Shown here piece by piece: positions 1-64,000 of a stretch of 64,000 bases of DNA. The notes under the pieces were generated by a model that was given only the letters and a program-made list of their open reading frames with translations, was not told where the DNA came from and made no database searches. The number at the start of each line of letters is the position of its first letter. The stretch's first letter is position 1. A program made the position numbers and the translations under genes. Origin of the DNA: Candidatus Enterococcus ferrettii (GTDB lineage Bacteria; Bacillota; Bacilli; Lactobacillales; Enterococcaceae); the NCBI RefSeq assembly GCF_017377655.1, contig NZ_JAFREL010000009.1, positions 1 to 64,000 on the forward strand, given 5' to 3'.

Positions 1-368
1 TTTAAGGAAAATAACCATTTTATAATACATTTCACATTTTATCCAAAATAAACGAAGAGACAAATGTTTTTTTCTCTTTTTAAGATAAAATTAATGTCTT
101 GTTTACCTATGGAAATAAATTATAATATTCTTTGTCAGTCACTTATTAACTGAATAGATTTTAATTACAAAATCATTATCCGTTGTTTTTACTACATAAT
201 AATTAGGATAAATAAGGAAGATTTTGATTAACATATTGTAAGGGAGAAGTTCAAATAAGACAAATTTACTGCTTCATTTTGATAAAAGCTTGATCTGGAA
301 GTGTTTAATTGAGGGATGAACGGAGGAAAAAAAACATGAATGATTACTTTTTTTAGAGGGCAAAAGAA
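1..368. other. AT-rich flank without a recognisable gene
   Basis: This stretch is very AT-rich and has stop codons in all frames. No convincing start with a ribosome binding site was found. I see no RNA gene or repeat in it. It may be the intergenic end of a neighbouring unit outside the window. Confidence 0.5.
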
Positions 369-390
369 AAAAGAGTGAATTCACTCTTTT
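369..390. terminator. Palindromic terminator downstream of the XRE gene
   Basis: A 22-bp perfect palindrome, AAAAGAGTGA-ATTCACTCTTTT, can fold into a stem with an AATT loop. It is T-rich on both exits, so it could work in both directions. It lies about 55 bases after the leftward XRE gene that ends at 446. Confidence 0.6.
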
Positions 391-445
391 CACCTTGATT
401 ATTTGTGATGTGTGTGGAATAGAATAGTAAGGACAAGAAATCCTT

Positions 446-763
446 CTATTCTTTATTTTGAGCATTCTTTTGTTTAATAAATTCGATATAATTAATGATG
501 TCTTCGATTTGTTCCTCAATAATATCTTCATCAATATGGGCGGCAATTAGTTCGGCCGGCTTCAGCTGGTCATCATCAAAATAGGAAATAGACACTCCTA
601 ACGCCTTCGATAATTTTTTTACCGTTTCAAGAGTCGGGCCTTTCCTTTGACCGTTTTCAAAACGCGAGATGTTCGAGGCACTTACGCCAGATTTAAGTGC
701 CAGCTGATTCACACCTAATCCCTTCGATTCACGCAGGTCTTTTAATTTTTTTCCGAAGTCCAT
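446..763 (-). CDS. XRE-family transcriptional regulator (105 aa)
   Basis: A small DNA-binding repressor-like protein. An HTH_3 domain fills about residues 1-65 (FGKKLKDLRESKGLGVNQLA, then SGVSASNISRFENGQRKGP). The tail is acidic and helical and may serve dimerisation. The start was set at the ATG at 763 because AGAGGGG precedes it; the longer reading to 823 has no binding site and would run through the operator region. It is divergent from another small XRE gene at 904, like a cI/cro pair. The target is probably the shared intergenic region (inference). Confidence 0.85.
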   Translation of the reverse strand: MDFGKKLKDLRESKGLGVNQLALKSGVSASNISRFENGQRKGPTLETVKKLSKALGVSISYFDDDQLKPAELIAAHIDEDIIEEQIEDIINYIEFIKQKNAQNKE

Positions 764-795
764 AAGAAATCCCCTCTCTTCATTATTACTATATA

Positions 796-890
796 GCCAA
801 TTGGCAACAATTACAAAAGGCAATTGTATAATAAATAGTAAAACTATTGCCTTTTGTCAATATTTGATTTATCTTATTGACATAAGGCAA
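796..890. promoter_or_regulatory. Divergent promoter region with three operator-like motifs
   Basis: The motif TTGACAWAAGGCAA occurs three times. It is at 877-890 (TTGACATAAGGCAA), at 847-860 on the other strand (TTGACAAAAGGCAA), and at 811-823 with one base missing (TTACAAAAGGCAA). Copies one and two face each other as a 12-bp inverted repeat (813-824 and 846-857). Each motif is itself an imperfect palindrome, TTGNC-N4-GNCAA. A further palindrome, GCCAATTGGC, is at 796-805. The spacing between two divergent XRE genes fits an operator array. TATAAT at 827-832 could be a rightward -10. Confidence 0.6.
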
Positions 891-903
891 CGGAGGTGGA
901 CCA

Positions 904-1122
904 ATGAAAATTAGACTAAATAAGCTGGAATTGGAGCGCATGATGAGGCAAAACGGGGATGATGTTTATTCGTTGGCAGGGAGAATGGAGGTTGCACCCT
1001 CAACCATTTATCGGATTTTAAATGGAGATAGAGGTGTTGGGAGTCAATTAATAGCGAAATTGCTGTTGGCATTCGAATTATCTGAAAAAGATTTTGACAA
1101 ATTGTTTGTTTTGAGTCAATAA
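904..1122 (+). CDS. Small XRE/Cro-like regulator (72 aa)
   Basis: A minimal helix-turn-helix protein; the motif spans about residues 18-50 (DDVYSLAGRMEVAPSTIYRI, then LNGDRGVGS). The ATG at 904 follows GGAGGTGG with good spacing. The upstream operator motif at 877-890 ends just before this binding site, so a bound repressor could block transcription or translation. It pairs with the divergent XRE gene at 446-763. No phage genes are next to it, so it is either the remnant of a lysogeny switch or a stand-alone regulator. Confidence 0.8.
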   Translation: MKIRLNKLELERMMRQNGDDVYSLAGRMEVAPSTIYRILNGDRGVGSQLIAKLLLAFELSEKDFDKLFVLSQ

Positions 1123-1245
1123 TTTATTTATAGAATTAAAAAATTTAAATGAGTTTTAGCGTATTTTTCTATGATTGGTTACACGATGTATCCGAGTAAT
1201 TGCCGCAATAGAGGAAAAGTAAAGACAGGAAGAAGGTATATTGTT

Positions 1246-2292
1246 GTGAAAGCCGCAGTACTAAATGAATTTAACAGCTTTAACCTGCGTAAAATGAACC
1301 GGCCGACTCCTAGAGGAAGCGAGGTGCTTGTTAAAGTGAAAGCTGTTGGTATTTGTGATTCAGATATTCGTCAAGTGGAAAGCGGAGGAAGGCATAAAAC
1401 TGCGAAAATCATTGGTCATGAGTTTGCCGGAGTTGTAGAAGAAATCGGAAGTGAGGTTTCATCACTGCAAGTAGGTACCCGAGTAACTGCTGTCCCGTTC
1501 ATTCCATGTGGTGAGTGCTCAGATTGTCAGAGAGGAGATCAGCATTGGTGTGAAGAGGGAAAACAGCTTGGCACTCATCTTAGTGGATGTTTTGCTGAAT
1601 ATGTACTTGTACCTGAAGAAAACGTACTTCCAATAGGAGAAACAATTGCCTTCGAGGAGGCGGTAATGCTGGAACCAATTGCTGAAATAGTCCATGGCAT
1701 GGAAAAGCTGGCGATCAAAGCAAGTGATACGGTTGCAGTGTTTGGACTGAACACCTTTGGTTTATTGAATGTTCAATGGCTGCGCCAAGCGGGGGTAAAA
1801 AGAATTATTGGCTTGGATACCGATCGAAATAACTTATGGGAAGCCAAGCTTCATGGCGTGACGGATACCATTGATTTGCTGCGTGATTCGATTGAGGAGC
1901 AGATTTCACAGCTGACGGAGGGGAGAGGTGTAGACGTTGCAATTGAATGTATTGGTTTATCTATTGCAGAAGAGCAATGCCTGCTGATTACCAAAAAAGG
2001 CGGAACAATAGGTTTTTACGGACAAGCTCCCTCAAATGTAATGCTTCGTCAGCAAGCCTTTACTAATATATTTCTTCGAGAATATACAATTATGGGACTC
2101 TCAAGTGCCTATTCCGCTCCTTTTCCTGGGAATGAATGGGCGGCTGCTCTTTCGCTGATTGAGCAAAAAAGGCTGGAGCCAGGAACCTTAATTTCTCACC
2201 GTTTTACGTTAGATGATATTATGCTGGCTTTTGATTTGGCGATGAACAAGGATATTGCCAGCTGGCAGGTTTTGCTTGTCCCTAAAACTTAA
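1246..2292 (+). CDS. Zinc-dependent medium-chain alcohol/polyol dehydrogenase (348 aa)
   Basis: An MDR-family NAD(P)-dependent dehydrogenase resembling galactitol-1-phosphate or sorbitol dehydrogenases. Visible features are the catalytic zinc region (GICDSD and GHEFAGVVEEIG), the four-Cys structural zinc lobe (CGECSDCQRGDQHWC), and a Rossmann segment near AVFGLNTFGLLNVQW, where the glycine pattern is looser than usual. The GTG at 1246 is chosen over upstream starts because AGAAGG precedes it and it gives the usual family length with MKAAVL at the N-terminus. It stands alone without a PTS or sugar operon, so the substrate is unknown. Confidence 0.85.
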   Translation: MKAAVLNEFNSFNLRKMNRPTPRGSEVLVKVKAVGICDSDIRQVESGGRHKTAKIIGHEFAGVVEEIGSEVSSLQVGTRVTAVPFIPCGECSDCQRGDQHWCEEGKQLGTHLSGCFAEYVLVPEENVLPIGETIAFEEAVMLEPIAEIVHGMEKLAIKASDTVAVFGLNTFGLLNVQWLRQAGVKRIIGLDTDRNNLWEAKLHGVTDTIDLLRDSIEEQISQLTEGRGVDVAIECIGLSIAEEQCLLITKKGGTIGFYGQAPSNVMLRQQAFTNIFLREYTIMGLSSAYSAPFPGNEWAAALSLIEQKRLEPGTLISHRFTLDDIMLAFDLAMNKDIASWQVLLVPKT

Positions 2293-2303
2293 TCATGACA
2301 AAA

Positions 2304-2332
2304 AAGGACAACTACCATGGGCAGTTGTCCTT
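2304..2332. terminator. Bidirectional terminator
   Basis: AAGGACAACT (2304-2313) pairs with AGTTGTCCTT (2323-2332). It lies between the convergent dehydrogenase and LPKTG protein genes. Confidence 0.8.
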
Positions 2333-2343
2333 AAAACTAGTTT

Positions 2344-3876
2344 TTAGGCTTTTTTTATCGATTTTTTCCAGCAGATGAAGGCTGCTGCAGCGGCAATCCC
2401 TATACCCAGCACAATCAAAACATTCGAGGAAGTACTCCCCGTTTTAGGCAGATTTTTCGCCTGAGTGGTAGGGTAGGTTTTTGCTGTAGTCGTTTGTCTA
2501 GTATTGTTTACCGGTGTGGTGATCGGTTCTGGTTCGGCCTTCACTTCACCAATCATAATCACACTAGTGACGGTGGTTTGACCGTCTGTATAAGTTACGT
2601 GGTATTTTCCTGGCAGTGAACGATCAATCGTATCGATTCCGCCCTTATCATTGTTCTCGGTCGCTAAGCGCAGGCCTTGATTGATGGCCTCCTGCTCAGT
2701 CATTACAGTGATTGTTTCTAAATTTGCCTTGCTTAATAATTCGTGCAGATCAATATGATAAACTTCAGCATTAGGTGTAACGTATACATAGTCTGTAGCA
2801 ATTGAAACTTTCAGCTTGCTTTTATCGCCATTATAAGTGGCCAAACTTAACAAGGCCGTTTCATCCAAATATTTACCAACCTCGACTGGATACGTATGAT
2901 CCTTGACCTCGATTTTTAGTGGTTGAGGCTCTGGGGTTGGAGTAGGAATCGGCTCAGGGATTGTGTCATTTTTGCCTTCAACCTTAAGAACAGCAGTAAC
3001 TCCGGCTGTTTGAGTTTTTAAAGTAATTGTATATTGACCAGGCAAGGACAGGTTAATCTTTTCAAGTTGATTGGATTCATTCGGAGCTGAAACCAACCCT
3101 TTTACAAGAGCATCTTCTTCGGACAAAACACTAATCTTATCTACTGTGGTCACGGCTAATAAACTATTTAAATCATGGTAATAAGCGGTATTGTTCTGGG
3201 CAGCATAAACCATCTTAGAAGAAATTTCGATGGAAATATCACTCTTGTCACCTTCGTAGGTTACTTTCTCAAGAAGATCAGCTTTGGTTAAGACCTTGTT
3301 ATTTTCTACTTTATAGGTCAGTTCCTTTAATGCAGGAGCAGCTGGTTGATTCGAACTTTGAGTGACTGGTTTCGCTAGATCAGCTGTTGCTAAAACTGGC
3401 AGCAGCTCGGGAACAATTTCACTAATAAAGAATTTAGCAGGCTCAGCAATTTCATCCGGCATCTCAACCTTAGGGATTCTCACTTGATGGCTCCCTTGTT
3501 CATCGGTGTAAGCAACCAGCATACTTTCGTCTTCTGTTAAATGATCAAAGACTTCAGCATCCTCTTTTACTTCGTCAATATAGCCCTGCTGCAATTTCTC
3601 GGCTTGTTTCCGCGCTTCTTTGTTTGGCGCAACTACTTTTTCAAGATAGTCTTCTCTGGCTGCGCTTCTTCTTTTTGACGTACTTTCAAAAGGTACCCAA
3701 TACCCATTTTCGTACTTGAAGGTATCAATGCCGTCACCAACATCTCTGTTCCAAATACTTGCATCTTCAATTGCCTCGTTTGGTTTTTCTCTAGTGCTGT
3801 AGGTTGCCGCTAAGGATGAAGCGGAGCCCGTCAGAAAAAATGAGGCGATAATCAATAAACCAACAAACTTTTTCAA
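2344..3876 (-). CDS. LPXTG-anchored surface protein with two tandem repeats (510 aa)
   Basis: A sortase substrate exported to the cell wall. It has a signal peptide (residues 1-24, ending near SSLAA), and a C-terminal LPKTG at about 476-480 followed by a hydrophobic stretch and a KK-rich tail. Two diverged repeats of about 115 residues lie in the middle. Each begins with a VxxNKVLTKADLLEKVTYxGDKS-like segment, contains a YHxDLxxLL motif, and ends SLPGxYxxT followed by a strand, as in bacterial Ig-like folds. The second is preceded by a Pro/Thr/Glu linker. The start is TTG at 3876 behind AAGGAGGAG. The ligand is not known. Confidence 0.85.
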   Translation of the reverse strand: MKKFVGLLIIASFFLTGSASSLAATYSTREKPNEAIEDASIWNRDVGDGIDTFKYENGYWVPFESTSKRRSAAREDYLEKVVAPNKEARKQAEKLQQGYIDEVKEDAEVFDHLTEDESMLVAYTDEQGSHQVRIPKVEMPDEIAEPAKFFISEIVPELLPVLATADLAKPVTQSSNQPAAPALKELTYKVENNKVLTKADLLEKVTYEGDKSDISIEISSKMVYAAQNNTAYYHDLNSLLAVTTVDKISVLSEEDALVKGLVSAPNESNQLEKINLSLPGQYTITLKTQTAGVTAVLKVEGKNDTIPEPIPTPTPEPQPLKIEVKDHTYPVEVGKYLDETALLSLATYNGDKSKLKVSIATDYVYVTPNAEVYHIDLHELLSKANLETITVMTEQEAINQGLRLATENNDKGGIDTIDRSLPGKYHVTYTDGQTTVTSVIMIGEVKAEPEPITTPVNNTRQTTTAKTYPTTQAKNLPKTGSTSSNVLIVLGIGIAAAAAFICWKKSIKKA

Positions 3877-4029
3877 TGATTCTCCTCCTTACAATTTCAC
3901 ATCGTTTCTTCCCAATAAGTTTTTATTAAACAAATCGAAAATATACTTTATTCTTCAGTTAATAGTATATACATAAAGACTAATAAATACAAAATAAATT
4001 AAAAATAAACAGAAATCCATACATAAAAA

Positions 4030-4074
4030 GCACCTCTTCATAATTAGAACGATGGCCTAATCATAAAGAGGTGC
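4030..4074 (-). terminator. Terminator of the secreted hydrolase gene
   Basis: GCACCTCTT (4030-4038) pairs with AAGAGGTGC (4066-4074). The inner arms ATAATTAG/CTAATCAT nearly pair. A T-run follows on the minus strand. It is just downstream of the gene ending at 4095. Confidence 0.75.
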
Positions 4075-4094
4075 ATTAGTTGTTTAAGTCTAAA

Positions 4095-5546
4095 TTAGCG
4101 TTTTACCAAACGGTACCAGTAACAAGGGTCACCTGTACGTCCAGCGATCAGCGTTTCTGAAATGCCATTGTCCTTGTAGTTGCAATGAATGATTCTGCTG
4201 TTGCTGGTTGCAACACCGGTATGGCCAAAAGCACCTGCAGAATTGCCTTTTTTACCAGCAATAAAGATATCTCCGCGTCTTACTTGGTCTCTTGAAATTG
4301 GCATAAGAATTTTGTTCTCCAAAGCAAACAAGCTATCTGTATTCCCAACCCAGGTTCCCATAGGCAGGTAAGTGGCTTCCATTAAAGCATAAAAGACAGC
4401 GCTAGAACAATCATAGGAATTTGGACCATTCCGATTGGTCATGGAGTAGGTTACTTGTCCTTGACGGGCGTAGAACCAGTCCATTAGAATTTCCTGCGGC
4501 TGCTTAGTCCCCGCTGAAAACCAAGAGATACCTTCATTTCTCCAGCCGGAGCGAATCAGTGTGTCTCTTTCGTTGGCATCCATTGTGTAATGGTGTGCAC
4601 CGGCTCCGCGGGTATTAGGATTATAAACACGATAGATCGATACGCCAGTAGCTGGGGTATGCCAGGCGATCCCTTCATAACGCCAGCCTGCTCGTTTCAG
4701 CATATTAATTTCATTCATGTTCAATGTATAGTGATGTTCGCCGGAATTTGGGTTATAAATTCTGTGTAGCTGATGCCCAGTTGGAGTAACCAGCATGCTG
4801 ACACCTTCATAACGCCAACCCAGGTTGACTAGAAAATTCCGTTCATTGGCATTCATCGTGTGCAGGTGCTCCCCTGAATTCGGATTGTACACGCGATAGA
4901 TTTGAATGGTTGCTTGTTCCGCAGCCTTTGCGCTAGCAGGCGCTGCAGCAGCTTTTGCTTGCGCTTTTACTGGTTGAGCTGGAGCTTTTGGAGCTGTCTC
5001 TTTGTTCTTGTCAGGAACAGCAGCTTCAGTTACCGTATTCTTGTCCGTTGTTGTTTCTGCAGGCTTATTAGCCTCTGTAGAATCAACAGGGTCTGTTTTA
5101 GGTTGTTCTTCGGTTTCCTCAACAGGTTTTTCTGTTTCAGTTGAAGAATCCTCCTCTGTAGGAGCAGGATCTTTATCCTCAGCAGAAGAATCCTCACCCG
5201 GATCAACAGCTGGATCTTTGACCTCGGTCGACGGGTCTTCAATCGGATCAACTACTGGTTCCTCCGTTTGATTGTTCTCACCGGGATCAGTAGCAGGTGG
5301 TGGTGTAATGTTACTTTGGTTATCCTCAGGCAAAACTGCGGACTCATCAGGTTTCACAGGAGTCACATCGGCCTGGGGAGTTTCGACTTGAATATATTCT
5401 GAACTAGGAGAGGCGGGTGCTTCATCAGCATAGGCTGTAGTTCCACCAGTCGCCATTCCAACAGCACTCAACAAACCTATAAAAACGATAGGAGCAACCA
5501 ACCATTGTTTCCCTTTTTTGTACATTTTGAATCGTTTCTTTTCCAT
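4095..5546 (-). CDS. Secreted peptidoglycan hydrolase with DUF5648-type repeats (483 aa)
   Basis: An exported cell-wall enzyme. The N-terminus has a KxYKxGKxW-like signal (FKMYKKGKQW) and a hydrophobic core ending near AYADE. Residues about 45-210 are a Pro/Glu/Thr/Ala-rich linker. Residues 216-345 are three repeats of about 43 residues (YNPNSGEHxxTxNxxE, then GWRYEGI). The C-terminal 105 residues resemble the phage amidase_5/NlpC-P60 fold, with Cys380 in SYDCSSAVFYAL and His442 in FGHTGV. The ATG at 5546 follows AGGGGGA. Two more secreted proteins in this window carry the same repeat module on other peptidase domains. Confidence 0.85.
   Translation of the reverse strand: MEKKRFKMYKKGKQWLVAPIVFIGLLSAVGMATGGTTAYADEAPASPSSEYIQVETPQADVTPVKPDESAVLPEDNQSNITPPPATDPGENNQTEEPVVDPIEDPSTEVKDPAVDPGEDSSAEDKDPAPTEEDSSTETEKPVEETEEQPKTDPVDSTEANKPAETTTDKNTVTEAAVPDKNKETAPKAPAQPVKAQAKAAAAPASAKAAEQATIQIYRVYNPNSGEHLHTMNANERNFLVNLGWRYEGVSMLVTPTGHQLHRIYNPNSGEHHYTLNMNEINMLKRAGWRYEGIAWHTPATGVSIYRVYNPNTRGAGAHHYTMDANERDTLIRSGWRNEGISWFSAGTKQPQEILMDWFYARQGQVTYSMTNRNGPNSYDCSSAVFYALMEATYLPMGTWVGNTDSLFALENKILMPISRDQVRRGDIFIAGKKGNSAGAFGHTGVATSNSRIIHCNYKDNGISETLIAGRTGDPCYWYRLVKR
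4512..4901 (-). repeat. Three-repeat DUF5648-like wall module, copy 1
   Basis: Residues 216-345 of the hydrolase. Three units with the pattern YR.YNPNSGEH.YT.N..ER..L...GWRYEGI. The third has a small insertion (NPNTRGAGAHHYT). Similar blocks are at 28665-29054 and 30159-30545. Confidence 0.85.
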
Positions 5547-6225
5547 CTAATCCCCCTAAATTAAAAAACAATCATTCTATTCTAATTGATATTCTACGTG
5601 ATTATTTTTGTAACGTAAACAGTTTTCTGCAAGCTTAAGCTTTAAAATTAAGCAAGCGCATTGCAGCGGGCTTTAAAAATTACAAATACACTCAACGTCT
5701 TCTCATGAACCAATGTTTTACTATTAAGCTTTCTAATTCTCTGTTCAACCTGTTTATTCTATAGGATAATAAGAAAAACATGGTTATGACGAGGAGCTTT
5801 ATGAATCCAGAACTATTTATTATTGAATGACTATCCTCCAAGGAGAAAATCAATGCCGATGACAAAGAGAATCAGCAATGAAACCAGTGTACCTCAGCCG
5901 GTTCAATATGTCAGTTTTGTGAATCCAATCTTGGGCTTTTATCGATTCGGGAAAAGCTGTCTTATACCAGCAATAGCGGCAGTTCCTTTAAAGAACGGTG
6001 GTGACGATTCCTTAGGGGGATTAGACAGGCAGTTTGGCGCTGTTCCAGTCACCTAACGTGGTTTCTCAAACAGAGATCAATCAATTGGAACCGACAGTCT
6101 GTCTGCTGAAAAACATCAGCATTGACCAATGGAAGATGTTTGCTTGTCTGTATCGTTGCTCGAACAATAGAGAAACCTGGCAATTTGCCGAACAGCTTTC
6201 CTAAATGGAGCAGAAGGCTGCCCAC
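5547..6225 (+). pseudogene. Intergenic stretch with possible decayed gene remnant
   Basis: No intact gene is present in this 679-base gap. From about 5801 to 6203 pieces of reading frame in three rightward phases are separated by stops and shifts: a short MNPELFIIE start at 5801, a 78-codon piece at 5823-6056, and a piece ending at 6200 (KNISIDQWKMFACLYR then ETWQFAEQLS). The last piece has the look of real protein. I do not recognise the family, and chance open frames cannot be excluded. The first 250 bases hold only AT-rich promoter-like sequence for the hydrolase gene. Confidence 0.3.
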
Positions 6226-6768
6226 TTAGCTGCTTAAGTATTCTGTTGTACTGCAAACTGTCGCAAAGTTGCCAAGTGCTGCAAGAAAAGCTGCTTGGAC
6301 TGCTTGAGCCGGGGCAGCTTCACCGCAAAAGGTTAACGCTTTAGTTGCTGTTGCATCAGAAATGACAATGGAATGAAAGCCAAGCTCGCAAGCGGCTCTG
6401 GTGGTAGAGTCTACGCACATGTGGGTCATCATTCCAGTGATGACCAGTTGTTTGACTCCTAGTTCCTTCAAGATTTTTTCCAGCTTGGTTTTATGAAAAC
6501 TGTTGGGAAACAGCTTTTTGATTAGAATAGATTCAGCACTCAGCTGCAGATCTGAATGCAGCTGGACGCCTGTGGTACAAGGCTGAAAGAAAGTCGCATT
6601 CTTTTTGAAATTGACGTGCTGAATATAAATAATCGGCCAGCTCTTTTGTTGGAAATATGCCTCTAAAAGGTTAATCTGGTGCAGTGCAGCTTCCGGTTGC
6701 GCTAAGGGCATTTTGCCTCTGGAAAAATAATCATTTTGAACATCAATAACGAGTAATCCTTGTTTCAT
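6226..6768 (-). CDS. Isochorismatase-family cysteine hydrolase (180 aa)
   Basis: A nicotinamidase/isochorismatase-fold hydrolase. The N-terminal Asp is in LLVIDVQNDYF, a Lys lies in the NSFHKTKLEKIL segment, and the nucleophile Cys is in GMMTHMCVDSTTRAACELGF, which also carries the family's cis-peptide region. The start at 6768 follows AAGGAGAAG. It is divergent from an Lrp-type regulator at 6882, which may control it. The substrate (an amide such as nicotinamide or another small molecule) cannot be told from sequence. Confidence 0.85.
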   Translation of the reverse strand: MKQGLLVIDVQNDYFSRGKMPLAQPEAALHQINLLEAYFQQKSWPIIYIQHVNFKKNATFFQPCTTGVQLHSDLQLSAESILIKKLFPNSFHKTKLEKILKELGVKQLVITGMMTHMCVDSTTRAACELGFHSIVISDATATKALTFCGEAAPAQAVQAAFLAALGNFATVCSTTEYLSS

Positions 6769-6881
6769 CTGTCTTCTCCTTTGTAGTTGGTACATTTAGT
6801 ATAGGAAAAAGCAGTGACGCAAGACAGAACCCGGTGAAAAAGAATTCAGGGAAAAACTTTCAACATGAAAAAGGTGAGGGT

Positions 6882-7277
6882 ATGGATCAATTAGATGAAG
6901 CAATTTTACAGATTTTAGCGGCAGACAGCCGTCTTACCAATAAGGAAATTGGGGAGCAGGTTCACTTAACTGGGCAAGCAGTGGGGAATCGGATCACCAA
7001 GCTGAAAGAGCAAGGCATGCTTAAAAAGTTTACGGTTGCGATCAATTATTCGGATAAGCAGTTTATTCGCCTGTTTATGAAGTCAGCCAATTTTGCAGCC
7101 GTCGAAGCGACAGTCAATCGATTCAAGGAAGTTGAGGAATTCTACAAGGTAAGTGGTCAAGCTTGCTATGTAGTGGTTGCTCATTTTACCAAGAATCAGT
7201 TGAATCAGTTTGTCGAGGACATTTCTAAATGGGCTCGCTACAGCGTGGAAACCGTACTAATCGACAAAAGAAAATAG
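6882..7277 (+). CDS. Lrp/AsnC-family transcriptional regulator (131 aa)
   Basis: A feast/famine-type regulator. The N-terminal winged helix (MDQLDEAILQILAADSRLTN, then KEIGEQVHLTGQAVGNRI) is followed by a shortened ligand-binding RAM-like domain. The ATG at 6882 follows GGTGAGGG; a longer GTG reading from 6834 lacks a binding site. It is divergent from the isochorismatase-like gene and shares its promoter region, which suggests local control. The stop codon lies inside the 5' arm of its terminator. Confidence 0.85.
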   Translation: MDQLDEAILQILAADSRLTNKEIGEQVHLTGQAVGNRITKLKEQGMLKKFTVAINYSDKQFIRLFMKSANFAAVEATVNRFKEVEEFYKVSGQACYVVVAHFTKNQLNQFVEDISKWARYSVETVLIDKRK

Positions 7278-7326
7278 ATCAAAAGTACGAAGAGACTACT
7301 GCTCTTGGTGCTTTTGATCTATTTTT
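7271..7326 (+). terminator. Terminator of the Lrp gene
   Basis: AAATAGATCAAAAG pairs with CTTTTGATCTATTT and is followed by a T-run at about 7322-7326. The hairpin overlaps the TAG stop of the Lrp gene. Confidence 0.8.
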
Positions 7327-7375
7327 CGCGCTTGTCCGTCACTGCCCTTTTCGCAGGTAGCTTATTAGAGGAAGC

Positions 7376-8290
7376 TTAAAGATGGCTTAGCTCCTTCTGC
7401 CGAATCAACCGTTCCTTAATCAACTGGACAAAATGATCAGGCTCAACGACCTTCATCCGAGCACCAAAGGAGAGGACATTAATCAATAATTCCGTCTCGT
7501 CCTTCTTCTCATAGAAAACCGTCAAGCGATACTGATTATCCCCCAACCGTTCTACCGTTTTACGATAGTTGGAGAAATGGAAGGTTGCGCGCTCTAAAGC
7601 ACTTCGTTCGTCGATCAGATGGCAAACAATTTTGCAGAGTCTCGGGGGAGACCAAACCATTCCTTCAATCGAGCTGTCTTTGGCAGGCTCAAGAGACTGG
7701 ATGTCTGAACAATTAAAGGTCACTGTTTTCCAGCTGCGACCGTTTTTCCGCTTACCCAATACACGAAACTTATTATTTTTTGCCGAGTATTCTAACTTTA
7801 AAGGTTGGAAAAGGTGACGGGTTGCTTGCTGTTTGCCTGCAGCCTGATAGTCTAACTGCATTACCTGCTGTTCGTCGATACTTTGCAGCAGCTTGCGAAC
7901 AATTTGCGCGTATGCGCCAGTAAAGCTGTCCTCGCTGACAAATTGATCAAAATAATGAATGTCCTGCCAGCTAAACAAAGGCTCACATTCTTCAAGATCA
8001 AAGGGGTCGCTGAAGCAGGAAAATTTCTGCTCCTGTTGAATGGCAGCCAACCAAGCTTTTTCCAGCTTCGTCAGGGGAAAGGACTTAGGTGAATGCTTTA
8101 AAATGGTATGCTTGTCCTTGGTTAAGTGCCAGCCTTCTTTGTCCTCAGTTAAATAGGCAGACATCTCAAAGGGTGTTTCCTTAAACCCATTTTGTTCTAG
8201 CAGCTCCCGTTGTTCGTCCGCTGTTTTAGTCTGCAGCAGCTGGGCCATCAACTGGTAATATAAACTGTGAATTTCCGAAAAAAGCTCCAT
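7376..8290 (-). CDS. WYL-domain protein, second of a pair (304 aa)
   Basis: A putative ligand-sensing regulator. The middle part (FQPLKLEYSAKNNKFRVLGK, then RKNGRSWKTVTFNCSDIQSL) matches the WYL domain pattern, followed by a WCX-like C-terminal region. No clear DNA-binding helix-turn-helix is seen at the N-terminus. The ATG at 8290 follows TTGGAGGA inside the end of the upstream WYL gene, with one base between the genes, so they are co-translated. WYL proteins often control nucleic-acid repair and defence genes; this pair is divergent from hen1-pnkp. Confidence 0.75.
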   Translation of the reverse strand: MELFSEIHSLYYQLMAQLLQTKTADEQRELLEQNGFKETPFEMSAYLTEDKEGWHLTKDKHTILKHSPKSFPLTKLEKAWLAAIQQEQKFSCFSDPFDLEECEPLFSWQDIHYFDQFVSEDSFTGAYAQIVRKLLQSIDEQQVMQLDYQAAGKQQATRHLFQPLKLEYSAKNNKFRVLGKRKNGRSWKTVTFNCSDIQSLEPAKDSSIEGMVWSPPRLCKIVCHLIDERSALERATFHFSNYRKTVERLGDNQYRLTVFYEKKDETELLINVLSFGARMKVVEPDHFVQLIKERLIRQKELSHL

Positions 8291-8291
8291 A

Positions 8292-9494
8292 CTATTCCTC
8301 CAACCCGTATAAGTGATTCATCGCGGATACATCCTTCCAAAACTGGTTTTCCCAGGTTCGATTAGGCGAATTGATTTGTACAATTCGTCCAATCCAAGTA
8401 CGCAGCCAGGGCTCCATGCCTTTAGGATCAATCAAATCAATTGAAAATTCATACAAGGAATCGCCTAATGGTGTCACGCTCCCCTGGCGTTTTTCCCGGA
8501 GCAGCCGCTGGTACAAATAAGGCTCAGGCAGGTGCAGTAGAATTCGGTAGTTGACTGTTCGGGTCATCGTAAAGGAGCAGTTCCAAGCTGTTTTTTCCGC
8601 AGCAGCCAACTTGTCCAAGCCTTGCTGGTAATTTTCTGCTTTACCCAGCAAACGACCCTTTTCCAAATAGTCTAAGCGTAAAGAATATAGTTTTCCTGAA
8701 TGAATACCTACTAAATACTGACGTCCGCTTTCGCAGCTGGAATAAACCTTCAATGGTGTGAGGCTCAGCTCCACACCATTAACTTTGGTTAGCTGAACTC
8801 TTTGCTGCTGCTTAATTGCTTGAAGCAAAGTAAGCAATAATTCGCTGTCTAATGTTTGACTGTCATACTTGTGTTTAAAGCAAAAGGGAGAGTCTGGAGG
8901 GGAAATTCGTTTCAACAATAAATCCCCAATTACCCCCATAGGAGCTGTTTCTTTATAAAATTGAATGGCTCGCAGCTGTTGAGGGGTGAAGTTGATTTCT
9001 TCCTCTAAAGAGTAAAACCACTGTTTCCCCTCTTTGGCTTTGGATAAAATCCCTAGCTCAGCATACTCATTAAGTTTGTTGCGAATCGTCAGGCTGTCGA
9101 TCAGATAGTCGTCTTTAAAGACCTCCAAGTAGCTGTCTACCTGTTGAACCAGCTCATTTACGGTCAATTTTTTTTGTGAAGCTAGAATATCCAGCAAAAC
9201 AAAATGCAGAAAAATATCATTTCGAGTAAAGGATTTGGTTTGCCACAAACAGTGCAGCGGATTGTCTGCCTGATTTGCGGGTAAGACTAAGCGATAAATC
9301 TTTTTATTGTTAACCGTTTGGACCTCTACATAGTCCTGCAGCAGGCTTTCTAAACGGCGTCGTTCATTGTCGTAGGTTCGCGGGCTGGACAACGTAATTT
9401 CTTCTCGACTTTTAAAGCCGTAAATTAAGAATTCTCGCGTGTAGCTGCGCAGCGTACTGAATTGCTTTACCAGCTCTTGAAATTTTTTCGCCAC
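8292..9494 (-). CDS. WYL-domain regulator, first of a pair (400 aa)
   Basis: A larger WYL-type protein. Residues about 1-190 include winged-helix-like segments (for example SLTIRNKLNEYAELGILSKA), and the middle contains a WYL-like region (LTPLKVYSSCESGRQYLVGI, then SLRLDYLEKGRLL). The GTG at 9494 is the start because AGGAGGTGG lies seven bases upstream; the ATG at 9530 has no binding site. It is divergent from hen1 with about 120 bases between starts, so it is the natural candidate to control the RNA-repair genes (inference). Confidence 0.75.
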   Translation of the reverse strand: MAKKFQELVKQFSTLRSYTREFLIYGFKSREEITLSSPRTYDNERRRLESLLQDYVEVQTVNNKKIYRLVLPANQADNPLHCLWQTKSFTRNDIFLHFVLLDILASQKKLTVNELVQQVDSYLEVFKDDYLIDSLTIRNKLNEYAELGILSKAKEGKQWFYSLEEEINFTPQQLRAIQFYKETAPMGVIGDLLLKRISPPDSPFCFKHKYDSQTLDSELLLTLLQAIKQQQRVQLTKVNGVELSLTPLKVYSSCESGRQYLVGIHSGKLYSLRLDYLEKGRLLGKAENYQQGLDKLAAAEKTAWNCSFTMTRTVNYRILLHLPEPYLYQRLLREKRQGSVTPLGDSLYEFSIDLIDPKGMEPWLRTWIGRIVQINSPNRTWENQFWKDVSAMNHLYGLEE

Positions 9495-9616
9495 GGCCTC
9501 TCCACCTCCTGGGACTGATTTATCTTTCATTGTATCAAGTTCGCACCCTTTTTTAAAAGAACTATTTTGAGTGATTGGGTAAGATGAAGACAGTTAAACA
9601 ACAGGAGGACAAAAAA

Positions 9617-10858
9617 ATGGCAATCATGACAGTAACTTCCAACCATCCGGAATTTACCCAATTAATCAAAAAGCATCCAGAAGGGGGATTGCTGTTGCGA
9701 GGTATTCGTAATGGCACTAGCTTTGGCTGGTATGAGACACCACAAACCTATTGCCTGTATTTTCAGGATTATGGTACAGAGCTTTCGTTTCGGTCCACTC
9801 GCGAAGAGCAGCAGCATTATCTGAATGTTAAGCAATATTCTGCACCGCAGGCTTATCTGGCATTAATGACAGAATTCTTAAAGTCTGCGATGAAGGAGCC
9901 GGAAGCAGGGAAATCTGGCAATCAGCTGACGATTTCGATGGTTGAAATAAAAAAGCTCGAGCTTTTTCACTCCCTTCAACGAGTATTGCCAGATTTTGAT
10001 GTTCAGGAGGAGCTGCTGTTAACCGGATTTTATCGGATTACGATAGCAGCGGATTCCCTTTATAAGCTGCTTCATGGGGGCTATATACTTCTCTTATTGC
10101 TGGCAAAAGAAAGCAGCACGTTTTTAGATGAGAGTGATACGCTCATTCAGCGCTGCATTCAATCTTTACACGCCATCAAAGCACCTTATTATGTTCGCAA
10201 TTTATTTGTACGAAAATTTTTGTATAGTAAACAGTCTTTTATTAAGTATCAAGCAGAACTAGAGGCAAACAGCCAGGAGCAGATTTCCTTTACTTACCGC
10301 GGGACCAGCTATTCCCGAATTGAGAAGGTAAAAGAACTGCTGGATCTAAACCATGCAATTTTAGATGTTGGCTGTGGTGGAGGTGCGTATTTTCACCTTG
10401 CTAAGAAGGTCAATCAGTATATCGGAATTGATATTGATCCAGCTGTCTTGGCCTATGCCAAGGAGCGAAGTGAGCGAATGGAGCTAACCAATATCCAGCT
10501 ATTTGCATCACTTGAAGAGGCCGATGTGCCTGCTTCGATGGACATCTTATTAATGGAAGTCATCGAACATATGTCAAAAGATGAAGCGAAGAAGCTGCTG
10601 CAAAAATTACTTCAGCTGCCCTTCCATCAACTGATCCTTTCAACACCCAATAAGGATTTTAATTCCTTTTATGGACTGTCAGCGGATCGGAAACGACACG
10701 AGGATCATCAATTTGAGTTTACTGAAGCAGAATTTAAGCAGTGGTTGACGGAAATTGTTGGCGACGCTGATACACTTGAATTTTTCACTACCGGTGATCA
10801 AGTTAACGGAATTGCCACTACCCAAGGAGCACGGATTAAAAAGGAGCAAACAGCATGA
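9617..10858 (+). CDS. hen1: Bacterial Hen1 RNA 3'-terminal 2'-O-methyltransferase (413 aa)
   Basis: Methylates the 2'-OH of the 3' end of broken RNA before ligation, so the mended site resists re-cleavage (known for bacterial Hen1). The N-terminal part matches the Hen1-specific domain (TSNHPEFTQLIKKHPEGGLL, then RGIRNGTSFGWYE). The C-terminal SAM methyltransferase has ILDVGCGGG at about 248-256. The metal site is E314, E317 and H318 in MEVIEHMS, with His in RHEDHQFEF near 361-364. The ATG at 9617 follows ACAGGAGGAC. It overlaps pnkp by four bases (ATGA), so translation is coupled. Confidence 0.92.
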   Translation: MAIMTVTSNHPEFTQLIKKHPEGGLLLRGIRNGTSFGWYETPQTYCLYFQDYGTELSFRSTREEQQHYLNVKQYSAPQAYLALMTEFLKSAMKEPEAGKSGNQLTISMVEIKKLELFHSLQRVLPDFDVQEELLLTGFYRITIAADSLYKLLHGGYILLLLLAKESSTFLDESDTLIQRCIQSLHAIKAPYYVRNLFVRKFLYSKQSFIKYQAELEANSQEQISFTYRGTSYSRIEKVKELLDLNHAILDVGCGGGAYFHLAKKVNQYIGIDIDPAVLAYAKERSERMELTNIQLFASLEEADVPASMDILLMEVIEHMSKDEAKKLLQKLLQLPFHQLILSTPNKDFNSFYGLSADRKRHEDHQFEFTEAEFKQWLTEIVGDADTLEFFTTGDQVNGIATTQGARIKKEQTA

Positions 10859-13404
10859 AAATAACCACCCAAGTTCATACGATTTTTCTATTAATTGGAC
10901 CGACTGAATCGGGGAAGACAACCTTTACGAAAGAAGTCTTACTGCCGCAGCTGTCTTTCCAAGCAGCCGAAAAAAATTTCCAAACCAATAGTCATCATTT
11001 GTCTTCAGATGACATGCGTCGCGAATTGTTGGGGCGAGACTATGACAAATATGCAGCTAGTATGATGGAGGCATCAGGAATTGCCTTTCCATATCTAAAA
11101 TCAAAACTGGATTTTTTAACTAGCTATCCTGTGAACGCAGAGTTCGTTGTTGTCGATACCATCGGGTTAGCCGAAGAATTTCGGCAGGAGGTTCGGGAAA
11201 TTGCTGAGAAAAATCATTACCGCGTAGAAGCGGTAGTCTTCGATTATGTCAGAGAAGAATTCTATGCCTCCGAGCGATCCAAAGTGCTAATTACGAAGCA
11301 TGTAGACCGTTTAAAAAAAGAGGTACTGCCTAAGCTATCAAAGGAAAACTATGCTGCGGTGCATCGAATTAAACATAAAAATTTTCAAGAGATCACTGTT
11401 GAAGTAGAAAATAAGTCTGCGTATCTAGCTACATTACTATCCAACCAAAAAGATTATGCCGTAATTGGTGATGTCCACGAGTCGGTCGCAGATTTAAAAA
11501 GATTGGTTTCGAAGCTGGGGTATCAAGTAGACAAAAATAAATTAAAAATTGCTAGCAAGGAGCCGTTGGATTTAATTTTACTGGGCGATTGGATTGATAA
11601 AGGGGAACAGACAGCAGAAATGATTGAGTTCCTGTTTCAAAATCGCGCCTATTTTCAATTGATAGTTGGAAATCATGAACATTTTGTGTACCAGTATTTA
11701 AAAGGGGAAATAAAGGACGCCGAGCAGACAGTCATTGATCAGCATTTTACTTCGATTCATACCTTAAAATCTCAGCCGCAGCTTCTGGCAAAATTTAATC
11801 AGCTAGTGGAGCAAAGTCACCCGTTTCTTCGTCGAATTGGCGATGAAAAGCAGTCTTTCATCGTGACCCATGCGCCATGTCACCAACAATTCTTAGGTAA
11901 AATGGACAGTGCTGCACTGCGCAATCAGCGAAACTTCCGCTTGAATCGTGACAAGCCGGTGCAGGAGCAGCTGCAATGGCTGGAAGAAGAAAGTATGTAT
12001 AATTTGCCCATTCACATTTTCGGCCATATTGCTGCTAAAGATATTTTTCGGGTGAAAAATAAATATGGGATTGATACAGGGACTGTTTATGGCAACAAGC
12101 TAAGTGCGCTTAAAATTTTTGCTAAAGGCAATGCAAAAACAGCGGTAGGTTCTATCAATGAACAAACTGAAGAGCTGCCAGTTCTTTTCGGTCGTCCCAA
12201 ACTACAATCATGGGAAAGATTGACTGAAAAGGAACAAAAAAGAGTGCTGCGTATGGCTAATAATCAGGTGCAGTATCTCTCAGGAACAATGGCGCCTGCA
12301 GCAGCAAACAGCGAACAAAATGATCTGGAATCTTTGCAAGAAGCACTGGCCTATTATCGTCAGCAAGGCGTGCAACAAGTTGTGCTGGAGCCAAAATATA
12401 TGGGGTCCAGAGCCAACGTTTATCTTCATGAAAAGCTAGAGGATTGCTATGCAATTTCTCGCAAGGGCTATAAGATTCATCTACCCGAAATGGGTCAGGT
12501 TTTTGCCCAGCTGCAGCAGCAATTTGCTTCATATATGGAAAAAAATCAAATAAAAATGCTTCTATTAGATGGAGAACTGCTGCCATGGCGTGCCTTAGGC
12601 GAAAATCTAATCAACCAAGAATATTGGCCAGTAGCCAAAGGAATTGAGGTGGAACTGGATTTTCTAAAGAGCAGTCAATTCTCAGAACACTTCCAGCAGC
12701 TGACAGCCAAACTAAACGCCTCTGACTTTACGGCTGACAGTTATCATTTATCAAAAAAACAGCTGACTGAAAAATACGGGGAACATGCTGCCAGACAATT
12801 TCGTGAATTATTGAAAGTATTGCCCAACCAAGTTCCGTTTGCTGAACAGCAAGAGGCCCTGCACCTGTATCAACAACAAATTGAGTTGTACGGTAAAGAT
12901 GCGCCACTGAGCTTCAAGGCCTTTGACCTGTTGAAGGTTGTGTATCAAGATAGAGAAGAGGTTGTCAACAAGCCTACTTCAGAAATTTATCAGCTTCTAA
13001 ATAGAGATCAATTTTTACTGCTGGATCTAACAACAGCCAATGCCGAAGAACAAGCTCAAAGCTATTTTGATCAAATGACGCTGGAGCAGCAAATGGAAGG
13101 TATCGTAATTAAGCCGGAAACGCAGAAGAAGGGAGCGGCTCCTTTCTTAAAGGTTCGAAATAAAGCCTATCTAACACTAATCTATGGTTTTACTTATCAC
13201 AGCGCCCATTATTATCAAAAGCTGATTAAGGGGAAAAATATTTCCCATAAGCTGCGAACCTCGATCAAGGAATATGAGCTGGCTCGAGAACTCTTGCAAC
13301 TGCCAAAAGCTGAGCTGACAAAGGAAAACACAGAATACCTGAATCTTTTAGCCAATCTTTTGTTTGAGATGGAGAAGGAATCAGCCTTCGATCCAAGACT
13401 ATAA
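10855..13404 (+). CDS. pnkp: Polynucleotide kinase-phosphatase-ligase Pnkp (849 aa)
   Basis: A three-domain RNA end-healing and sealing enzyme. The N-terminal 5'-kinase has P-loop GPTESGKT at 15-22. The central metallophosphoesterase (about 200-440) has GDVHES, LLGDWIDKGE, VGNHEH, THAPCH and FGHIAA, and removes 3' or 2',3'-cyclic phosphate. The C-terminal adenylyltransferase has the nucleophile K514 in EPKYMGSR, EGIVIKP and FLKVRN. Length matches the well-studied clostridial Pnkp. In the family the ligase is activated by Hen1, and the two genes overlap here. All key motifs are intact, so it should be active. Confidence 0.93.
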   Translation: MKITTQVHTIFLLIGPTESGKTTFTKEVLLPQLSFQAAEKNFQTNSHHLSSDDMRRELLGRDYDKYAASMMEASGIAFPYLKSKLDFLTSYPVNAEFVVVDTIGLAEEFRQEVREIAEKNHYRVEAVVFDYVREEFYASERSKVLITKHVDRLKKEVLPKLSKENYAAVHRIKHKNFQEITVEVENKSAYLATLLSNQKDYAVIGDVHESVADLKRLVSKLGYQVDKNKLKIASKEPLDLILLGDWIDKGEQTAEMIEFLFQNRAYFQLIVGNHEHFVYQYLKGEIKDAEQTVIDQHFTSIHTLKSQPQLLAKFNQLVEQSHPFLRRIGDEKQSFIVTHAPCHQQFLGKMDSAALRNQRNFRLNRDKPVQEQLQWLEEESMYNLPIHIFGHIAAKDIFRVKNKYGIDTGTVYGNKLSALKIFAKGNAKTAVGSINEQTEELPVLFGRPKLQSWERLTEKEQKRVLRMANNQVQYLSGTMAPAAANSEQNDLESLQEALAYYRQQGVQQVVLEPKYMGSRANVYLHEKLEDCYAISRKGYKIHLPEMGQVFAQLQQQFASYMEKNQIKMLLLDGELLPWRALGENLINQEYWPVAKGIEVELDFLKSSQFSEHFQQLTAKLNASDFTADSYHLSKKQLTEKYGEHAARQFRELLKVLPNQVPFAEQQEALHLYQQQIELYGKDAPLSFKAFDLLKVVYQDREEVVNKPTSEIYQLLNRDQFLLLDLTTANAEEQAQSYFDQMTLEQQMEGIVIKPETQKKGAAPFLKVRNKAYLTLIYGFTYHSAHYYQKLIKGKNISHKLRTSIKEYELARELLQLPKAELTKENTEYLNLLANLLFEMEKESAFDPRL

Positions 13405-13421
13405 ATAAGGGAGGAAAGAAA

Positions 13422-14183
13422 ATGGAACAAAAAATTCAACAAGCTCTGCATAGAATTGAACAGCAGGAACAGCTTGATATCTTATACGCTGTTGAAAGCG
13501 GCAGTCGTGCATGGGGATTTCCTTCTAAAGATAGCGATTTTGATGTGCGATTCATTTATCGACGTCCCAAAAATTGGTACTTAAAACTGGAAAAGACAGC
13601 AGACCATTTGGAAATCCCCATTAGTGATCAGTTGGATATTTGCGGCTGGGATTTAGATAAAACCTTAAAGTTGCTGCAAAAAAGCAATCCAGCTTTATTG
13701 GAATGGCTGAACTCGCCGTTAGTCTATTGCGAAAACCCACAGTTCATTGCTGAACTTCGACAATTGAGTGAAGAAAATCTCAACGAACAACGTTTGATTT
13801 ACCACTACCTGCATATGGCAGAGGGCAACTATCGAGAGTATTTGAAAAAGGAGCAGGTGCGGATCAAGAAATATTTTTATGTTTTGCGTCCAGTATTGGC
13901 TTGTATGTGGATTCAGACGTATCATCAGCGGCCGCCAGTTTTATTTGAAGAGCTGCTGACATTGCCTGATTTATCCGCAGACTTGCTGCAGATCATAAAT
14001 GACCTGCTTGCTAGAAAGAAACAGGGGGATGAGCTGGATTTGGAAACCTGTATTCCTCAATTGAATCAATTTTTAGAAGAAAAGCTGACCTTCTTTAGTG
14101 CCTATGTGCAGGGGTTGGATAAAGGCCCAGCCATTTCTTCAGATAAGCTCAATGCTTTCTTTTTAAGCTGGCTGAAAGCATAA
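13422..14183 (+). CDS. YcgL-type nucleotidyltransferase, RNA-repair associated (253 aa)
   Basis: A DNA-polymerase-beta superfamily nucleotidyltransferase of the kind often found beside RNA-repair enzymes. The active-site pattern is intact: ESGSRAWGFPSKDSDFDVRF, with the GS and the two metal-binding Asp residues. The rest is helical. It starts 17 bases after pnkp behind GGGAGGAAAG, so it belongs to the same operon. A plausible role is adding nucleotides to damaged RNA ends before sealing (inference from family and context). Confidence 0.82.
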   Translation: MEQKIQQALHRIEQQEQLDILYAVESGSRAWGFPSKDSDFDVRFIYRRPKNWYLKLEKTADHLEIPISDQLDICGWDLDKTLKLLQKSNPALLEWLNSPLVYCENPQFIAELRQLSEENLNEQRLIYHYLHMAEGNYREYLKKEQVRIKKYFYVLRPVLACMWIQTYHQRPPVLFEELLTLPDLSADLLQIINDLLARKKQGDELDLETCIPQLNQFLEEKLTFFSAYVQGLDKGPAISSDKLNAFFLSWLKA

Positions 14184-14225
14184 AAAGGAGAAGCGCTGTA
14201 TACGAAAGCAGCGTTTCTCCTTTTT
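14182..14225. terminator. Bidirectional terminator closing the RNA-repair operon
   Basis: AAAAAGGAGAAGCGCTG (14182-14198) pairs with CAGCGTTTCTCCTTTTT (14209-14225), with one G-U pair. It separates the repair operon from the convergent ABC operon, and overlaps both stop codons. Confidence 0.85.
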
Positions 14226-14956
14226 CAACTAATCCGAGCTAAAAAGCGTTGCGTACGTTCTTCCTTTGGTGCCGCAAAGAATTCCTCAGGGGGGCCTTCT
14301 TCAATGATTCGACCTTCATCCATAAAAACTACATGGCTGGCAATGTCACGAGCAAAGCCCATTTCATGAGTAACTACCACCATCGTGATGCCTTCTTCTG
14401 CCAGCTGACGCATCACCTGCAGAACATCGCCGATCAATTCGGGATCCAATGCAGAAGTCGGTTCATCAAACAACAACACGTCCGGCTTTACAGCAATTGC
14501 TCGCGCGATTCCGATCCGCTGCTGCTGCCCACCAGATAATTCATGAGGATAGTAATTTTCATGACTAGACAAACCCACTTTGGCGATGGCTTCGTGGGCA
14601 GTTTTCAAAGCCTCCGCTTTAGGAATCTTACGTGCGATAATTAAGCCCTCTAAGACATTTTCCAAAGCGGTTTTATTGGCAAACAGATTGTAGTGTTGAA
14701 AAACAAAGGCTGTTTTCTTCCGGAGGGTTAAAATTTCTTTATTGGAAATTTTGGCTAAGTCATAGGCAGCATCGGCAAGTGATAATTCACCGCTGTCCGC
14801 CTTCTCTAAGCCGTTTAGGCAACGCAAGAAGGTCGTCTTTCCTGATCCGCTAGGGCCGAGGATAACAATGACATCTCCTTGATTTACCTGCAAACTAACG
14901 TCTTTTAAAACTGATTGCTGCTGAAAGCTTTTGTGAATATGAGTAGCGTTTAGCAT
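14225..14956 (-). CDS. Polar amino-acid ABC transporter ATPase (243 aa)
   Basis: The energising subunit of an importer for polar amino acids. Walker A is [14 protein letters not shown], the Q-loop is VFQHYNLF, the signature is LSGGQQQR, and Walker B is [12 protein letters not shown]. The start at 14956 follows AAAGGAGC; longer readings run into the permease gene. It overlaps the end of the upstream permease gene by 62 bases. It is last in a leftward operon of methyltransferase-like enzyme, binding protein, two permeases and ATPase. The leader upstream is Cys-coded, so cystine or a related sulfur compound is the likely cargo (inference). Confidence 0.9.
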
Positions 14957-15671
14957 GAGAAAGCTCCTTTCGAACGTTTTTACTAGTACGTTGAGAATTT
15001 CGATGCTGAAGCAACGAGAACACGCCTTGAATTGCTCCGCATAGCAGTAAATACACAACAAAGATGACAAAGTAAGCCTCAAAATAATGGTAACCATAAG
15101 CAGCCTGTACGCGGGCGATAGCCGTAATATCCTGCACCGTCATGACAAAAACCAAAGAGGTCCCTTTGACTAAGTTAATCATCAGGTTGCATAAATTCGG
15201 CAATGCCGAAACCAAGGCTTGAGGAAAAATAATCCGCCGATAGGTTTGAAAATTACTTAGACCAATGGCCTGACCAGCTTCCAGTTGGCCTCTGTTTACG
15301 GTCATCAAAGCCGAACGAAATACTTCCGATAAGCTGGCAGTGGTTAAAAAGCCGAAAACGATAAAGGCATAGAAAATTGGATTAAAATCAAAGACATTTA
15401 CCGAGCTTCCAATCCGCTGCATGAAAACATTTAAGACACTAGGCAGCAAGCTGTAAAAGAATAAAATCAGTAAAATCGGCGGTGTCGCCCGCACAAAAGC
15501 GAGGTAAACCATGGAAAAACCAGTTATTCCTTTAACCCTGTGGATTCGTGCCAAGGCAAGCAGTAAAGCTGGCAAAAAACTCAGAGCAAAGGCTACTGCC
15601 ATAATAGCCAAAGTGGTAGGAACCCCTCTTAAGGTTAAGAAAAAGGTTTCGATGATAAATTGCCAATCCAT
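14895..15671 (-). CDS. Polar amino-acid ABC transporter permease (258 aa)
   Basis: A HisM/GlnP-type inner-membrane subunit with about five membrane segments and the conserved EAA-like loop ([26 protein letters not shown], of which the start is EAGQAIGL). The ATG at 15671 has AGAGGGAG eight bases upstream; the GTG at 15680 is too close to it. The gene overlaps the ATPase gene and follows a second permease of the same family, so the transporter is a heterodimer. Confidence 0.88.
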
Positions 15672-15811
15672 TTCATTCACTCCCTCTTTATATCAAGGCA
15701 ATCATTTTTCCTTGAAAAATCAGTTTGGTGCTCAGACTGGATACCCTTCGTCTTCATTCGCATGCTTCGTTTGATTTATTTTCTGTGGGAACGAAGCTGG
15801 GAATAGTGGAA

Positions 15812-16504
15812 CTAGTATCCTTTAGGTGTCAGAAGGTGTTCAGCAGCTTGAGTGGCTAAGGTCAGTACGAAAGCCAAGCCCCAATAAATAATCGCAGCCG
15901 CGGTATAAGTTTCCAGCGAAAAGTTGCCGAAGTTGCGATTAATCAAAAGGTTTGCACCGCCTAACACATCAATTAAGCCGATGGTGTAGGCCAAAGCGGC
16001 ATCCTTCATCAAATTAAGTAAAGCAGTAGAAAAGTTGGGCAAAGCAATCCGGGCTGCCTGCGGCAATAAGATACGATAAAATGTTTGAAAAGGGGATAGC
16101 CCAATACTCAATCCGGCTTCCAGTTGTCCTTTAGGTACCGACAAGTAGGCCGAAGTAAAGACTTTGGAAATAATAGCTGCAAACAATAAAGTCATGGCGA
16201 TTATCACGAAGACTCCTCGAGACCAGCCATCGCTTTGGATACCCAGCCACCAATTAAGGAAGCGGGGAAAGCCATAAAAAACGATGAACAATAGAACAAT
16301 CGGCGGCGTACAACGCAGAACAAAAACATAGCTCTCCGCAATTTTTTTCAAATAGTTATCTGAAGCAAGCAGCCCCCAGGCGACGATTCCGCCTAGAAGT
16401 GTTCCTAAAAGAACCGTAATGCCTACAACTGCCAGCGTAACGGGTAAATACGTCAGCAGCTTAGGCAGCACCTGAAGAATACGTGCTGGATCAAAAGAGA
16501 CCAT
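15812..16504 (-). CDS. Polar amino-acid ABC transporter permease (230 aa)
   Basis: The second HisM/GlnP-type permease of the operon. About five hydrophobic segments are present, and the EAA loop reads LEAGLSIGLSPFQTFYRILL. The ATG at 16504 follows AAGGAGGAATTCG. It lies 12 bases after the binding-protein gene and about 140 bases before the next permease gene. In cystine and other polar amino-acid systems such pairs form the channel. Confidence 0.88.
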   Translation of the reverse strand: MVSFDPARILQVLPKLLTYLPVTLAVVGITVLLGTLLGGIVAWGLLASDNYLKKIAESYVFVLRCTPPIVLLFIVFYGFPRFLNWWLGIQSDGWSRGVFVIIAMTLLFAAIISKVFTSAYLSVPKGQLEAGLSIGLSPFQTFYRILLPQAARIALPNFSTALLNLMKDAALAYTIGLIDVLGGANLLINRNFGNFSLETYTAAAIIYWGLAFVLTLATQAAEHLLTPKGY

Positions 16505-16515
16505 CGAATTCCTCC

Positions 16516-17373
16516 TTAGTCATTCTTGTCAATAAATTGAAAAACATCCTCACCAAAATATTTTTTCGACAGCGCTTGAAGAGTACCATCGTCTTCTAAT
16601 TCACGAATTGCTCCTTCGTAAGCTTTAGCAAATTCCTTATTCTGTTCATTACGGTGCACGAGCGGGTAAGTTGGAATTCCTTTGTAAGGAACATAAGTGA
16701 GCTGATCAGCATATTGATGATAAGCCCCTTCTTCATTTTGAATCGCCTCCTCATAGGAAAGCTTGATATCAAAAAAGGCGTCATACCGTTTCTCTAATAC
16801 CCAGGCATAGGCATCAGCTACGTTAAAGGCTTCGGCAGCTGTTAACTGGATTGGTTGATCGGTATGTTCTTTGTTGTATTCCTCAATTACATTCCATTGC
16901 GCATTTTGTGGGGAGATTGGGACTAGTTTGCCTCCTGTTTTTGCAAACGAGTCAATATCTGTGATGGTTCCAGCATCTTCCTTACGAATGGTAAAACCAA
17001 TGATACTGGCGCCGATCTTTTCTTCCGGCAGAATAAATTTTTTCGCCCGTTCAGCGGTGTACCAAGCACCCTTAACCCCCACGTCATATTTTCCTGACTC
17101 TAATCCAATGAGCAAATCATCGTCACTAGTACCAGTGTATTCCAGCTTATACTGGGGGAGTTTTTTATCGACGGCCTTTAATACCTGAACCTCATACCCA
17201 TCGGATTCGCCGTTTTCGTTAATGAAATCATAGGGAACGTAATTTTGAGTGTGGGCGACTTTGATGGTGGTCACCTGTTCATCAGCGGCTTCCGGCTGGT
17301 TGCTTTGCCTGACCCAGAAGGTCCCTCCGGCCAGTACCAAGATGATTCCTAAACCAATAACTAGTTTTTTCAT
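16516..17373 (-). CDS. Amino-acid ABC transporter substrate-binding protein (285 aa)
   Basis: A family-3 solute-binding protein. The start of the mature domain is typical (TIKVAHTQNYVPYDFINENG, then SDGYEVQVLKAV), and so is the C-terminal GTLQALSKKYFGED. The N-terminus is a membrane-spanning signal segment without a lipobox Cys, so it is probably anchored by an uncleaved helix. The ATG at 17373 follows AAGGAGGCAG. Ligand specificity cannot be read directly; the Cys-coded leader of the operon suggests a sulfur-containing amino acid. Confidence 0.88.
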   Translation of the reverse strand: MKKLVIGLGIILVLAGGTFWVRQSNQPEAADEQVTTIKVAHTQNYVPYDFINENGESDGYEVQVLKAVDKKLPQYKLEYTGTSDDDLLIGLESGKYDVGVKGAWYTAERAKKFILPEEKIGASIIGFTIRKEDAGTITDIDSFAKTGGKLVPISPQNAQWNVIEEYNKEHTDQPIQLTAAEAFNVADAYAWVLEKRYDAFFDIKLSYEEAIQNEEGAYHQYADQLTYVPYKGIPTYPLVHRNEQNKEFAKAYEGAIRELEDDGTLQALSKKYFGEDVFQFIDKND

Positions 17374-17450
17374 TTTGCTGCCTCCTTGTTAATATGATGG
17401 GACGTATTTTTCATAGAAGAATACGTTTGATGGTGACGCTGAACACTATT

Positions 17451-18431
17451 TTACTGATAAGTAACTTCCCGAACCCATTGCAAATGTTCCAGTGGAGTAT
17501 CGCTGGGCACGGTGCAATCTGCTCCTAGAATGATACCAATTTCACCGGCTTCCTCCAGCAAAGCTTGCGTTGCTTGTTGAATGTCCGTTTGATTCCCATG
17601 GTAAAGGATACTGTTCGCTGTATTATCAAACCCGCCAATTACTGTTCGGTCAAATAAGTTTTTTCCTTCAATTAAGGAAACCTGTTCAGGACCAACAGCC
17701 CAATTGACAGCTGCGGAAGGATAATCTTGATAAAGAGACAGATCATTTGTAGCTCCTTCATATCCGCAAATATGCAGGATGTTGTTGGCTGAGATTCGAT
17801 TGGCTGCCTCAAGAACAATTAAGTCGGAGCTACGAATAAATCGTGCGTAAATGTCAGAAGAAATTCGCTGATCCTGCACATTTTGGACACTTAAGTAAAT
17901 TCCGTCAATATCGGTTTGACTCAAAACAGCCGTTACCAAGTGTGAGATGTCTTCGGCTATCACATTTAATACGTGCTGTGTCAGTTCAGGATTCTCTAGC
18001 AAGAATTCTGCAAACTGAGCTTCACCTCCAGGCAGCTGCCATTTAAAGTAGGTAGCTGGTGCAAAAATATTGTAAAAAGCCGCAATATCCTCTAAAAAGT
18101 GCTTCTTTTGTTCCCTTACTAATGCCACCTGCTGCTGAATCCAAGGATGCTCCTTGCCAATCGATTGAATGTCCTTCAAGTCATCAATTGTTCTAGCTTG
18201 GGCAATTTGTTCATTAGGGTAATAAAAGAACCCATCGCTCATTAATTTGACAAAGTCTGGTTGGAACTCAGCGATAAATGTTTGATGACCTGCAATGTTT
18301 CGTTCGATTACTTCAGGAATCGGCTGTCGAAGCTCCTCTTCATTAGTAATAAAATGAAACCAAAAACCAACCGGAACTCTTTCCACTTTTTGTTGATGCA
18401 GTGCACGTAAAACCAACTCTCTTTTTGACAT
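17451..18431 (-). CDS. URO-D-fold zinc methyltransferase-like protein (326 aa)
   Basis: Belongs to the uroporphyrinogen decarboxylase superfamily. The sequence keeps the Zn pattern of MtaA/MetE-type methyltransferases, HxC in LHICGYEG and a distal Cys in ILGADCTVPSDTP, rather than haem-pathway features. No haem genes are nearby. It is therefore more likely a methyltransferase acting on a methylated sulfur or nitrogen compound than HemE (inference). The ATG at 18431 follows AAAAGGAGTG. It is the first full gene after Cys-leader 1 and is followed by the amino-acid ABC genes. Confidence 0.75.
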   Translation of the reverse strand: MSKRELVLRALHQQKVERVPVGFWFHFITNEEELRQPIPEVIERNIAGHQTFIAEFQPDFVKLMSDGFFYYPNEQIAQARTIDDLKDIQSIGKEHPWIQQQVALVREQKKHFLEDIAAFYNIFAPATYFKWQLPGGEAQFAEFLLENPELTQHVLNVIAEDISHLVTAVLSQTDIDGIYLSVQNVQDQRISSDIYARFIRSSDLIVLEAANRISANNILHICGYEGATNDLSLYQDYPSAAVNWAVGPEQVSLIEGKNLFDRTVIGGFDNTANSILYHGNQTDIQQATQALLEEAGEIGIILGADCTVPSDTPLEHLQWVREVTYQ

Positions 18432-18553
18432 GTAAACACTCCTTTTTTGTTTTGAAATCGATGCAAGCAATGGACAGATTGTGACAAGGACAGGGCAAAT
18501 AGCTTCTTAGGGTTAATGGGTTTGTGAATGTTTTCTCAACTAAACCAAAGAAA

Positions 18554-18582
18554 AAAGGACTTGATTCAGCATCAAGTCCTTT
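18554..18582 (-). terminator. Attenuator-type terminator after Cys-leader 1
   Basis: AAAGGACTTGAT pairs with ATCAAGTCCTTT around a 5-base loop (12 bp) and is followed on the minus strand by TTTTTTCTTT. It stands 30 bases after the stop of the leader peptide and about 120 bases before the methyltransferase-like gene, so it must be read through for the operon to be expressed. The same GGACTTGAT/ATCAAGTCC core occurs in the terminator at 19731-19758. Confidence 0.85.
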
Positions 18583-18612
18583 AGTGCACCATTTAGAATG
18601 AACTTCATTCCA

Positions 18613-18699
18613 TTAAGGGTACGCTAAAGAACACGGCATGCATTGACAAGCCATGTTCATTGATTCAGTTGTCATTACAGAACTAGTGACTGTTAACAT
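18613..18699 (-). CDS. Cys-rich leader peptide 1 (28 aa)
   Basis: A short gene with an excellent binding site, AAGGAGGAG, seven bases before ATG. The product begins MLTVTSSVMTTESMN and ends MACQCMPCSLAYP, with Cys at 18, 20 and 23. It lies between the LysR gene and the methyltransferase/ABC operon and is followed by a terminator, the layout of a leader peptide in transcription attenuation. Its tail matches that of the peptide at 19780-19869. It could instead be a functional metal- or thiol-binding mini-protein. No similar leader is known to me. Confidence 0.75.
   Translation of the reverse strand: MLTVTSSVMTTESMNMACQCMPCSLAYP
18629..18658 (-). promoter_or_regulatory. Conserved 30-nt RNA hairpin inside Cys-leader 1
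   Basis: In the minus-strand RNA GAACAUGGC pairs with GCCGUGUUC (9 bp, one G-U). The 12-base loop UUGUCAAUGCAU contains the Cys codons UGU and UGC. The second leader forms an equal-length hairpin with compensatory stem changes at 19796-19825. Confidence 0.6.
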
Positions 18700-18731
18700 A
18701 CGTGTTCTCCTCCTTGTTTTAACTTTTTCTA

Positions 18732-18771
18732 ACTATACCAAGAGAAAGGTCATTTGGATAATTGTTGTTAT
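18732..18771 (-). promoter_or_regulatory. Promoter and possible LysR box for the leader 1 operon
   Basis: On the minus strand TATAGT (18732-18737) is a good -10 with no good -35 element, as in activator-dependent promoters. ATAA-N6-TTAT at 18758-18771 is a dyad of the LysR type, placed around -40. The LysR gene ends at 18778, so it is a likely regulator of this promoter. Confidence 0.5.
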
Positions 18772-18777
18772 TGATGG

Positions 18778-19701
18778 TCAGCCATTGGATTTTTCAATAG
18801 ATACAATGGACTGGTCTACGGCGTTTTGAACTTCTTCGATGAAAAGCTCAGCCATTTTACTCAGAGAGCGCTGTTGATGATAAACAACGCCTAAGGTATG
18901 AATATCGGAATCGGCTAAAGGAATCAAAGCAATTTGTTCCTTGGCAAAGCCTTCTACAATGCCCAAACCCGAGGCGTAAGCATCTGAGCCGCACAACAGA
19001 TTCAACAGAGTACCGCGATCATTGGCATAAATCACAGCTTGTTTTGTAGGGATTTCCAGAGGATCCTCTTCAAAATGAGAAAATTCATATTCCTCCTGGT
19101 TGAAACGAATTTGTGGATAGTCAGCTAAATCCTGAACGGTAATCTGTACTTTGTCAGCCAATGGGTGGTCTTTGCGCAGGAAAATCTGAGTGACAAATTT
19201 TCCTAAAGGCTGAAAGGTTAACTGCTCTTGTGCAAAATGCCGTTCTAAAGAACGTTTATTTGTCGGTGTTAGGTATAGGATTCCCAATTCACTGCGAAAG
19301 CTTTGCAGGCCTTCAATAATCTTTTGAGTCGTTGTCTCAATTAAATGAAAGTGCTGGCATTCGGTTTGAAACTGTTGAAAGACAGTTAAAAAAGGTTGCG
19401 ATAAAAAATCATAATGCTGAGCGGCTACGATAAAATCTTTTTTCTTATTCGGCTGATATTGATTCTCCAATAATTCGACCTGAGCCAAAATCCGGCGTGC
19501 GGCCACTAAAAACTCGCTGCCATCTTCAGTTAAGCGAGTACCTGATTTAGAACGATGAAACAACCGGATACCTAGAGAGGTCTCCAACTCTTTAATGGCA
19601 GTAGAAAGACTAGACTGGGTAACAAATAGATCCTTTGCGGCTTGACTAAAGCTGCCTGCTTCAGCAATTGCCACGGCATAACGGCATTGTTGAAAATTCA
19701 T
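18778..19701 (-). CDS. LysR-family transcriptional regulator (307 aa)
   Basis: A full-length LTTR. The N-terminal winged helix is typical (NFQQCRYAVAIAEAGSFSQA, then AKDLFVTQSSLSTAIKELE), followed by the periplasmic-binding-like effector domain. The N-terminus resembles CmbR/CysB-type sulfur regulators, though this is only a general similarity. The ATG at 19701 follows AAAGGGAG. The gene lies behind its own Cys-rich leader peptide and terminator and just before Cys-leader 1, so it probably activates the downstream methyltransferase/ABC operon while being itself attenuated. Confidence 0.85.
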   Translation of the reverse strand: MNFQQCRYAVAIAEAGSFSQAAKDLFVTQSSLSTAIKELETSLGIRLFHRSKSGTRLTEDGSEFLVAARRILAQVELLENQYQPNKKKDFIVAAQHYDFLSQPFLTVFQQFQTECQHFHLIETTTQKIIEGLQSFRSELGILYLTPTNKRSLERHFAQEQLTFQPLGKFVTQIFLRKDHPLADKVQITVQDLADYPQIRFNQEEYEFSHFEEDPLEIPTKQAVIYANDRGTLLNLLCGSDAYASGLGIVEGFAKEQIALIPLADSDIHTLGVVYHQQRSLSKMAELFIEEVQNAVDQSIVSIEKSNG

Positions 19702-19730
19702 AATAAGACTCCCTTTCTGGGTAAAAGAAA

Positions 19731-19758
19731 AGGGGACTTGATTTCCATCAAGTCCCCT
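19731..19758 (-). terminator. Attenuator-type terminator after Cys-leader 2
   Basis: AGGGGACTTGAT pairs with ATCAAGTCCCCT (12 bp, 4-base loop), followed by TTTTCTTTTAC on the minus strand. It stands between leader peptide 2 and the LysR start, only 30 bases before the ATG. The core stem is identical to that at 18554-18582. Confidence 0.85.
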
Positions 19759-19779
19759 GGCTGGATCGCCTATGGCAAT

Positions 19780-19869
19780 CTAAACGTACGCCAAAGAACA
19801 CGATGCGCATCGACACATCATGTTCTGACAGTTCATGGGAAAGAAACGGGTTGGCCGATTGATACGCAT
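19780..19869 (-). CDS. Cys-rich leader peptide 2 (29 aa)
   Basis: A short gene behind AAAGGAG, eight bases before ATG. The product starts MRINRPTRFFPMNCQN and ends MMCRCASCSLAYV, with Cys at 14, 19, 21 and 24. The last 13 residues match leader 1 at M, C, C, C, S, L, A and Y. Seventeen bases of DNA (CGTGTTCTTTRGCGTAC) are also conserved. It is followed by a terminator and then the LysR gene. The arrangement is that of a cysteine-sensing leader; a function as a peptide in its own right is possible. Confidence 0.75.
   Translation of the reverse strand: MRINRPTRFFPMNCQNMMCRCASCSLAYV
19796..19825 (-). promoter_or_regulatory. Conserved 30-nt RNA hairpin inside Cys-leader 2
   Basis: In the minus-strand RNA GAACAUGAUG pairs with CAUCGUGUUC (10 bp, one G-U). 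The loop UGUCGAUGCG holds codons UGU-CGA-UGC. Compared with leader 1, GC/GC in the stem is replaced by AU(G)/(C)AU, so pairing is kept while sequence changes. Confidence 0.6.
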
Positions 19870-19902
19870 CACATTCACTCCTTTGTTAAAATATTATGAA
19901 TA

Positions 19903-19930
19903 AGAATAGCATATTTTTAATGATAGTCAA
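19903..19930 (-). promoter_or_regulatory. Promoter of leader 2 - LysR
   Basis: On the minus strand TTGACT (19925-19930), a 16-base spacer and TATTCT (19903-19908). It places the transcript start about 30 bases before the leader ATG. Confidence 0.6.
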
Positions 19931-20045
19931 ATAAAATAAGGTTAAGCATAACTAAAAGGCGGTGCATTATTTTGCAATGGTTTGCATACTTATGTTGAAA
20001 AAGAATGCAAAAGGTGGTATGGTAGGAAAGAAGGAGAGAACAACA

Positions 20046-20801
20046 ATGTTGATAGAAGAGCGGTTGAGCAAAATTAAGAGCATTTTGGAGCAGCAAAAGA
20101 GTGCATCTCTGGAAGCTTTGGCTGAAGAGCTAGCAGTTTCTAAAGATACCATTCGGCGCGATTTAATTAAGCTAGAACAAAAAAATATCGTCAAGCGAAT
20201 TCATGGCGGCGCCATGCTGATTAGTCGAGATGCATTGATCTTCGACTATCAGGAAAGATCCAGTCGTGATCAGCAGCTTAAAAATCAAATGGGACGGTTG
20301 GCAGCTGAGCAAATCGCAAACAATTCCTCGCTGATTTTGGATTCATCTACTACTGTTGAGGCGACAATCCCTTATTTAGAAGGGAAAGGGCTATTAGCAA
20401 TTACTAACTCTTTGACCCATGCAACCTTGCTGGCTCAGCTGGACAACAATGAAATCAGTATTTTGCCCGGTAAGCTTCATAAGCAGCAGCTCTTTATTTA
20501 CGGAGCAGAAACGGTCCAGAAAATCAGCGAATACTCGGTGGATTATACTTTATTAGGGGTTTTTGCAATCAATTCAGAAGGTATGTTTATCCATACGGAG
20601 GAAGAAGGACTGGTTAAACGTCAGATGATTCGTCAAAGTAAAAAGGTCATTGCTCTAGCCGATCACACCAAACTTGGAACCACGGGACTGTTCAAGATTT
20701 GTGGACTAAGTGAAATTGATGTTTTGGTAACCGATCAAGCGCCTGCAACTGAATTTATCACTGCTTTAGCAGAAAACAATGTTGAACTAATTATTCCTTA
20801 A
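20046..20801 (+). CDS. DeoR-family transcriptional regulator (251 aa)
   Basis: A sugar-operon-type repressor. The N-terminal DeoR helix-turn-helix (LEALAEELAVSKDTIRRDLI, then KLEQKNIVKRIHGGAM) is followed by the DeoR sensor domain, which usually binds a phosphorylated sugar. The ATG at 20046 follows AAGGAGAG; the longer reading to 19962 lacks a site. It lies 12 bases before an M24-fold protein gene, so the two form an operon. No sugar genes are beside it, so the effector is unknown. Confidence 0.85.
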   Translation: MLIEERLSKIKSILEQQKSASLEALAEELAVSKDTIRRDLIKLEQKNIVKRIHGGAMLISRDALIFDYQERSSRDQQLKNQMGRLAAEQIANNSSLILDSSTTVEATIPYLEGKGLLAITNSLTHATLLAQLDNNEISILPGKLHKQQLFIYGAETVQKISEYSVDYTLLGVFAINSEGMFIHTEEEGLVKRQMIRQSKKVIALADHTKLGTTGLFKICGLSEIDVLVTDQAPATEFITALAENNVELIIP

Positions 20802-20813
20802 GGAGAAGATTAA

Positions 20814-22196
20814 ATGAAAACGATCGAACTAACTACTGTCAAGCAACCCACAATTCATGAAGATGTTGCACCTGTATTTTTAAGCGATGAAACGATGAAG
20901 CAGCGCCAATTAAAAATTTTGGAGCAGATGACGGCTGCTGGATATGACTATTTGGTTGTCTACGCCGACAAGGAGCATGGCTCAAACTTTGAATACTTAA
21001 CTGGTTTTTATCCTCGTTTTGAAGAGGGATTGCTAATCATCCATCAGACTGGGGAAGCCGCTCTAGTTCTAGGAAATGAAAATTTAAAGATGTCTAAATA
21101 CGCTCGTATCGATGCGAAGCTCTATCATACACCGTATTTTTCATTGCCTAATCAGCCAATGGACAATGAGCGTCCAATAAGTGAAATTTTTGCAGAGATA
21201 GGATTTGGTGAGGCCAAAAAGATTGGCGTAGCCGGCTGGAAAATGTTTACACCTAAAATGGCCGAGGGTAAACGAATGCTGGATGTTCCTTATTTCATCA
21301 TTCAGGCGTTAGAGGAAGCAGCCGGGGCTGCTGAATTGTGGAATGCCTGCGATCTATTTATTCATGGCAGTTATGGTGCTCGAACCGTTAATAATCCCAA
21401 CGAGCTGGCGCATTATGAGTACGGCGCAAATTTGGCTTCTACGAGAATGCTGCAAGCGATGAATGCGGTGCAGCCTGGCATTAAGGAAAGTGAATTAGGC
21501 GAAATTTTAAACGGCGAAGGTCAGTTGAATTCAGTAGTAACGATTGCTGCAGCAGGGGTTCGTTTTGAAAAAGCCAATTTTTATCCTACCCATAAAGAGG
21601 TTCAGACAGGCCAGCCGCTTTCACTGACAATTGGCTACAAAGGCGGATTATCCAGCCGTTCTGGTTTTGTCATTGAACAGACGAATCAATTGCCAGAAAA
21701 TCAGACTGACTATTTAGATCAAGTAGTCTATCCTTACTTTAAGGCGATGGCAACTTGGCTGGAAGAAACCTGTGTTGGTCGAACAGGTGGCGAACTTTAT
21801 CAAGCAATTGAACAAGTGCTGCCAAAAGAGACTTACGGCTGGGAACTGAATCCGGGCCATTTAGTTGCCGATGAAGAATGGATGTCTTCACCCGTTTATC
21901 CAGAATCCAATGAAGTTTTAAAAAGCGGAATGATTTTCCAGATTGATATTATTCCTTCGATCGCGGGCTATCAAGGAACCAGTGCAGAAGAATGTGTTGC
22001 TTTAGCTGACGAAGCCTTGCAGGCGGAAATTAAAACCCAGTACCCAGAATTATGGGCTCGAATTCAAACTCGCCGCAACTACCTTCGCAGCGAATTGAAT
22101 ATTTCGTTATCTGAAGATGTGCTGCCGCTATCCAACACGGTAGCCTACTTACGACCTTTCTTCTTAGCGAAGGACCAAGCGTTAGTTGTGAAATAA
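20814..22196 (+). CDS. M24 (creatinase/aminopeptidase P fold) protein with degenerate metal site (460 aa)
   Basis: Two-domain architecture of Xaa-Pro dipeptidases. A creatinase-N domain spans about 25-170 (YDYLVVYADKEHGSNFEYLT, then GFYPRF), and a pita-bread domain follows. The usual metal ligands are mostly not in place. The motif that normally supplies the two Asp residues reads SLTIGYKGGLSSRSGFVI; NPGHL keeps His; the first Glu position reads FQIDIIPS; SAEECVAL keeps a Glu. It may be a non-metallo hydrolase such as a creatinase-like enzyme, or inactive as a peptidase. It is co-transcribed with the DeoR regulator, behind AAGGAGAAG. Confidence 0.75.
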   Translation: MKTIELTTVKQPTIHEDVAPVFLSDETMKQRQLKILEQMTAAGYDYLVVYADKEHGSNFEYLTGFYPRFEEGLLIIHQTGEAALVLGNENLKMSKYARIDAKLYHTPYFSLPNQPMDNERPISEIFAEIGFGEAKKIGVAGWKMFTPKMAEGKRMLDVPYFIIQALEEAAGAAELWNACDLFIHGSYGARTVNNPNELAHYEYGANLASTRMLQAMNAVQPGIKESELGEILNGEGQLNSVVTIAAAGVRFEKANFYPTHKEVQTGQPLSLTIGYKGGLSSRSGFVIEQTNQLPENQTDYLDQVVYPYFKAMATWLEETCVGRTGGELYQAIEQVLPKETYGWELNPGHLVADEEWMSSPVYPESNEVLKSGMIFQIDIIPSIAGYQGTSAEECVALADEALQAEIKTQYPELWARIQTRRNYLRSELNISLSEDVLPLSNTVAYLRPFFLAKDQALVVK

Positions 22197-22203
22197 ACGA
22201 TAG

Positions 22204-22235
22204 AAGCACTGTCCGGCAAAAGCTGGGCAGTGCTT
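22204..22235 (+). terminator. Terminator of the DeoR-M24 operon
   Basis: AAGCACTGTCC (22204-22214) pairs with GGGCAGTGCTT (22225-22235), followed by TTCTTTT. Confidence 0.8.
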
Positions 22236-22389
22236 TTCTTTTGTGCTGGCATACGATGAATGAACGCCCAAATCACTAAACTTAATGAACTTGGAAGGTA
22301 AACAATTCATTAAAGGTTTTGGTCCGCTCAGGTGCTGTTAAAAAACTTCGCTATAATGAGAGCATACTGAGAAAAATAAAGGTGAACAA

Positions 22390-23973
22390 ATGAAAAAGAA
22401 TCTTTTATCAGGCACTTTTTGGCTTTCTTCGGCTAATTTATTGTGTAAGATTTTAGGGATTGTCTATTTAATCCCTTGGTTGATGATGATGGGCTCGCAG
22501 GATGCCGGACAACAAGCACAGGCACTATACAATGTAGCCTATTTGCCCTATGCCTTGTTTTTAACTTTAGGAACTGCAGGATTTCCTAGTGGAATTGCAA
22601 AAAAAATCGCGGCGGAAAAGGATGATACTCCAAAGGTTCAGCTGCTCTTCAAGAGTTCTTTAGGAATTATGGAAGGGATCGGGATTGTTTCGGCGGTAAT
22701 GATGTTCATTTTTGCGCCTCTATTGAGCCGCATCAGCCCAGTTAGTGATGTGCAGGAAGCCGTCTGGGCGATTCGCAGTTTGTGTCCATCGCTAATGATA
22801 ATTCCCATACTGAGTGCCTTAAGAGGTTATTTCCAAGGTGTCAGTGATGTGATTCCTTACAGTATATCGCACGTTTTAGAGCAGCTGATCCGAGTAATTG
22901 TTATTTTAGCGGGAACATTCTATATCCGTATGATTCTGCATGGCAGCATTTTTTCTGCTGTGGTGATCAGTACGATGGCCTCTTGTGTTGGCGGGCTAGT
23001 GAGTATTGTTTATCTCATTCTTATTGGAAAACGCAAAAACTATTTTCGATTGCGTTTCTTTATTTTTCGGCCAAGTGTCTTTTTACAGGGACAGCGTCCA
23101 ATGGTCCTTTCGGTGATTCGTGAATCACTGCCATTTATTTATGTCGGCTCAGCAATTTCCTTGGCCCAGTTGATTGATCAGGTAACGTTGAAAGGAATTT
23201 TGCATACGATAACTCATCAACTAAGTCTGGCTCAGATTGAAGTACTCTTTACTCAAGCCTCAGCCAATCCTAACAAGCTAACGGTGCTGCTGATTACCAT
23301 TATCGGGTCCATTTCGGTTACTTCGCTGCCTTTATTGACCAAACTGCGAGAAAAAGACGATTTGTTGGTAGGGATTTCCGATGTGTTGCGCCTAGCACTG
23401 ACGTTTTTATTGCCGGCTACGCTGGGAATGCTTATATTGGCAGAACCGATGTATACGGTATTCTTCGGATATGATCCTGCGACGACAGGCTACATGCGAG
23501 TAGCAATCGTGACTACTGCGATTCTGAGTATCTGTTCAATTTTGCTGTCAATCATGCAGGCCGTGGGGTTGCATCGTGCAGCGGTCACGTTGGTAACGAG
23601 AGCTTTAGTGATTAAGCTGATCCTGCAATTTCCGTTGGTTTGGCTGACTAAAGGCTATGGTCTAAATCTAGCAACAGGGCTTGCTTTTCTAATAATAACT
23701 ATGCAATGCTACCAAACGATTTGTCAAAACTACCAAATTCAACCGTTACACTATGTCAGGAATTACCTGAAGCAGTTGCTCTTAGCTGCTGGCGGAATGA
23801 GCGTGCTGTGCTTGATTGCCTATTTACAGCTAAAAAACATTGTTATAGTAGAAACGAGAGTGGGCGCCTTGCTTATTTCTATCCTTATTGCTGGGCTGGG
23901 CACAATTATTTATACGCTTGTGGGCTTGCCTCGACAAATCCAAAAGGTAAAACAACGATTTTTAAGTCACTAA
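22390..23973 (+). CDS. MOP-superfamily lipid/polysaccharide flippase (527 aa)
   Basis: A multi-pass membrane protein of the SpoVB/YtgP/Wzx type with about 14 hydrophobic segments. It opens with LSGTFWLSSANLLCKILGIV, the usual start of this family. In related cocci such proteins move lipid II or wall precursors across the membrane, but which lipid is carried here cannot be decided. The ATG at 22390 follows AAAGGTG. TATAAT at 22352-22357 is a likely -10. The gene stands alone. Confidence 0.85.
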   Translation: MKKNLLSGTFWLSSANLLCKILGIVYLIPWLMMMGSQDAGQQAQALYNVAYLPYALFLTLGTAGFPSGIAKKIAAEKDDTPKVQLLFKSSLGIMEGIGIVSAVMMFIFAPLLSRISPVSDVQEAVWAIRSLCPSLMIIPILSALRGYFQGVSDVIPYSISHVLEQLIRVIVILAGTFYIRMILHGSIFSAVVISTMASCVGGLVSIVYLILIGKRKNYFRLRFFIFRPSVFLQGQRPMVLSVIRESLPFIYVGSAISLAQLIDQVTLKGILHTITHQLSLAQIEVLFTQASANPNKLTVLLITIIGSISVTSLPLLTKLREKDDLLVGISDVLRLALTFLLPATLGMLILAEPMYTVFFGYDPATTGYMRVAIVTTAILSICSILLSIMQAVGLHRAAVTLVTRALVIKLILQFPLVWLTKGYGLNLATGLAFLIITMQCYQTICQNYQIQPLHYVRNYLKQLLLAAGGMSVLCLIAYLQLKNIVIVETRVGALLISILIAGLGTIIYTLVGLPRQIQKVKQRFLSH

Positions 23974-24036
23974 TTACCAACACTGTTTGACTTTCTTGTA
24001 TACTGATAGGGAAGAAATAGAAGGGAAGAAGAAGCA

Positions 24037-24531
24037 ATGCCAACTTGTAAAGAAACACGGTCAGTTCAGACCCATTTGATTATGTATCCCCACATGAACA
24101 TGCACAAAGCTCTCTACGGCGGTCAACTGATGCATTGGATGGATGAAACTGCCGGAATTGCAGCAGCACGTTTTGCTAGGACCAGTTTAGTTACTGCTTC
24201 ACTGGATCATTTAGACTTTTTGCTGCCATTGCATGAAGGACATTCTGTTTGTTTAGAGGCTTATGTTTCCGGCTCTGGCAAGCGGTCTATGGAAGTGTTC
24301 GTCAAGGTGATCGGCGAAGATTTGTTAAAAAGTCAGCGCTATTTAGCAGCTACCAGCTTTTTAACCTTTACCAGCCTGGATAGAAAGATTACTTTGCCGG
24401 ATATCACCCCAGAATCTGAGGAGGAAAAGTATATTTGTGCAGGGTATGAAGAACGTCGAGCTGTTCGTAATGAAAAACGCCAAGAAAGTATGGAATTAAC
24501 CCAGCATGTGGATACACGTTTGCCGTGGTAA
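24037..24531 (+). CDS. Acyl-CoA thioesterase, hotdog fold (164 aa)
   Basis: A YciA/BFIT-type thioesterase. The hotdog signature includes MHKALYGGQLMHWMDETAGI, with the catalytic Asp/Glu on the long helix, and SLDHLDFLLPLHEGHSV. A short basic tail follows the fold. The ATG at 24037 follows GGGAAGAAGAAGC. It would hydrolyse fatty acyl-CoA in the cytoplasm. Nothing nearby shows a pathway. Confidence 0.87.
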   Translation: MPTCKETRSVQTHLIMYPHMNMHKALYGGQLMHWMDETAGIAAARFARTSLVTASLDHLDFLLPLHEGHSVCLEAYVSGSGKRSMEVFVKVIGEDLLKSQRYLAATSFLTFTSLDRKITLPDITPESEEEKYICAGYEERRAVRNEKRQESMELTQHVDTRLPW

Positions 24532-24543
24532 AAATAACGCAAA

Positions 24544-24576
24544 CAGCAGCCTCAACATTATCAAATGAGGCTGCTG
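24544..24576. terminator. Bidirectional terminator
   Basis: CAGCAGCCTCA pairs with TGAGGCTGCTG, between the convergent thioesterase and binding-protein genes. Confidence 0.85.
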
Positions 24577-24583
24577 ATTTTGT

Positions 24584-25549
24584 TTATTTTGGTTCTTTGA
24601 TGCTAGCAGGATCAATGCCTAATGCTTTTGCCATATCCTCATTAACATAGAACGCCAAATTCTTCGCACTTTCCACGGGCATTGTTTGAGGTTCTGCCTC
24701 GCCATCTAAAATTTTTGCAGCCATTTCCCCAGTTTGCTTGCCTAGAGAAACATAATCCACGCCTAAAGTGACCAATCCGCCTTCTTTTACTTGATCGACT
24801 GAACCTGCGACTAAAGGAACTTTATGTTCTTTTACCACTTCACCAACCACTGTTGCTGCACTGGCAAAGGTGCTGTCAGTTGGAATATAAATTGCATCTA
24901 CTTCGCTGGCTACGGAGGTTGTTGCTTGTTGAACATCATTGGTTGAAGTTGCATTTCTAACCATGATTTCCAAACCAAGCTCTTCCAAATATTCTGTTGC
25001 TACGTCAATTTGAATTTGTGAGTTTACTTCCCCAGCGTTGTATAATAAACCGATTTTTTTAGCATCCGGTGCAACTGACAACAGCAAATCAATTTGTTTC
25101 TTGATTGGTGAAAGATTCGTTGTCCCTGACATATTTGTACCGGGTTTATCATAGCTTTTTACTAATTTTGCCGCTTTCAAGTCAGTCACAGCAGTAACTA
25201 GAGCCGGAATATCAGCTGTTCCGTTGGCAATGGATTGTCCAGCAGGTGTACCTACCCCTAATAATAAATCCGGTTGATCCTTGATTAATTTTTCACTCAT
25301 ACTCTTTAGGTTGTCTTGATTATTTTGAGCATTTTGATAAGAAATTTCCAGATTTTCTCCTTCAACATAACCGTTTTCTGCTAAGCCCTCTTTGAATCCT
25401 TCGTAAGCTTCATCAAAAGAACCATGCTGTACCGTTTGCAGAACGCCAACCTTTTTCACGTTGTCATCTGTTGCTGCATCCCCTTTACCACAGGCCCCTA
25501 ATACCAATAAGCTAACTAAACCTAATCCTAACAATACATTCTTTTTCAT
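24584..25549 (-). CDS. ABC-type substrate-binding lipoprotein, TrpX-like (321 aa)
   Basis: A lipoprotein with signal and lipobox LVLGACGKG. The mature part matches the ABC_sub_bind family (VGVLQTVQHGSFDEAYEGFK, later LLGVGTPAGQSIANGTADIP), to which tryptophan-transporter protein TrpX belongs. Related genes are normally followed by a permease and an ATPase, which are absent here: the next gene is convergent. The ATG at 25549 follows AAAAGGGGAAA. The transcript begins with a Phe-rich leader peptide and an attenuator, so the ligand is probably phenylalanine or another aromatic amino acid (inference). Confidence 0.88.
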   Translation of the reverse strand: MKKNVLLGLGLVSLLVLGACGKGDAATDDNVKKVGVLQTVQHGSFDEAYEGFKEGLAENGYVEGENLEISYQNAQNNQDNLKSMSEKLIKDQPDLLLGVGTPAGQSIANGTADIPALVTAVTDLKAAKLVKSYDKPGTNMSGTTNLSPIKKQIDLLLSVAPDAKKIGLLYNAGEVNSQIQIDVATEYLEELGLEIMVRNATSTNDVQQATTSVASEVDAIYIPTDSTFASAATVVGEVVKEHKVPLVAGSVDQVKEGGLVTLGVDYVSLGKQTGEMAAKILDGEAEPQTMPVESAKNLAFYVNEDMAKALGIDPASIKEPK

Positions 25550-25575
25550 TTTATTTTCCCCTTTTCCATAAAAAA

Positions 25576-25605
25576 ATCATCCACTCAGTAAACTAAGTGG
25601 ATGAT
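25576..25605 (-). terminator. Attenuator terminator before the binding-protein gene
   Basis: On the minus strand ATCATCCACTTAGT pairs with ACTGAGTGGATGAT (inner pairs lost to the loop), followed by TTTTTTTATGG. It sits between the Phe-rich leader and the start of the lipoprotein gene. Confidence 0.85.
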
Positions 25606-25708
25606 GGGAATACGAGAATAGAATTCTTCAGCCACTTCGATTACTTCTACGTGGCTGGTGGTACGTCAAAACTCTTTAGCCATCATAGATAGATACAAAA
25701 CGTAGGTC

Positions 25709-25736
25709 GTTTGCATCCATCTTGATGAATACAAAC
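25709..25736 (-). promoter_or_regulatory. Leader hairpin after the Phe peptide
   Basis: On the minus strand GUUUGUAUUCAUC pairs with GAUGGAUGCAAAC, a 13-bp stem with two G-U pairs, starting right after the leader stop. The AGATAG that ends the leader can also pair with CTATCT at 25687-25692. A ribosome stalled on the Phe codons would change which of these forms. Confidence 0.55.
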
Positions 25737-25796
25737 CTATCTAAAAAAGCTAAAGAAAAAGCTGTTATTCAGTTGTGAGTGATTTCTGTTCATCAT
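25737..25796 (-). CDS. Phe-rich leader peptide (19 aa)
   Basis: ATG at 25796, seven bases after GGAGGT. The product is MMNRNHSQLNNSFFFSFFR, with five Phe codons in the last seven before the stop. The stop TAG is the first base-paired element of a strong hairpin (25709-25736). Together with the terminator at 25576 this is the layout of ribosome-mediated attenuation by phenylalanine supply. No T-box sequence is present. Confidence 0.78.
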   Translation of the reverse strand: MMNRNHSQLNNSFFFSFFR

Positions 25797-25827
25797 AAGG
25801 ATGACCTCCAACTTCTAATTGAAGATT

Positions 25828-25856
25828 AGTATACACTGAGAAAAATGAGATGTAAA
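25828..25856 (-). promoter_or_regulatory. Promoter of the Phe leader
   Basis: On the minus strand TTTACA (25851-25856), a 17-base spacer and TATACT (25828-25833), near consensus. Start of transcription is expected about 25 bases before the leader ATG. Confidence 0.7.
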
Positions 25857-25904
25857 TAAGAAATTTAAATATTTTTTATTTTCTTGGCTAAATGCCTGCT
25901 TTTT

Positions 25905-25948
25905 TTGACAACTAACGAAGCATCGCTTATTATAAGAACATACGTTCG
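25905..25948 (+). promoter_or_regulatory. Promoter with LexA (SOS) box before the radical SAM pair
   Basis: TTGACA (25905-25910), a 17-base spacer and TATTAT (25928-25933). AGAACATACGTTCG follows at 25935-25948, matching the Gram-positive LexA pattern GAAC-N4-GTTC. A repressor bound there would cover the -10 and the transcript start. Confidence 0.7.
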
Positions 25949-25968
25949 TATAGTTTAGGAGGGATTCC

Positions 25969-27267
25969 ATGGAACTGACAAGAAAGATTGAAATTCTAGC
26001 CGAATCAGCCAAGTATGATGTGTCGTGTTCCAGCAGTGGAGTGACCAACAATACTCGTGAAGGAAAAGTAGGCAGTACAGCTGTATCAGGAATTTGTCAC
26101 TCATTTACTCCTGATGGTCGGTGTGTCTCATTATTAAAATTATTATTTACGAATGCCTGTATTTTTGATTGTCATTATTGCATTAATCGGAAATCCAATG
26201 CGATTCCACGTGCTACCTTTACACCGCAGGAGGTAGCTGATTTGACGATGGATTTTTATATGCGGAACTATATCGAAGGATTGTTCCTTAGTTCAGCAAT
26301 TATCAAAAATGTCGATTACACCTGCGAATTGCTGATCAAAACCTTAAAGATTTTACGGGAGGAAAAGGGATTTCGCGGCTATATTCATGTTAAAGCCATT
26401 CCAGGTGCTGATGAGAAATTGATTGAAGAGCTGGGCTTTTTAGCGGATCGGATGAGCGTTAATGTAGAATTACCTTCTAGAGAAAGTTTAAAGCTGCTGG
26501 CACCGGACAAAGACCCTTACGCTTTATACAAACCTATGAAGCAGATTACTACGAAGAAAAAGGAAGAAGCCTTTTTGCCTGCTGTTAGAAAAGGTCCGAG
26601 CTTTGTCCCTGCTGGTCAGTCAACACAAATGATTATTGGAGCCAGCCCAGAAAGTGACCGCTCGATTGTAAAAATTGCTGAAAATTTGTATCAACGTTAT
26701 GAGCTGAAGCGAGTTTATTACTCTGCTTATATTCCAGTAAATCAGGATTCTTTGCTCCCGGCTGTTACGACCGAGCCGCCGTTGTTGCGGGAACATCGCC
26801 TATATCAAGCAGATTGGCTGATGCGTTTTTATCGATTCTCAGCAGATGAGATTTTGTCGGATGACAAGCCCAATTTCAACCTGTATCTTGATCCTAAAGC
26901 CAATTGGGCTGTGCAAAATTATGATCGTTTTCCGGTAGATGTCCAAACAGCTTCTTATGATATGCTGCTTCGAGTACCTGGTATTGGTCCTAAGAGTGCT
27001 CAAAATATCGTAAAAGCCCGGAAATATTATCGCCTGCATTTGAGTGATTTGAAGAAGCTGGGGATTGTTATAAAAAGGGCGCAGTATTTTATTGCCTGCA
27101 ATCACGAAACCCCTGCTGGACTGATTCGTGATCCTGAGTGGGTCATTACCTCGTTGATTTCTTCCAAGCAATATCAGACTTTGAAGCAGCTAAATACTCA
27201 AAATAAAGCAGAGCAGTTATCATTGTTCGACGTTGAACGCTTTGAACATGCTAAAGAAAGTCGGTGA
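25969..27267 (+). CDS. Radical SAM protein, putative DNA modification/repair (432 aa)
   Basis: A radical SAM enzyme with the cluster motif CIFDCHYC (CX3CX2C) at about residues 61-68, and a C-terminal helix-hairpin-helix (LLRVPGIGPKSAQNIVKARK) that suggests DNA binding. It matches the conserved family annotated as a DNA modification/repair radical SAM protein, whose reaction is not established. The ATG at 25969 follows AGGAGGG. The next gene, five bases on, is its usual partner. The promoter has a LexA-like box, which supports a DNA-damage role. Confidence 0.88.
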   Translation: MELTRKIEILAESAKYDVSCSSSGVTNNTREGKVGSTAVSGICHSFTPDGRCVSLLKLLFTNACIFDCHYCINRKSNAIPRATFTPQEVADLTMDFYMRNYIEGLFLSSAIIKNVDYTCELLIKTLKILREEKGFRGYIHVKAIPGADEKLIEELGFLADRMSVNVELPSRESLKLLAPDKDPYALYKPMKQITTKKKEEAFLPAVRKGPSFVPAGQSTQMIIGASPESDRSIVKIAENLYQRYELKRVYYSAYIPVNQDSLLPAVTTEPPLLREHRLYQADWLMRFYRFSADEILSDDKPNFNLYLDPKANWAVQNYDRFPVDVQTASYDMLLRVPGIGPKSAQNIVKARKYYRLHLSDLKKLGIVIKRAQYFIACNHETPAGLIRDPEWVITSLISSKQYQTLKQLNTQNKAEQLSLFDVERFEHAKESR

Positions 27268-27271
27268 GTAG

Positions 27272-28015
27272 ATGGAGGAAATAACAGAAACCTGGGAGTA
27301 TGATGGCAGTTTTTATGGCTTCCTGTGCTTAGTGGATCAAGCTTTTTCCCGTAAAGCTTTTCCAGTCTTGATTCTCACACCAGAGACCGCTTCAGAAAGC
27401 CTGTTCATGGGTGAATGGACAACGACTAACGAAGCCAGGGCTCAAAAAATCTACCGTCGGCTGCAACAACGCTTAACTGCTGAAAACCTTCAATTTATTC
27501 AAACCGGTTTTTATGCTACTTTAGCCAACAAGGAACGTTCCTTATTGGATGCTATTGAAATTGCTTTAGGAACTAAAGATTCGTTGGAAAACTATATAGG
27601 TCATCCCGCAGTTTTGGCTGTGCGAAAGGCCATCAAAACATTATTGGGGGAAGTCCATTTATTTACGGGCTTTGTTCGTTTTGAATATGTCGGCAATATT
27701 CTATTTAGTAAGATCGCACCAAAACACTATTCATTACCATTTTTATGTCCGCATTTTGCGGAGCGTTACCCTAACGAACAAATGATGATCTATGATGAAA
27801 CCCACCGTTTACTGGCAATGATTGATCATGGAGCAGTCACTCTAATTGAAGATAGTGACTGTCCAAATATAAAAGAAACGGTGGAAGAACAAGAGATTCA
27901 AAGTCAATGGCGGGCTTTTTTGTCCGCTGTGACCATTAATGAACGGACCAATTCGAAGGTTCAAATGGGTCATTTGCCATTAAGATTTCGCGGAAATATG
28001 GTGGAGTTTGATTAG
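27272..28015 (+). CDS. Probable DNA-metabolism protein, radical SAM partner (247 aa)
   Basis: Matches the conserved protein family that nearly always accompanies the radical SAM DNA-repair protein, sometimes fused to a uracil-DNA glycosylase-like domain. Recognisable parts are WEYDGSFYGFLCLVDQAF at the N-terminus and the FVRFEYVGNILFSKIAPKHY and HFAERYPNEQMMIYDE regions. The ATG at 27272 follows GAGTAGATGGAGG across the end of the previous gene. Its biochemical role is unknown; the pair is one operon. Confidence 0.85.
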   Translation: MEEITETWEYDGSFYGFLCLVDQAFSRKAFPVLILTPETASESLFMGEWTTTNEARAQKIYRRLQQRLTAENLQFIQTGFYATLANKERSLLDAIEIALGTKDSLENYIGHPAVLAVRKAIKTLLGEVHLFTGFVRFEYVGNILFSKIAPKHYSLPFLCPHFAERYPNEQMMIYDETHRLLAMIDHGAVTLIEDSDCPNIKETVEEQEIQSQWRAFLSAVTINERTNSKVQMGHLPLRFRGNMVEFD

Positions 28016-28054
28016 TAAGCAAAAACAAGGTCGAATTCTCCCTAAAAATAAAAA

Positions 28055-28089
28055 AAAAGACCTCGCTGATAATTTAGCGAGGTCTTTTG
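28055..28089. terminator. Bidirectional terminator
   Basis: AAAAGACCTCGCT pairs with AGCGAGGTCTTTT between the convergent DNA-metabolism and secreted-peptidase genes. Confidence 0.85.
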
Positions 28090-28097
28090 CTATTGTC

Positions 28098-29345
28098 TTA
28101 GCGAACAACTACAGCAAATTTTTTCAAGTTATAGCTGGCTTCAAATTTTGCTCCAGAAATCCAATATTTTCCAGCGTTAGGATCAGATACATGGTACGTA
28201 TTATTACTTTCATTAAATCCATCTAAGGTCATGATATGAGCATTATTTATTCCTGTTCCCCAGAAATAATTACCATAGCGAGGACTCTCAAAATTTAATG
28301 TTACGTAAACAACAACTGGATTCCCATTACGCAGCTCTTGCTTAAGGCTTCCAACAGAAGAACCTGAGATGTTTGCAACCTTACCATAACGGCTGCCCCA
28401 GTTAGTTAGCGGTGCTGGGTAAATGGATTGATAGACATTGTTCATAAGTTTATCTGGTTGACCTGCAAATCCATTATTGGGATTATTGTCACTAGCCAAC
28501 GGCATTTCCTTGATGAAGGATTTTAGATTGTAATTTTTAGCGTATCCTTTCAGCTGTAAGGCTTGCAGCAAGGAGGCTGCTTCACAACCCATCGGCATTC
28601 CAGCCGTATTTTGATTGATATAAGGAGCATTAAGCAGAACATTGTTGCTGACACCAACGGCGCCACCAACAGCATACCATGAGATTCCTTCATAACGCCA
28701 TCCAGCTCGCTGCAGATTATCCCTTTCAGCACCATTCAAGGTGTAGTGGTGAGATCCAGCCTTTGCATTAGGATTATACAGCCGATAAAGAGGCTGTCCG
28801 CTAGCGGGTGAGTACCAGCTGATTCCTTCATAACGCCAACCAACCCCTTTTAGATGATCCCGTTCATTCGCATCTAAAGTATAATGATGATCTCCTGCAT
28901 TTGCATTGTAAAGTCGGTAAACGGGTTGGCCGCCAGTCGGAGCGGACCATCCAATTCCTTCATAATACCAGCCAGCGTTGACTATTTGATCTCTTTCGAT
29001 CCCATTCGCTGTGTAGAAATGCTCCCCACTATTGGGATTATACAGCCGATACATGGGAATTCCGGTTGTCGTTTGGGCTGCAGCAAAAGTAGTAGGTGTC
29101 ATTGCCATAGAGGGTTCAGCCACAACTGCTGACTGATCAGCAGTTGCATCTACTTCTGCGGAAGGCGCTGCCTGTGCTGGAGAGGCAACGGGGTTCTCAG
29201 AAGTTTCTGATTCGCTGGAAACTTGGGTTTCTGCAACAGTTGATTCAGTTGCTGAAGAATCTTCAATAGCTAGGCTTTCCGTTCCTGCCCAAAAGATTGA
29301 AGAAAGAAAAGCAGTACAAAATAACAAACAAACACTCTTTTTCAT
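28098..29345 (-). CDS. Secreted C39-like peptidase with DUF5648-type repeats (415 aa)
   Basis: An exported protein with a signal peptide (residues 1 to about 26), a Ser/Thr/Glu/Ala-rich linker, three wall-module repeats at 98-227, and a C-terminal peptidase_C39_2-type domain. The likely triad is Cys254 (PMGCEAASLLQAL), His370 (NNAHIMTLDGF) and Asp388 (HVSDPNAGKYW). Such domains cleave peptides or peptidoglycan cross-bridges; the target is not known here. The ATG at 29345 follows ACGGAGGAG. It is divergent from a gene at 29571 that carries the same repeats on another catalytic domain. Confidence 0.85.
   Translation of the reverse strand: MKKSVCLLFCTAFLSSIFWAGTESLAIEDSSATESTVAETQVSSESETSENPVASPAQAAPSAEVDATADQSAVVAEPSMAMTPTTFAAAQTTTGIPMYRLYNPNSGEHFYTANGIERDQIVNAGWYYEGIGWSAPTGGQPVYRLYNANAGDHHYTLDANERDHLKGVGWRYEGISWYSPASGQPLYRLYNPNAKAGSHHYTLNGAERDNLQRAGWRYEGISWYAVGGAVGVSNNVLLNAPYINQNTAGMPMGCEAASLLQALQLKGYAKNYNLKSFIKEMPLASDNNPNNGFAGQPDKLMNNVYQSIYPAPLTNWGSRYGKVANISGSSVGSLKQELRNGNPVVVYVTLNFESPRYGNYFWGTGINNAHIMTLDGFNESNNTYHVSDPNAGKYWISGAKFEASYNLKKFAVVVR
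28665..29054 (-). repeat. Three-repeat DUF5648-like wall module, copy 2
   Basis: Residues 98-227 of the C39-like protein. Three units YRLYNPNSGEHFYT...ERD...GWRYEGI; the third carries the insertion NPNAKAGSHHYT. Confidence 0.85.
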
Positions 29346-29570
29346 CGTATGATCTCCTCCGTAATCTATTGAAACATAAATTATAAGTAACAGAAGTGCT
29401 TTGTTTATTTTATCATCAGCAGTTTTAAAATGCTATAGATTACTCTTTAAAACCAATAGAAAAAAATGTTATCATAAATGATCAAGATTCTTTGACAAGA
29501 GTAAATCAAATAGTTTAAAATTTATTCAAGATAAGAATTGTTTTTTTTTGAAAAATTAGGAGGTGTAGGA

Positions 29571-31109
29571 ATGGATTTTAGAATGCAGAAGAAAGGCAAT
29601 AAGAAATATTTGCTGATCGTAGGAGGATTGTTATTTTCCGCAGTATTATATACGCAAGAAAACGAAACTGTTTTTGCTTCTGAGGTTGTAAGTGAAGCGA
29701 CGGTTATCGAAAACAGCTCGGTATATCCTTCGGCGGAATTGGAAACGCCTTCAAGCATTGTGGAGAATAACCAAGAGACAGATACAAAGGGAGAAGAAAT
29801 TATTACCCCAGAAGTACCTGCTGAAAATGTGGAACCTTCAACTCCACCACTGAATGAAGGGGAAAATGATTCAACTGAAGCGGTAGCCCCGATTGAGGAA
29901 AATCAATCAAATCAAAATAGCCAAGAGGAGAATCCAGAAAAATTACCCGCTGTAAACGAAGAACAAACCAATCAAGTGGATACTACAAATAATAATCAAC
30001 AAGTTGAAAAAGCACCTGAAGCCAATAGACAAGAACCGGATAAACCTGTTCAGACACCAGTAAAAGTGCCGCAGCAGATGAAAGCAGCAGCTCAAACAAC
30101 AGAAGTACCAACCAAAGCTAGAGCAGCTGAACAACGAGCAGTCGTACAAGATGTACCCGTGTATAGAATTTATAATCCTAATTCAGGCGAACATTTTTAC
30201 ACGATGAACGGTTACGAGCGGGATATGCTTAAGGGTGTAGGCTGGCGTTATGAAGGAATCGGTTGGCGCTCGATATTATCCGGGCTTGAAGTATATCGCT
30301 TGTATAATCCTAACTCAGGTGAACATTTTTATACAATGAACGGCAATGAACGCAATATGCTTAAAGGAATCGGGTGGCGTTATGAAGGAATTGGTTGGCA
30401 CACACTAGATTCAGGAATGCCAGTTTATCGTGTATACAATCCTAATGGGGGCGTCGGAGCCCATCACTACACCGTAAACGGTAATGAACGAGACAATTTA
30501 AGAAATCAGGGCTGGCGTTATGAAGGAATTGGCTGGTATAGTACTCCTTTTCAACCAGAAAGTGTTATTCAGTGGGCTTCAGGCTTCTTTGGACTCACTC
30601 GTGACCAAATTGTCAGTGAATTGGCTAAACACGAAAATGATCGTTATTATTTATATACCCCTTTCAAGGGTTTGACAGGCAATGCCAGTACTTCTATGAG
30701 TCCTAACGGTGATCCTAATGGCAATGGACCTGGTATGAACTGTACCGGTTTTATCGCAAGTGTAATTAAAAGAGCGGGTGGTAATCTGGCTGCTATTACC
30801 AATGTTGCTAATGCTTGGGGTGGAGTCGCTAACGGCTACAACTGGCGAGATGCCTTGACTAAAAATGTTCAGTACGAAACATTTACTTCAGTAGGATCCT
30901 TGCTGCAAAGCGGGTTAGCTAAAAAAGGAGATATTTTGTATTTTGAACCAGATTATTCTAAACCAAACTATGATTGTCATCTTGGCTTTTTCTGGGGAAA
31001 TACTCCGAATCATGATAGAATCTGGCATAGCACATTCCCACATAATAATATGTCCAACATTAAGTCTATGACTCCTTGGACAAAGATTTACTTATTCCGC
31101 CAAGGCTAG
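29571..31109 (+). CDS. Secreted NlpC/P60-like hydrolase with DUF5648-type repeats (512 aa)
   Basis: An exported protein. The signal-like N-terminus (KKYLLIVGGLLFSAVLY) is followed by a long Glu/Pro/Asn-rich linker to about 195, three repeats at 197-325, and a C-terminal papain-like domain with Cys391 in GMNCTGFIASVI and His470 in DCHLGFFWG. This fold usually cuts peptidoglycan stem peptides. The ATG at 29571 follows TTAGGAGGTG; an upstream reading from 29538 has no site. It is divergent from the C39-like gene. Confidence 0.82.
   Translation: MDFRMQKKGNKKYLLIVGGLLFSAVLYTQENETVFASEVVSEATVIENSSVYPSAELETPSSIVENNQETDTKGEEIITPEVPAENVEPSTPPLNEGENDSTEAVAPIEENQSNQNSQEENPEKLPAVNEEQTNQVDTTNNNQQVEKAPEANRQEPDKPVQTPVKVPQQMKAAAQTTEVPTKARAAEQRAVVQDVPVYRIYNPNSGEHFYTMNGYERDMLKGVGWRYEGIGWRSILSGLEVYRLYNPNSGEHFYTMNGNERNMLKGIGWRYEGIGWHTLDSGMPVYRVYNPNGGVGAHHYTVNGNERDNLRNQGWRYEGIGWYSTPFQPESVIQWASGFFGLTRDQIVSELAKHENDRYYLYTPFKGLTGNASTSMSPNGDPNGNGPGMNCTGFIASVIKRAGGNLAAITNVANAWGGVANGYNWRDALTKNVQYETFTSVGSLLQSGLAKKGDILYFEPDYSKPNYDCHLGFFWGNTPNHDRIWHSTFPHNNMSNIKSMTPWTKIYLFRQG
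30159..30545 (+). repeat. Three-repeat DUF5648-like wall module, copy 3
   Basis: Residues 197-325 of the NlpC-like protein. The first two units are nearly identical (YNPNSGEHFYTMNG and GWRYEGIGW). The third has the insertion NPNGGVGAHHYT. Confidence 0.85.
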
Positions 31110-31126
31110 GAATTGAAGAAACCGCT

Positions 31127-31166
31127 GGCCAATTGTTGTCTGAAAATGATGACAATTGGTCTTTTT
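31127..31166 (+). terminator. Terminator of the NlpC-like gene
   Basis: CCAATTGT (31129-31136) pairs with ACAATTGG (31152-31159), followed by TCTTTTT. Confidence 0.7.
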
Positions 31167-31259
31167 GAGGTTGGCTGATCGTTTCTTAAAGCAACTTTTG
31201 CAAAATTTTCTGTATCCGATGGTATTATGGAATGGAAATGAAAGAAAGGAACGATTGCA

Positions 31260-31979
31260 GTGAAAAAATGGAAAAAGATTCTTCTAATAGTGCTCATTGG
31301 ACTGGTTGTCGTGTTAACAGGTGGGTTTGTTTATTTGCAAACACAAACGTATTCTCCTACTAGCAGCGCACAACAGGTAACGAATCAAGCGGAGGACGAC
31401 AGTGACTGGTTGTATTTTCCCTCAGAAGATGAAACGAAGCCGATGATTATTTTTTATCCCGGCGCTTTGGTTGATCCAGGGAGCTATAGTCCTTGGGCTC
31501 AAAAAGTAGCACAAGCGGGCTATCCGGTTTACATAGTAAAGATGCCGTTAGATTTAGCGGTATTAGCACCGAATCGCGGAGATAAGGTGTTAGCTGAGCA
31601 GCCAGATCGCAAATATGTACTTGGGGGACATTCTTTGGGAGGCGTAATGGCTAGTCGTTTTGCAGTCGAGCACCAACAGGATTTAGCTGGAGTGTTTTTC
31701 TTAGCTAGTTATCCCGATGAAAAAGGAAGTTTAGCTGATGTTAAGGTACCAGTACTGTCTCTGACTGGGGAAAATGATAAGGTATTGAATCAGAAAGCTT
31801 ATCAAGAGGCGAAAGAGGAATTGCCAGCAAACGCAGACTATCAAGAAATTCCCGGAGGCAATCATGCAGGATTTGGTTCTTATGGACCTCAAAAGGGTGA
31901 TGGAAAGTCAACGATTGATGACCAAAATCTGCAAGTATCCCAACAATTAATTAGTTGGCTCAAAGAAAAAGTAGACTAG
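31260..31979 (+). CDS. Membrane-anchored alpha/beta hydrolase (239 aa)
   Basis: An alpha/beta-hydrolase_5-type enzyme with an N-terminal membrane helix (ILLIVLIGLVVVLTGGFVYL), so the domain faces outside. The nucleophile elbow is GHSLGG, the acid lies near LTGENDKV, and the catalytic His is in PGGNHAGFGSYGPQ. The start is GTG at 31260 behind AAAGGA. Relatives are annotated as carboxylesterases of unknown substrate. It stands alone. Confidence 0.83.
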   Translation: MKKWKKILLIVLIGLVVVLTGGFVYLQTQTYSPTSSAQQVTNQAEDDSDWLYFPSEDETKPMIIFYPGALVDPGSYSPWAQKVAQAGYPVYIVKMPLDLAVLAPNRGDKVLAEQPDRKYVLGGHSLGGVMASRFAVEHQQDLAGVFFLASYPDEKGSLADVKVPVLSLTGENDKVLNQKAYQEAKEELPANADYQEIPGGNHAGFGSYGPQKGDGKSTIDDQNLQVSQQLISWLKEKVD

Positions 31980-31982
31980 TTT

Positions 31983-32016
31983 AAAAAGCTGATTATGCTA
32001 AGTAATCAGCTTTTTT
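31983..32016 (+). terminator. Terminator of the hydrolase gene
   Basis: AAAAAGCTGATTA pairs with TAATCAGCTTTTTT around a 7-base loop. Confidence 0.85.
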
Positions 32017-32061
32017 ATGTTCCTGGAGACCATTGGTGGACATATTTTTCAGTTATATATT

Positions 32062-32088
32062 TTTACTTATCAATTGATAAGTTATAAA
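32062..32088 (+). promoter_or_regulatory. crt promoter with 18-bp palindromic operator
   Basis: ACTTATCAATTGATAAGT at 32065-32082 is a perfect palindrome lying between a weak -35 (TTTACT, 32062-32067) and a -10 (TATAAA, 32083-32088). The third gene of the operon encodes a TetR-type regulator, whose family binds such palindromes. Confidence 0.65.
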
Positions 32089-32111
32089 ATGATAAAAGGA
32101 GGAGAATGACA

Positions 32112-33599
32112 ATGAAGAAGGTAATAGTAATAGGTGCAGGAGTCGCAGGACTTACTGCTGCGGTAAGATTGCAAAAAATGGGCTATGCTGTTCAGCTCTA
32201 TGAGAAAGATAGCCAAGTCGGCGGAAAAATGAATCAGATCAAAAAGGATGGCTTTACCTTTGATGTAGGCCCTACCATTGTTATGATGCCAGATATTTAT
32301 CAAGAGGTGTTTGAATTTTGCGGAAAAAATCCTGACGATTATATTCCAATGGAAAAAATTGATCCTATGCTAAAATTGTATTTTTCAGATGATGAACCGT
32401 TATTATTTTCATCTGACTTAATTGAATTAACAAAGATGCTTGAAGGGATTTCTGAAGAAGATGCTCAGGGCTATTTTGCCTTTTTAGCGGATATATATAA
32501 ACGCTACCTTATTGCTAAGGATGCCTTTATTATGCGCTCTTTCCGTTCGTTTTGGGATTTTTACAACCCTAAATCACTTTTAAATGGTCTAAGATTAAAA
32601 ACCTTCGGGGATGCTTATAGTTCGATTTCTAAATTTGTAAAAGATGATCGACTGCGCAAATCGCTGGCCTTCCAAACGTTATATATTGGGATTTCACCTT
32701 ATCAGGGCCCATCACTTTATACCATCATTCCGATGATTGAGTTGTTGTATGGCATTCATTTTATGAAGGGCGGTATGTATACTTTAGCCCAAGGGTTGAA
32801 GCGATTGTTTGAGGAACTGGGTGGAGAGATTTATTGTGACACGGAAGTACAGGAAATTATAATAGAAAATAAAGAGGCAGTAGGCATACTGGTCAATGGA
32901 GAACGGATTTTAGCAGATGCAATTGTCTGTGGTGCTGATTTTCCTTATGCCATGAAGCATTTATTGCCTAATGAAAAAGACCGTGGCAAATACACGGATC
33001 AAAAAATTGATAAAATGGAATATTCTTGTTCCTGCTTCTTGCTTTATCTAGGTTTGGATAAAAAATATGATGTAGAAGCACTGCATTCCATCCATTTTGC
33101 TAGAGATTTCGAGAAAAATATTACCGATATCTTTGACCAAGGTGTCCTGCCAGAGGATCCTTCCTACTATTTATACGTGCCCACTCTATTAGATCCCGAA
33201 ATGGCTAGGGAAGGGCATGAAGCGTTATATGTTCTGATTCCAGTACCAGAATTGTCTAAGTTTTCGGATTGGAGTGAGGAATCCAGCACCATTTACCGCA
33301 ATCATGTGATAAATAAAATCAAGCAGGAAACCGTCTTTTCAGATATTGATGAGCATATTGTCTTTGAGGAGCAGTATACACCAAGAGATTTCGCCGATAA
33401 TTTTAATGCCTATCGAGGCGCGACGTTTGGCTTAAAACCAACGTTAAAACAGAGTAACTATTATCGTCCTCACAATAAGTTTGATTATGCAGACCGTTTA
33501 TATTTTTGCGGCAGCAGTACCCATCCAGGTGCGGGAGTACCAATTGTGATGCAGAGTGCCAAGTTAGCAGTAGAGGAGCTGGTTCGTGATGACCGATAA
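32112..33599 (+). CDS. crtN: Dehydrosqualene desaturase CrtN (495 aa)
   Basis: An FAD-dependent C30 carotenoid desaturase that turns dehydrosqualene into yellow 4,4'-diaponeurosporene. The N-terminal dinucleotide-binding motif is VIVIGAGVAGLTAAVRLQ, then YEKDSQVGGKMNQIKKDGF. The C-terminal FAD motif includes YFCGSSTHPGAGVPIVMQSA. The ATG at 32112 is preferred over 32106 because AGGAGG at 32097-32102 gives nine-base spacing. It overlaps crtM, and the crt genes form an operon with a tetR gene. Confidence 0.93.
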   Translation: MKKVIVIGAGVAGLTAAVRLQKMGYAVQLYEKDSQVGGKMNQIKKDGFTFDVGPTIVMMPDIYQEVFEFCGKNPDDYIPMEKIDPMLKLYFSDDEPLLFSSDLIELTKMLEGISEEDAQGYFAFLADIYKRYLIAKDAFIMRSFRSFWDFYNPKSLLNGLRLKTFGDAYSSISKFVKDDRLRKSLAFQTLYIGISPYQGPSLYTIIPMIELLYGIHFMKGGMYTLAQGLKRLFEELGGEIYCDTEVQEIIIENKEAVGILVNGERILADAIVCGADFPYAMKHLLPNEKDRGKYTDQKIDKMEYSCSCFLLYLGLDKKYDVEALHSIHFARDFEKNITDIFDQGVLPEDPSYYLYVPTLLDPEMAREGHEALYVLIPVPELSKFSDWSEESSTIYRNHVINKIKQETVFSDIDEHIVFEEQYTPRDFADNFNAYRGATFGLKPTLKQSNYYRPHNKFDYADRLYFCGSSTHPGAGVPIVMQSAKLAVEELVRDDR

Positions 33600-34485
33600 A
33601 CTGGTTGCTGATTTCCTGCGTTATCAAGCAGATTTTGATTACTGTGAGCGTATCATTGAGCATCACTCAAAAAGCTTTTATGCTGCCTTTTCAAAATTGC
33701 CGGAGCAAAAAGCTATGAGCGTGTATGCTATTTATGCTTTTTGCCGACGGGCAGATGATGCAATTGATGTTGAAAAAAATCCAGAAAAGCTGGCTGAATT
33801 GAAGGCGCAATTAGGGGCGTTTCAAAAAGGGGAGCGTCCAGACGAGCCTATGTGGCGGGCATTGGCTGTTGTATTTGAACATTATCCGTTAGATATACAG
33901 GCTTTTTATGACATGTTGGAAGGGCAACGTAGAGACGTGAACTTCACCCAGCCTGAAACGCAACAAGAGCTGGAAGAGTACAGTTATTATGTGGCTGGTT
34001 CAGTAGGTCTGATGTTATTGCCGATCCTTTCAAAGGATTGGGTGAAAATTGTTGAAGAGGCCAAGGAATTAGGCGAAGCTATGCAAATTACCAATATTTT
34101 GCGAGACATTGGCGAGGATGAAGCTGAGGGACGGATCTACTTACCAAAAGATAAAATGGCTGAATATGGCGTGACGCAAGAGGACCTCAAAGAGCATCGT
34201 CAAACGCAGGCGTTCGCTAGATTATGGGAATACGAAGCCAAGCGGGCTGAAGAAAGCTATCAAAAGGGACTGACAATGATGCCTTGGATTGATGAAGATT
34301 GCCGAGGACCGCTGTTGGCTGCCAGTTATTTTTATCGTGAAATTCTGCAAGTGATTCGGGAAAACGACTACCAAGTATTCACTCAGCGGCATGTAGTAAA
34401 GCAGGCTAGAAAATTACGTATTTTTCAAGCGATCCGCAAAGAACTGCAAAAAATTAGTCGGCAGAAGGAGTCGATTAAATCGTGA
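33589..34485 (+). CDS. crtM: Dehydrosqualene synthase CrtM (298 aa)
   Basis: Condenses two farnesyl diphosphates to dehydrosqualene, the first step of C30 carotenoid synthesis. Both Asp-rich motifs of the squalene/phytoene synthase family are present: RRADDAIDVE, and ITNILRDIGEDEAEGRIYLP. The ATG at 33589 overlaps the end of crtN, with GAGGAG just upstream. It also overlaps the following tetR gene, so the three genes are translationally coupled. Confidence 0.92.
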   Translation: MTDKLVADFLRYQADFDYCERIIEHHSKSFYAAFSKLPEQKAMSVYAIYAFCRRADDAIDVEKNPEKLAELKAQLGAFQKGERPDEPMWRALAVVFEHYPLDIQAFYDMLEGQRRDVNFTQPETQQELEEYSYYVAGSVGLMLLPILSKDWVKIVEEAKELGEAMQITNILRDIGEDEAEGRIYLPKDKMAEYGVTQEDLKEHRQTQAFARLWEYEAKRAEESYQKGLTMMPWIDEDCRGPLLAASYFYREILQVIRENDYQVFTQRHVVKQARKLRIFQAIRKELQKISRQKESIKS

Positions 34486-35042
34486 ACCCAACCATGTACC
34501 AAAAAATTTTGGAAACGGCTGAGCGGCTGTTTATGAATCAAGGTTACGAGGCTACTTCGACCCGACAAATTGCTGACGCACTGGGAATTACGCAGCCTAA
34601 TTTATATTATCATTTTAAAAAGAAGGAAGATATTTATGTTGCTGTGATGCGTTCCTTGTCAGAAGAGGTTGGTTTGCAGCTGCGAGAGTTAGCTAAGGAA
34701 AACGATTCGACGTTAACCGAAAAGCTGACAGAAATGATGGTTTATTTGCGTCAGCGGCATCCCTTCGACTTTTACATGATGATGCACGACATGCATTATG
34801 CTTTATCACAGGCGTCAGCAGAAGAACTATACCTGTTGTGGCAGGGTTCTTATGAAGCACCTTTTATTGAAGTGTTGAAAAAAGAAGGAGTTGCCTTACG
34901 TCCAGAACTTCAGGTAGAACTTGCAGTGAAGCAGTTGTTCATTTTGTTAGCAGCCTATTTGCAGCCTGATACATATGATAAGCAGGGAAATTCTTTTCCT
35001 GCAGCGATTGATATGTTTTTATACGGAATTGTAAAAGAGTAA
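34482..35042 (+). CDS. TetR-family regulator of the crt operon (186 aa)
   Basis: An N-terminal TetR helix-turn-helix (FMNQGYEATSTRQIADALGI, then TQPNLYYHFKKKEDIY) is followed by a divergent ligand domain. The GTG at 34482 overlaps the crtM stop (GTGA), behind AAGGAG; an ATG at 34494 is possible. As the last gene of the operon it is a likely autoregulator acting at the palindrome 32065-32082 (inference). What it senses is unknown. Confidence 0.85.
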   Translation: MNPTMYQKILETAERLFMNQGYEATSTRQIADALGITQPNLYYHFKKKEDIYVAVMRSLSEEVGLQLRELAKENDSTLTEKLTEMMVYLRQRHPFDFYMMMHDMHYALSQASAEELYLLWQGSYEAPFIEVLKKEGVALRPELQVELAVKQLFILLAAYLQPDTYDKQGNSFPAAIDMFLYGIVKE

Positions 35043-35121
35043 GCTGAGCGCCGATTTGCGGGTTCAGCTTCTTTCTGTTATATACTGAGGGCAAGAATTG
35101 AAATAGAAGGAAGATGAGAGT

Positions 35122-36060
35122 ATGGATAAGCAGCGACCAACAGCTATTTTAGCAGCCTTGATTGCGAATATTTTAGTGGCTATTAGTAAATTTGTAGGCT
35201 ATGCGATCAGCGGCAGTGCTGCGATGTTGAATGAAAGTATTCATAGTATAGTCGACTGCAGCAATCAAATTCTGCTGCTTTTTGGGGACAAAAGAGCGGA
35301 ACGTGGGCAAAGTGACCTGCATCAATTTGGTGAAGGGCGTGCAAAATATTTTTTTAGCACGATTGTAGCTACTATGTTGTTTTTTGGTGGGGGCGCATTA
35401 GGTGTAATGGAGGCCTTGGAGAAATTATTCCATCCGAATCATCAAGTAGAGAATTCATGGATTGTCTTAGTCATTTTAGTCTTTGGTATTTTAGTTGAAG
35501 GAAGCTCGCTACGTGTTGCTTTAAAGGAAATTCATGAGTTAAATACCGAAAAGTTACCGTTATTTCCGTTTTTGCATGAGAGCCGCCACAGTGAAATATT
35601 GATTATTTTTACAGAAGATTTTTGTGCCGTGATCGGATTGGTTTTGGCGATCATTGGTACACTGCTGACTACTTTTACCGGCAACCCGATGTTTGATGCT
35701 TTAAGTGGATTATTGATTGGGCTGTTATTGATGTTTGCTTCAATCTTTTTGGCACGAGAATTTTACAGTTTAATCGTGGGGGAAAGTGTTTCTCAAAACG
35801 ATTTAGCGAAGATCCAACAGGCCTTCCAACGTCCTGAAGTGAAACGATTAATTGATGTAAAAACAGTCCATCTAAGTCCTGAAGAAGTATTGATTGCAGC
35901 TAAGATGGATATTAACGATGATTATGAGGGAATCAGTTACAAATTAATTAATGAAATTGAACGGCAGATTCGCAGTTTGTTGCCAGACAAGAAGGCGTAT
36001 ATTTATATTGAAATTGATGAATTTGATCCGAATTATGCCCTACGAGAGCAGAACGAATAG
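35122..36060 (+). CDS. Cation diffusion facilitator transporter (312 aa)
   Basis: A CDF-family divalent metal/proton antiporter. Six membrane segments are visible. The TM2 metal site region is MLNESIHSIVDCSNQ, the TM5 region includes TEDFCAVIGL with Asp, and a short cytoplasmic C-terminal domain follows. The QFGEGRAKYF loop after TM2 is typical of this subfamily. The ATG at 35122 follows GAAGGAAGATGAG. The metal (Zn, Mn or Fe) cannot be told. Confidence 0.88.
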   Translation: MDKQRPTAILAALIANILVAISKFVGYAISGSAAMLNESIHSIVDCSNQILLLFGDKRAERGQSDLHQFGEGRAKYFFSTIVATMLFFGGGALGVMEALEKLFHPNHQVENSWIVLVILVFGILVEGSSLRVALKEIHELNTEKLPLFPFLHESRHSEILIIFTEDFCAVIGLVLAIIGTLLTTFTGNPMFDALSGLLIGLLLMFASIFLAREFYSLIVGESVSQNDLAKIQQAFQRPEVKRLIDVKTVHLSPEEVLIAAKMDINDDYEGISYKLINEIERQIRSLLPDKKAYIYIEIDEFDPNYALREQNE

Positions 36061-36136
36061 CTTTGCTCTTTTTCACTTGAGAGTAAATCCCTAAGATTCA
36101 CTAAATTTCCATATAGTTTTCGCAAAACATTTTCAT

Positions 36137-36161
36137 AAACGTACGTTCTCTATGGTAGAAT
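36137..36161 (+). promoter_or_regulatory. dut promoter with weak LexA-like site
   Basis: AAACGTACGTTC at 36137-36148 differs by one base from GAAC-N4-GTTC and lies just before TAGAAT (36156-36161), a likely -10. The match is too loose to be sure of. Confidence 0.3.
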
Positions 36162-36189
36162 AACACTATGATTTTTAAAGGAGCGTCTT

Positions 36190-36705
36190 ATGAAAAAAAG
36201 AGGATTTGAAGTAGTTACGAACTATCAAGCTAAAGGTATTAATTTGCCAGAACGAGCAACTAAAAATGCGGCTGGTTACGATTTTGAATCGGCTGAAGAT
36301 ATTGTTATTCCGACATTTTGGAAAAAACTAGTGGCTCAGGTTACTGGAAAAGCAGATGCAGAAGAAAAACTGGTTAAGCCAGTACTGGTACCGACAGGAA
36401 TTAAGGCGTATATGGGAGAGGACGAATACCTGCAATTAGCTAATCGCTCGAGTAATCCCTTGAAGCGCTTTTTAAGTTTAAGTAATGGGGTAGGCGTGAT
36501 TGACAGCGACTACTACAATAACCCAGATAACGAAGGGCATATTATGTTCCAATTTACGAATTTTGGTTTAACAGATGTGACGATTAAAAAAGGTGAACGA
36601 ATTGGCCAAGGAATTTTTCTGCCTTTCTTGAAAGCAGATAATGACCGTGCAGTAAATGAACGAACAGGCGGATTCGGCTCTTCTGATCAGCATCCAAAAA
36701 AATAG
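36190..36705 (+). CDS. dut: Deoxyuridine triphosphatase (171 aa)
   Basis: Hydrolyses dUTP to dUMP, keeping uracil out of DNA. Family motifs are visible: AAGYDFESAED, LANRSSNPLKRFLSLSNG, GVIDSDYYNNPDNEGHI, KKGERIGQGIF, and the C-terminal ERTGGFGSSDQ that closes over the active site. An insertion of roughly 20 residues lies between the first two motifs (FWKKLVAQVTGKADAEE). The ATG at 36190 follows AAGGAGCG. radA follows 30 bases on. Confidence 0.92.
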   Translation: MKKRGFEVVTNYQAKGINLPERATKNAAGYDFESAEDIVIPTFWKKLVAQVTGKADAEEKLVKPVLVPTGIKAYMGEDEYLQLANRSSNPLKRFLSLSNGVGVIDSDYYNNPDNEGHIMFQFTNFGLTDVTIKKGERIGQGIFLPFLKADNDRAVNERTGGFGSSDQHPKK

Positions 36706-36735
36706 TTTTATGTTAAAATTAAAGAGGTGTGAACC

Positions 36736-38106
36736 ATGGCGAAAAAGGCCAAAACACAGTTTATTTGCCAAGAGTGCGGCTATGTATCGCCAAAATATTT
36801 AGGCCGTTGTCCCAACTGTGGCCGCTGGAATACGATGGTGGAAGAAGCCGTTCAAGATACTGAGGATCGGCGCAATCGAGTTAGCTTAACCGGTGAAAAG
36901 GCCCAGCCAACCTTGTTGAAAGATGTTGTTTTCAAAAAGGAAACGAGAATTGAGACCCAATTAGCAGAGTTAAACCGAGTGCTCGGTGGTGGTGTAGTGC
37001 CAGGTTCGTTGGTATTAATCGGTGGTGATCCTGGAATAGGGAAGTCGACCTTGCTGCTGCAGGTTTCTCATCAGCTGGCAGCCACGGGTGGAAAAGTTTT
37101 GTATGTTTCAGGAGAAGAAAGTGCGCAGCAAATCAAACTGCGAGCAGAACGCTTAGGTTCTAGTGATACAGACTTTTATTTATATCCGGAAACAGACATG
37201 GGTGAAATTAGTCGTGTAATTGAAAAGATCAAACCAGAATTTGTTATTATTGACTCGATTCAAACGATGACGCAACCAGACATTTCCAGCGTAGCAGGAT
37301 CGGTCAGTCAAGTACGGGAGACCACCGCGGAATTGCTGAAATTGGCCAAAACAAATGGTATTGCGATTTTTATCGTAGGTCATGTAACTAAAGAGGGTAA
37401 TATTGCTGGTCCACGAATGCTGGAGCATATGGTGGATACCGTTTTGTATTTTGAAGGGGAAAAGCATCACAGCTTCCGTATTTTACGGGCAGTAAAAAAC
37501 CGCTTCGGATCAACCAATGAGATTGGCATTTTTGAAATGCGAGAAACCGGACTGGTTGAGGTAGCTAATCCTTCTCAAGTTTTCTTGGAGGAACGGCTGG
37601 AAGGAGCAACTGGATCGGCGATAGTGGTAGCAATGGAAGGTAGTCGTCCGATTTTAGTGGAGGTTCAGGCATTAGTCACGCCGACTGTATTCGGGAATGC
37701 CAAACGTACGACGACTGGATTAGATTTTAACCGAATCTCCTTAATCATGGCGGTTTTGGAAAAACGAGCGGGCTTGTTGCTGCAAAATCAGGATGCTTTC
37801 TTAAAGGCAGCTGGCGGGGTAAAATTAAATGAACCAGCAATTGATTTGGCAGTAGCGGTAGCGATTGCTTCCAGCTACAAAGAAAAAGGTACTGAGGCTA
37901 CGGAATGTTTCATCGGTGAAATCGGTTTGACTGGTGAAATACGCCGAGTGAATAGTATAGAGCAACGAATAAAAGAAGCTGAGAAGCTGGGCTTCAAAAG
38001 AGTTTATCTGCCTAAAAACAACATGGGTGACTGGAAAGCACCTAAAGGGGTCGAGTTGATTCCGGTTGCTACTTTAGGAGAAACGCTGCGGAAAGTATTC
38101 AAGTAA
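36736..38106 (+). CDS. radA: DNA repair protein RadA (456 aa)
   Basis: A RecA-like helicase that extends recombination intermediates. The N-terminal zinc finger is [20 protein letters not shown], Walker A is [14 protein letters not shown], the RadA-specific motif is [11 protein letters not shown], and the C-terminal Lon-protease-like domain runs from about 285. The ATG at 36736 follows AGAGGTG. It lies in the conserved dut-radA-yacL-gltX cluster. Confidence 0.95.
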
Positions 38107-38238
38107 AAAATATGATTTATCTGCTTAGGCTGCTGGCAACGAGTGCCAGCACTCTAGGTGTTAAAGTGAATTTCTTAACAGACCTTGATATAGAATAACA
38201 GGGTTTGCTAGAAAAAATGACTACTTAGGAGGGAAGTT
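38107..38238 (+). other. radA-yacL gap with small hairpin
   Basis: CTGGCA-N5-TGCCAG at about 38132-38148 forms a small hairpin without a T-run. No gene is seen. It may be a weak terminator or a processing site. Confidence 0.35.
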
Positions 38239-39390
38239 ATGCAAAAACGTGTATTAACTGTCATTATCGTTTTAGTTGGAATCAGCATGGGGATTACTTT
38301 GCTGCCGGCAGCTTGGATGGCAATTGGACAAACAAACAACTTCTGGTTAAATAATTCTTTGACGAACGGCTTGATTGGCGCAATTATTTTTTCATTATTA
38401 TCTTTGGCCCTCGTTGAACCAATTACAACTGGAGTAAAAAAAATCGAGAAACAATTAAACGAATTCAGCTTAACTTATTTACTGTTTGGAACGGTAGGGG
38501 CAATCATTGGTCTGACTTTAGGCCTGTTTGTAACTAACCCGCTTTATAATCTGGCGGTTCCATTTGTAAATAGTGCGCTGCCGATTTTAATCATGATTCT
38601 TTTAGGTTATCTGGGCTTTCGGGTGGGAACTACCCGGATTGATGAGTGGAAGAAAATATTTACCCCACGAACGAAAAAAACGGAAAACCCTGAAGGTGAA
38701 GTACTGGATCGTAAGGCCGATGATCATTTTCATAAATATAAAATTTTGGATACGAGTGTGATTATTGATGGCCGGATTTACGATATTGCAAAGAGTGGAT
38801 TTTTAGAAGGCGTATTGATGATTCCTAATTTTGTCTTGTATGAATTGCAATACATTGCCGATTCTGGGGACAGCTTGAAACGAGTAAGAGGACGCCGTGG
38901 ATTAGATATTTTGAATTCTTTGCAAAAAGAAGACGGTATTGTGGTAGAAATGTACGATGGTGATTTTGAAGAGATTAATGAAGTCGACAGTAAACTGATT
39001 AAATTGGCGAAGCTGTTAGACGGTGTCATCGTCACAAACGATTACAACTTAAATAAGGTTTCAGAATTTCAAAATGTGGCTGTGCTGAATATTAATGCCT
39101 TAGCCAATGCAGTGAAGCCAGTAGTAATCCCTGGCGAGAATATGAATGTCCTGCTGGTAAAAGCTGGTACGGAGCGTCAGCAAGGGGTAGCTTATCTGGA
39201 TGATGGAACGATGGTTGTTGTTGAAGATGGACAGCATTACATGAATGAACATATTGAAGTTGTAGTGACGAGTGCCCTACAAACAGCGGCTGGTCGTATG
39301 ATCTTTGCCAAGCCGGCCCATTCCAATCGCAACATTAAGGATGATTCTCCTGAAAAGAAAATTGAGTATCAAGAGGGGAAAAAGGATTGA
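38239..39390 (+). CDS. yacL: PIN/TRAM-domain membrane protein (383 aa)
   Basis: Four N-terminal membrane segments (to about residue 125), a cytoplasmic PIN nuclease-like domain starting at ILDTSVIIDGRIYDIAKSGF with several conserved acidic residues (for example VTNDYNL), and a C-terminal TRAM RNA-binding region. The family is conserved beside radA and gltX in Firmicutes; its RNA target is unknown. The ATG at 38239 follows AGGAGGGAAG. Confidence 0.9.
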   Translation: MQKRVLTVIIVLVGISMGITLLPAAWMAIGQTNNFWLNNSLTNGLIGAIIFSLLSLALVEPITTGVKKIEKQLNEFSLTYLLFGTVGAIIGLTLGLFVTNPLYNLAVPFVNSALPILIMILLGYLGFRVGTTRIDEWKKIFTPRTKKTENPEGEVLDRKADDHFHKYKILDTSVIIDGRIYDIAKSGFLEGVLMIPNFVLYELQYIADSGDSLKRVRGRRGLDILNSLQKEDGIVVEMYDGDFEEINEVDSKLIKLAKLLDGVIVTNDYNLNKVSEFQNVAVLNINALANAVKPVVIPGENMNVLLVKAGTERQQGVAYLDDGTMVVVEDGQHYMNEHIEVVVTSALQTAAGRMIFAKPAHSNRNIKDDSPEKKIEYQEGKKD

Positions 39391-39479
39391 CCCTTTACTA
39401 AACAGCCGATTGATTGTACAATTTGAGCAGTAAAGCAGGCGCAATTATCTGCTTAATTATGCGGGAAAGAGGAGTTCAC

Positions 39480-40937
39480 ATGTCAAAAATTCGTGTGCGT
39501 TATGCACCAAGCCCAACTGGACATTTACACATTGGAAATGCCCGGACAGCGTTATTCAACTATTTATTTGCCCGTCACAATGATGGCGAATTTATCATTC
39601 GTATTGAGGATACCGATCAAAAGCGCAACATTGCTGATGGTGAAAAAAGCCAGCTAGAAAACTTGGCTTGGTTGGGAATGGATTGGGATGAATCTCCTGA
39701 CAAGCCTGGAGAATACGGCCCTTATCGTCAGTCGGAGCGTAAAGAAATTTACCAACCGCTGATTGATCAATTATTAGCCAGCAATTTAGCTTACAAATGC
39801 TATTGTACAGAAGAAGAATTAGAAGTAGAAAGAGAAGCACAGCGTGCCCGCGGCGAAATGCCTCATTATGGCGGCAAATGTGCAAGCTTGACTCCTGAGC
39901 AGCAAGCGGAAAAAGAAGCACAGGGCTTAGAGCCAGTTATCCGTTTCCGTGTACCGCGCAATACAACCTACAGCTTTGAAGATATGGTAAAAGGCGAAAT
40001 CAACTTTGAATCAGATAATGTTGGTGGTGACTTTGTTATTCAAAAACGTGATGGTATGCCAACCTACAACTTCGCGGTAGCAGTAGATGATCACATGATG
40101 AAAATCACCCACGTCTTGCGGGGAGATGATCATATTGCTAATACACCAAAACAATTAATGATCTACGATGCCTTTGGCTGGACTCGACCAACATTTGGGC
40201 ATATGACTTTGATTATTAATAGTGAAACAGGCAAAAAATTGAGCAAACGTGATGAATCAATTCTGCAATTTATCGAACAGTACCGCGAATTAGGCTACCT
40301 GCCAGAAGCAATGTTCAACTTTATTGCGTTGTTAGGCTGGTCGCCAGTTGGTGAAGACGAAATTTTCTCTCAAGCAGAATTGGTTAAAATGTTTGATACT
40401 AAACGTTTAAGCAAATCTCCAGCTGCCTTTGACCAAAAGAAATTAGAATGGGTAAATAACCATTACATCAAAGAGATGGAGTTAACTGCGTTGACTGAAT
40501 TGTGTCTGCCGTTTTTAATTAAAGCGGGTAAAGTAGAAGAAAATCCAAGTGAAGAGCGTAAAAACTGGGTGAAGCGTGTAGTTGGTTTGTATCAGCCGCA
40601 AATGAGCTTTGCTGCAGAAATCGTAGAAGTTTCTCAATTATTCTTTGAGGAACATCCGGCACTAGATGAAGCTGCTCAAGAAGTCTTGGCACAAGAATCA
40701 GTACCAATGGTTTTAAGTGCTTTTAAAGAGCAGTTGGAAGACATGCAAACTGTAGATGCTGCAAGTGTCTTGGCAGCCATTAAAGCTGTTCAAAAAGAAA
40801 CAGGTATCAAAGGCAAGAACCTTTGGATGCCGATTCGCGTCGCAGTTAGCGGTGTGACACATGGACCTGAATTACCTGAAACCGTCGAATTGTTAGGTAA
40901 GGAAAAGGCTTTGGCACATTTAAATCAAGTAATGTAA
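39480..40937 (+). CDS. gltX: Glutamyl-tRNA synthetase (485 aa)
   Basis: Charges tRNA-Glu, and in this group usually also tRNA-Gln for transamidation. The class I signatures are [20 protein letters not shown] and KLSKRD. The C-terminal anticodon-binding helical domain is complete. The ATG at 39480 follows AGAGGAG and starts [12 protein letters not shown]; the longer reading from 39414 has no homology-like content. Confidence 0.96.
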
Positions 40938-40949
40938 ACACATCGAAAA

Positions 40950-41168
40950 GAAGAAGTAGCAGAAATAATCCTTTTTAGAGAGTCTGTGGGTGGTGCAAAC
41001 AGACAGAGATTAGCCTGTGAAATGCATCTTGGAGTGGTTTTGACGAAAGAATGGTAGTCAAAAACGGAAAAACGGACGTTACCCGTTAGAGGCAGCAAAG
41101 CTGCGAACAAAAGTGGGACCACGTGAACACGCGTCTTTTGAGGAAACTCAAAGGATGCGTGTTTTTTG
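40950..41168 (+). promoter_or_regulatory. T-box riboswitch, Cys-specific, for cysE-cysS
   Basis: The T-box core AAAGTGGGACCACG is at 41110-41123. It is followed by a terminator whose arms are ACACGCGTC-TTTTGAG and CTCAAAG-GATGCGTGT (41127-41161), with a T-run. Upstream, a stem I region contains AAATGCATC, in which TGC (41023-41025) is a suitable Cys specifier. Uncharged tRNA-Cys would favour read-through into cysE and cysS. Confidence 0.88.
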
Positions 41169-41256
41169 TTGTTACTGCTGGAACATATTAACGGTCGTTC
41201 TCTTGGTAGTTGCAAGTAAGGGAATTTCGTTGTCTGAGTATAAAGGAGCGATTAAA

Positions 41257-41790
41257 ATGGGATGGTGGAAAGAAGCAATAGATGCTGCCAAACGAAATGA
41301 TCCTGCCATTAAGTCAAGTGTGGAAGTCGTGTTAACATACCCTGGGATACATGCTTTATTTTTCCATAAGCTGTCCCATTTTTTCTATCGACAAAACCTG
41401 TTTTTGTTGGCGCGGATTCATTCTCAGTTTTGGCGATTTTTAACTGGAATTGAAATTCATCCTGGCGCCAAAATTGCCTCGGGAGTTTTCATCGACCATG
41501 GTGCTGGGGTAGTGATTGGTGAAACAGCAGAAGTCGAAGAAGGGGTTGTTATGTTCCATGGTGTAACACTAGGTGGAACAGGTAAAGATACAGGGAAACG
41601 GCACCCAACAGTTCGTAAGGGAGCTTTTGTTTCGGCCAATGCCCAAATATTAGGGCCCATTGAAATAGGAGCTGGCGCAAAAATAGGAGCGGGAGCTGTT
41701 GTTTTAGCCAATGTCCCTGATCAAGCTACGGCAGTTGGAGTACCAGCTAAAGTAGTTAAAATTAATGGAAAGAAGGTTCAACATGATTGA
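41257..41790 (+). CDS. cysE: Serine O-acetyltransferase (177 aa)
   Basis: Makes O-acetylserine, the carbon skeleton for cysteine. A short N-terminal helical part is followed by the left-handed beta-helix hexapeptide repeats ([20 protein letters not shown], then [20 protein letters not shown]). It is the compact form seen in Firmicutes. The ATG at 41257 follows AAAGGAG; the open frame upstream is the T-box leader, not protein. It overlaps cysS by eight bases, giving a tRNA-Cys-controlled cysteine operon. Confidence 0.94.
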
Positions 41791-43192
41791 AATATATAAT
41801 ACCTTGACCCGAGAAAAAGAAGTGTTTCATCCAATTGAAGAAGGAAAAATTCGTATGTATGTTTGCGGACCAACCGTTTACAATTACATTCATATTGGAA
41901 ATGCGCGCAGTACAATTGCTTTTGATACTATTCGTCGCTATTTTGAATATCGGGGCTATGAAGTGAACTATGTATCAAATTTTACCGATGTTGATGACAA
42001 AATTATCAAAGCTGCGAAAGAATTATCAATTACAGCTCCTGAAGTAGCGGATCGTTTTATTGCGGCTTTTGAAGAGGATACGGCTGCGTTAAATGTTAAA
42101 CCGGCAACTTTGCATCCACGAGTAATCAATCATATTCCTGATATCATTGACTTTATCGCCGCATTGATTGAAAAAGACTATGCGTACGAATCAAATGGAG
42201 ATGTGTACTACCGTACGCGCAAGTTTAAGGACTACGGTGAATTAAGTGATCAATCAATTGATGAATTAGAGATCGGAGCCAGTCAACGAACTGGAGCAGA
42301 GCAGTTGCAAAAAGAAGATCCATTAGATTTTGCACTTTGGAAAACAGCCAAGCCAGATGAGATTTCTTGGGAATCCCCTTGGGGTAAAGGTCGTCCAGGC
42401 TGGCATATTGAATGTTCAGTCATGGCAACTAAGCACTTAGGTGATACCATTGATATCCATGGTGGCGGACAAGATTTGGAATTTCCACACCATGAAAATG
42501 AGATTGCTCAAAGTGAAGCAAAAACGGGCAAGAAGTTTGCCAATTACTGGATGCACAACGGGTATGTAACCATTGGTGAAGATGATGAAAAAATGAGTAA
42601 ATCATTGGGGAACTTTGTAACTGTTCATGATATGGTGAAGGAAATTGATCCGCAGGTGTTGCGCTTCTTCATGGCAACTACTCAATATCGCCGTCCAATT
42701 CGTTACAGTGAGGCGACAGTAAGGGATGCACAAGCTAATCTGCAACGGCTGCGGAATACAGTTGAGAATGTTAACTTCCGTAAAGAAACTGCAGTAGACA
42801 CATTAGCAGATGATGAACAAAATATTCAATCAATCCAGACTTTGGAAGCAAGGTTTATTGGAGAAATGGATGATGATTTCAATGCAGCCAATGGAATTAC
42901 GGTGGTCTATGAATTGGCTAAATGGTTGAATCAATACATTGAAAAGGCTGAGGTTTCTGCTGTTGTCATACAGCATGGTCTGGAAATGTTTCTGCAATTG
43001 TTGGCTGTTTTTGGTATTACCTTTGAGACAGCTGAACTGTTAGACGAAGAAGTTGACCAACTGATTGCTGAACGTAATCAAGCCCGTAAAGACAAAAATT
43101 TTGCCCGCAGCGATGAAATCCGTGATCAACTGAAAGATCAAGGAATTATACTAGAGGATACACCGCAGGGTACGCGTTGGAGAAGAGCCTAA
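41783..43192 (+). CDS. cysS: Cysteinyl-tRNA synthetase (469 aa)
   Basis: Charges tRNA-Cys. The class I motifs are [18 protein letters not shown] and KMSKSLGNF; zinc ligands include the Cys of CGPTVYN, the Cys of GWHIECS and the His residues of EFPHHENE. The ATG at 41783 follows AGAAGG and overlaps the cysE stop. It is controlled by the upstream Cys T-box. It shares the TAATG overlap with mrnC. Confidence 0.96.
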
Positions 43193-43602
43193 TGATTGAT
43201 GTAAAACAACTAAGCGGATTAACTTTAGCCTATGTAGGAGATGCTATTTATGAGAGCTATGTGCGAGATTTTCTAGTCCTTTCTGGACAAACTCGCCCCA
43301 ACAAACTACATCATATGGCTACTCGTTACGTTTCGGCTAAAGCCCAAGCAATGCTGATTCATGAAATGGAAGAGGTCAATCTGTTAACCGAGGAAGAGCA
43401 GGGTGTTTATCGTCGAGGTCGGAATGCGAAAAGCTATACATCAGCGAAAAATACCGATAAAATGACCTATCGTATGTCAACCGGTTTTGAAGCGGTAATG
43501 GGGTATCTGCATTTACTAGGAGAAAAAGAGCGTTTAGAAGAATTAATGAGTTGGTGTATTAAGAAAGTAGGTGAACTGGATGAAAGAGAAACGCAAACGT
43601 AA
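43192..43602 (+). CDS. mrnC: Mini-ribonuclease III (136 aa)
   Basis: An RNase III-like nuclease without the dsRNA-binding domain, which matures 23S rRNA in Firmicutes. Signature LAYVGDAIYESYVRDFLV carries the catalytic Asp, and RGRNAKSYTSAKNTD is conserved. The ATG at 43192 overlaps the cysS stop. Part of the conserved cysS-mrnC-rlmB block. Confidence 0.94.
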   Translation: MIDVKQLSGLTLAYVGDAIYESYVRDFLVLSGQTRPNKLHHMATRYVSAKAQAMLIHEMEEVNLLTEEEQGVYRRGRNAKSYTSAKNTDKMTYRMSTGFEAVMGYLHLLGEKERLEELMSWCIKKVGELDERETQT

Positions 43603-44374
43603 GCCGCAAAAAGCGGTAAATTTACCAGAAGAAAACAATAACGAAGAGAAAAATTTTGTCTTCGGACACCACGCTACGGTAGAAGCATTGCAGGCAGGTC
43701 GGGGAAACAAATTATTTTTACAAGAAGATGCCCGCGGAGAAAAAATCGAACAGTTGAAAGGTTTGGCTCAGACTCAGTCAGTTCCAGTCAAATGGGTGCC
43801 TAAGCAAAAGCTGGACACCTTAAGTGATCACGGAGTCCATCAAGGAATATTGTTAGCTATCACACCTTATCAGTACTTAACCTTAGATGAGCTGATGGAA
43901 CAGGCCGCAGCTGTTGAAGCACCCTTCTTATTGATATTGGACAGCTTAGAGGACCCCCATAACTTTGGCTCAATTTTGCGAACAGCAGATGCCAGCGGAG
44001 TAAATGGCGTTGTGATTCCGAAGCATCGTTCCGTTGGGATTACGCCAGTGGTAACTAAGGCTTCGACGGGTGCAGTAGAATATGTGCCGATCGCTCGAGT
44101 AACAAATCTAAGTCAGACCATCAAGCAGCTGAAGGATGCAGGCTACTGGATTTTCGGAACAGACATGAACGGAACGGCTTATCATCAATGGAAGGTGGAC
44201 GGTCCCATTGCTTTGATCATTGGAAATGAAGGCAGGGGCATGAGCGCAGGTCTGAAGAAAGAAGTTGACGAAATGTTGACTATTCCAATGACGGGACATG
44301 TTCAAAGTTTAAATGCTGGGGTTGCTGCGGGTCTTTTAATGTACGAAGTACTCAGAAAGCGAAGTGGCTACTAA
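43580..44374 (+). CDS. rlmB: 23S rRNA 2'-O-methyltransferase RlmB (264 aa)
   Basis: A SPOUT-fold methyltransferase modifying 23S rRNA near G2251. Features are a basic N-terminus, a substrate-binding domain (FVFGHHATVEALQAGRG), and the knotted SAM site with LDSLEDPHNFGSILRTADAS, IIGNEGRGM and LNAGVAAGLLMYE. The ATG at 43580 overlaps the end of mrnC. The gene ends on the start of rae1. Confidence 0.93.
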   Translation: MKEKRKRKPQKAVNLPEENNNEEKNFVFGHHATVEALQAGRGNKLFLQEDARGEKIEQLKGLAQTQSVPVKWVPKQKLDTLSDHGVHQGILLAITPYQYLTLDELMEQAAAVEAPFLLILDSLEDPHNFGSILRTADASGVNGVVIPKHRSVGITPVVTKASTGAVEYVPIARVTNLSQTIKQLKDAGYWIFGTDMNGTAYHQWKVDGPIALIIGNEGRGMSAGLKKEVDEMLTIPMTGHVQSLNAGVAAGLLMYEVLRKRSGY

Positions 44375-44898
44375 TGAAAAAGCAACTGCTGTTAGTGGAT
44401 GGCTACAATATGATCGGTGCCTGGCCTGAACTCTCCACCCTAAAAAAACAGGATCATTTGGAAGAAGCCCGTGAGGAATTGCTGAATCGTCTGTCCAATT
44501 ATGCTAAATACCAAGGATTAGAAATAATTGTAGTATTTGATGCCCAGCTGGTTCCTGGTATTCAGAAAAGCTATCAAAAGTATCAACTGACAGTGGTCTT
44601 TACCAAAGAGGATGAAACTGCTGACAGCTATATCGAACGTACCGCAGGCGAACTGAATGATCGTTTGACTCAGGTTACAGTGGCAACTAGTGATTTAGCT
44701 GAGCAGTGGACTGTTTTTTCGCAGGGGGCTTTACGAACCTCTGCTCGTGAACTGTACAAGGATCTCAAAAAAACGGAAGAAACTATTTTAGGCGATGCAA
44801 AAGACACGCAATTTACTGATTTTCGCCGGAATTCTCCTTGGAACGAGCGACAATTACAAGATTTGTCCCAAAAAAGGGACGAATTAAGTCAAAAATAA
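44374..44898 (+). CDS. rae1: NYN-domain endoribonuclease, YacP/Rae1 type (174 aa)
   Basis: A PIN-like ribosome-associated nuclease. The N-terminal LLVDGYNMIGAWPEL carries the first catalytic Asp; IIVVFDAQ and FTKEDETADSYIER carry the others. In Bacillus the homologue cuts mRNA in the ribosomal A site. The ATG at 44374 overlaps the rlmB stop (TAATG). Confidence 0.9.
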   Translation: MKKQLLLVDGYNMIGAWPELSTLKKQDHLEEAREELLNRLSNYAKYQGLEIIVVFDAQLVPGIQKSYQKYQLTVVFTKEDETADSYIERTAGELNDRLTQVTVATSDLAEQWTVFSQGALRTSARELYKDLKKTEETILGDAKDTQFTDFRRNSPWNERQLQDLSQKRDELSQK

Positions 44899-44968
44899 AA
44901 AGTATTTCCCTAACCACTTCTAATCTGAAAAAAATCAGGTATCCTTTTATTCAGGAGGGAGTGGTTAA

Positions 44969-45550
44969 ATGGAATTGGAAGAATTAAAAGATTGGTTGGC
45001 AAAAGCAAGACTGGGTGATGAAGAAGCGTTTGAAAAACTGTTTTCCGCTTATAAGGGTGTGGTGTATGCGATGCAACAGGTTTACTACATACGAATCTTT
45101 GATGAGGATGATTGGCTGCAAGAAGGAAGGCTGGCTATGCATGATTCAATCATGAATTATCAGCATGGCAGCCGTGCAACCTTCGGACTCTACTTTAAAC
45201 GAGTTTTAAAAAACCGGATTGTTTGTGAACTGCGCAAACAAGAGGCGGAAAAAAGACGAAGTAATAAAAATACGATTTCGGTAGAAGGAGAAGGTATAGG
45301 GTATCTTGCCCAACGTTTAGTTTACAATGAGCAAATAGAGGAAAGAATGATTGTTCGAGAAATACTCACTAATCTTACGATTGAGTACTCTTTACTTGAA
45401 GCAAGAATGCTTGATGCTTACATAAATGATAGTGATATTGCAATGGTTGCAAAGGAGTTAGAAATAGACCTTGCAAAAGCCGAAAGTGCTTTAGGGCGTG
45501 CCAAAAGAAAACTGAAAAAAGAGTTATCTTATCAAAAAGATTGTTTGTAA
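44969..45550 (+). CDS. sigH: SigH-like sigma factor (193 aa)
   Basis: An RNA polymerase sigma-70 family factor of the SigH/ComX kind. Region 2 (EEAFEKLFSAYKGVVYAMQQ, then DEDDWLQEGRLAMHDSI) is clear; region 4 (YINDSDIAMVAKELEIDLAK) is more diverged. In cocci such factors drive competence genes. The ATG at 44969 follows CAGGAGGGAG. It is in its conserved place after rlmB and rae1. Confidence 0.88.
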   Translation: MELEELKDWLAKARLGDEEAFEKLFSAYKGVVYAMQQVYYIRIFDEDDWLQEGRLAMHDSIMNYQHGSRATFGLYFKRVLKNRIVCELRKQEAEKRRSNKNTISVEGEGIGYLAQRLVYNEQIEERMIVREILTNLTIEYSLLEARMLDAYINDSDIAMVAKELEIDLAKAESALGRAKRKLKKELSYQKDCL

Positions 45551-45610
45551 CCGGATACAAAACGGGCGGGTGCTGATAAGGCTTGCAAAGCAATTTCTTT
45601 TATGATAACA

Positions 45611-45639
45611 TTGTAAAATTCATCTTTTTCTGTTATACT
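45611..45639 (+). promoter_or_regulatory. veg promoter
   Basis: TTGTAA (45611-45616), a 17-base spacer and TATACT (45634-45639), just upstream of the veg binding site. Confidence 0.75.
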
Positions 45640-45658
45640 GTAGGTTGAGGTGAACTGT

Positions 45659-45904
45659 ATGCCAACAACTTTAGCAACCATCAAGCAGAGCTTAGAAGAT
45701 CGCTTAGGCAGTCCGATTTTACTAGTCGCTCAAACAGGCAGAAAACGTCAAACACAACGCAGAGGAATTCTAACAGAGATCTATCCATCTGTGTTTGTAG
45801 TCGATTTGGATCCTGAAGAAAATTCTTTTGAACGGGTATCTTATAGTTATTCCGATGTATTAACACGTACAGTAGAAATTGAATTTTTAACTGAAGCAGT
45901 CTAA
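45659..45904 (+). CDS. veg: Veg family protein (81 aa)
   Basis: A small conserved Firmicute protein linked in Bacillus to biofilm gene control. The SH3-like fold contains LVAQTGRKRQTQRRGILTEI and YPSVFVVDLDPEENSFERVS. The ATG at 45659 is six bases after GAGGTG; the GTG at 45650 lies inside that site. The strong promoter matches its known high expression. Confidence 0.9.
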   Translation: MPTTLATIKQSLEDRLGSPILLVAQTGRKRQTQRRGILTEIYPSVFVVDLDPEENSFERVSYSYSDVLTRTVEIEFLTEAV

Positions 45905-45907
45905 GAG

Positions 45908-45994
45908 CCATGGAGCAGAAATGCTCCGTGGTTTTTACTTTGCCTAAAATGTTAGAAAGCAGCGAGCTTTGGTGTGATCCCAAGCTCGCTTTTT
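45908..45994. terminator. Two hairpins between veg and mscL
   Basis: CCATGGAGCA-GAAA-TGCTCCGTGG (45908-45931) followed by TTTTTAC ends veg. A second hairpin, AGCGAGCTT/AAGCTCGCT (45961-45990) with a T-run, lies just past the convergent mscL stop. Confidence 0.8.
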
Positions 45995-46000
45995 AGATGC

Positions 46001-46447
46001 TTATTCCATTTTATCTTTGTCGCTGGTATTTTCTTGCAGATGCTTTTGCTCAGCTAACATGTCGCGGATATCTGCCAAGTAGTCTTCTGCTGTTGGTGCT
46101 GCTAATTCTTCTTCTGCTTCTTCTTTGGTGCCTATTTTTTTTGCTCTATTGGCTGTTTTGACAATTAGGAACAAGACAAAACCAGTAATCAAGAAAGTAA
46201 TAATAGCACTAACGACATCGCCAAAAGCAAAGGTTACGCCTTTGACTGGTGACCAGTCTAAGACTGAAACAGCATCCTCCAAATTTTGACCTCGTGTAAA
46301 TAACGAAACGACTAAGCCTACCAATGGGGTAATTAGACCCTCAACAACTTTATTTACAATAGCGGTAAATGCACTCCCGATAACGACACCAACAGCTAAA
46401 TCAAGCACGCTGCCGCGCATTAGGAAGTCTTTGAATTCTTTAATCAT
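46001..46447 (-). CDS. mscL: Large-conductance mechanosensitive channel (148 aa)
   Basis: Releases solutes on osmotic downshock. The N-terminus IKEFKDFLMRGSVLDLAVGV, then VIGSAFTAIVNKVV, is the hallmark amphipathic helix and TM1 pore. A TM2 (AIITFLITGFVLFLIV) and a charged C-terminal helix follow. The ATG at 46447 follows AAGGAGGAATAAC. Confidence 0.95.
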   Translation of the reverse strand: MIKEFKDFLMRGSVLDLAVGVVIGSAFTAIVNKVVEGLITPLVGLVVSLFTRGQNLEDAVSVLDWSPVKGVTFAFGDVVSAIITFLITGFVLFLIVKTANRAKKIGTKEEAEEELAAPTAEDYLADIRDMLAEQKHLQENTSDKDKME

Positions 46448-46589
46448 GTTATTCCTCCTTACCTTTACATTAACCAGTATAGCGAACTCCCTAAAAAAGA
46501 TGAAACAAAAGGCTTGCTATAGCAAATGCCAGCTTTACCCATTTTCCTGTGCTATAATTGAAGGTAATGACAATTAAAGGAGCTTGTAT

Positions 46590-47852
46590 ATGATTCGAAT
46601 AAAAAAAGGCATTCGGCTTCACGTCTTACCGACGAAAAAATATAAAACGATTCAAATTTACGGACGCTTTACAACGCGGCTGCGCAGAGAAAAAATGACG
46701 ACCCGGACACTATTAGCGAATTTATTAGAGACAAATTCACTGAATTATCCTGATCAAACGAAACTGAGTGCTCATTTAGCGGAGCTTTATGGAGCAGGTT
46801 TTGGCTTGAGTGTTGGACGTAAAGGAAATCTGCACTGGATGAATCTTGGAATCAGTGTTGTAAATGGAAAGTATGTAGATGACCCAACGATATTGGCTCA
46901 AGCGGTGGACCTGTTTAAAGAGGTTCTTTTTTATCCTAATATTAAAGATGGCCAATTTGACGAGCAGACCTTCCAACTAGAAAAGGAAAACCTGAAGGGC
47001 TATTTAGAAAGCCTAGAGGAAGACAAGCAAACCTTGGCTTCTTTAAAGTTACAGGAAACTTATTTTACTGATGAAGCACAACAGATCCCTAGTTTTGGCA
47101 CAGTGGCTGATTTGAAGCAGGAGACCGCTAAAACCTTGGCCGACTATTATCAAGAGGTAGTAACCAAAGATCAATTGGATCTTTTGGTGGTAGGAGATGT
47201 GAACGAAAAGGAAGTTGCAGACTTGTTTGAGGCCTTGCCATTTACGGATCGTGAAGAAAGCTCGCCAGAAATTTATTATGATCAAACAGTCAGCAATGTT
47301 ATTCGTGAACAACAGCTGCAGGAAGCTGTAATCCAGGGCAAACTAAATTTGGCTTATTCAACCGGCATCTACTACGAAGATGCGCAACGTTTTCCATTAT
47401 TGGTCTTCAATGGTTTATTCGGAGGCTTTCCTCATTCGAAATTGTTTATGAATGTACGAGAAAAAGAGAGCTTGGCCTACTATGCGTCTAGCAGCTTTGA
47501 TACTTTTCGAGGGTACATGAGTGTTCAGACAGGGATTAACAGCGAAAATCGCAATAAAGTACTGCGTTTAGTTTCGGAACAGCTAGAGGCTTTACAGCTA
47601 GGCGATTTTACCGATCTAGCCTTCCAGCAAACAAAGGCAATGCTGAAAAACCAGTATTTATTAGGTCTGGATCGTCCGCAAAATACAATTGAAATTGCCT
47701 ATTTGGATCAATGGCTGCCTGGCAGTCAATTATCGGATGAAAATTGGCTGAAACGCTTAGAGAAGGTGACTAAAGAAGAGGTGCAGCAGGTTGCTAAACA
47801 GTTACAGCTGCAAGCGATCTTCTTTTTAGACGGAGGAAAGCAAAATGGATAA
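46590..47852 (+). CDS. yfmF: M16-family peptidase-like protein YfmF (420 aa)
   Basis: A pitrilysin-fold protein. The HxxEH zinc motif is absent at the expected place, as usual for the non-catalytic partner of a pair. The second-half motif MNVREKESLAYYASSSFDTF is kept. The ATG at 46590 follows AAAGGAG with seven-base spacing. It overlaps the catalytic partner yfmH by eight bases. The pair's natural substrate here is unknown. Confidence 0.88.
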   Translation: MIRIKKGIRLHVLPTKKYKTIQIYGRFTTRLRREKMTTRTLLANLLETNSLNYPDQTKLSAHLAELYGAGFGLSVGRKGNLHWMNLGISVVNGKYVDDPTILAQAVDLFKEVLFYPNIKDGQFDEQTFQLEKENLKGYLESLEEDKQTLASLKLQETYFTDEAQQIPSFGTVADLKQETAKTLADYYQEVVTKDQLDLLVVGDVNEKEVADLFEALPFTDREESSPEIYYDQTVSNVIREQQLQEAVIQGKLNLAYSTGIYYEDAQRFPLLVFNGLFGGFPHSKLFMNVREKESLAYYASSSFDTFRGYMSVQTGINSENRNKVLRLVSEQLEALQLGDFTDLAFQQTKAMLKNQYLLGLDRPQNTIEIAYLDQWLPGSQLSDENWLKRLEKVTKEEVQQVAKQLQLQAIFFLDGGKQNG

Positions 47853-49137
47853 GCAAGTCTATGAAAAAATCAATGAAACCTTATATAAAGAAATTTTGCC
47901 TAACGGTTTAACCGTTTATTTGCTGCCAAAGGAAGGGTATCACAAAACTTATGGGCTGTTTAGCACTAATTACGGTTCTATTGATAATACCTTTATTCCT
48001 CGTGGTGGTGAAGAATTTGTGACGGTTCCTGATGGAATTGCACATTTTTTAGAGCATAAAATGTTTGAAAAAGAGGAAGGCGACGTTTTCCAAAAATTCG
48101 GTGAACAGGGGGCTTCCGCCAATGCGTTTACCAGCTTCACTCGCACGAGTTATCTATTTTCAACGACCGATCAGCTAGAGCTGAATTTGGCTACGTTGCT
48201 GAACTTTGTGCAGGAGCCATATTTTACGGAGGAATCCGTTCAAAAGGAACAAGGGATTATTGGCCAAGAAATTCAAATGTACCAGGACGATCCCAACTGG
48301 CAGCAGTTTTTCGGTATTTTGAAAAATATGTATCCTAAACATCCGCTGCACATTGATATTGCTGGCACGATAGAGTCTATTGCAGAAATTACAGCAGAGG
48401 ATTTGTATACGTGCTATCGTACTTTTTACCATCCTAGTAACATGACGTTGTTTGTAGTCGGCAACTTGGAGCCGAAAGCATTAATGGATTTTATTCGAGA
48501 AAATCAAGCGCAAAAAGAATTTGAAGCGCCAGAACCGATTCAACGCCAGTTTCCAGCAGAAGCCTTGGAGGATATCGTGAAGGTGAGCGAGCAGTCAATG
48601 CCAATTGCGATGCCAAAATCAATTTTAGGTGTTAAAGGAGTCGCTTCTTTGCCAGAAAACGACAAGGAACGCTTGATTTTTAAGTTGTCAGTTGATTTAC
48701 TGCTTCAGCTTTTAGTTGGAAATACCTCTCAAAACTATTTACGTTTATACAATGAAGGAATCATTGATGATAGCTTTGGATATGAATTTTCTCTAGATCG
48801 CAGCTTTTACTTTGCCGATTTTGGTGGAGACACAGATAAGCCTGAGCTCCTGGCTGAAGAAGTGACGAAAATTTTATTGAATTTTGAACAAGACACAGAG
48901 ATCAATGAAGAGAACTTAGCATTGCTGAAGAAAAAAATGCTAGGTAAGTGTTTCCAGTCGTTGAACGCATTAGAGTATGTAGCGAACCAGTTTACTCAAT
49001 CTCTATTTGGGGAATGGACGTTGTTTGACATGCCAGAATTGATTCAAAGTGTACAGTTGGAGGATATTTTGGCAGCTGGACAGCTGTTAATTAAGGAAGA
49101 GGCTTTCAGTCGTTTTTATATGCGTAAGGAGGGATAA
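47845..49137 (+). CDS. yfmH: M16-family zinc metallopeptidase YfmH (430 aa)
   Basis: The catalytic partner of YfmF. The inverted zinc motif is IAHFLEHKMFEKEEGDVFQK (HFLEH), with the distal Glu region farther on. The ATG at 47845 follows GGAGGAAAGC. In cocci the pair lies upstream of ymfI-rodZ-pgsA, and the order is kept here. Confidence 0.9.
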   Translation: MDKQVYEKINETLYKEILPNGLTVYLLPKEGYHKTYGLFSTNYGSIDNTFIPRGGEEFVTVPDGIAHFLEHKMFEKEEGDVFQKFGEQGASANAFTSFTRTSYLFSTTDQLELNLATLLNFVQEPYFTEESVQKEQGIIGQEIQMYQDDPNWQQFFGILKNMYPKHPLHIDIAGTIESIAEITAEDLYTCYRTFYHPSNMTLFVVGNLEPKALMDFIRENQAQKEFEAPEPIQRQFPAEALEDIVKVSEQSMPIAMPKSILGVKGVASLPENDKERLIFKLSVDLLLQLLVGNTSQNYLRLYNEGIIDDSFGYEFSLDRSFYFADFGGDTDKPELLAEEVTKILLNFEQDTEINEENLALLKKKMLGKCFQSLNALEYVANQFTQSLFGEWTLFDMPELIQSVQLEDILAAGQLLIKEEAFSRFYMRKEG

Positions 49138-49139
49138 GC

Positions 49140-49865
49140 ATGCCTTACGGTCTTGTGATGGGTGCCAGTGGAGATATTGGACAGGCGATTTGCTATGCGC
49201 TAGCAGAGGAAGGCTGGTCGCTTTACTGTCACTATCATCGCAATCAGGAAAAAGTATTAAGTTTAGTTTCAGACTTGCGGCAACGTTATCCTCAGCAAGA
49301 TTTTTTTGTGGTATCCTTAAACATGCTAGAGGAATCTGCAATCTCAACTTTTGTGAGTCAGTTATTTCAAGTCGATGGCATCATTTTTGCTTCAGGGTTT
49401 ACGGTGTATGAATTATTACCGGAGATAACGAGTCAGCAAATGGACAGTCTATGGCAGATTCATGTGAAAACCCCGCTTTTATTACTGCAGCAGCTGCAAG
49501 TAAAACTAGCCCAAAATAGTAGAGGACGAGTCGTTTTTATCAGCTCGGTCTACGGTCAGCACGGCAGTAGTATGGAGACAGTCTACAGTGCTGTTAAAGG
49601 GGCGCAGGAAGGCTTTGTTAAAGCGTATGCTAAAGAGGTAGCTACCTTAGGCATTACGGTTAATGCTATAGCTCCTGGAGCGGTTAACACTCAAATGAAT
49701 CAAAACTGGTCAATAACTGAAAAAGTGAGCTTAGCAGCAGATATTCCTTTAGGTCGAATGGCCGAACCCAAAGAAGTGGCAGCGGCATGTAAATATGTAT
49801 GTTCAAAGGAAGCCGGCTATACAACAGGCACTACATTGGTGGTTGCCGGTGGCTGGATGGATTAA
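49140..49865 (+). CDS. ymfI: Short-chain dehydrogenase/reductase YmfI (241 aa)
   Basis: An FabG-like NAD(P)H-dependent oxidoreductase. The cofactor loop is GASGDIGQAICYAL, and the catalytic residues are Ser in FISSVYGQ and Tyr/Lys in VYSAVKGAQEG. GAVNTQMN is typical after the active site. The ATG at 49140 lies three bases after yfmH behind AAGGAGGG. The substrate is unknown. Confidence 0.88.
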   Translation: MPYGLVMGASGDIGQAICYALAEEGWSLYCHYHRNQEKVLSLVSDLRQRYPQQDFFVVSLNMLEESAISTFVSQLFQVDGIIFASGFTVYELLPEITSQQMDSLWQIHVKTPLLLLQQLQVKLAQNSRGRVVFISSVYGQHGSSMETVYSAVKGAQEGFVKAYAKEVATLGITVNAIAPGAVNTQMNQNWSITEKVSLAADIPLGRMAEPKEVAAACKYVCSKEAGYTTGTTLVVAGGWMD

Positions 49866-49879
49866 GGAGTAGAAAACGA

Positions 49880-50749
49880 GTGGCTAGTATAAATATAGGT
49901 GAAACATTACGAAAAGCCCGAATCGATCAAAGGATTAGTCTGGATGAGCTGCAGCAAAAAACGAAAATTCAAAAACGTTATTTGATAGCTCTAGAAGACA
50001 ATGACTTTCACTTGCTGCCAAGTGATTATTATTTGCGAGCATTTATCCGCCAGTATGCTGAAGAGGTTAAACTGGATGGCAACTATTTATTAGATGTTTA
50101 TGACGGAAAAGACCAGCCCAAGCCGGTCTACCCTGAAATTGAACCTGTAGAAGGCTCCCGCAAAAATAAGCATGCTGAGCATCCGACCAAAAGACGCGTC
50201 AAGGCGAGTTTGCCGGCGGTGCTTTTAGGCTTGGTTGCATTATCGATTATTGTGGTAGTAGGATATATGATGTGGTTGGATAATCAAGGTGAACCAATTA
50301 TAGCTCCAAACAACTCAATGGCTGTAGAGGGATCAGTGAGTTCAAGCGCAGCAAAAAGTACCAGCGAAAGTAGTTCGACGGTGGAAAGCACGAGTGAATC
50401 GTCCTCTGGGCCGAAAGAACCCAAAATGGCAATTACAATGGAAAACAATACCGCCAGTGAAGCTCAAATGAAGGTTGATCAAATTAAAGGTCCGGTTAAG
50501 TTAACCTTTACTGGCAAGGAACGTGTCTGGATTGGTGTTCAAGTAAATGGCGCATTGATTTATCAGTACACCCTGCAGCCAAACGAAACGCAATCCACTG
50601 AACTACCTGCTGACACAGCAGAAGCGTTGATTACTGTGGGGATTGCTCGTTATGCAGATGTGCAAATAAACGATGAACCGTTGGATTATCAACCTAATAA
50701 TTCAGCAAGCCAAAAGAATATTCGCTTAAAAATGAATTATGCGGAATGA
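49880..50749 (+). CDS. rodZ: RodZ-like helix-turn-helix membrane protein (289 aa)
   Basis: A cell-shape protein. The cytoplasmic HTH_25 domain (INIGETLRKARIDQRISLDE, then LQQKTKIQKRYLIALE) is followed by a basic linker, one membrane helix at about 115-137, a Ser/Thr-rich linker and an external DUF4115-type beta domain. The start is GTG at 49880 behind AAGGAG; the longer reading from 49799 overlaps ymfI without a site. It probably bridges MreB-like elements and the wall machinery. Confidence 0.88.
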   Translation: MASINIGETLRKARIDQRISLDELQQKTKIQKRYLIALEDNDFHLLPSDYYLRAFIRQYAEEVKLDGNYLLDVYDGKDQPKPVYPEIEPVEGSRKNKHAEHPTKRRVKASLPAVLLGLVALSIIVVVGYMMWLDNQGEPIIAPNNSMAVEGSVSSSAAKSTSESSSTVESTSESSSGPKEPKMAITMENNTASEAQMKVDQIKGPVKLTFTGKERVWIGVQVNGALIYQYTLQPNETQSTELPADTAEALITVGIARYADVQINDEPLDYQPNNSASQKNIRLKMNYAE

Positions 50750-50767
50750 TAAGGAAGGAGCAAGACA

Positions 50768-51349
50768 GTGAACTTACCAAATAAATTAACGGTTATCCGA
50801 ATTTTTATGATTCCGTTATTTATGATTATTGTGTTGGCCCCATGGGATTGGGGTACGATTATGGCTGGAGACACAGCACTGCCGATTACACAGCTAGTTG
50901 GAGCAATCGTTTTTGCGATAGCCAGTTATACCGACCATTTAGATGGTAAAATTGCGCGCGCCAGAGGGTTAGTGACTAACTTCGGTAAATTTGCCGATCC
51001 GTTAGCGGATAAAATGTTGGTGATGACTGCTTTTATTATTTTAGTAGAGCAAGGCAAAGCACCCGCTTGGGTTATTGCAATTATTGTTTGCCGTGAACTA
51101 GCGGTAACGGGATTACGTTTACTGATTGTTGAACAAGGTGGCGGAGTAATGGCAGCAGCTATGCCGGGTAAAATCAAAACTGCTACCCAAATGATTGGGA
51201 TTGTGTTGCTGTATTTGAATAATGTGCCGTTTAATTACATAGGCATTCCCGTGGATCAAATTATGTTGTATGTCTGCTTATTCTTTACAGTCTATTCAGG
51301 ATACGATTATTTTGCTAAAAATACAGGCTTATTCAAAGGCTCAATGTAA
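50768..51349 (+). CDS. pgsA: CDP-diacylglycerol-glycerol-3-phosphate phosphatidyltransferase (193 aa)
   Basis: Makes phosphatidylglycerol phosphate in the membrane. The CDP-alcohol signature DHLDGKIARARGLVTNFGKF, continuing ADPLADK, is present; the first position is DH where many have SD. Several membrane segments are visible. The start is GTG at 50768 behind AAGGAGC. Its product feeds MprF encoded downstream in the window. Confidence 0.94.
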   Translation: MNLPNKLTVIRIFMIPLFMIIVLAPWDWGTIMAGDTALPITQLVGAIVFAIASYTDHLDGKIARARGLVTNFGKFADPLADKMLVMTAFIILVEQGKAPAWVIAIIVCRELAVTGLRLLIVEQGGGVMAAAMPGKIKTATQMIGIVLLYLNNVPFNYIGIPVDQIMLYVCLFFTVYSGYDYFAKNTGLFKGSM

Positions 51350-51357
51350 AAATGTGG

Positions 51358-51386
51358 AAACTGCGAAGTGCGCTTCGCAGTTTTTT
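51358..51386 (+). terminator. Terminator after pgsA
   Basis: AAACTGCGAAG-TGCG-CTTCGCAGTTT (51358-51383) with a T-run. Confidence 0.88.
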
Positions 51387-51507
51387 TGCGGCCTAAAAAT
51401 CCATGATGCCTGCAAGTCATTGAAATTCCTGCAAAAAAGTCCCGAAATTTTATTTTTTCTGGTATAGTTGAAGGGAAATTGCGTATCTTAAGAAAGAAGT
51501 GAATGAA

Positions 51508-52755
51508 ATGAAAGCAGAAATCATTGCTGTCGGAACAGAATTATTAATGGGTCAAGTAGTCAATACCAATGCAACCTTTTTATCAGAGCAATTGGCGGAT
51601 TTAGGAATCGAGGTGTATTACCACACAGTAGTCGGAGATAATCCGAGACGCTTGGAGGAATTACTGCAGCTGGCGGATACCCGCAGTGATTTAATCATCT
51701 TAGGCGGTGGCTTAGGACCGACTGACGATGATTTAACAAAGAATGTATTAGCTGACCATGTGGGAGTCCCCTTGGTTCAAGATGCTGAAGGATACGCACA
51801 CATGATGACCTTCTTTAAAAATCGTCAGCATCCAATGACTCCAAATAATTTACGGCAAGTAGAAACATTAAAGGACGGTATTCCTTTGAAAAACCGGACT
51901 GGACTTGCGATCGGATGTCTTTACAAAGGCGAAAAGAACAATTACATCCTATTGCCTGGACCTCCTAGTGAATTAAAGCCAATGTTTCTAGAACAAGCAA
52001 AACCATTATTACAAAAAGAATTTCCAACACAAGAAGTATTGACTTCCCGTGTACTGCGTTTTTATGGTATTGGCGAGTCGCTGTTAGTAACTGAGCTGGC
52101 TGAAATGATTAAAAATCAATCCAATCCAACTATAGCGCCGTATGCCAAACCAAATGAAGTCACCTTGCGAATTACAGCCAATACAGCAGACGATACTTCG
52201 GCAACGGTATTATTGGATCAGGCAGAAGCCGAAATTATGGCTAAGGTTGGCGAATATTTCTATGGCTATGGCGACACTAATAGTCTGGAAGAAGTAACTG
52301 TTGATTTATTGAAGGAGCACCAGTTAACAGTTACAGCAGCTGAAAGTCTGACTGCTGGTGAGTTCCAAGCGACCTTAGGACAAATTCCGGGAGTTTCAGA
52401 GGTTTTCCCTGGTGGTTTTGTTACTTACTCGAAAGCGACTAAGGAAGCATTCTTGGGTATTGATCCAGTCTTATTGGACACGTATGGTGTAGTGAGTTCA
52501 GAATGTGCGCAAGCGATGGCAGAACAGGCTTTAGCTAAAGTAGGAACAGATTTTGCAGTTTCCTTCACCGGTGTAGCAGGTCCAGATGAGTTGGAAGGGA
52601 AAATACCGGGTACTGTCTACATTGCCTTGGCACAGAAGGGTAAAGAAACTCTTGTAACGGAGAATCATTTTTCTCGTGATCGTTCATATGTGCGTCATAG
52701 CGCGGTTATGAAGGGATTAGATTTAATCCGTCACGCAATTTTAAATAAAGATTAA
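51508..52755 (+). CDS. cinA: Competence/damage-inducible protein CinA (415 aa)
   Basis: An N-terminal molybdopterin-binding-like domain ([20 protein letters not shown], then [16 protein letters not shown]) and a C-terminal nicotinamide-nucleotide deamidase domain ([34 protein letters not shown]). It recycles pyridine nucleotides and in cocci is co-induced with recA during competence. The ATG at 51508 has AGAAAGAAG upstream. The recA gene follows after 117 bases. Confidence 0.93.
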
Positions 52756-52759
52756 AATG

Positions 52760-52773
52760 CGAATGTTTGTTCG
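52760..52773 (+). promoter_or_regulatory. LexA-like SOS box before recA
   Basis: CGAATGTTTGTTCG differs at one base from CGAAC-N4-GTTCG. TTGACT at 52790-52795 may be the -35 downstream of it. Its place before recA supports SOS control. Confidence 0.6.
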
Positions 52774-52872
52774 TTTTTTGCTTGCTTTTTTGACTGCAAA
52801 CCGATAAACTAATACTACTGACCCGAAGAAAACCATTCACTGAAATGTTTTTATTATAAGGAGGATTCGCGC

Positions 52873-53925
52873 TTGGCAGATGATCGTAAAGCAGCCTTAG
52901 AAGCTGCAATGAAGAAGATTGAAAAGAACTACGGAAAAGGCTCCATCATGAAACTAGGGGATAAGATTGACCAACAAATTTCAACTATTCCTAGTGGTTC
53001 GCTGGCTCTAGACGTCGCGTTAGGTGTAGGCGGATACCCGCGTGGACGTATTATCGAAATTTACGGACCAGAAAGTTCTGGTAAAACAACAGTTGCGTTA
53101 CATGCGATTGCTGAAGTACAAAAACAAGGCGGTACTGCAGCCTTTATCGATGCGGAGCATGCATTAGATCCGCAATACGCACAACACTTGGGTGTTAACA
53201 TTGATGAATTACTGCTTTCTCAGCCAGATACTGGTGAGCAGGGCTTGGAAATTGCTGATGCATTGGTATCCAGTGGTGCAGTAGATATTATTGTTATTGA
53301 CTCGGTAGCAGCATTAGTACCTCGTGCCGAAATTGATGGCGAAATGGGTGCCTCCCACGTGGGACTGCAAGCTCGTTTGATGTCTCAAGCACTGCGAAAA
53401 TTGTCTGGTTCTATTAACAAGACTAAAACGATTGCCGTATTTATTAACCAAATCCGTGAAAAGGTTGGTATCATGTTTGGTAATCCAGAGACAACTCCTG
53501 GTGGACGTGCGTTGAAGTTCTACGCAACTGTTCGTTTAGAAGTGCGTCGTGCTGAACAGCTGAAAAACGGTACAGATATCGTCGGTAACCGTACTAAGAT
53601 TAAAGTAGTCAAAAATAAAGTCGCTCCGCCTTTCAAAGTAGCGGAAGTTGATATCATGTACGGCTTAGGAATTTCACAAGAAGGTGAACTTCTGGATATG
53701 GCAGCGGAACAAGACATCATCGACAAGAGTGGTGCTTGGTACAGCTACAAGGAAGAACGAATCGGTCAAGGTCGGGAAAATGCAAAGAAATATTTAGCAG
53801 AACATCCTGACATGATTGCGGAAGTTTCTACTCGTGTACGTGCTGCCTATGGTATCGGTGAACCAATCGAGGTTCCTGAGGATGCAGAAGAGCCTGGACA
53901 AGAAGAACTGCCTTTAGAAGATTAA
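52873..53925 (+). CDS. recA: Recombinase RecA (350 aa)
   Basis: The strand-exchange ATPase and LexA co-protease. Walker A is GPESSGKTT, and the sequence covers the whole family: GSIMKLGD at the start, [29 protein letters not shown] and an acidic tail. The start is TTG at 52873 behind AAGGAGGA. An SOS-like box lies upstream and a strong terminator downstream. Confidence 0.97.
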
Positions 53926-53932
53926 ATGAGAG

Positions 53933-53970
53933 CACGGACGAGAGCTATTTTATCTCGTTCGTGTTTTTTT
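53933..53970 (+). terminator. Terminator after recA
   Basis: CACGGACGAGA (53933-53943) pairs with TCTCGTTCGTG (53953-53963), with a T-run. It begins the 300-base recA-rny gap, which otherwise holds only the rny promoter. Confidence 0.88.
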
Positions 53971-54095
53971 GTGCTCGGAAGCTCTCAAGGCCTACTATTG
54001 CAGCTTAAATCACTGATAGAAAAGATTGAAAGGATTTAAAAAGATTCTGCAGGTATTTTATTTATGCTAAAAACAATGGCATCCGTCAAATAAAG

Positions 54096-54124
54096 TTGAC
54101 ACCCTATCTTTCAAACATTAGAAT
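54096..54124 (+). promoter_or_regulatory. rny promoter
   Basis: TTGACA (54096-54101), a 17-base spacer and TAGAAT (54119-54124). It leaves a 5' leader of about 105 bases before rny, in which I see no structured element beyond AT-rich sequence. Confidence 0.75.
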
Positions 54125-54233
54125 AAAGTTGTGTGACTATACACACGCATGCAAGTAGGCATATTGATAATTTTAACCACGTTTATCAAAAAACTACACA
54201 TAAAAAAAATAAGATAGTACGGAGGTGGATTCA

Positions 54234-55790
54234 ATGACAGTTCCTATTCTCCTCGCTATCATCGGTTTAATTGTCGGTCTTGGTTTAGGATTCATGGTTG
54301 CCAAATCACGTCATGAAAAAGAAATTGATGGGGCACAAAACTCAGCTAGAGGGATTATTACTCAAGCAAGAAAAGAAGCTGAAACCTTAAAAAAAGAAGC
54401 TTTGTTGGAAGCCAAAGAAGAAAACCAGCAGTATCGAGCACAAATTGAAAGTGAGTTGAAAGAAAGCAAACAAGAACTAAAAATGCAAGAAAATCGCTTG
54501 CTTCAAAGAGAACAGACTTTAGATCGTAAAGATGATTCTCTAGAGAAGCGTGAAAACTCACTGGAAGACAAGGAAACAAAACTCAGTGCTAGACAGCAAT
54601 TAATTGACGAGCGAGAAAAAGAAGTAGAGCAACTAATTGAAGAACAACAAACAAAACTAGAACAAGTCGCATCATTATCTAAAGATGAAGCGAAAGATAT
54701 CATCATGAGAACAACAGAGGAAGAACTAAACCATGAATTAACAGTCATGGTGAAGGAATCTGAACAGCGGGCAAAAGAAGAGGTTGATCGTAAAGCGAAA
54801 AACCTTTTGGCAATGGCTATTCAACGCTGTGGAGCCGATGCTGTTTCTGAGACAACTGTTTCTGTTGTCACACTGCCAAACGATGAGATGAAAGGTCGAA
54901 TCATTGGACGTGAGGGGCGGAACATCCGCACATTAGAAACATTGACTGGAATTGACTTAATCATTGATGATACACCTGAAGCAGTCGTATTGTCAGGGTT
55001 TGATCCGATTAGACGGGAAATTGCCCGCATGACCTTAGAGAAGTTGATTCAAGATGGACGGATTCATCCGGCCCGGATTGAAGAAATGGTCGAAAAATCT
55101 CGTAAGGAAATGGATGAACGCATTCGCGAATACGGTGAACAAGCCGCATTCGAGGTTGGGGCGCATACTCTGCATCCTGATTTGATTAAGATTTTGGGTC
55201 GTCTGCATTTCAGAACAAGCTATGGTCAAAATGTTCTAGACCATTCCGTAGAAGTTGCCAAGCTGACGGGTGTCTTAGCTGCCGAATTAGGAGAAGATAT
55301 TCAAATGGCGCAGCGTGCAGGCTTACTGCATGATATCGGGAAAGCCTTGGATCACGAAATTGAAGGTTCTCACGTTGAGATTGGCGCCGAATTGGCAGCT
55401 AAATACCGCGAAAACTCAATTGTGATCAATGCGATTGCTTCTCACCATGGCGACACAGAAGCAACTTCAGTGATTTCAGTGCTGGTGGCAGCAGCTGATG
55501 CAGTATCGGCAGCTCGTCCAGGAGCCCGCAGTGAATCATTGGAAAATTACATTCGACGACTAGAAAACTTGGAGAATATCTCCAACAGTTTTGAAGGAGT
55601 TGAATCTAGTTTCGCCGTCCAAGCTGGACGTGAAGTTCGCGTAATGGTTAAACCAGAAGAAATTTCTGACTTGGAAGCGGTTCGCTTGGTTCGCGACATT
55701 CGTCGCAAAATTGAAGACGAACTGGATTATCCAGGCCATATCAAAGTAACAGTTATCCGCGAAACACGCGCAACTGATTACGCCAAATAG
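54234..55790 (+). CDS. rny: Ribonuclease Y (518 aa)
   Basis: A membrane-anchored endoribonuclease that starts mRNA decay. The order is: N-terminal membrane helix ([17 protein letters not shown]), a long charged coiled coil to about 200, a KH domain ([20 protein letters not shown]), and an HD domain with [12 protein letters not shown]. The ATG at 54234 follows GGAGGTGG. It has its own promoter and terminator. Confidence 0.96.
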
Positions 55791-55798
55791 TAATTGAT

Positions 55799-55834
55799 AA
55801 GACAAAAATCCTTCGTGATTTTTGTCTTATTTTG
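55799..55834 (+). terminator. Terminator after rny
   Basis: AAGACAAAAATC (55799-55810) pairs with GATTTTTGTCTT (55817-55828), followed by ATTTTG. Confidence 0.85.
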
Positions 55835-55961
55835 TTTTTAAAAAGTTTTTTTATAGTCTGTCAATTTTTTTATCAAAAAGTTCGTAAAATTAGGCAGTTT
55901 GAAGTTGGCAAATGAGGTAGAATAAGCTACGATAATAGAAAAGATGAGTAGGAGAAATCAA

Positions 55962-58535
55962 GTGAAAAAACGTATGACGCCCATGAGCGAATGGTTTAAA
56001 CGTCATGCTACCTTATTGAAGATTCTTTTCTTTGGTGTTGTTTTATTTTTCGTGGCTAATCAAGTAACCCATATTGCCCAGGGGATGAGCTGGCATGAGG
56101 TTTGGCAGACGATTCAGCAGCAGGATCAGTGGTCTTTACTAGGGATGCTAGGAGCCGGTTTGGCTGGTGTAGTCCCGATGCTCCTATATGACTATGTAGC
56201 GATTAGAACATTAGAAGATGAAGGTCGTCCCCGGATGGATGTCAGTGATTGGCTGATTGCCGCTTGGACGACGAATACGATAAATAACTTAGCTGGATTT
56301 GGCGGGGTCGTAGGAGCAAGTCTACGGGCGAGTTTTTATGGCAAAAATATGGAAAGAAAAAAAGTTTTGGCAACCGTCTCAAAAATTGCTTTGTTTATGT
56401 TGAGCGGACTGTCGATACTAGCCTTCATTACTGCCTTGGATTTATTTCTATTTCGCCAGGATAACCCCTTTGTAAGATACCGCATTTGGCTATTATTAGG
56501 TGGTGTTTTTGCGCCACTTTTAGGTGCACTGGTTTATTCTCGCCGAAAGACCTTGTTTAAGGAGTTTAAGCTCAAACGAATTGTGATTCTCTTTTTGGCC
56601 TCATTAGGTCAGTGGTTGGGGGCTTTGGCTGTATTTTTAACAGTGGGCCATCTGATGGGGATTGAATTGGCGATCAGTGCAGTATATCCGATGTTTATTA
56701 TCGCCACCGGCTTTGGGATGCTTACCATGATTCCTGGAGGAGCTGGTACCTTTGATGTCATGATGATTCTAGGGTTAGGACATCTAGGATTAAGTCAAAG
56801 TCAGGCAGTCGTTTGGATTCTGTTTTATCGGGTATTTTATTATTTACTGCCATTCTTATCAGGTATTCTGATCTTCTTGACCAGTACCAGTGTACGAATG
56901 AACCGTTATTTTGATAATTTGCCTCGTATTTTATCACAAAAGGCAGCTCACGCGGTGTTAGTGTGTGCCGTGTATTTTGCCGGAATCATGATGATTCTAT
57001 TATCAACCTTTACCAACCTCTCGAATTTAAGCCGTCTATTTGAAGTACTGCTGCCTTATTCCTTCGATTTTTTGGATCAAACCTTGAATCTGCTAGTTGG
57101 CTTCCTGCTATTGGGATTGGCCCGTGGGATTGCTGAGAAAGTACGTAAAGCATTTTGGCCGACAATTGTACTGTTGGTCTTTGGGATTGTTAATACGGTT
57201 TCTAAGACCGCTTCTTTGCGTTTAATTGTTGCTTATCTGATTGTCCTTCTGATTGTCTGGGCATCGCGTAAGGAATTTTCGCGAAAACGTTTTGTTTATT
57301 CATGGGGAGCGCTGATTGTCGATGGTTTGATTTTTGGAATCTTGTTTATTTTCTATGCAGTAGCTGGTTATCACAGTGGACAATTTTGGCGGGCGGAAGC
57401 TATTCCTAATCGTTACTTCGCCTTTCCTTCAGAGGAAATCTGGGTTTCAGGAATTGTTGGCTTGATTCTTTCAATTTTGTGTCTGGCACTTTTGTACCAG
57501 TACCTGACTCAAGGCAAGGAAGAATTGGGAACGGCTTGGGATGAGAAACGGTTCAGTTACTTGATTAACCGTTATGGTGGAACTGCGGCAGGCCATTATT
57601 TACGCTTACCAGGCTATACGTACTATTATTATCAGGAAAATGGCAACGATCAGATTGTTTTTGGGTTTCAAACGAAAGCGAATAAGTGTTTTGTCTTAGG
57701 AAATCCTATCGGTAATCGGGAAAAGTGGCAAGCTGCAACGATTGCTTTTCTGGAGCATGCAGATCGTTTAGGTTACCAGTTAGCCTTTTATAAGATTTCC
57801 GATGACTATGTTTTGCTGCTGCATGATTTAGGCTTCCATTTTGATAAAATTGGAGAAAATGGTGTGACTGATTTTCGTTCTCATCCGAGGGAAGTCTTTT
57901 CTGATCGCTTCGAATTTAAACGGTTGACGAATGAAGGTTACCAGTTCATTTATTTCAAAACAATTCCAGATGAAGTCTATGAAGAAATGCGGGAGATCTC
58001 AGAGGAATGGTTAAACGGAGAAAAGGAAAAGCATTTTTCTGTCGGACGCTTTGACCGTGCTTATCTTGACGCGAGTCAGGTGGGGATCGTCAGAGACCCA
58101 GCTAATCGGATTGTGGGGTTCATTTCCAAACAGCCGATTGATGCTAACCGCAGCTCGTATGATTTGCTGCGTTATCGTAATGATGTTCCTAAAGAGCTGC
58201 CCACCTTCCTGAAGCTTCAGCTGATGGACGAAATGAAACGGCAGGGAGTTCAACAGGTCTATCAAGGGATGGCTCCTTTGGCTAAGGTGGGAGAAACCTC
58301 CTATTCCTTCTTAGGTGAGCGGATTATGAATTTGATTTATAAATATGGAAATTCCTTCTACGCTTTCCAACAAGTAACGGAGGAGAAAACCTTGTACGTA
58401 GATTATTGGCGGCCGCGCTATTTTGCCTACATGAAATCCAGCAGCTTCTTATTTTCAGCATTGCAGCTGCTGCTGTTGATTGGACGGGGCAAAAACAAGG
58501 GTGCCGCCTTAACCGATGAGATGATTGAAGTATAA
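55962..58535 (+). CDS. mprF: Phosphatidylglycerol lysyltransferase MprF (857 aa)
   Basis: Adds lysine or another amino acid to phosphatidylglycerol and flips it, lowering sensitivity to cationic peptides. The N-terminal two thirds are about 14 membrane segments, including the flippase part (TINNLAGFGGVVGASLRASF, IPGGAGTFD). The C-terminal synthase domain from about 520 uses aminoacyl-tRNA (VFGFQTKANKCFVLGNPIGN, YQGMAPLAKVG). The GTG at 55962 has TAGGAGA eight bases before it and is preferred over the ATG at 55944. The transferred amino acid cannot be fixed from sequence. Confidence 0.93.
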   Translation: MKKRMTPMSEWFKRHATLLKILFFGVVLFFVANQVTHIAQGMSWHEVWQTIQQQDQWSLLGMLGAGLAGVVPMLLYDYVAIRTLEDEGRPRMDVSDWLIAAWTTNTINNLAGFGGVVGASLRASFYGKNMERKKVLATVSKIALFMLSGLSILAFITALDLFLFRQDNPFVRYRIWLLLGGVFAPLLGALVYSRRKTLFKEFKLKRIVILFLASLGQWLGALAVFLTVGHLMGIELAISAVYPMFIIATGFGMLTMIPGGAGTFDVMMILGLGHLGLSQSQAVVWILFYRVFYYLLPFLSGILIFLTSTSVRMNRYFDNLPRILSQKAAHAVLVCAVYFAGIMMILLSTFTNLSNLSRLFEVLLPYSFDFLDQTLNLLVGFLLLGLARGIAEKVRKAFWPTIVLLVFGIVNTVSKTASLRLIVAYLIVLLIVWASRKEFSRKRFVYSWGALIVDGLIFGILFIFYAVAGYHSGQFWRAEAIPNRYFAFPSEEIWVSGIVGLILSILCLALLYQYLTQGKEELGTAWDEKRFSYLINRYGGTAAGHYLRLPGYTYYYYQENGNDQIVFGFQTKANKCFVLGNPIGNREKWQAATIAFLEHADRLGYQLAFYKISDDYVLLLHDLGFHFDKIGENGVTDFRSHPREVFSDRFEFKRLTNEGYQFIYFKTIPDEVYEEMREISEEWLNGEKEKHFSVGRFDRAYLDASQVGIVRDPANRIVGFISKQPIDANRSSYDLLRYRNDVPKELPTFLKLQLMDEMKRQGVQQVYQGMAPLAKVGETSYSFLGERIMNLIYKYGNSFYAFQQVTEEKTLYVDYWRPRYFAYMKSSSFLFSALQLLLLIGRGKNKGAALTDEMIEV

Positions 58536-58577
58536 AAATACGACCTGAATTCCAAAGGAGTTCAGGTCGTATTTTTT
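58534..58577. terminator. Bidirectional terminator
   Basis: AAAATACGACCTGAA pairs with TTCAGGTCGTATTTT between the convergent mprF and hsp20 genes. Confidence 0.88.
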
Positions 58578-58980
58578 ATTGGATATCAATTTTTTTACGG
58601 GGTGGGCGATCGGCTTCAATTTTAGGTAACGTTAGGGTGAGCACGCCATTTTCAAAAGCCGCAGCGATTTGATCTTCCGCCACATTCTTTACAACAAATT
58701 GACGACGCAGAGCCGTGGTGGATCGTTCCTTTCGTAAATAGCGGCCAGTATCCTCTTCTTTGCTAATCGAGTGTTCAGCTGAAATAGCTAAGATTTCGCT
58801 GTCGTATTCAACCGTAATCTCTTCTTTAGTAAAGCCAGGTAAGTCTGCGGTCACTTCATAACGCTCAGGAAACTCTTTTACGTCCACGTTTAACTTTCGA
58901 TCGTCGCCAAAGCTGTTCAACAATCGTCCGACTAACTCTTCTCCGTCTAACCAGTCTTTTCTTGGAAATAGTCCTGCCAT
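58576..58980 (-). CDS. Small heat-shock protein Hsp20 (134 aa)
   Basis: An alpha-crystallin-domain holdase chaperone. The domain spans about 30-125 (VDVKEFPERYEVTADLPGF), with the family's GVLTLTLPK motif near the end (AFENGVLTLTLPKIEADRPP). The ATG at 58980 follows AAGAAGGAGAG; an in-frame upstream ATG at 59037 has no site. No CIRCE element was noticed in the upstream gap. Confidence 0.9.
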   Translation of the reverse strand: MAGLFPRKDWLDGEELVGRLLNSFGDDRKLNVDVKEFPERYEVTADLPGFTKEEITVEYDSEILAISAEHSISKEEDTGRYLRKERSTTALRRQFVVKNVAEDQIAAAFENGVLTLTLPKIEADRPPRKKIDIQ

Positions 58981-59132
58981 AATGCTCTCCTTCTTTCCTT
59001 TTTCTTTAATCGTAAGCGTTCCTGAGAAAATATTCAACCGATAATATCGAAAGCATGATAAAATGGAGTAACTATACTTTTACGAGGAGCTATGATAGAA
59101 TTTCCTAGTGAAAAATTTGAATAGGTGAGAAA

Positions 59133-59984
59133 ATGGAAATCATGGAAAAAGCGCCGGCTAAGATTAATCTTGGCTTGGACATTCTTGGTAAACGTCCAGA
59201 TGGCTTGCATGAATTATCAATGGTTATGGCAAGTATTGATCTGGCGGATCGTTTGCATCTAGAGGAAATTCCTAAAAATAAAATTATCATTGAAACCAAT
59301 AAGGCTTTCTTACCCACTGACAAGAAGAATCATGTGTATGAAGCATTGGAGCTGGTGAAGGATCGTTATCAGATCGACACTGGATTGAAGGTGCATATCC
59401 ATAAGCAGATTCCGGTTGCAGCTGGTTTAGGCGGTGGCTCGACGGATTCTGCTGCTGCCTTGCGGGCAGTGAATCGTCTGTGGCAGCTTGGCTTATCGAT
59501 TGAAGAGCTGGCGGCTCTAGGAGCTGAAGTGGGCTCGGATGTTCCTTATTGTGTATATAGTCAGACCGCATTGGTTGAAGGCTTTGGCGAAAAGGTAACA
59601 CTGCTGCCATCGATGCCCCAGTGCTGGGTAGTGGTGGTGAAGCCGCGAATGAGTGTTTCAACCCGCAGTATTTTTTCGCAGATTGTTATGGAGGACTTAT
59701 ACCATCCTGACATCTCGGCTCTAATCAAGGCGATTGAAACGCAGGACTATCAGATGATGACTGAAAACTTGGGAAATTCGATGGAAGTAGTAACGATCAA
59801 GAAACACCCGATTATTCAAAGAATCAAAGACCGAATGCTGAAATATGGAGCGGATGCCGCGATGATGAGCGGCAGCGGTCCCACGGTTTATGGGTTATGC
59901 CACAAGCGTTCACGGGCACAACATATTTACAATGCATTAAAAGGGTTCTGTGATGAAGTCTATCTTGTTCGAACCTTAAAGTAA
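59133..59984 (+). CDS. ispE: 4-diphosphocytidyl-2-C-methyl-D-erythritol kinase (283 aa)
   Basis: A GHMP kinase. The ATP loop is PVAAGLGGGSTDSAAALRAV, and the N-terminal KAPAKINLGLDILGKRPDGL and C-terminal MMSGSGPTVYGL motifs are intact. It belongs to the MEP isoprenoid pathway, although cocci like this normally use mevalonate; the gene is often kept here next to the zinc operon and purR regardless. The ATG at 59133 follows ATAGGTGAG. Confidence 0.92.
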   Translation: MEIMEKAPAKINLGLDILGKRPDGLHELSMVMASIDLADRLHLEEIPKNKIIIETNKAFLPTDKKNHVYEALELVKDRYQIDTGLKVHIHKQIPVAAGLGGGSTDSAAALRAVNRLWQLGLSIEELAALGAEVGSDVPYCVYSQTALVEGFGEKVTLLPSMPQCWVVVVKPRMSVSTRSIFSQIVMEDLYHPDISALIKAIETQDYQMMTENLGNSMEVVTIKKHPIIQRIKDRMLKYGADAAMMSGSGPTVYGLCHKRSRAQHIYNALKGFCDEVYLVRTLK

Positions 59985-60008
59985 GATCCACTTGTGGGTC
60001 TTTTTTTC
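59984..60008 (+). terminator. Terminator after ispE
   Basis: AGATCCAC-TT-GTGGGTCT (59984-60001) with a T-run. Confidence 0.8.
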
Positions 60009-60119
60009 TGTTTTTGACAGCTGAAGCTAACAAAAAATAACGCTATTCAAATATATTTATTTTCCGTCATATGAATAAATCGACATGTATTTTACGGTTT
60101 GATAAGCTTTTTATTTATT

Positions 60120-60172
60120 AAAACGTAAAATTTACGCTTTGAGTTGACGGATAGAAAAACATCTGTTAGATT
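60120..60172 (+). promoter_or_regulatory. Zur-like box and promoter of the zinc ABC operon
   Basis: AAAACGTAAA-A-TTTACGCTTT at 60120-60140 is a near-perfect dyad with the spacing and core of Firmicute Zur boxes. It is followed by TTGACG (60144-60149), a 17-base spacer and TAGATT (60167-60172). A related half site, TTTTACGGTTT, is at about 60090-60100. Confidence 0.65.
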
Positions 60173-60209
60173 ATTTTAGATCAAAAGCATTTGAAAGGTG
60201 TGAAATAAA

Positions 60210-61136
60210 ATGAAAAAAAGTATTCTTTTCATAGTAGCAATAGCTGCGGCGGGACTGCTGGCTGCATGCGGCAATCAGAAGCAAGACACTGTAAAAAACG
60301 ATAAACTGCAAGTCATGACGACTTTTTACCCCATGTATGAATTCACAAAAGAGGTAGTCGGTGATAAAGGCGATGTGAAGCTGTTAATTCCAGCTGGTAC
60401 GGAACCTCATGACTATGAACCTTCTGCTAAGGATCTAGCGAAAATAGCAGAATCGGATGTCTTTGTTTATAACAGTCCGGAATTAGAAACATGGGTGAAA
60501 AACCTGACAGACACTGTCGACACCAATAAGACGGCAATTGTTGAAGCCTCTAAGGGCATTTCTTTAATGGAAGGTTCTGAAGAAGAGGGCGAAGAAGAAC
60601 ACGACCATAGCCATGTGTTAGACCCTCATGTATGGTTAGATCCTGTCTTAGCAATCAAAGAGGTAGAGACTATTCGTGATGATTTAAGTAAGAAGTACCC
60701 TGATGATAAAGACGCTTTTGAAAAAAATGCAGCAAACTACATTAAAAAGCTGCAAGACTTGGATCAGAAGTACCAAACAGCCTTCACGGATGCCTCCAAC
60801 AAAACATTTGTGACGCAGCATGCGGCCTTTGGCTATTTAGCTAAGCAATATGGATTAACGCAAGAAGCGATTGCAGGAGTTTCACCAGATCAGGAGCCTT
60901 CACCTGCTCGGTTAAGTGAATTGAAGCATTATGTCGATGATAACCATGTCAGCGTGATTTATTTTGAAGAAAATGCTTCTTCTAAAGTAGCTGAAACCTT
61001 ATCACAGGAAACAGGGGTTAAATTAGAAGTGCTAAATCCGCTGGAAAGCTTAACGAATCAACAAATGAAAGACGGCGAGAGCTATTTGACTGTGATGGAA
61101 GAAAACCTGGCCGCACTGAAAGAAAGTATTAAGTAA
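60210..61136 (+). CDS. adcA: Zinc ABC transporter substrate-binding lipoprotein (308 aa)
   Basis: A cluster A-I metal-binding protein. The lipobox is LLAACGNQ. His ligand regions are AGTEPHDYEPSAKDL, DPHVWLDP and TQHAAFGYLAKQYGL, with an acidic His-containing loop (EEEHDHSHV) typical of zinc-specific members. It lacks the extra C-terminal ZinT domain of long AdcA, so it matches the short ZnuA/AdcA form. The ATG at 60210 follows AAAGGTG. First gene of a Zur-boxed operon. Confidence 0.9.
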   Translation: MKKSILFIVAIAAAGLLAACGNQKQDTVKNDKLQVMTTFYPMYEFTKEVVGDKGDVKLLIPAGTEPHDYEPSAKDLAKIAESDVFVYNSPELETWVKNLTDTVDTNKTAIVEASKGISLMEGSEEEGEEEHDHSHVLDPHVWLDPVLAIKEVETIRDDLSKKYPDDKDAFEKNAANYIKKLQDLDQKYQTAFTDASNKTFVTQHAAFGYLAKQYGLTQEAIAGVSPDQEPSPARLSELKHYVDDNHVSVIYFEENASSKVAETLSQETGVKLEVLNPLESLTNQQMKDGESYLTVMEENLAALKESIK

Positions 61137-61155
61137 GAAATAAGGAGAAATGGCA

Positions 61156-61836
61156 ATGTCTTATATACAAGTAGAAAATCTTTCTTTTTACTATGATGAT
61201 GAGCCTGTATTGGAAAATGTTTCCTACCATGTAGACCCAGGGGAGTTTGTCATTTTAACTGGTGAAAACGGAGCAGCCAAATCCACACTGATTAAGGCTA
61301 CACTTGGCCTTTTAAAGCCCAGCAGTGGTCAAGTGACGATTGCCAAACAAAATACGGCGGGGGGCAAATTACAGATGGGGTACATTCCCCAGCAGGTTGC
61401 TTCCTTTAATGCTGGCTTTCCCAGCACAGTGTTGGAATTGGTCAACTCAGGGCGCTATCCTAAGGGGAAATGGTTCAAAAAATTAACGGAGCGGGACCAC
61501 GCACATGTAAAAAAAGCTTTGGAGGCCGTAGGTATGTGGAATATGCGGCATAAACGAGTGGGTGAGCTGTCTGGTGGACAAAAACAGCGGATCAGCTTGG
61601 CTCGGATTTTTGCTAATGATCCGGATCTGTTTATCCTGGATGAACCAACAACCGGGATGGATGAACGTTCTCGGAACAATTTTTACGAATTGCTGCAGCA
61701 CAGTGCGCATGAGCATGGAAAAAGCATTTTAATGATCACCCATGATCACGATGATATTAAGGGCTATGTGGATCGGCAAATCCGTTTAGTGCGGAAGGAG
61801 GATTCTCAATGGCGCTGCTTTCATATGAATTCATGA
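61156..61836 (+). CDS. adcC: Zinc ABC transporter ATPase (226 aa)
   Basis: The energising subunit of the zinc importer. Walker A reads [10 protein letters not shown], with Ala where most have Gly, a variant I recall in other zinc-importer ATPases. The signature is LSGGQKQR and Walker B is [12 protein letters not shown]. The ATG at 61156 is eight bases after AAGGAG and preferred over 61150. It overlaps the permease gene by 28 bases. Confidence 0.9.
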
Positions 61837-62642
61837 TCCGAGCCTTCTTGGCAGGGATTTTTATTGCGGGAATTGCACCGATGCTGGGAGTCTTTCTAGT
61901 GATTCGTCGGCAGTCGCTAATGGCTGATACCTTGTCTCATGTTTCGCTGGCAGGGGTAGCCTTAGGATTTTTCTTAAATTTGAATCCGACTTTAACGACC
62001 TTGCTGGTTGTGGTTGTAGCGGCAATTATGATGGAGTACTTGCAGAATATGTACAGCTCTTACTCAGAGATCTCAATTGCGATTTTGATGGCCGCCGGCT
62101 TAGCGATTGCTTTAGTATTGATGAAGCTGGCTCCGGGCAGCTCAGCTGTCAGTATCCAGTCTTATTTGTTCGGCTCGATCATTACGGTTACTTGGTCGCA
62201 GGTTGGCTTTTTAGGGGCCTTATTCGTCCTAGTTGCTATTTTGTTCTTCTTATTCAGACGGCCAATGTATGTATTGACCTTTGATGAAGACATTGCAGCA
62301 GTTGATGGGTTACCAGTCCGGCTAATGTCTATGATTTTTAACGTAGTAACCGGTGTGGCAATTGCAGTGATGATTCCAATTGCAGGTGCTTTGCTGATTT
62401 CAGCAATTATGATCGTTCCGGCAGCAACAGGAATGCGTGTGGGCAAGAGCTTTAATGCGGTTATTCTAATTAGTGTGATCATCGGATTGGTTGGAATTAT
62501 CATCGGATTGACCAGTACCTTCTATATGGATATTCCGCCAGGAGCAACGATTACGCTGTGCTTTATTGGTCTATTCTTGCTAATGAACGTATTTCGTCGG
62601 CTGAAAATGCTGATTCAACGAAAAAGAAACCAAAATAATTAG
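61809..62642 (+). CDS. adcB: Zinc ABC transporter permease (277 aa)
   Basis: An ABC-3 family membrane subunit with about eight hydrophobic segments. [19 protein letters not shown] is the usual conserved stretch, and [20 protein letters not shown] is typical near the end. The ATG at 61809 follows AAGGAGG inside the ATPase gene. Last gene of the zinc operon. Confidence 0.9.
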
Positions 62643-62672
62643 AGGAAAGCGAAGGCTTCTCCTCTTTTTTTA
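62641..62672 (+). terminator. Terminator after the zinc operon
   Basis: AGAGGAAAGC pairs imperfectly with GCTTCTCCTCT, followed by a T-run. Confidence 0.7.
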
Positions 62673-62690
62673 TGCAATTTATTAGAAAAG

Positions 62691-62751
62691 CCGAACTTTT
62701 TCCGTCAAAAACCAGAAAATGCTCGAATTTTTCGGGCTAAACCCTTATAAT
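62691..62751 (+). promoter_or_regulatory. purR promoter with inverted PurBoxes
   Basis: CCGAACTTTT (62691-62700) and AATTTTTCGG (62726-62735) are inverted copies of the PurR box core CCGAA. TATAAT at 62746-62751 is a consensus -10. This fits autoregulation of purR. Confidence 0.65.
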
Positions 62752-62786
62752 GAGTAACGATAGATTAGGATAGGAGTGAAAATGAC

Positions 62787-63605
62787 GTGAAAATTCGTCG
62801 CAGTGAGCGTTTGATCGATACAACGCAGTATTTACTAGACCACCCTCATACGTTAATTCCGCTGACTTTTTTTGCTGCCCGTTACCGTTCAGCGAAATCA
62901 TCCATCAGTGAAGATTTAGCAATTGTGAAAAAGACCTTTAAGGAACGAGGGACCGGTTTTTTAGAAACAATTCCTGGAGCAGCCGGAGGTGTGGTTTACA
63001 CACCGAGTATTACTAAAGAAGCCGCGAAGGAATATATTGAATCATTAGCCGATCGCTTATCAGAAGAAGATCGTTTGTTGCCAGGCGGATACGTATATTT
63101 ATCTGACATGCTGGGTCAACCTGACCTGCTGCGGATGGTGGGAAGAATTATCGCTGCGCAATATTTAGATAAAGAAATCGATGCTGTAATGACAGTAGCA
63201 ACCAAGGGGGTACCGATTGCTCAAGCGGTGTCGTACTACTTAAACGTACCTTTTGTCATTGTTCGTCGTGACTCAAAGATTACTGAAGGCTCTACAGTAA
63301 GTGTAAATTATGTTTCTGGCTCCTCTGAACGGATTGAAAAAATGGAACTGTCTAAGCGCAGTTTAAAACGTGGATCAAGAGTCTTGATCGTGGATGACTT
63401 TATGAAGGGCGGCGGCACCGTCAACGGAATGAAGAGTCTAATCGAAGAATTCGAGGCTGAATTGGTAGGGATTACTGTATTTGCTGAATCACGCTTTAAA
63501 GGTGAACGAGCAATTACTGATTACCGTTCATTGCTTTATGTAAAAGACGTCGATACCAGTACAAAGACCATTACAGTGGTACCAGGGAATTGTTTCAACG
63601 AATAA
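62787..63605 (+). CDS. purR: Purine operon regulator PurR (272 aa)
   Basis: The Firmicute PurR. The N-terminal winged helix (RRSERLIDTTQYLLDHPHTL) is followed by a phosphoribosyltransferase-like effector domain with the PRPP loop VLIVDDFMKGGGTVNGM. It binds PurBoxes, and PRPP relieves or alters its action depending on species. The start is GTG at 62787 behind AGGAG. A pair of PurBox-like sequences lies in its own promoter. Confidence 0.94.
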   Translation: MKIRRSERLIDTTQYLLDHPHTLIPLTFFAARYRSAKSSISEDLAIVKKTFKERGTGFLETIPGAAGGVVYTPSITKEAAKEYIESLADRLSEEDRLLPGGYVYLSDMLGQPDLLRMVGRIIAAQYLDKEIDAVMTVATKGVPIAQAVSYYLNVPFVIVRRDSKITEGSTVSVNYVSGSSERIEKMELSKRSLKRGSRVLIVDDFMKGGGTVNGMKSLIEEFEAELVGITVFAESRFKGERAITDYRSLLYVKDVDTSTKTITVVPGNCFNE

Positions 63606-63656
63606 GCAAGGGTTCCTTGCTTATTTTATTGCCAATTGAAAATGGGTACGCAGTGA

Positions 63657-64000
<344 letters not shown>

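Follow-up and report, generated by a model that had tools for sequence, protein, structure and literature searches.

Two short leader genes in the 64-kb stretch of DNA analysed here (the window), each followed by an intrinsic terminator, belong to a cassette that recurs in related genomes before LysR regulators and sulfur-type genes. Judged from sequence comparison and folding, the cassette is real and conserved, and most likely represents a new leader-peptide attenuator family that senses cysteine and perhaps methionine as well. Each copy is probably a ribosome-mediated transcription attenuator that answers to the charging of Cys-tRNA, and perhaps of Met-tRNA.

Two leader cassettes precede a LysR gene and an ABC operon

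All features of the locus lay on the minus strand, in the order leader 2, terminator 2, lysR, leader 1, terminator 1, a URO-D-superfamily gene and ABC genes extending to position 14225. Leader ORF 2 (MRINRPTRFFPMNCQNMMCRCASCSLAYV; 19780..19869, by translation) stood before a LysR-family regulator gene (18778..19701, from domain and profile matches), with the Shine-Dalgarno sequence AAAGGAG (19878..19884) read from the sequence and intrinsic terminator 2 (19731..19758) found by terminator scan. Upstream was a promoter-like site (19903..19930) recognised by consensus match only, with TTGACT and TATTCT separated by 16 nt and TG before the second hexamer; by eye, E. pallens, Enterococcus sp. 669A and genome G290 had a resembling sequence ahead of their LysR cassettes. 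Leader ORF 1 (MLTVTSSVMTTESMNMACQCMPCSLAYP; 18613..18699, by translation) stood before the URO-D/ABC operon, again with a Shine-Dalgarno sequence read from the letters (AAGGAGGAG; 18707..18715) and a scanned intrinsic terminator (terminator 1, 18554..18582). The distance from stop codon to terminator GGAC was 33 nt for leader 1 and 24 nt for leader 2. Both ORFs, with their ribosome-binding sites and terminators, were located where the initial annotation had described them, and its claim of a shared terminator core also held: the exact core, GGACTTGAT and ATCAAGTCC separated by 3 to 20 nt, occurred at only two places in the 5.4-Mb genome, both of them the window terminators.

The operon had been described as a methyltransferase/ABC unit, of which the ABC part stood, whereas the methyltransferase was unproven beyond an assignment to the URO-D superfamily: the first protein (17451..18431) scored above the Pfam URO-D threshold, and the MtaA/CmuA methyltransferase models matched far below their cut-offs. 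No relative of this protein with a solved structure was found by sequence. Behind it followed an amino-acid ABC substrate-binding protein (SBP_bac_3; 16516..17373), a permease (15812..16504), a second permease (14895..15680) and an ATPase (14225..14962, a start that we chose inside a longer ORF). Their best NCBIfam models were, respectively, a cystine substrate-binding protein, a cystine permease, HisM (with cystine permease fourth) and TcyN, so that the genes resembled systems for cystine and other polar amino acids, in every case below the cut-off.

Two Rfam models scored below gathering at the locus: BjrC68 at 19723-19791 (28.7 bits against a gathering score of 39, E 5.8e-5) and PhrS on the opposite strand (20.7 against 37).

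The cassette recurs in related genomes

The survey of relatives that the initial annotation had proposed yielded 12 cassettes in 9 genomes, spanning 4 genera and 2 families of one order, with hairpin and RNA tail kept, and one decayed relic. The carriers were the window genome (G000), E. pallens, Enterococcus sp. 669A (hereafter 669A), E. raffinosus, G010, G020, G038, G064 and G290; recurrence in eight genomes besides the window's own argues against chance. Three genomes (that of the window, E. pallens and 669A) showed double placement, with one cassette before LysR and one before URO-D. An intrinsic terminator lay between leader and gene in 12 of 12 cassettes by sequence (the terminator scan covering the two of the window), and a short leader ORF with start, Shine-Dalgarno sequence and a stop before the terminator was present in 11, E. 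pallens leader 2 having no stop.

These relatives came from several searches. A scan with the URO-D protein led to E. pallens, 669A, E. raffinosus and L. mucosae, in the last of which the URO-D gene (L006) had a different, 30-aa leader and a terminator. A profile of five leaders run against 105 family genomes added G010, G020 and G038, and a LysR search of the same genomes led to G064. An RNA model (R1) built from 11 cassettes recovered its 11 places in 8 of the 105 family genomes, the next match having an E value of 0.005; on 395 genomes of the order it gave one new cassette in another family (G290) and the relic (G331), and on 76 genomes of the G290 family these two alone were matched at E <= 0.01, the census covering mostly matches stronger than E 0.0114. 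Both G290 and the relic were thus found by the RNA model alone, with neighbouring genes unused, and the G290 cassette then proved to be upstream of a LysR gene. Among 14 RNA-model loci inspected, L133 was a cassette, L134 was the relic and 11 others were not leaders; nor were two more matches in G331. Weak peptide-profile matches (30 loci by a Cys-pattern scan, 20 by eye) held no further combination of tail and terminator beyond the cassettes named here, the Cys-pattern scan having missed the true G038 leader, which was recognised separately. By eye, no cassette lay within about 400-500 nt upstream of the LysR homologues of G002, G003, G009, G022, G038 and G040, and the remaining located homologues were screened by a Cys-count and terminator filter only.

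Every cassette preceded one of three kinds of gene. LysR genes followed five (leader 2 of the window, of E. pallens and of 669A, G064 and G290), and URO-D genes followed six (leader 1 of the same three genomes, E. raffinosus, G010 and G038). Cystine-type ABC genes came after URO-D in five of the six, the E. raffinosus contig stopping after URO-D; in G038 about 440 nt separated the terminator from the URO-D start. Behind the remaining cassette, that of G020, were a gene of the cystathionine lyase/synthase family, cysK (above cut-off), GST, a GNAT-like gene (by resemblance) and ABC genes. The wider neighbourhoods held metE, metF, a PatB-family C-S lyase and a cystathionine synthase/lyase before LysR in G010, the same four by resemblance in G020, and the last three of them, again by resemblance, in E. 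raffinosus. GST-like genes (by resemblance), an ABC set, GNAT and an M20 amidohydrolase lay upstream of the G290 cassette, and the G064 cassette had only LysR, followed by a GST-like gene, behind it. By these gene assignments, the cassette travels with sulfur-type genes also in operons of differing composition.

The leader tail is complementary to the terminator foot

What was conserved near the leader end was an RNA 9-mer, GUUCUUU(A/G)G, complementary to the 5' foot of the terminator, CNRRRGGAC. Pairing analysis placed the antiterminator strand of leader 2 (GUUCUUUGGC; 19790..19799) over the codons C-S-L-A, with its partner GCCAGGGGAC (19752..19761) in the foot of terminator 2, and that of leader 1 (GUUCUUUAGCGUAC; 18619..18632) over C-S-L-A-Y, with its partner GUGCACUAAAGGAC (18576..18589) in the foot of terminator 1, all on the minus strand. 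Over the 12 cassettes, 107 of 108 cells of the nine core pairs were paired, and the ten-pair helix was paired in 114 of 120 cells (95%) compared with 32-69% for versions slid along the sequence. The best upstream partner of the terminator foot was the leader tail in all 10 cassettes tested, and only 0-30 of 4000 random coding 15-mers per cassette paired equally well, in all 12.

A further control recoded the tails at random with synonymous codons, 5000 times each for 10 of the 12 cassettes. Pairing as good or better arose 7 times for window leader 1 and 574 times for window leader 2, 6 and 539 times for E. pallens leaders 1 and 2, 22 and 86 times for 669A leaders 1 and 2 (the leader 1 peptide used not being in its real frame), and 31, 26, 149 and 158 times for E. 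raffinosus, G010, G020 and G038. Covariation support for the helix was thin. One position was GC in 7 cassettes, AU in 3, GU in 1 and without a pair in 1; a second was CG in 6, UA in 1 and unpaired in 5. Four cells at these two pairs were double changes, three of them a single UUA-CU change common to sister cassettes, so that the three AU cases are probably one event; the UA case was G020, where the codon GCA became GUA and the peptide reads CSLVSP. Of 500 shuffles of the partners, 1 equalled the covariation score and 9 equalled the percentage of cells paired, a result that relatedness alone could produce. Because the pairing explains why these bases are conserved, we read the tail as a predicted antiterminator strand, an RNA signal rather than a peptide motif. 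ORFs, terminators and conserved pairing together support the initial view that the layout is one of transcription attenuation applied to a regulator and its likely target operon.

Ribosome position and a model of attenuation

Nine of the 12 cassettes had a Cys codon 16 nt ahead of the pairing strand, among them both of the window (31, 16 and 10 nt upstream in leader 2; 16 and 10 nt in leader 1). The distances in the other three were 15 nt (G290), 12 nt (669A leader 1) and 27 and 9 nt (G064). In toeprinting, the leading edge of the ribosome lies at +12 from the first base of the A site. Taking this value, a ribosome waiting at -16 would leave the RNA exposed from -3 onward, the pairing strand included.

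RNA folding, with the ribosome-covered part hidden, gave predictions in line with this geometry. Placing the ribosome on the first Cys codon while the right arm of the terminator was still unmade gave the antiterminator a mean pair probability of 0.84-1.0 (12 of 12 cassettes); four of the nine leaders had their first Cys beyond -16, and these gave 0.99-1.0 with the ribosome at -16. At the second Cys (-10) release was partial (0.64-0.66 in the eight frame-A cassettes with Cys there), and with the ribosome at -6 in 669A leader 1 and at -9 in G064 the values were 0.15 and 0.22. With the ribosome at the stop codon the antiterminator fell to 0 and the terminator reached 0.93-0.99 (11 of 11 cassettes with a stop before the terminator). 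In full-length RNA at equilibrium, a ribosome on the first Cys left the terminator a probability of 0.55-0.98 and the antiterminator one of 0.03-0.63. Since the terminator usually wins at equilibrium, the switch would have to be kinetic, with the order of synthesis decisive. Without a ribosome the cassettes differed widely before the right arm was made (antiterminator 0.08-1.0), so a common protector (1:2) hairpin was not evident.

The model that we propose is as follows. While charged Cys-tRNA (and Met-tRNA) is plentiful, the ribosome would reach the leader stop codon and cover GUUCUUU(A/G)G, the terminator would form behind it and the downstream gene would be off. When charging drops, the ribosome would stall on the first of the two C-x-C cysteine codons, or on a Met codon ahead of it, with its leading edge just short of the 9-mer, which would then be free to bind the terminator's 5' foot once RNA polymerase has made that foot. 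The terminator would thereby be blocked, allowing transcription of the LysR gene or the URO-D/ABC operon, and a cassette on the regulator together with one on its likely target would amount to two checks in series. We infer that the leaders are translated, that ribosomes stall on them, that polymerase reads through and that LysR controls the operon. Counting against the model are the equilibrium folding, the partial or low release at the second Cys, the thin covariation, the high synonymous counts for leader 2 of the window and of E. pallens (574 and 539, compared with 6-158 for the other eight), the state of E. pallens leader 2 described below, and the long gap before URO-D in G038.

Cysteine or methionine as the signal

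Upstream of the pairing strand, Met accounted for 41 and Cys for 25 of 236 codons (11 of the 12 cassettes, start codons excluded), making Met the commonest leader residue. Against a background of 1.7% Met and 0.84% Cys in 4389 residues of window genes, the leaders were about ten and twelve times richer, respectively. The P values of single cassettes (1.8e-5 to 0.054 for Met, 6e-4 to 0.022 for Cys) are the fairer figure because the cassettes are related. The two enrichments being of similar strength, the signal may be the sulfur amino acids jointly.

Methionine, or general sulfur starvation, as the main signal of the same attenuator is a possibility to be taken seriously, if a somewhat doubtful one. 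It would suit the metE and metF genes near the G010 cassette and, by resemblance, the G020 cassette, and a ribosome waiting at Met codons 18-22 nt upstream should free the strand too. Against it, the nearest point from which a waiting ribosome would free the full strand (-16) carried Cys in 9 of 12 cassettes, the ABC genes are similar to those of cystine systems, and cysK lies behind the G020 cassette. Cysteine is consequently inferred to be a more likely signal than methionine alone: Cys would hold the key position, and Met may add its contribution. The cysteine link that the initial annotation drew is thus upheld in part, being favoured by sulfur-metabolism genes (cysK and cystathionine lyase in G020, the metE-metF set in G010) and weakened by the similar enrichment of Met codons.

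Damaged copies and reading-frame changes

Some copies of the cassette were damaged. In E. pallens leader 2 the stop codon and the pair's second Cys were gone and the ORF continued in frame into LysR, and in the G331 relic the leader frame was broken, no LysR gene lay behind and an integrase-like gene (by resemblance) was nearby; the cassette can therefore be lost. Such copies, with 669A leader 1 as a further case, would fit constitutive terminators beside unrelated or vestigial small ORFs, cassette 1 ending LysR transcripts (leader 1 lies directly behind LysR) and cassette 2 ending incoming transcription, neither of them regulated. We consider this very unlikely, as the terminator, in-frame Cys codons and pairing tail recur together at near-fixed spacing before LysR or sulfur-type genes in 9 genomes, and an unregulated terminator between leader and gene would silence the gene.

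The initial annotation had also singled out the CxCxxCSLAY tail, which as a peptide proved not to be conserved: other tails read CSLVSP, CSLANFC, CHHVLW and CRVL, with the RNA 9-mer retained. Three cassettes read the 9-mer in another frame, as V-L-W in G064 and G290 and as V-L-stop in 669A leader 1. All three kept two in-frame Cys codons upstream of it. In the alignment, the frame-changing gap came after the second Cys in G064 and G290, and in 669A leader 1 either at that codon or after it; in G064, Ala replaced the first Cys of the usual pair and an extra Cys lay 18 nt before the last. A frame change after the Cys codons is what would be expected if codons are selected up to Cys, and bases rather than residues behind it.

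The same change speaks against an arrest peptide, in which the CxCxxCSLAY tail would stall the ribosome on binding a ligand or metal. Among the eight aligned frame-A peptides, S-L after the third Cys was kept in 8 and S-L-A-Y in 6, beyond what Cys codons alone require. Yet the tail is CSLVSP, CSLANFC, HHVLW or RVL elsewhere and pairing accounts for the conserved bases; we hold arrest to be highly improbable, and as the main reading it was rejected since the tail changes frame while the RNA stays. It is hardly credible that the leaders make a small peptide with a function of its own (one that binds metal, is secreted or is modified) co-regulated with the operon, for although CxCxxC resembles a metal site, the N-terminal part is variable in the peptide alignment, three copies have another frame after the second Cys, and no gene for peptide modification or export was noticed in the ORF lists beside the cassettes. 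Through the frame changes of natural relatives, the constraint on the RNA is separated from that on the peptide, with no mutant needed.

Relation to known attenuators and outlook

In classical attenuators such as the trp, his and thr leaders, a stalled ribosome decides between an antiterminator and a terminator. In the cassettes described here, unlike these, the final codons of the leader make up the predicted antiterminator, which pairs directly with the foot of the terminator, and no common 1:2 hairpin appeared in folding. The same two differences set them apart from the His leader peptides of Bacilli, for which selection of antiterminator or terminator by a stalled ribosome is likewise described (PMC2965389). 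The Cys and Met T-boxes of lactobacilli resemble the cassettes, as far as described, in exerting tRNA-charging control over the same kinds of gene (PMC6004538), whereas the cassette locus had no T-box match (RF00230), either at gathering or at E <= 1 within 18400-20000. Neither did any other Rfam family match the locus at gathering, and no NCBIfam model matched the two peptides at E <= 1.

Going by their available descriptions, the closest prior systems are the uORFC-8-2 motif and the Cys leaders of Actinobacteria. The former, before cysS in Rhodobacterales, has a short uORF with two Cys codons, stems and the U-run of an intrinsic terminator, and Cys-tRNA attenuation was predicted for it (PMC8632094). 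It is described from alpha-proteobacteria, with tandem Cys and cysS only, and was compared by description; the window cassettes have Cys-x-Cys with Met codons, relatives within the order Lactobacillales, and LysR and uptake genes behind them. The actinobacterial leader ORFs precede cys or cbs operons of Mycobacterium, P. acnes and B. longum (PMC1262725) and share with the cassettes Cys codons near the stop and sulfur genes behind, but have runs of Cys codons, and the available account reports no conserved terminator hairpins. For a long time, Firmicutes were believed to use leader-peptide attenuation seldom or not at all, with T-boxes in its place (2005, PMC1262725; 2010, PMC2965389). Later, a Leu-rich leader peptide of S. 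aureus has been cited as working through antitermination (PMC13009471); leader attenuation as such is thus not new to Firmicutes. The principle of attenuation is known, and this leader family is, by comparison of descriptions, most likely new; we found it described nowhere in the literature searched (titles and abstracts, most subscription papers lying outside). The double placement on regulator and target has no parallel in the literature compared.

Beyond these points we tentatively advance, as a reading that falls somewhat short of being probable, a family of Enterococcus and its relatives in which one leader reads both tRNA-Cys and tRNA-Met, the last codons are the antiterminator, and doubling in one Enterococcus lineage gates LysR and its target in series. 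In that joint-charging reading the peptide frame of the leader tail would be free, its last codons doubling as antiterminator. The same window also holds a T-box before cysE-cysS (Rfam). With a Cys/Met leader family beside a cysteine-pathway T-box within 64 kb, two sensors of tRNA charging would be comparable in one cell.

Putative promoter and related loci

By eye, two elements were found to be common to the three URO-D cassettes (the window and the related loci L003 and L004): a ATAACAACAATTAT dyad lying upstream of leader 1, the Cys/Met-rich leader of the URO-D/ABC operon, and TTGGTATAGTTAG, an extended -10 without a clear -35. Together they constitute a candidate LysR-activated promoter before the URO-D cassettes. 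In L. mucosae, the URO-D homologue is also preceded by a leader of 30 aa, MIKFDFLNKALDMCILIIRQADMISAGRFF, and a terminator (locus L006, about 5820-5960); this leader is unrelated to those of the cassettes, and together with its terminator it may form an attenuator of the gene that is independent of them. Outside the cassette locus, the Enterococcus genome carries at G000:C57:32232-33155 a paralogue of the URO-D gene that is only distantly similar (25% identity) and is present in E. pallens too. In G331, a genome from another family of the same order, a decayed cassette (L148) without a LysR gene behind it adjoins a retained ABC/GNAT/amidohydrolase/GST-like set, with an integrase-like gene close by.

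Other leader elements in the window

A match to the Rfam family 'Enterococcus sRNA 2410' (RF02863; 25564-25753, minus strand) ends in a hairpin and U-run immediately upstream of a TrpX-type gene (tryptophan ABC substrate-binding; 24584-25549, match below cut-off), and is perhaps a leader RNA instead of a free sRNA. A T-box leader (RF00230, 118 bits; 40934-41141, plus strand) is followed immediately by the serine acetyltransferase gene cysE and by cysS, which encodes cysteine-tRNA ligase. The cysteine pathway is thus served by a second kind of device, a T-box, within the same genome stretch as the cassettes.
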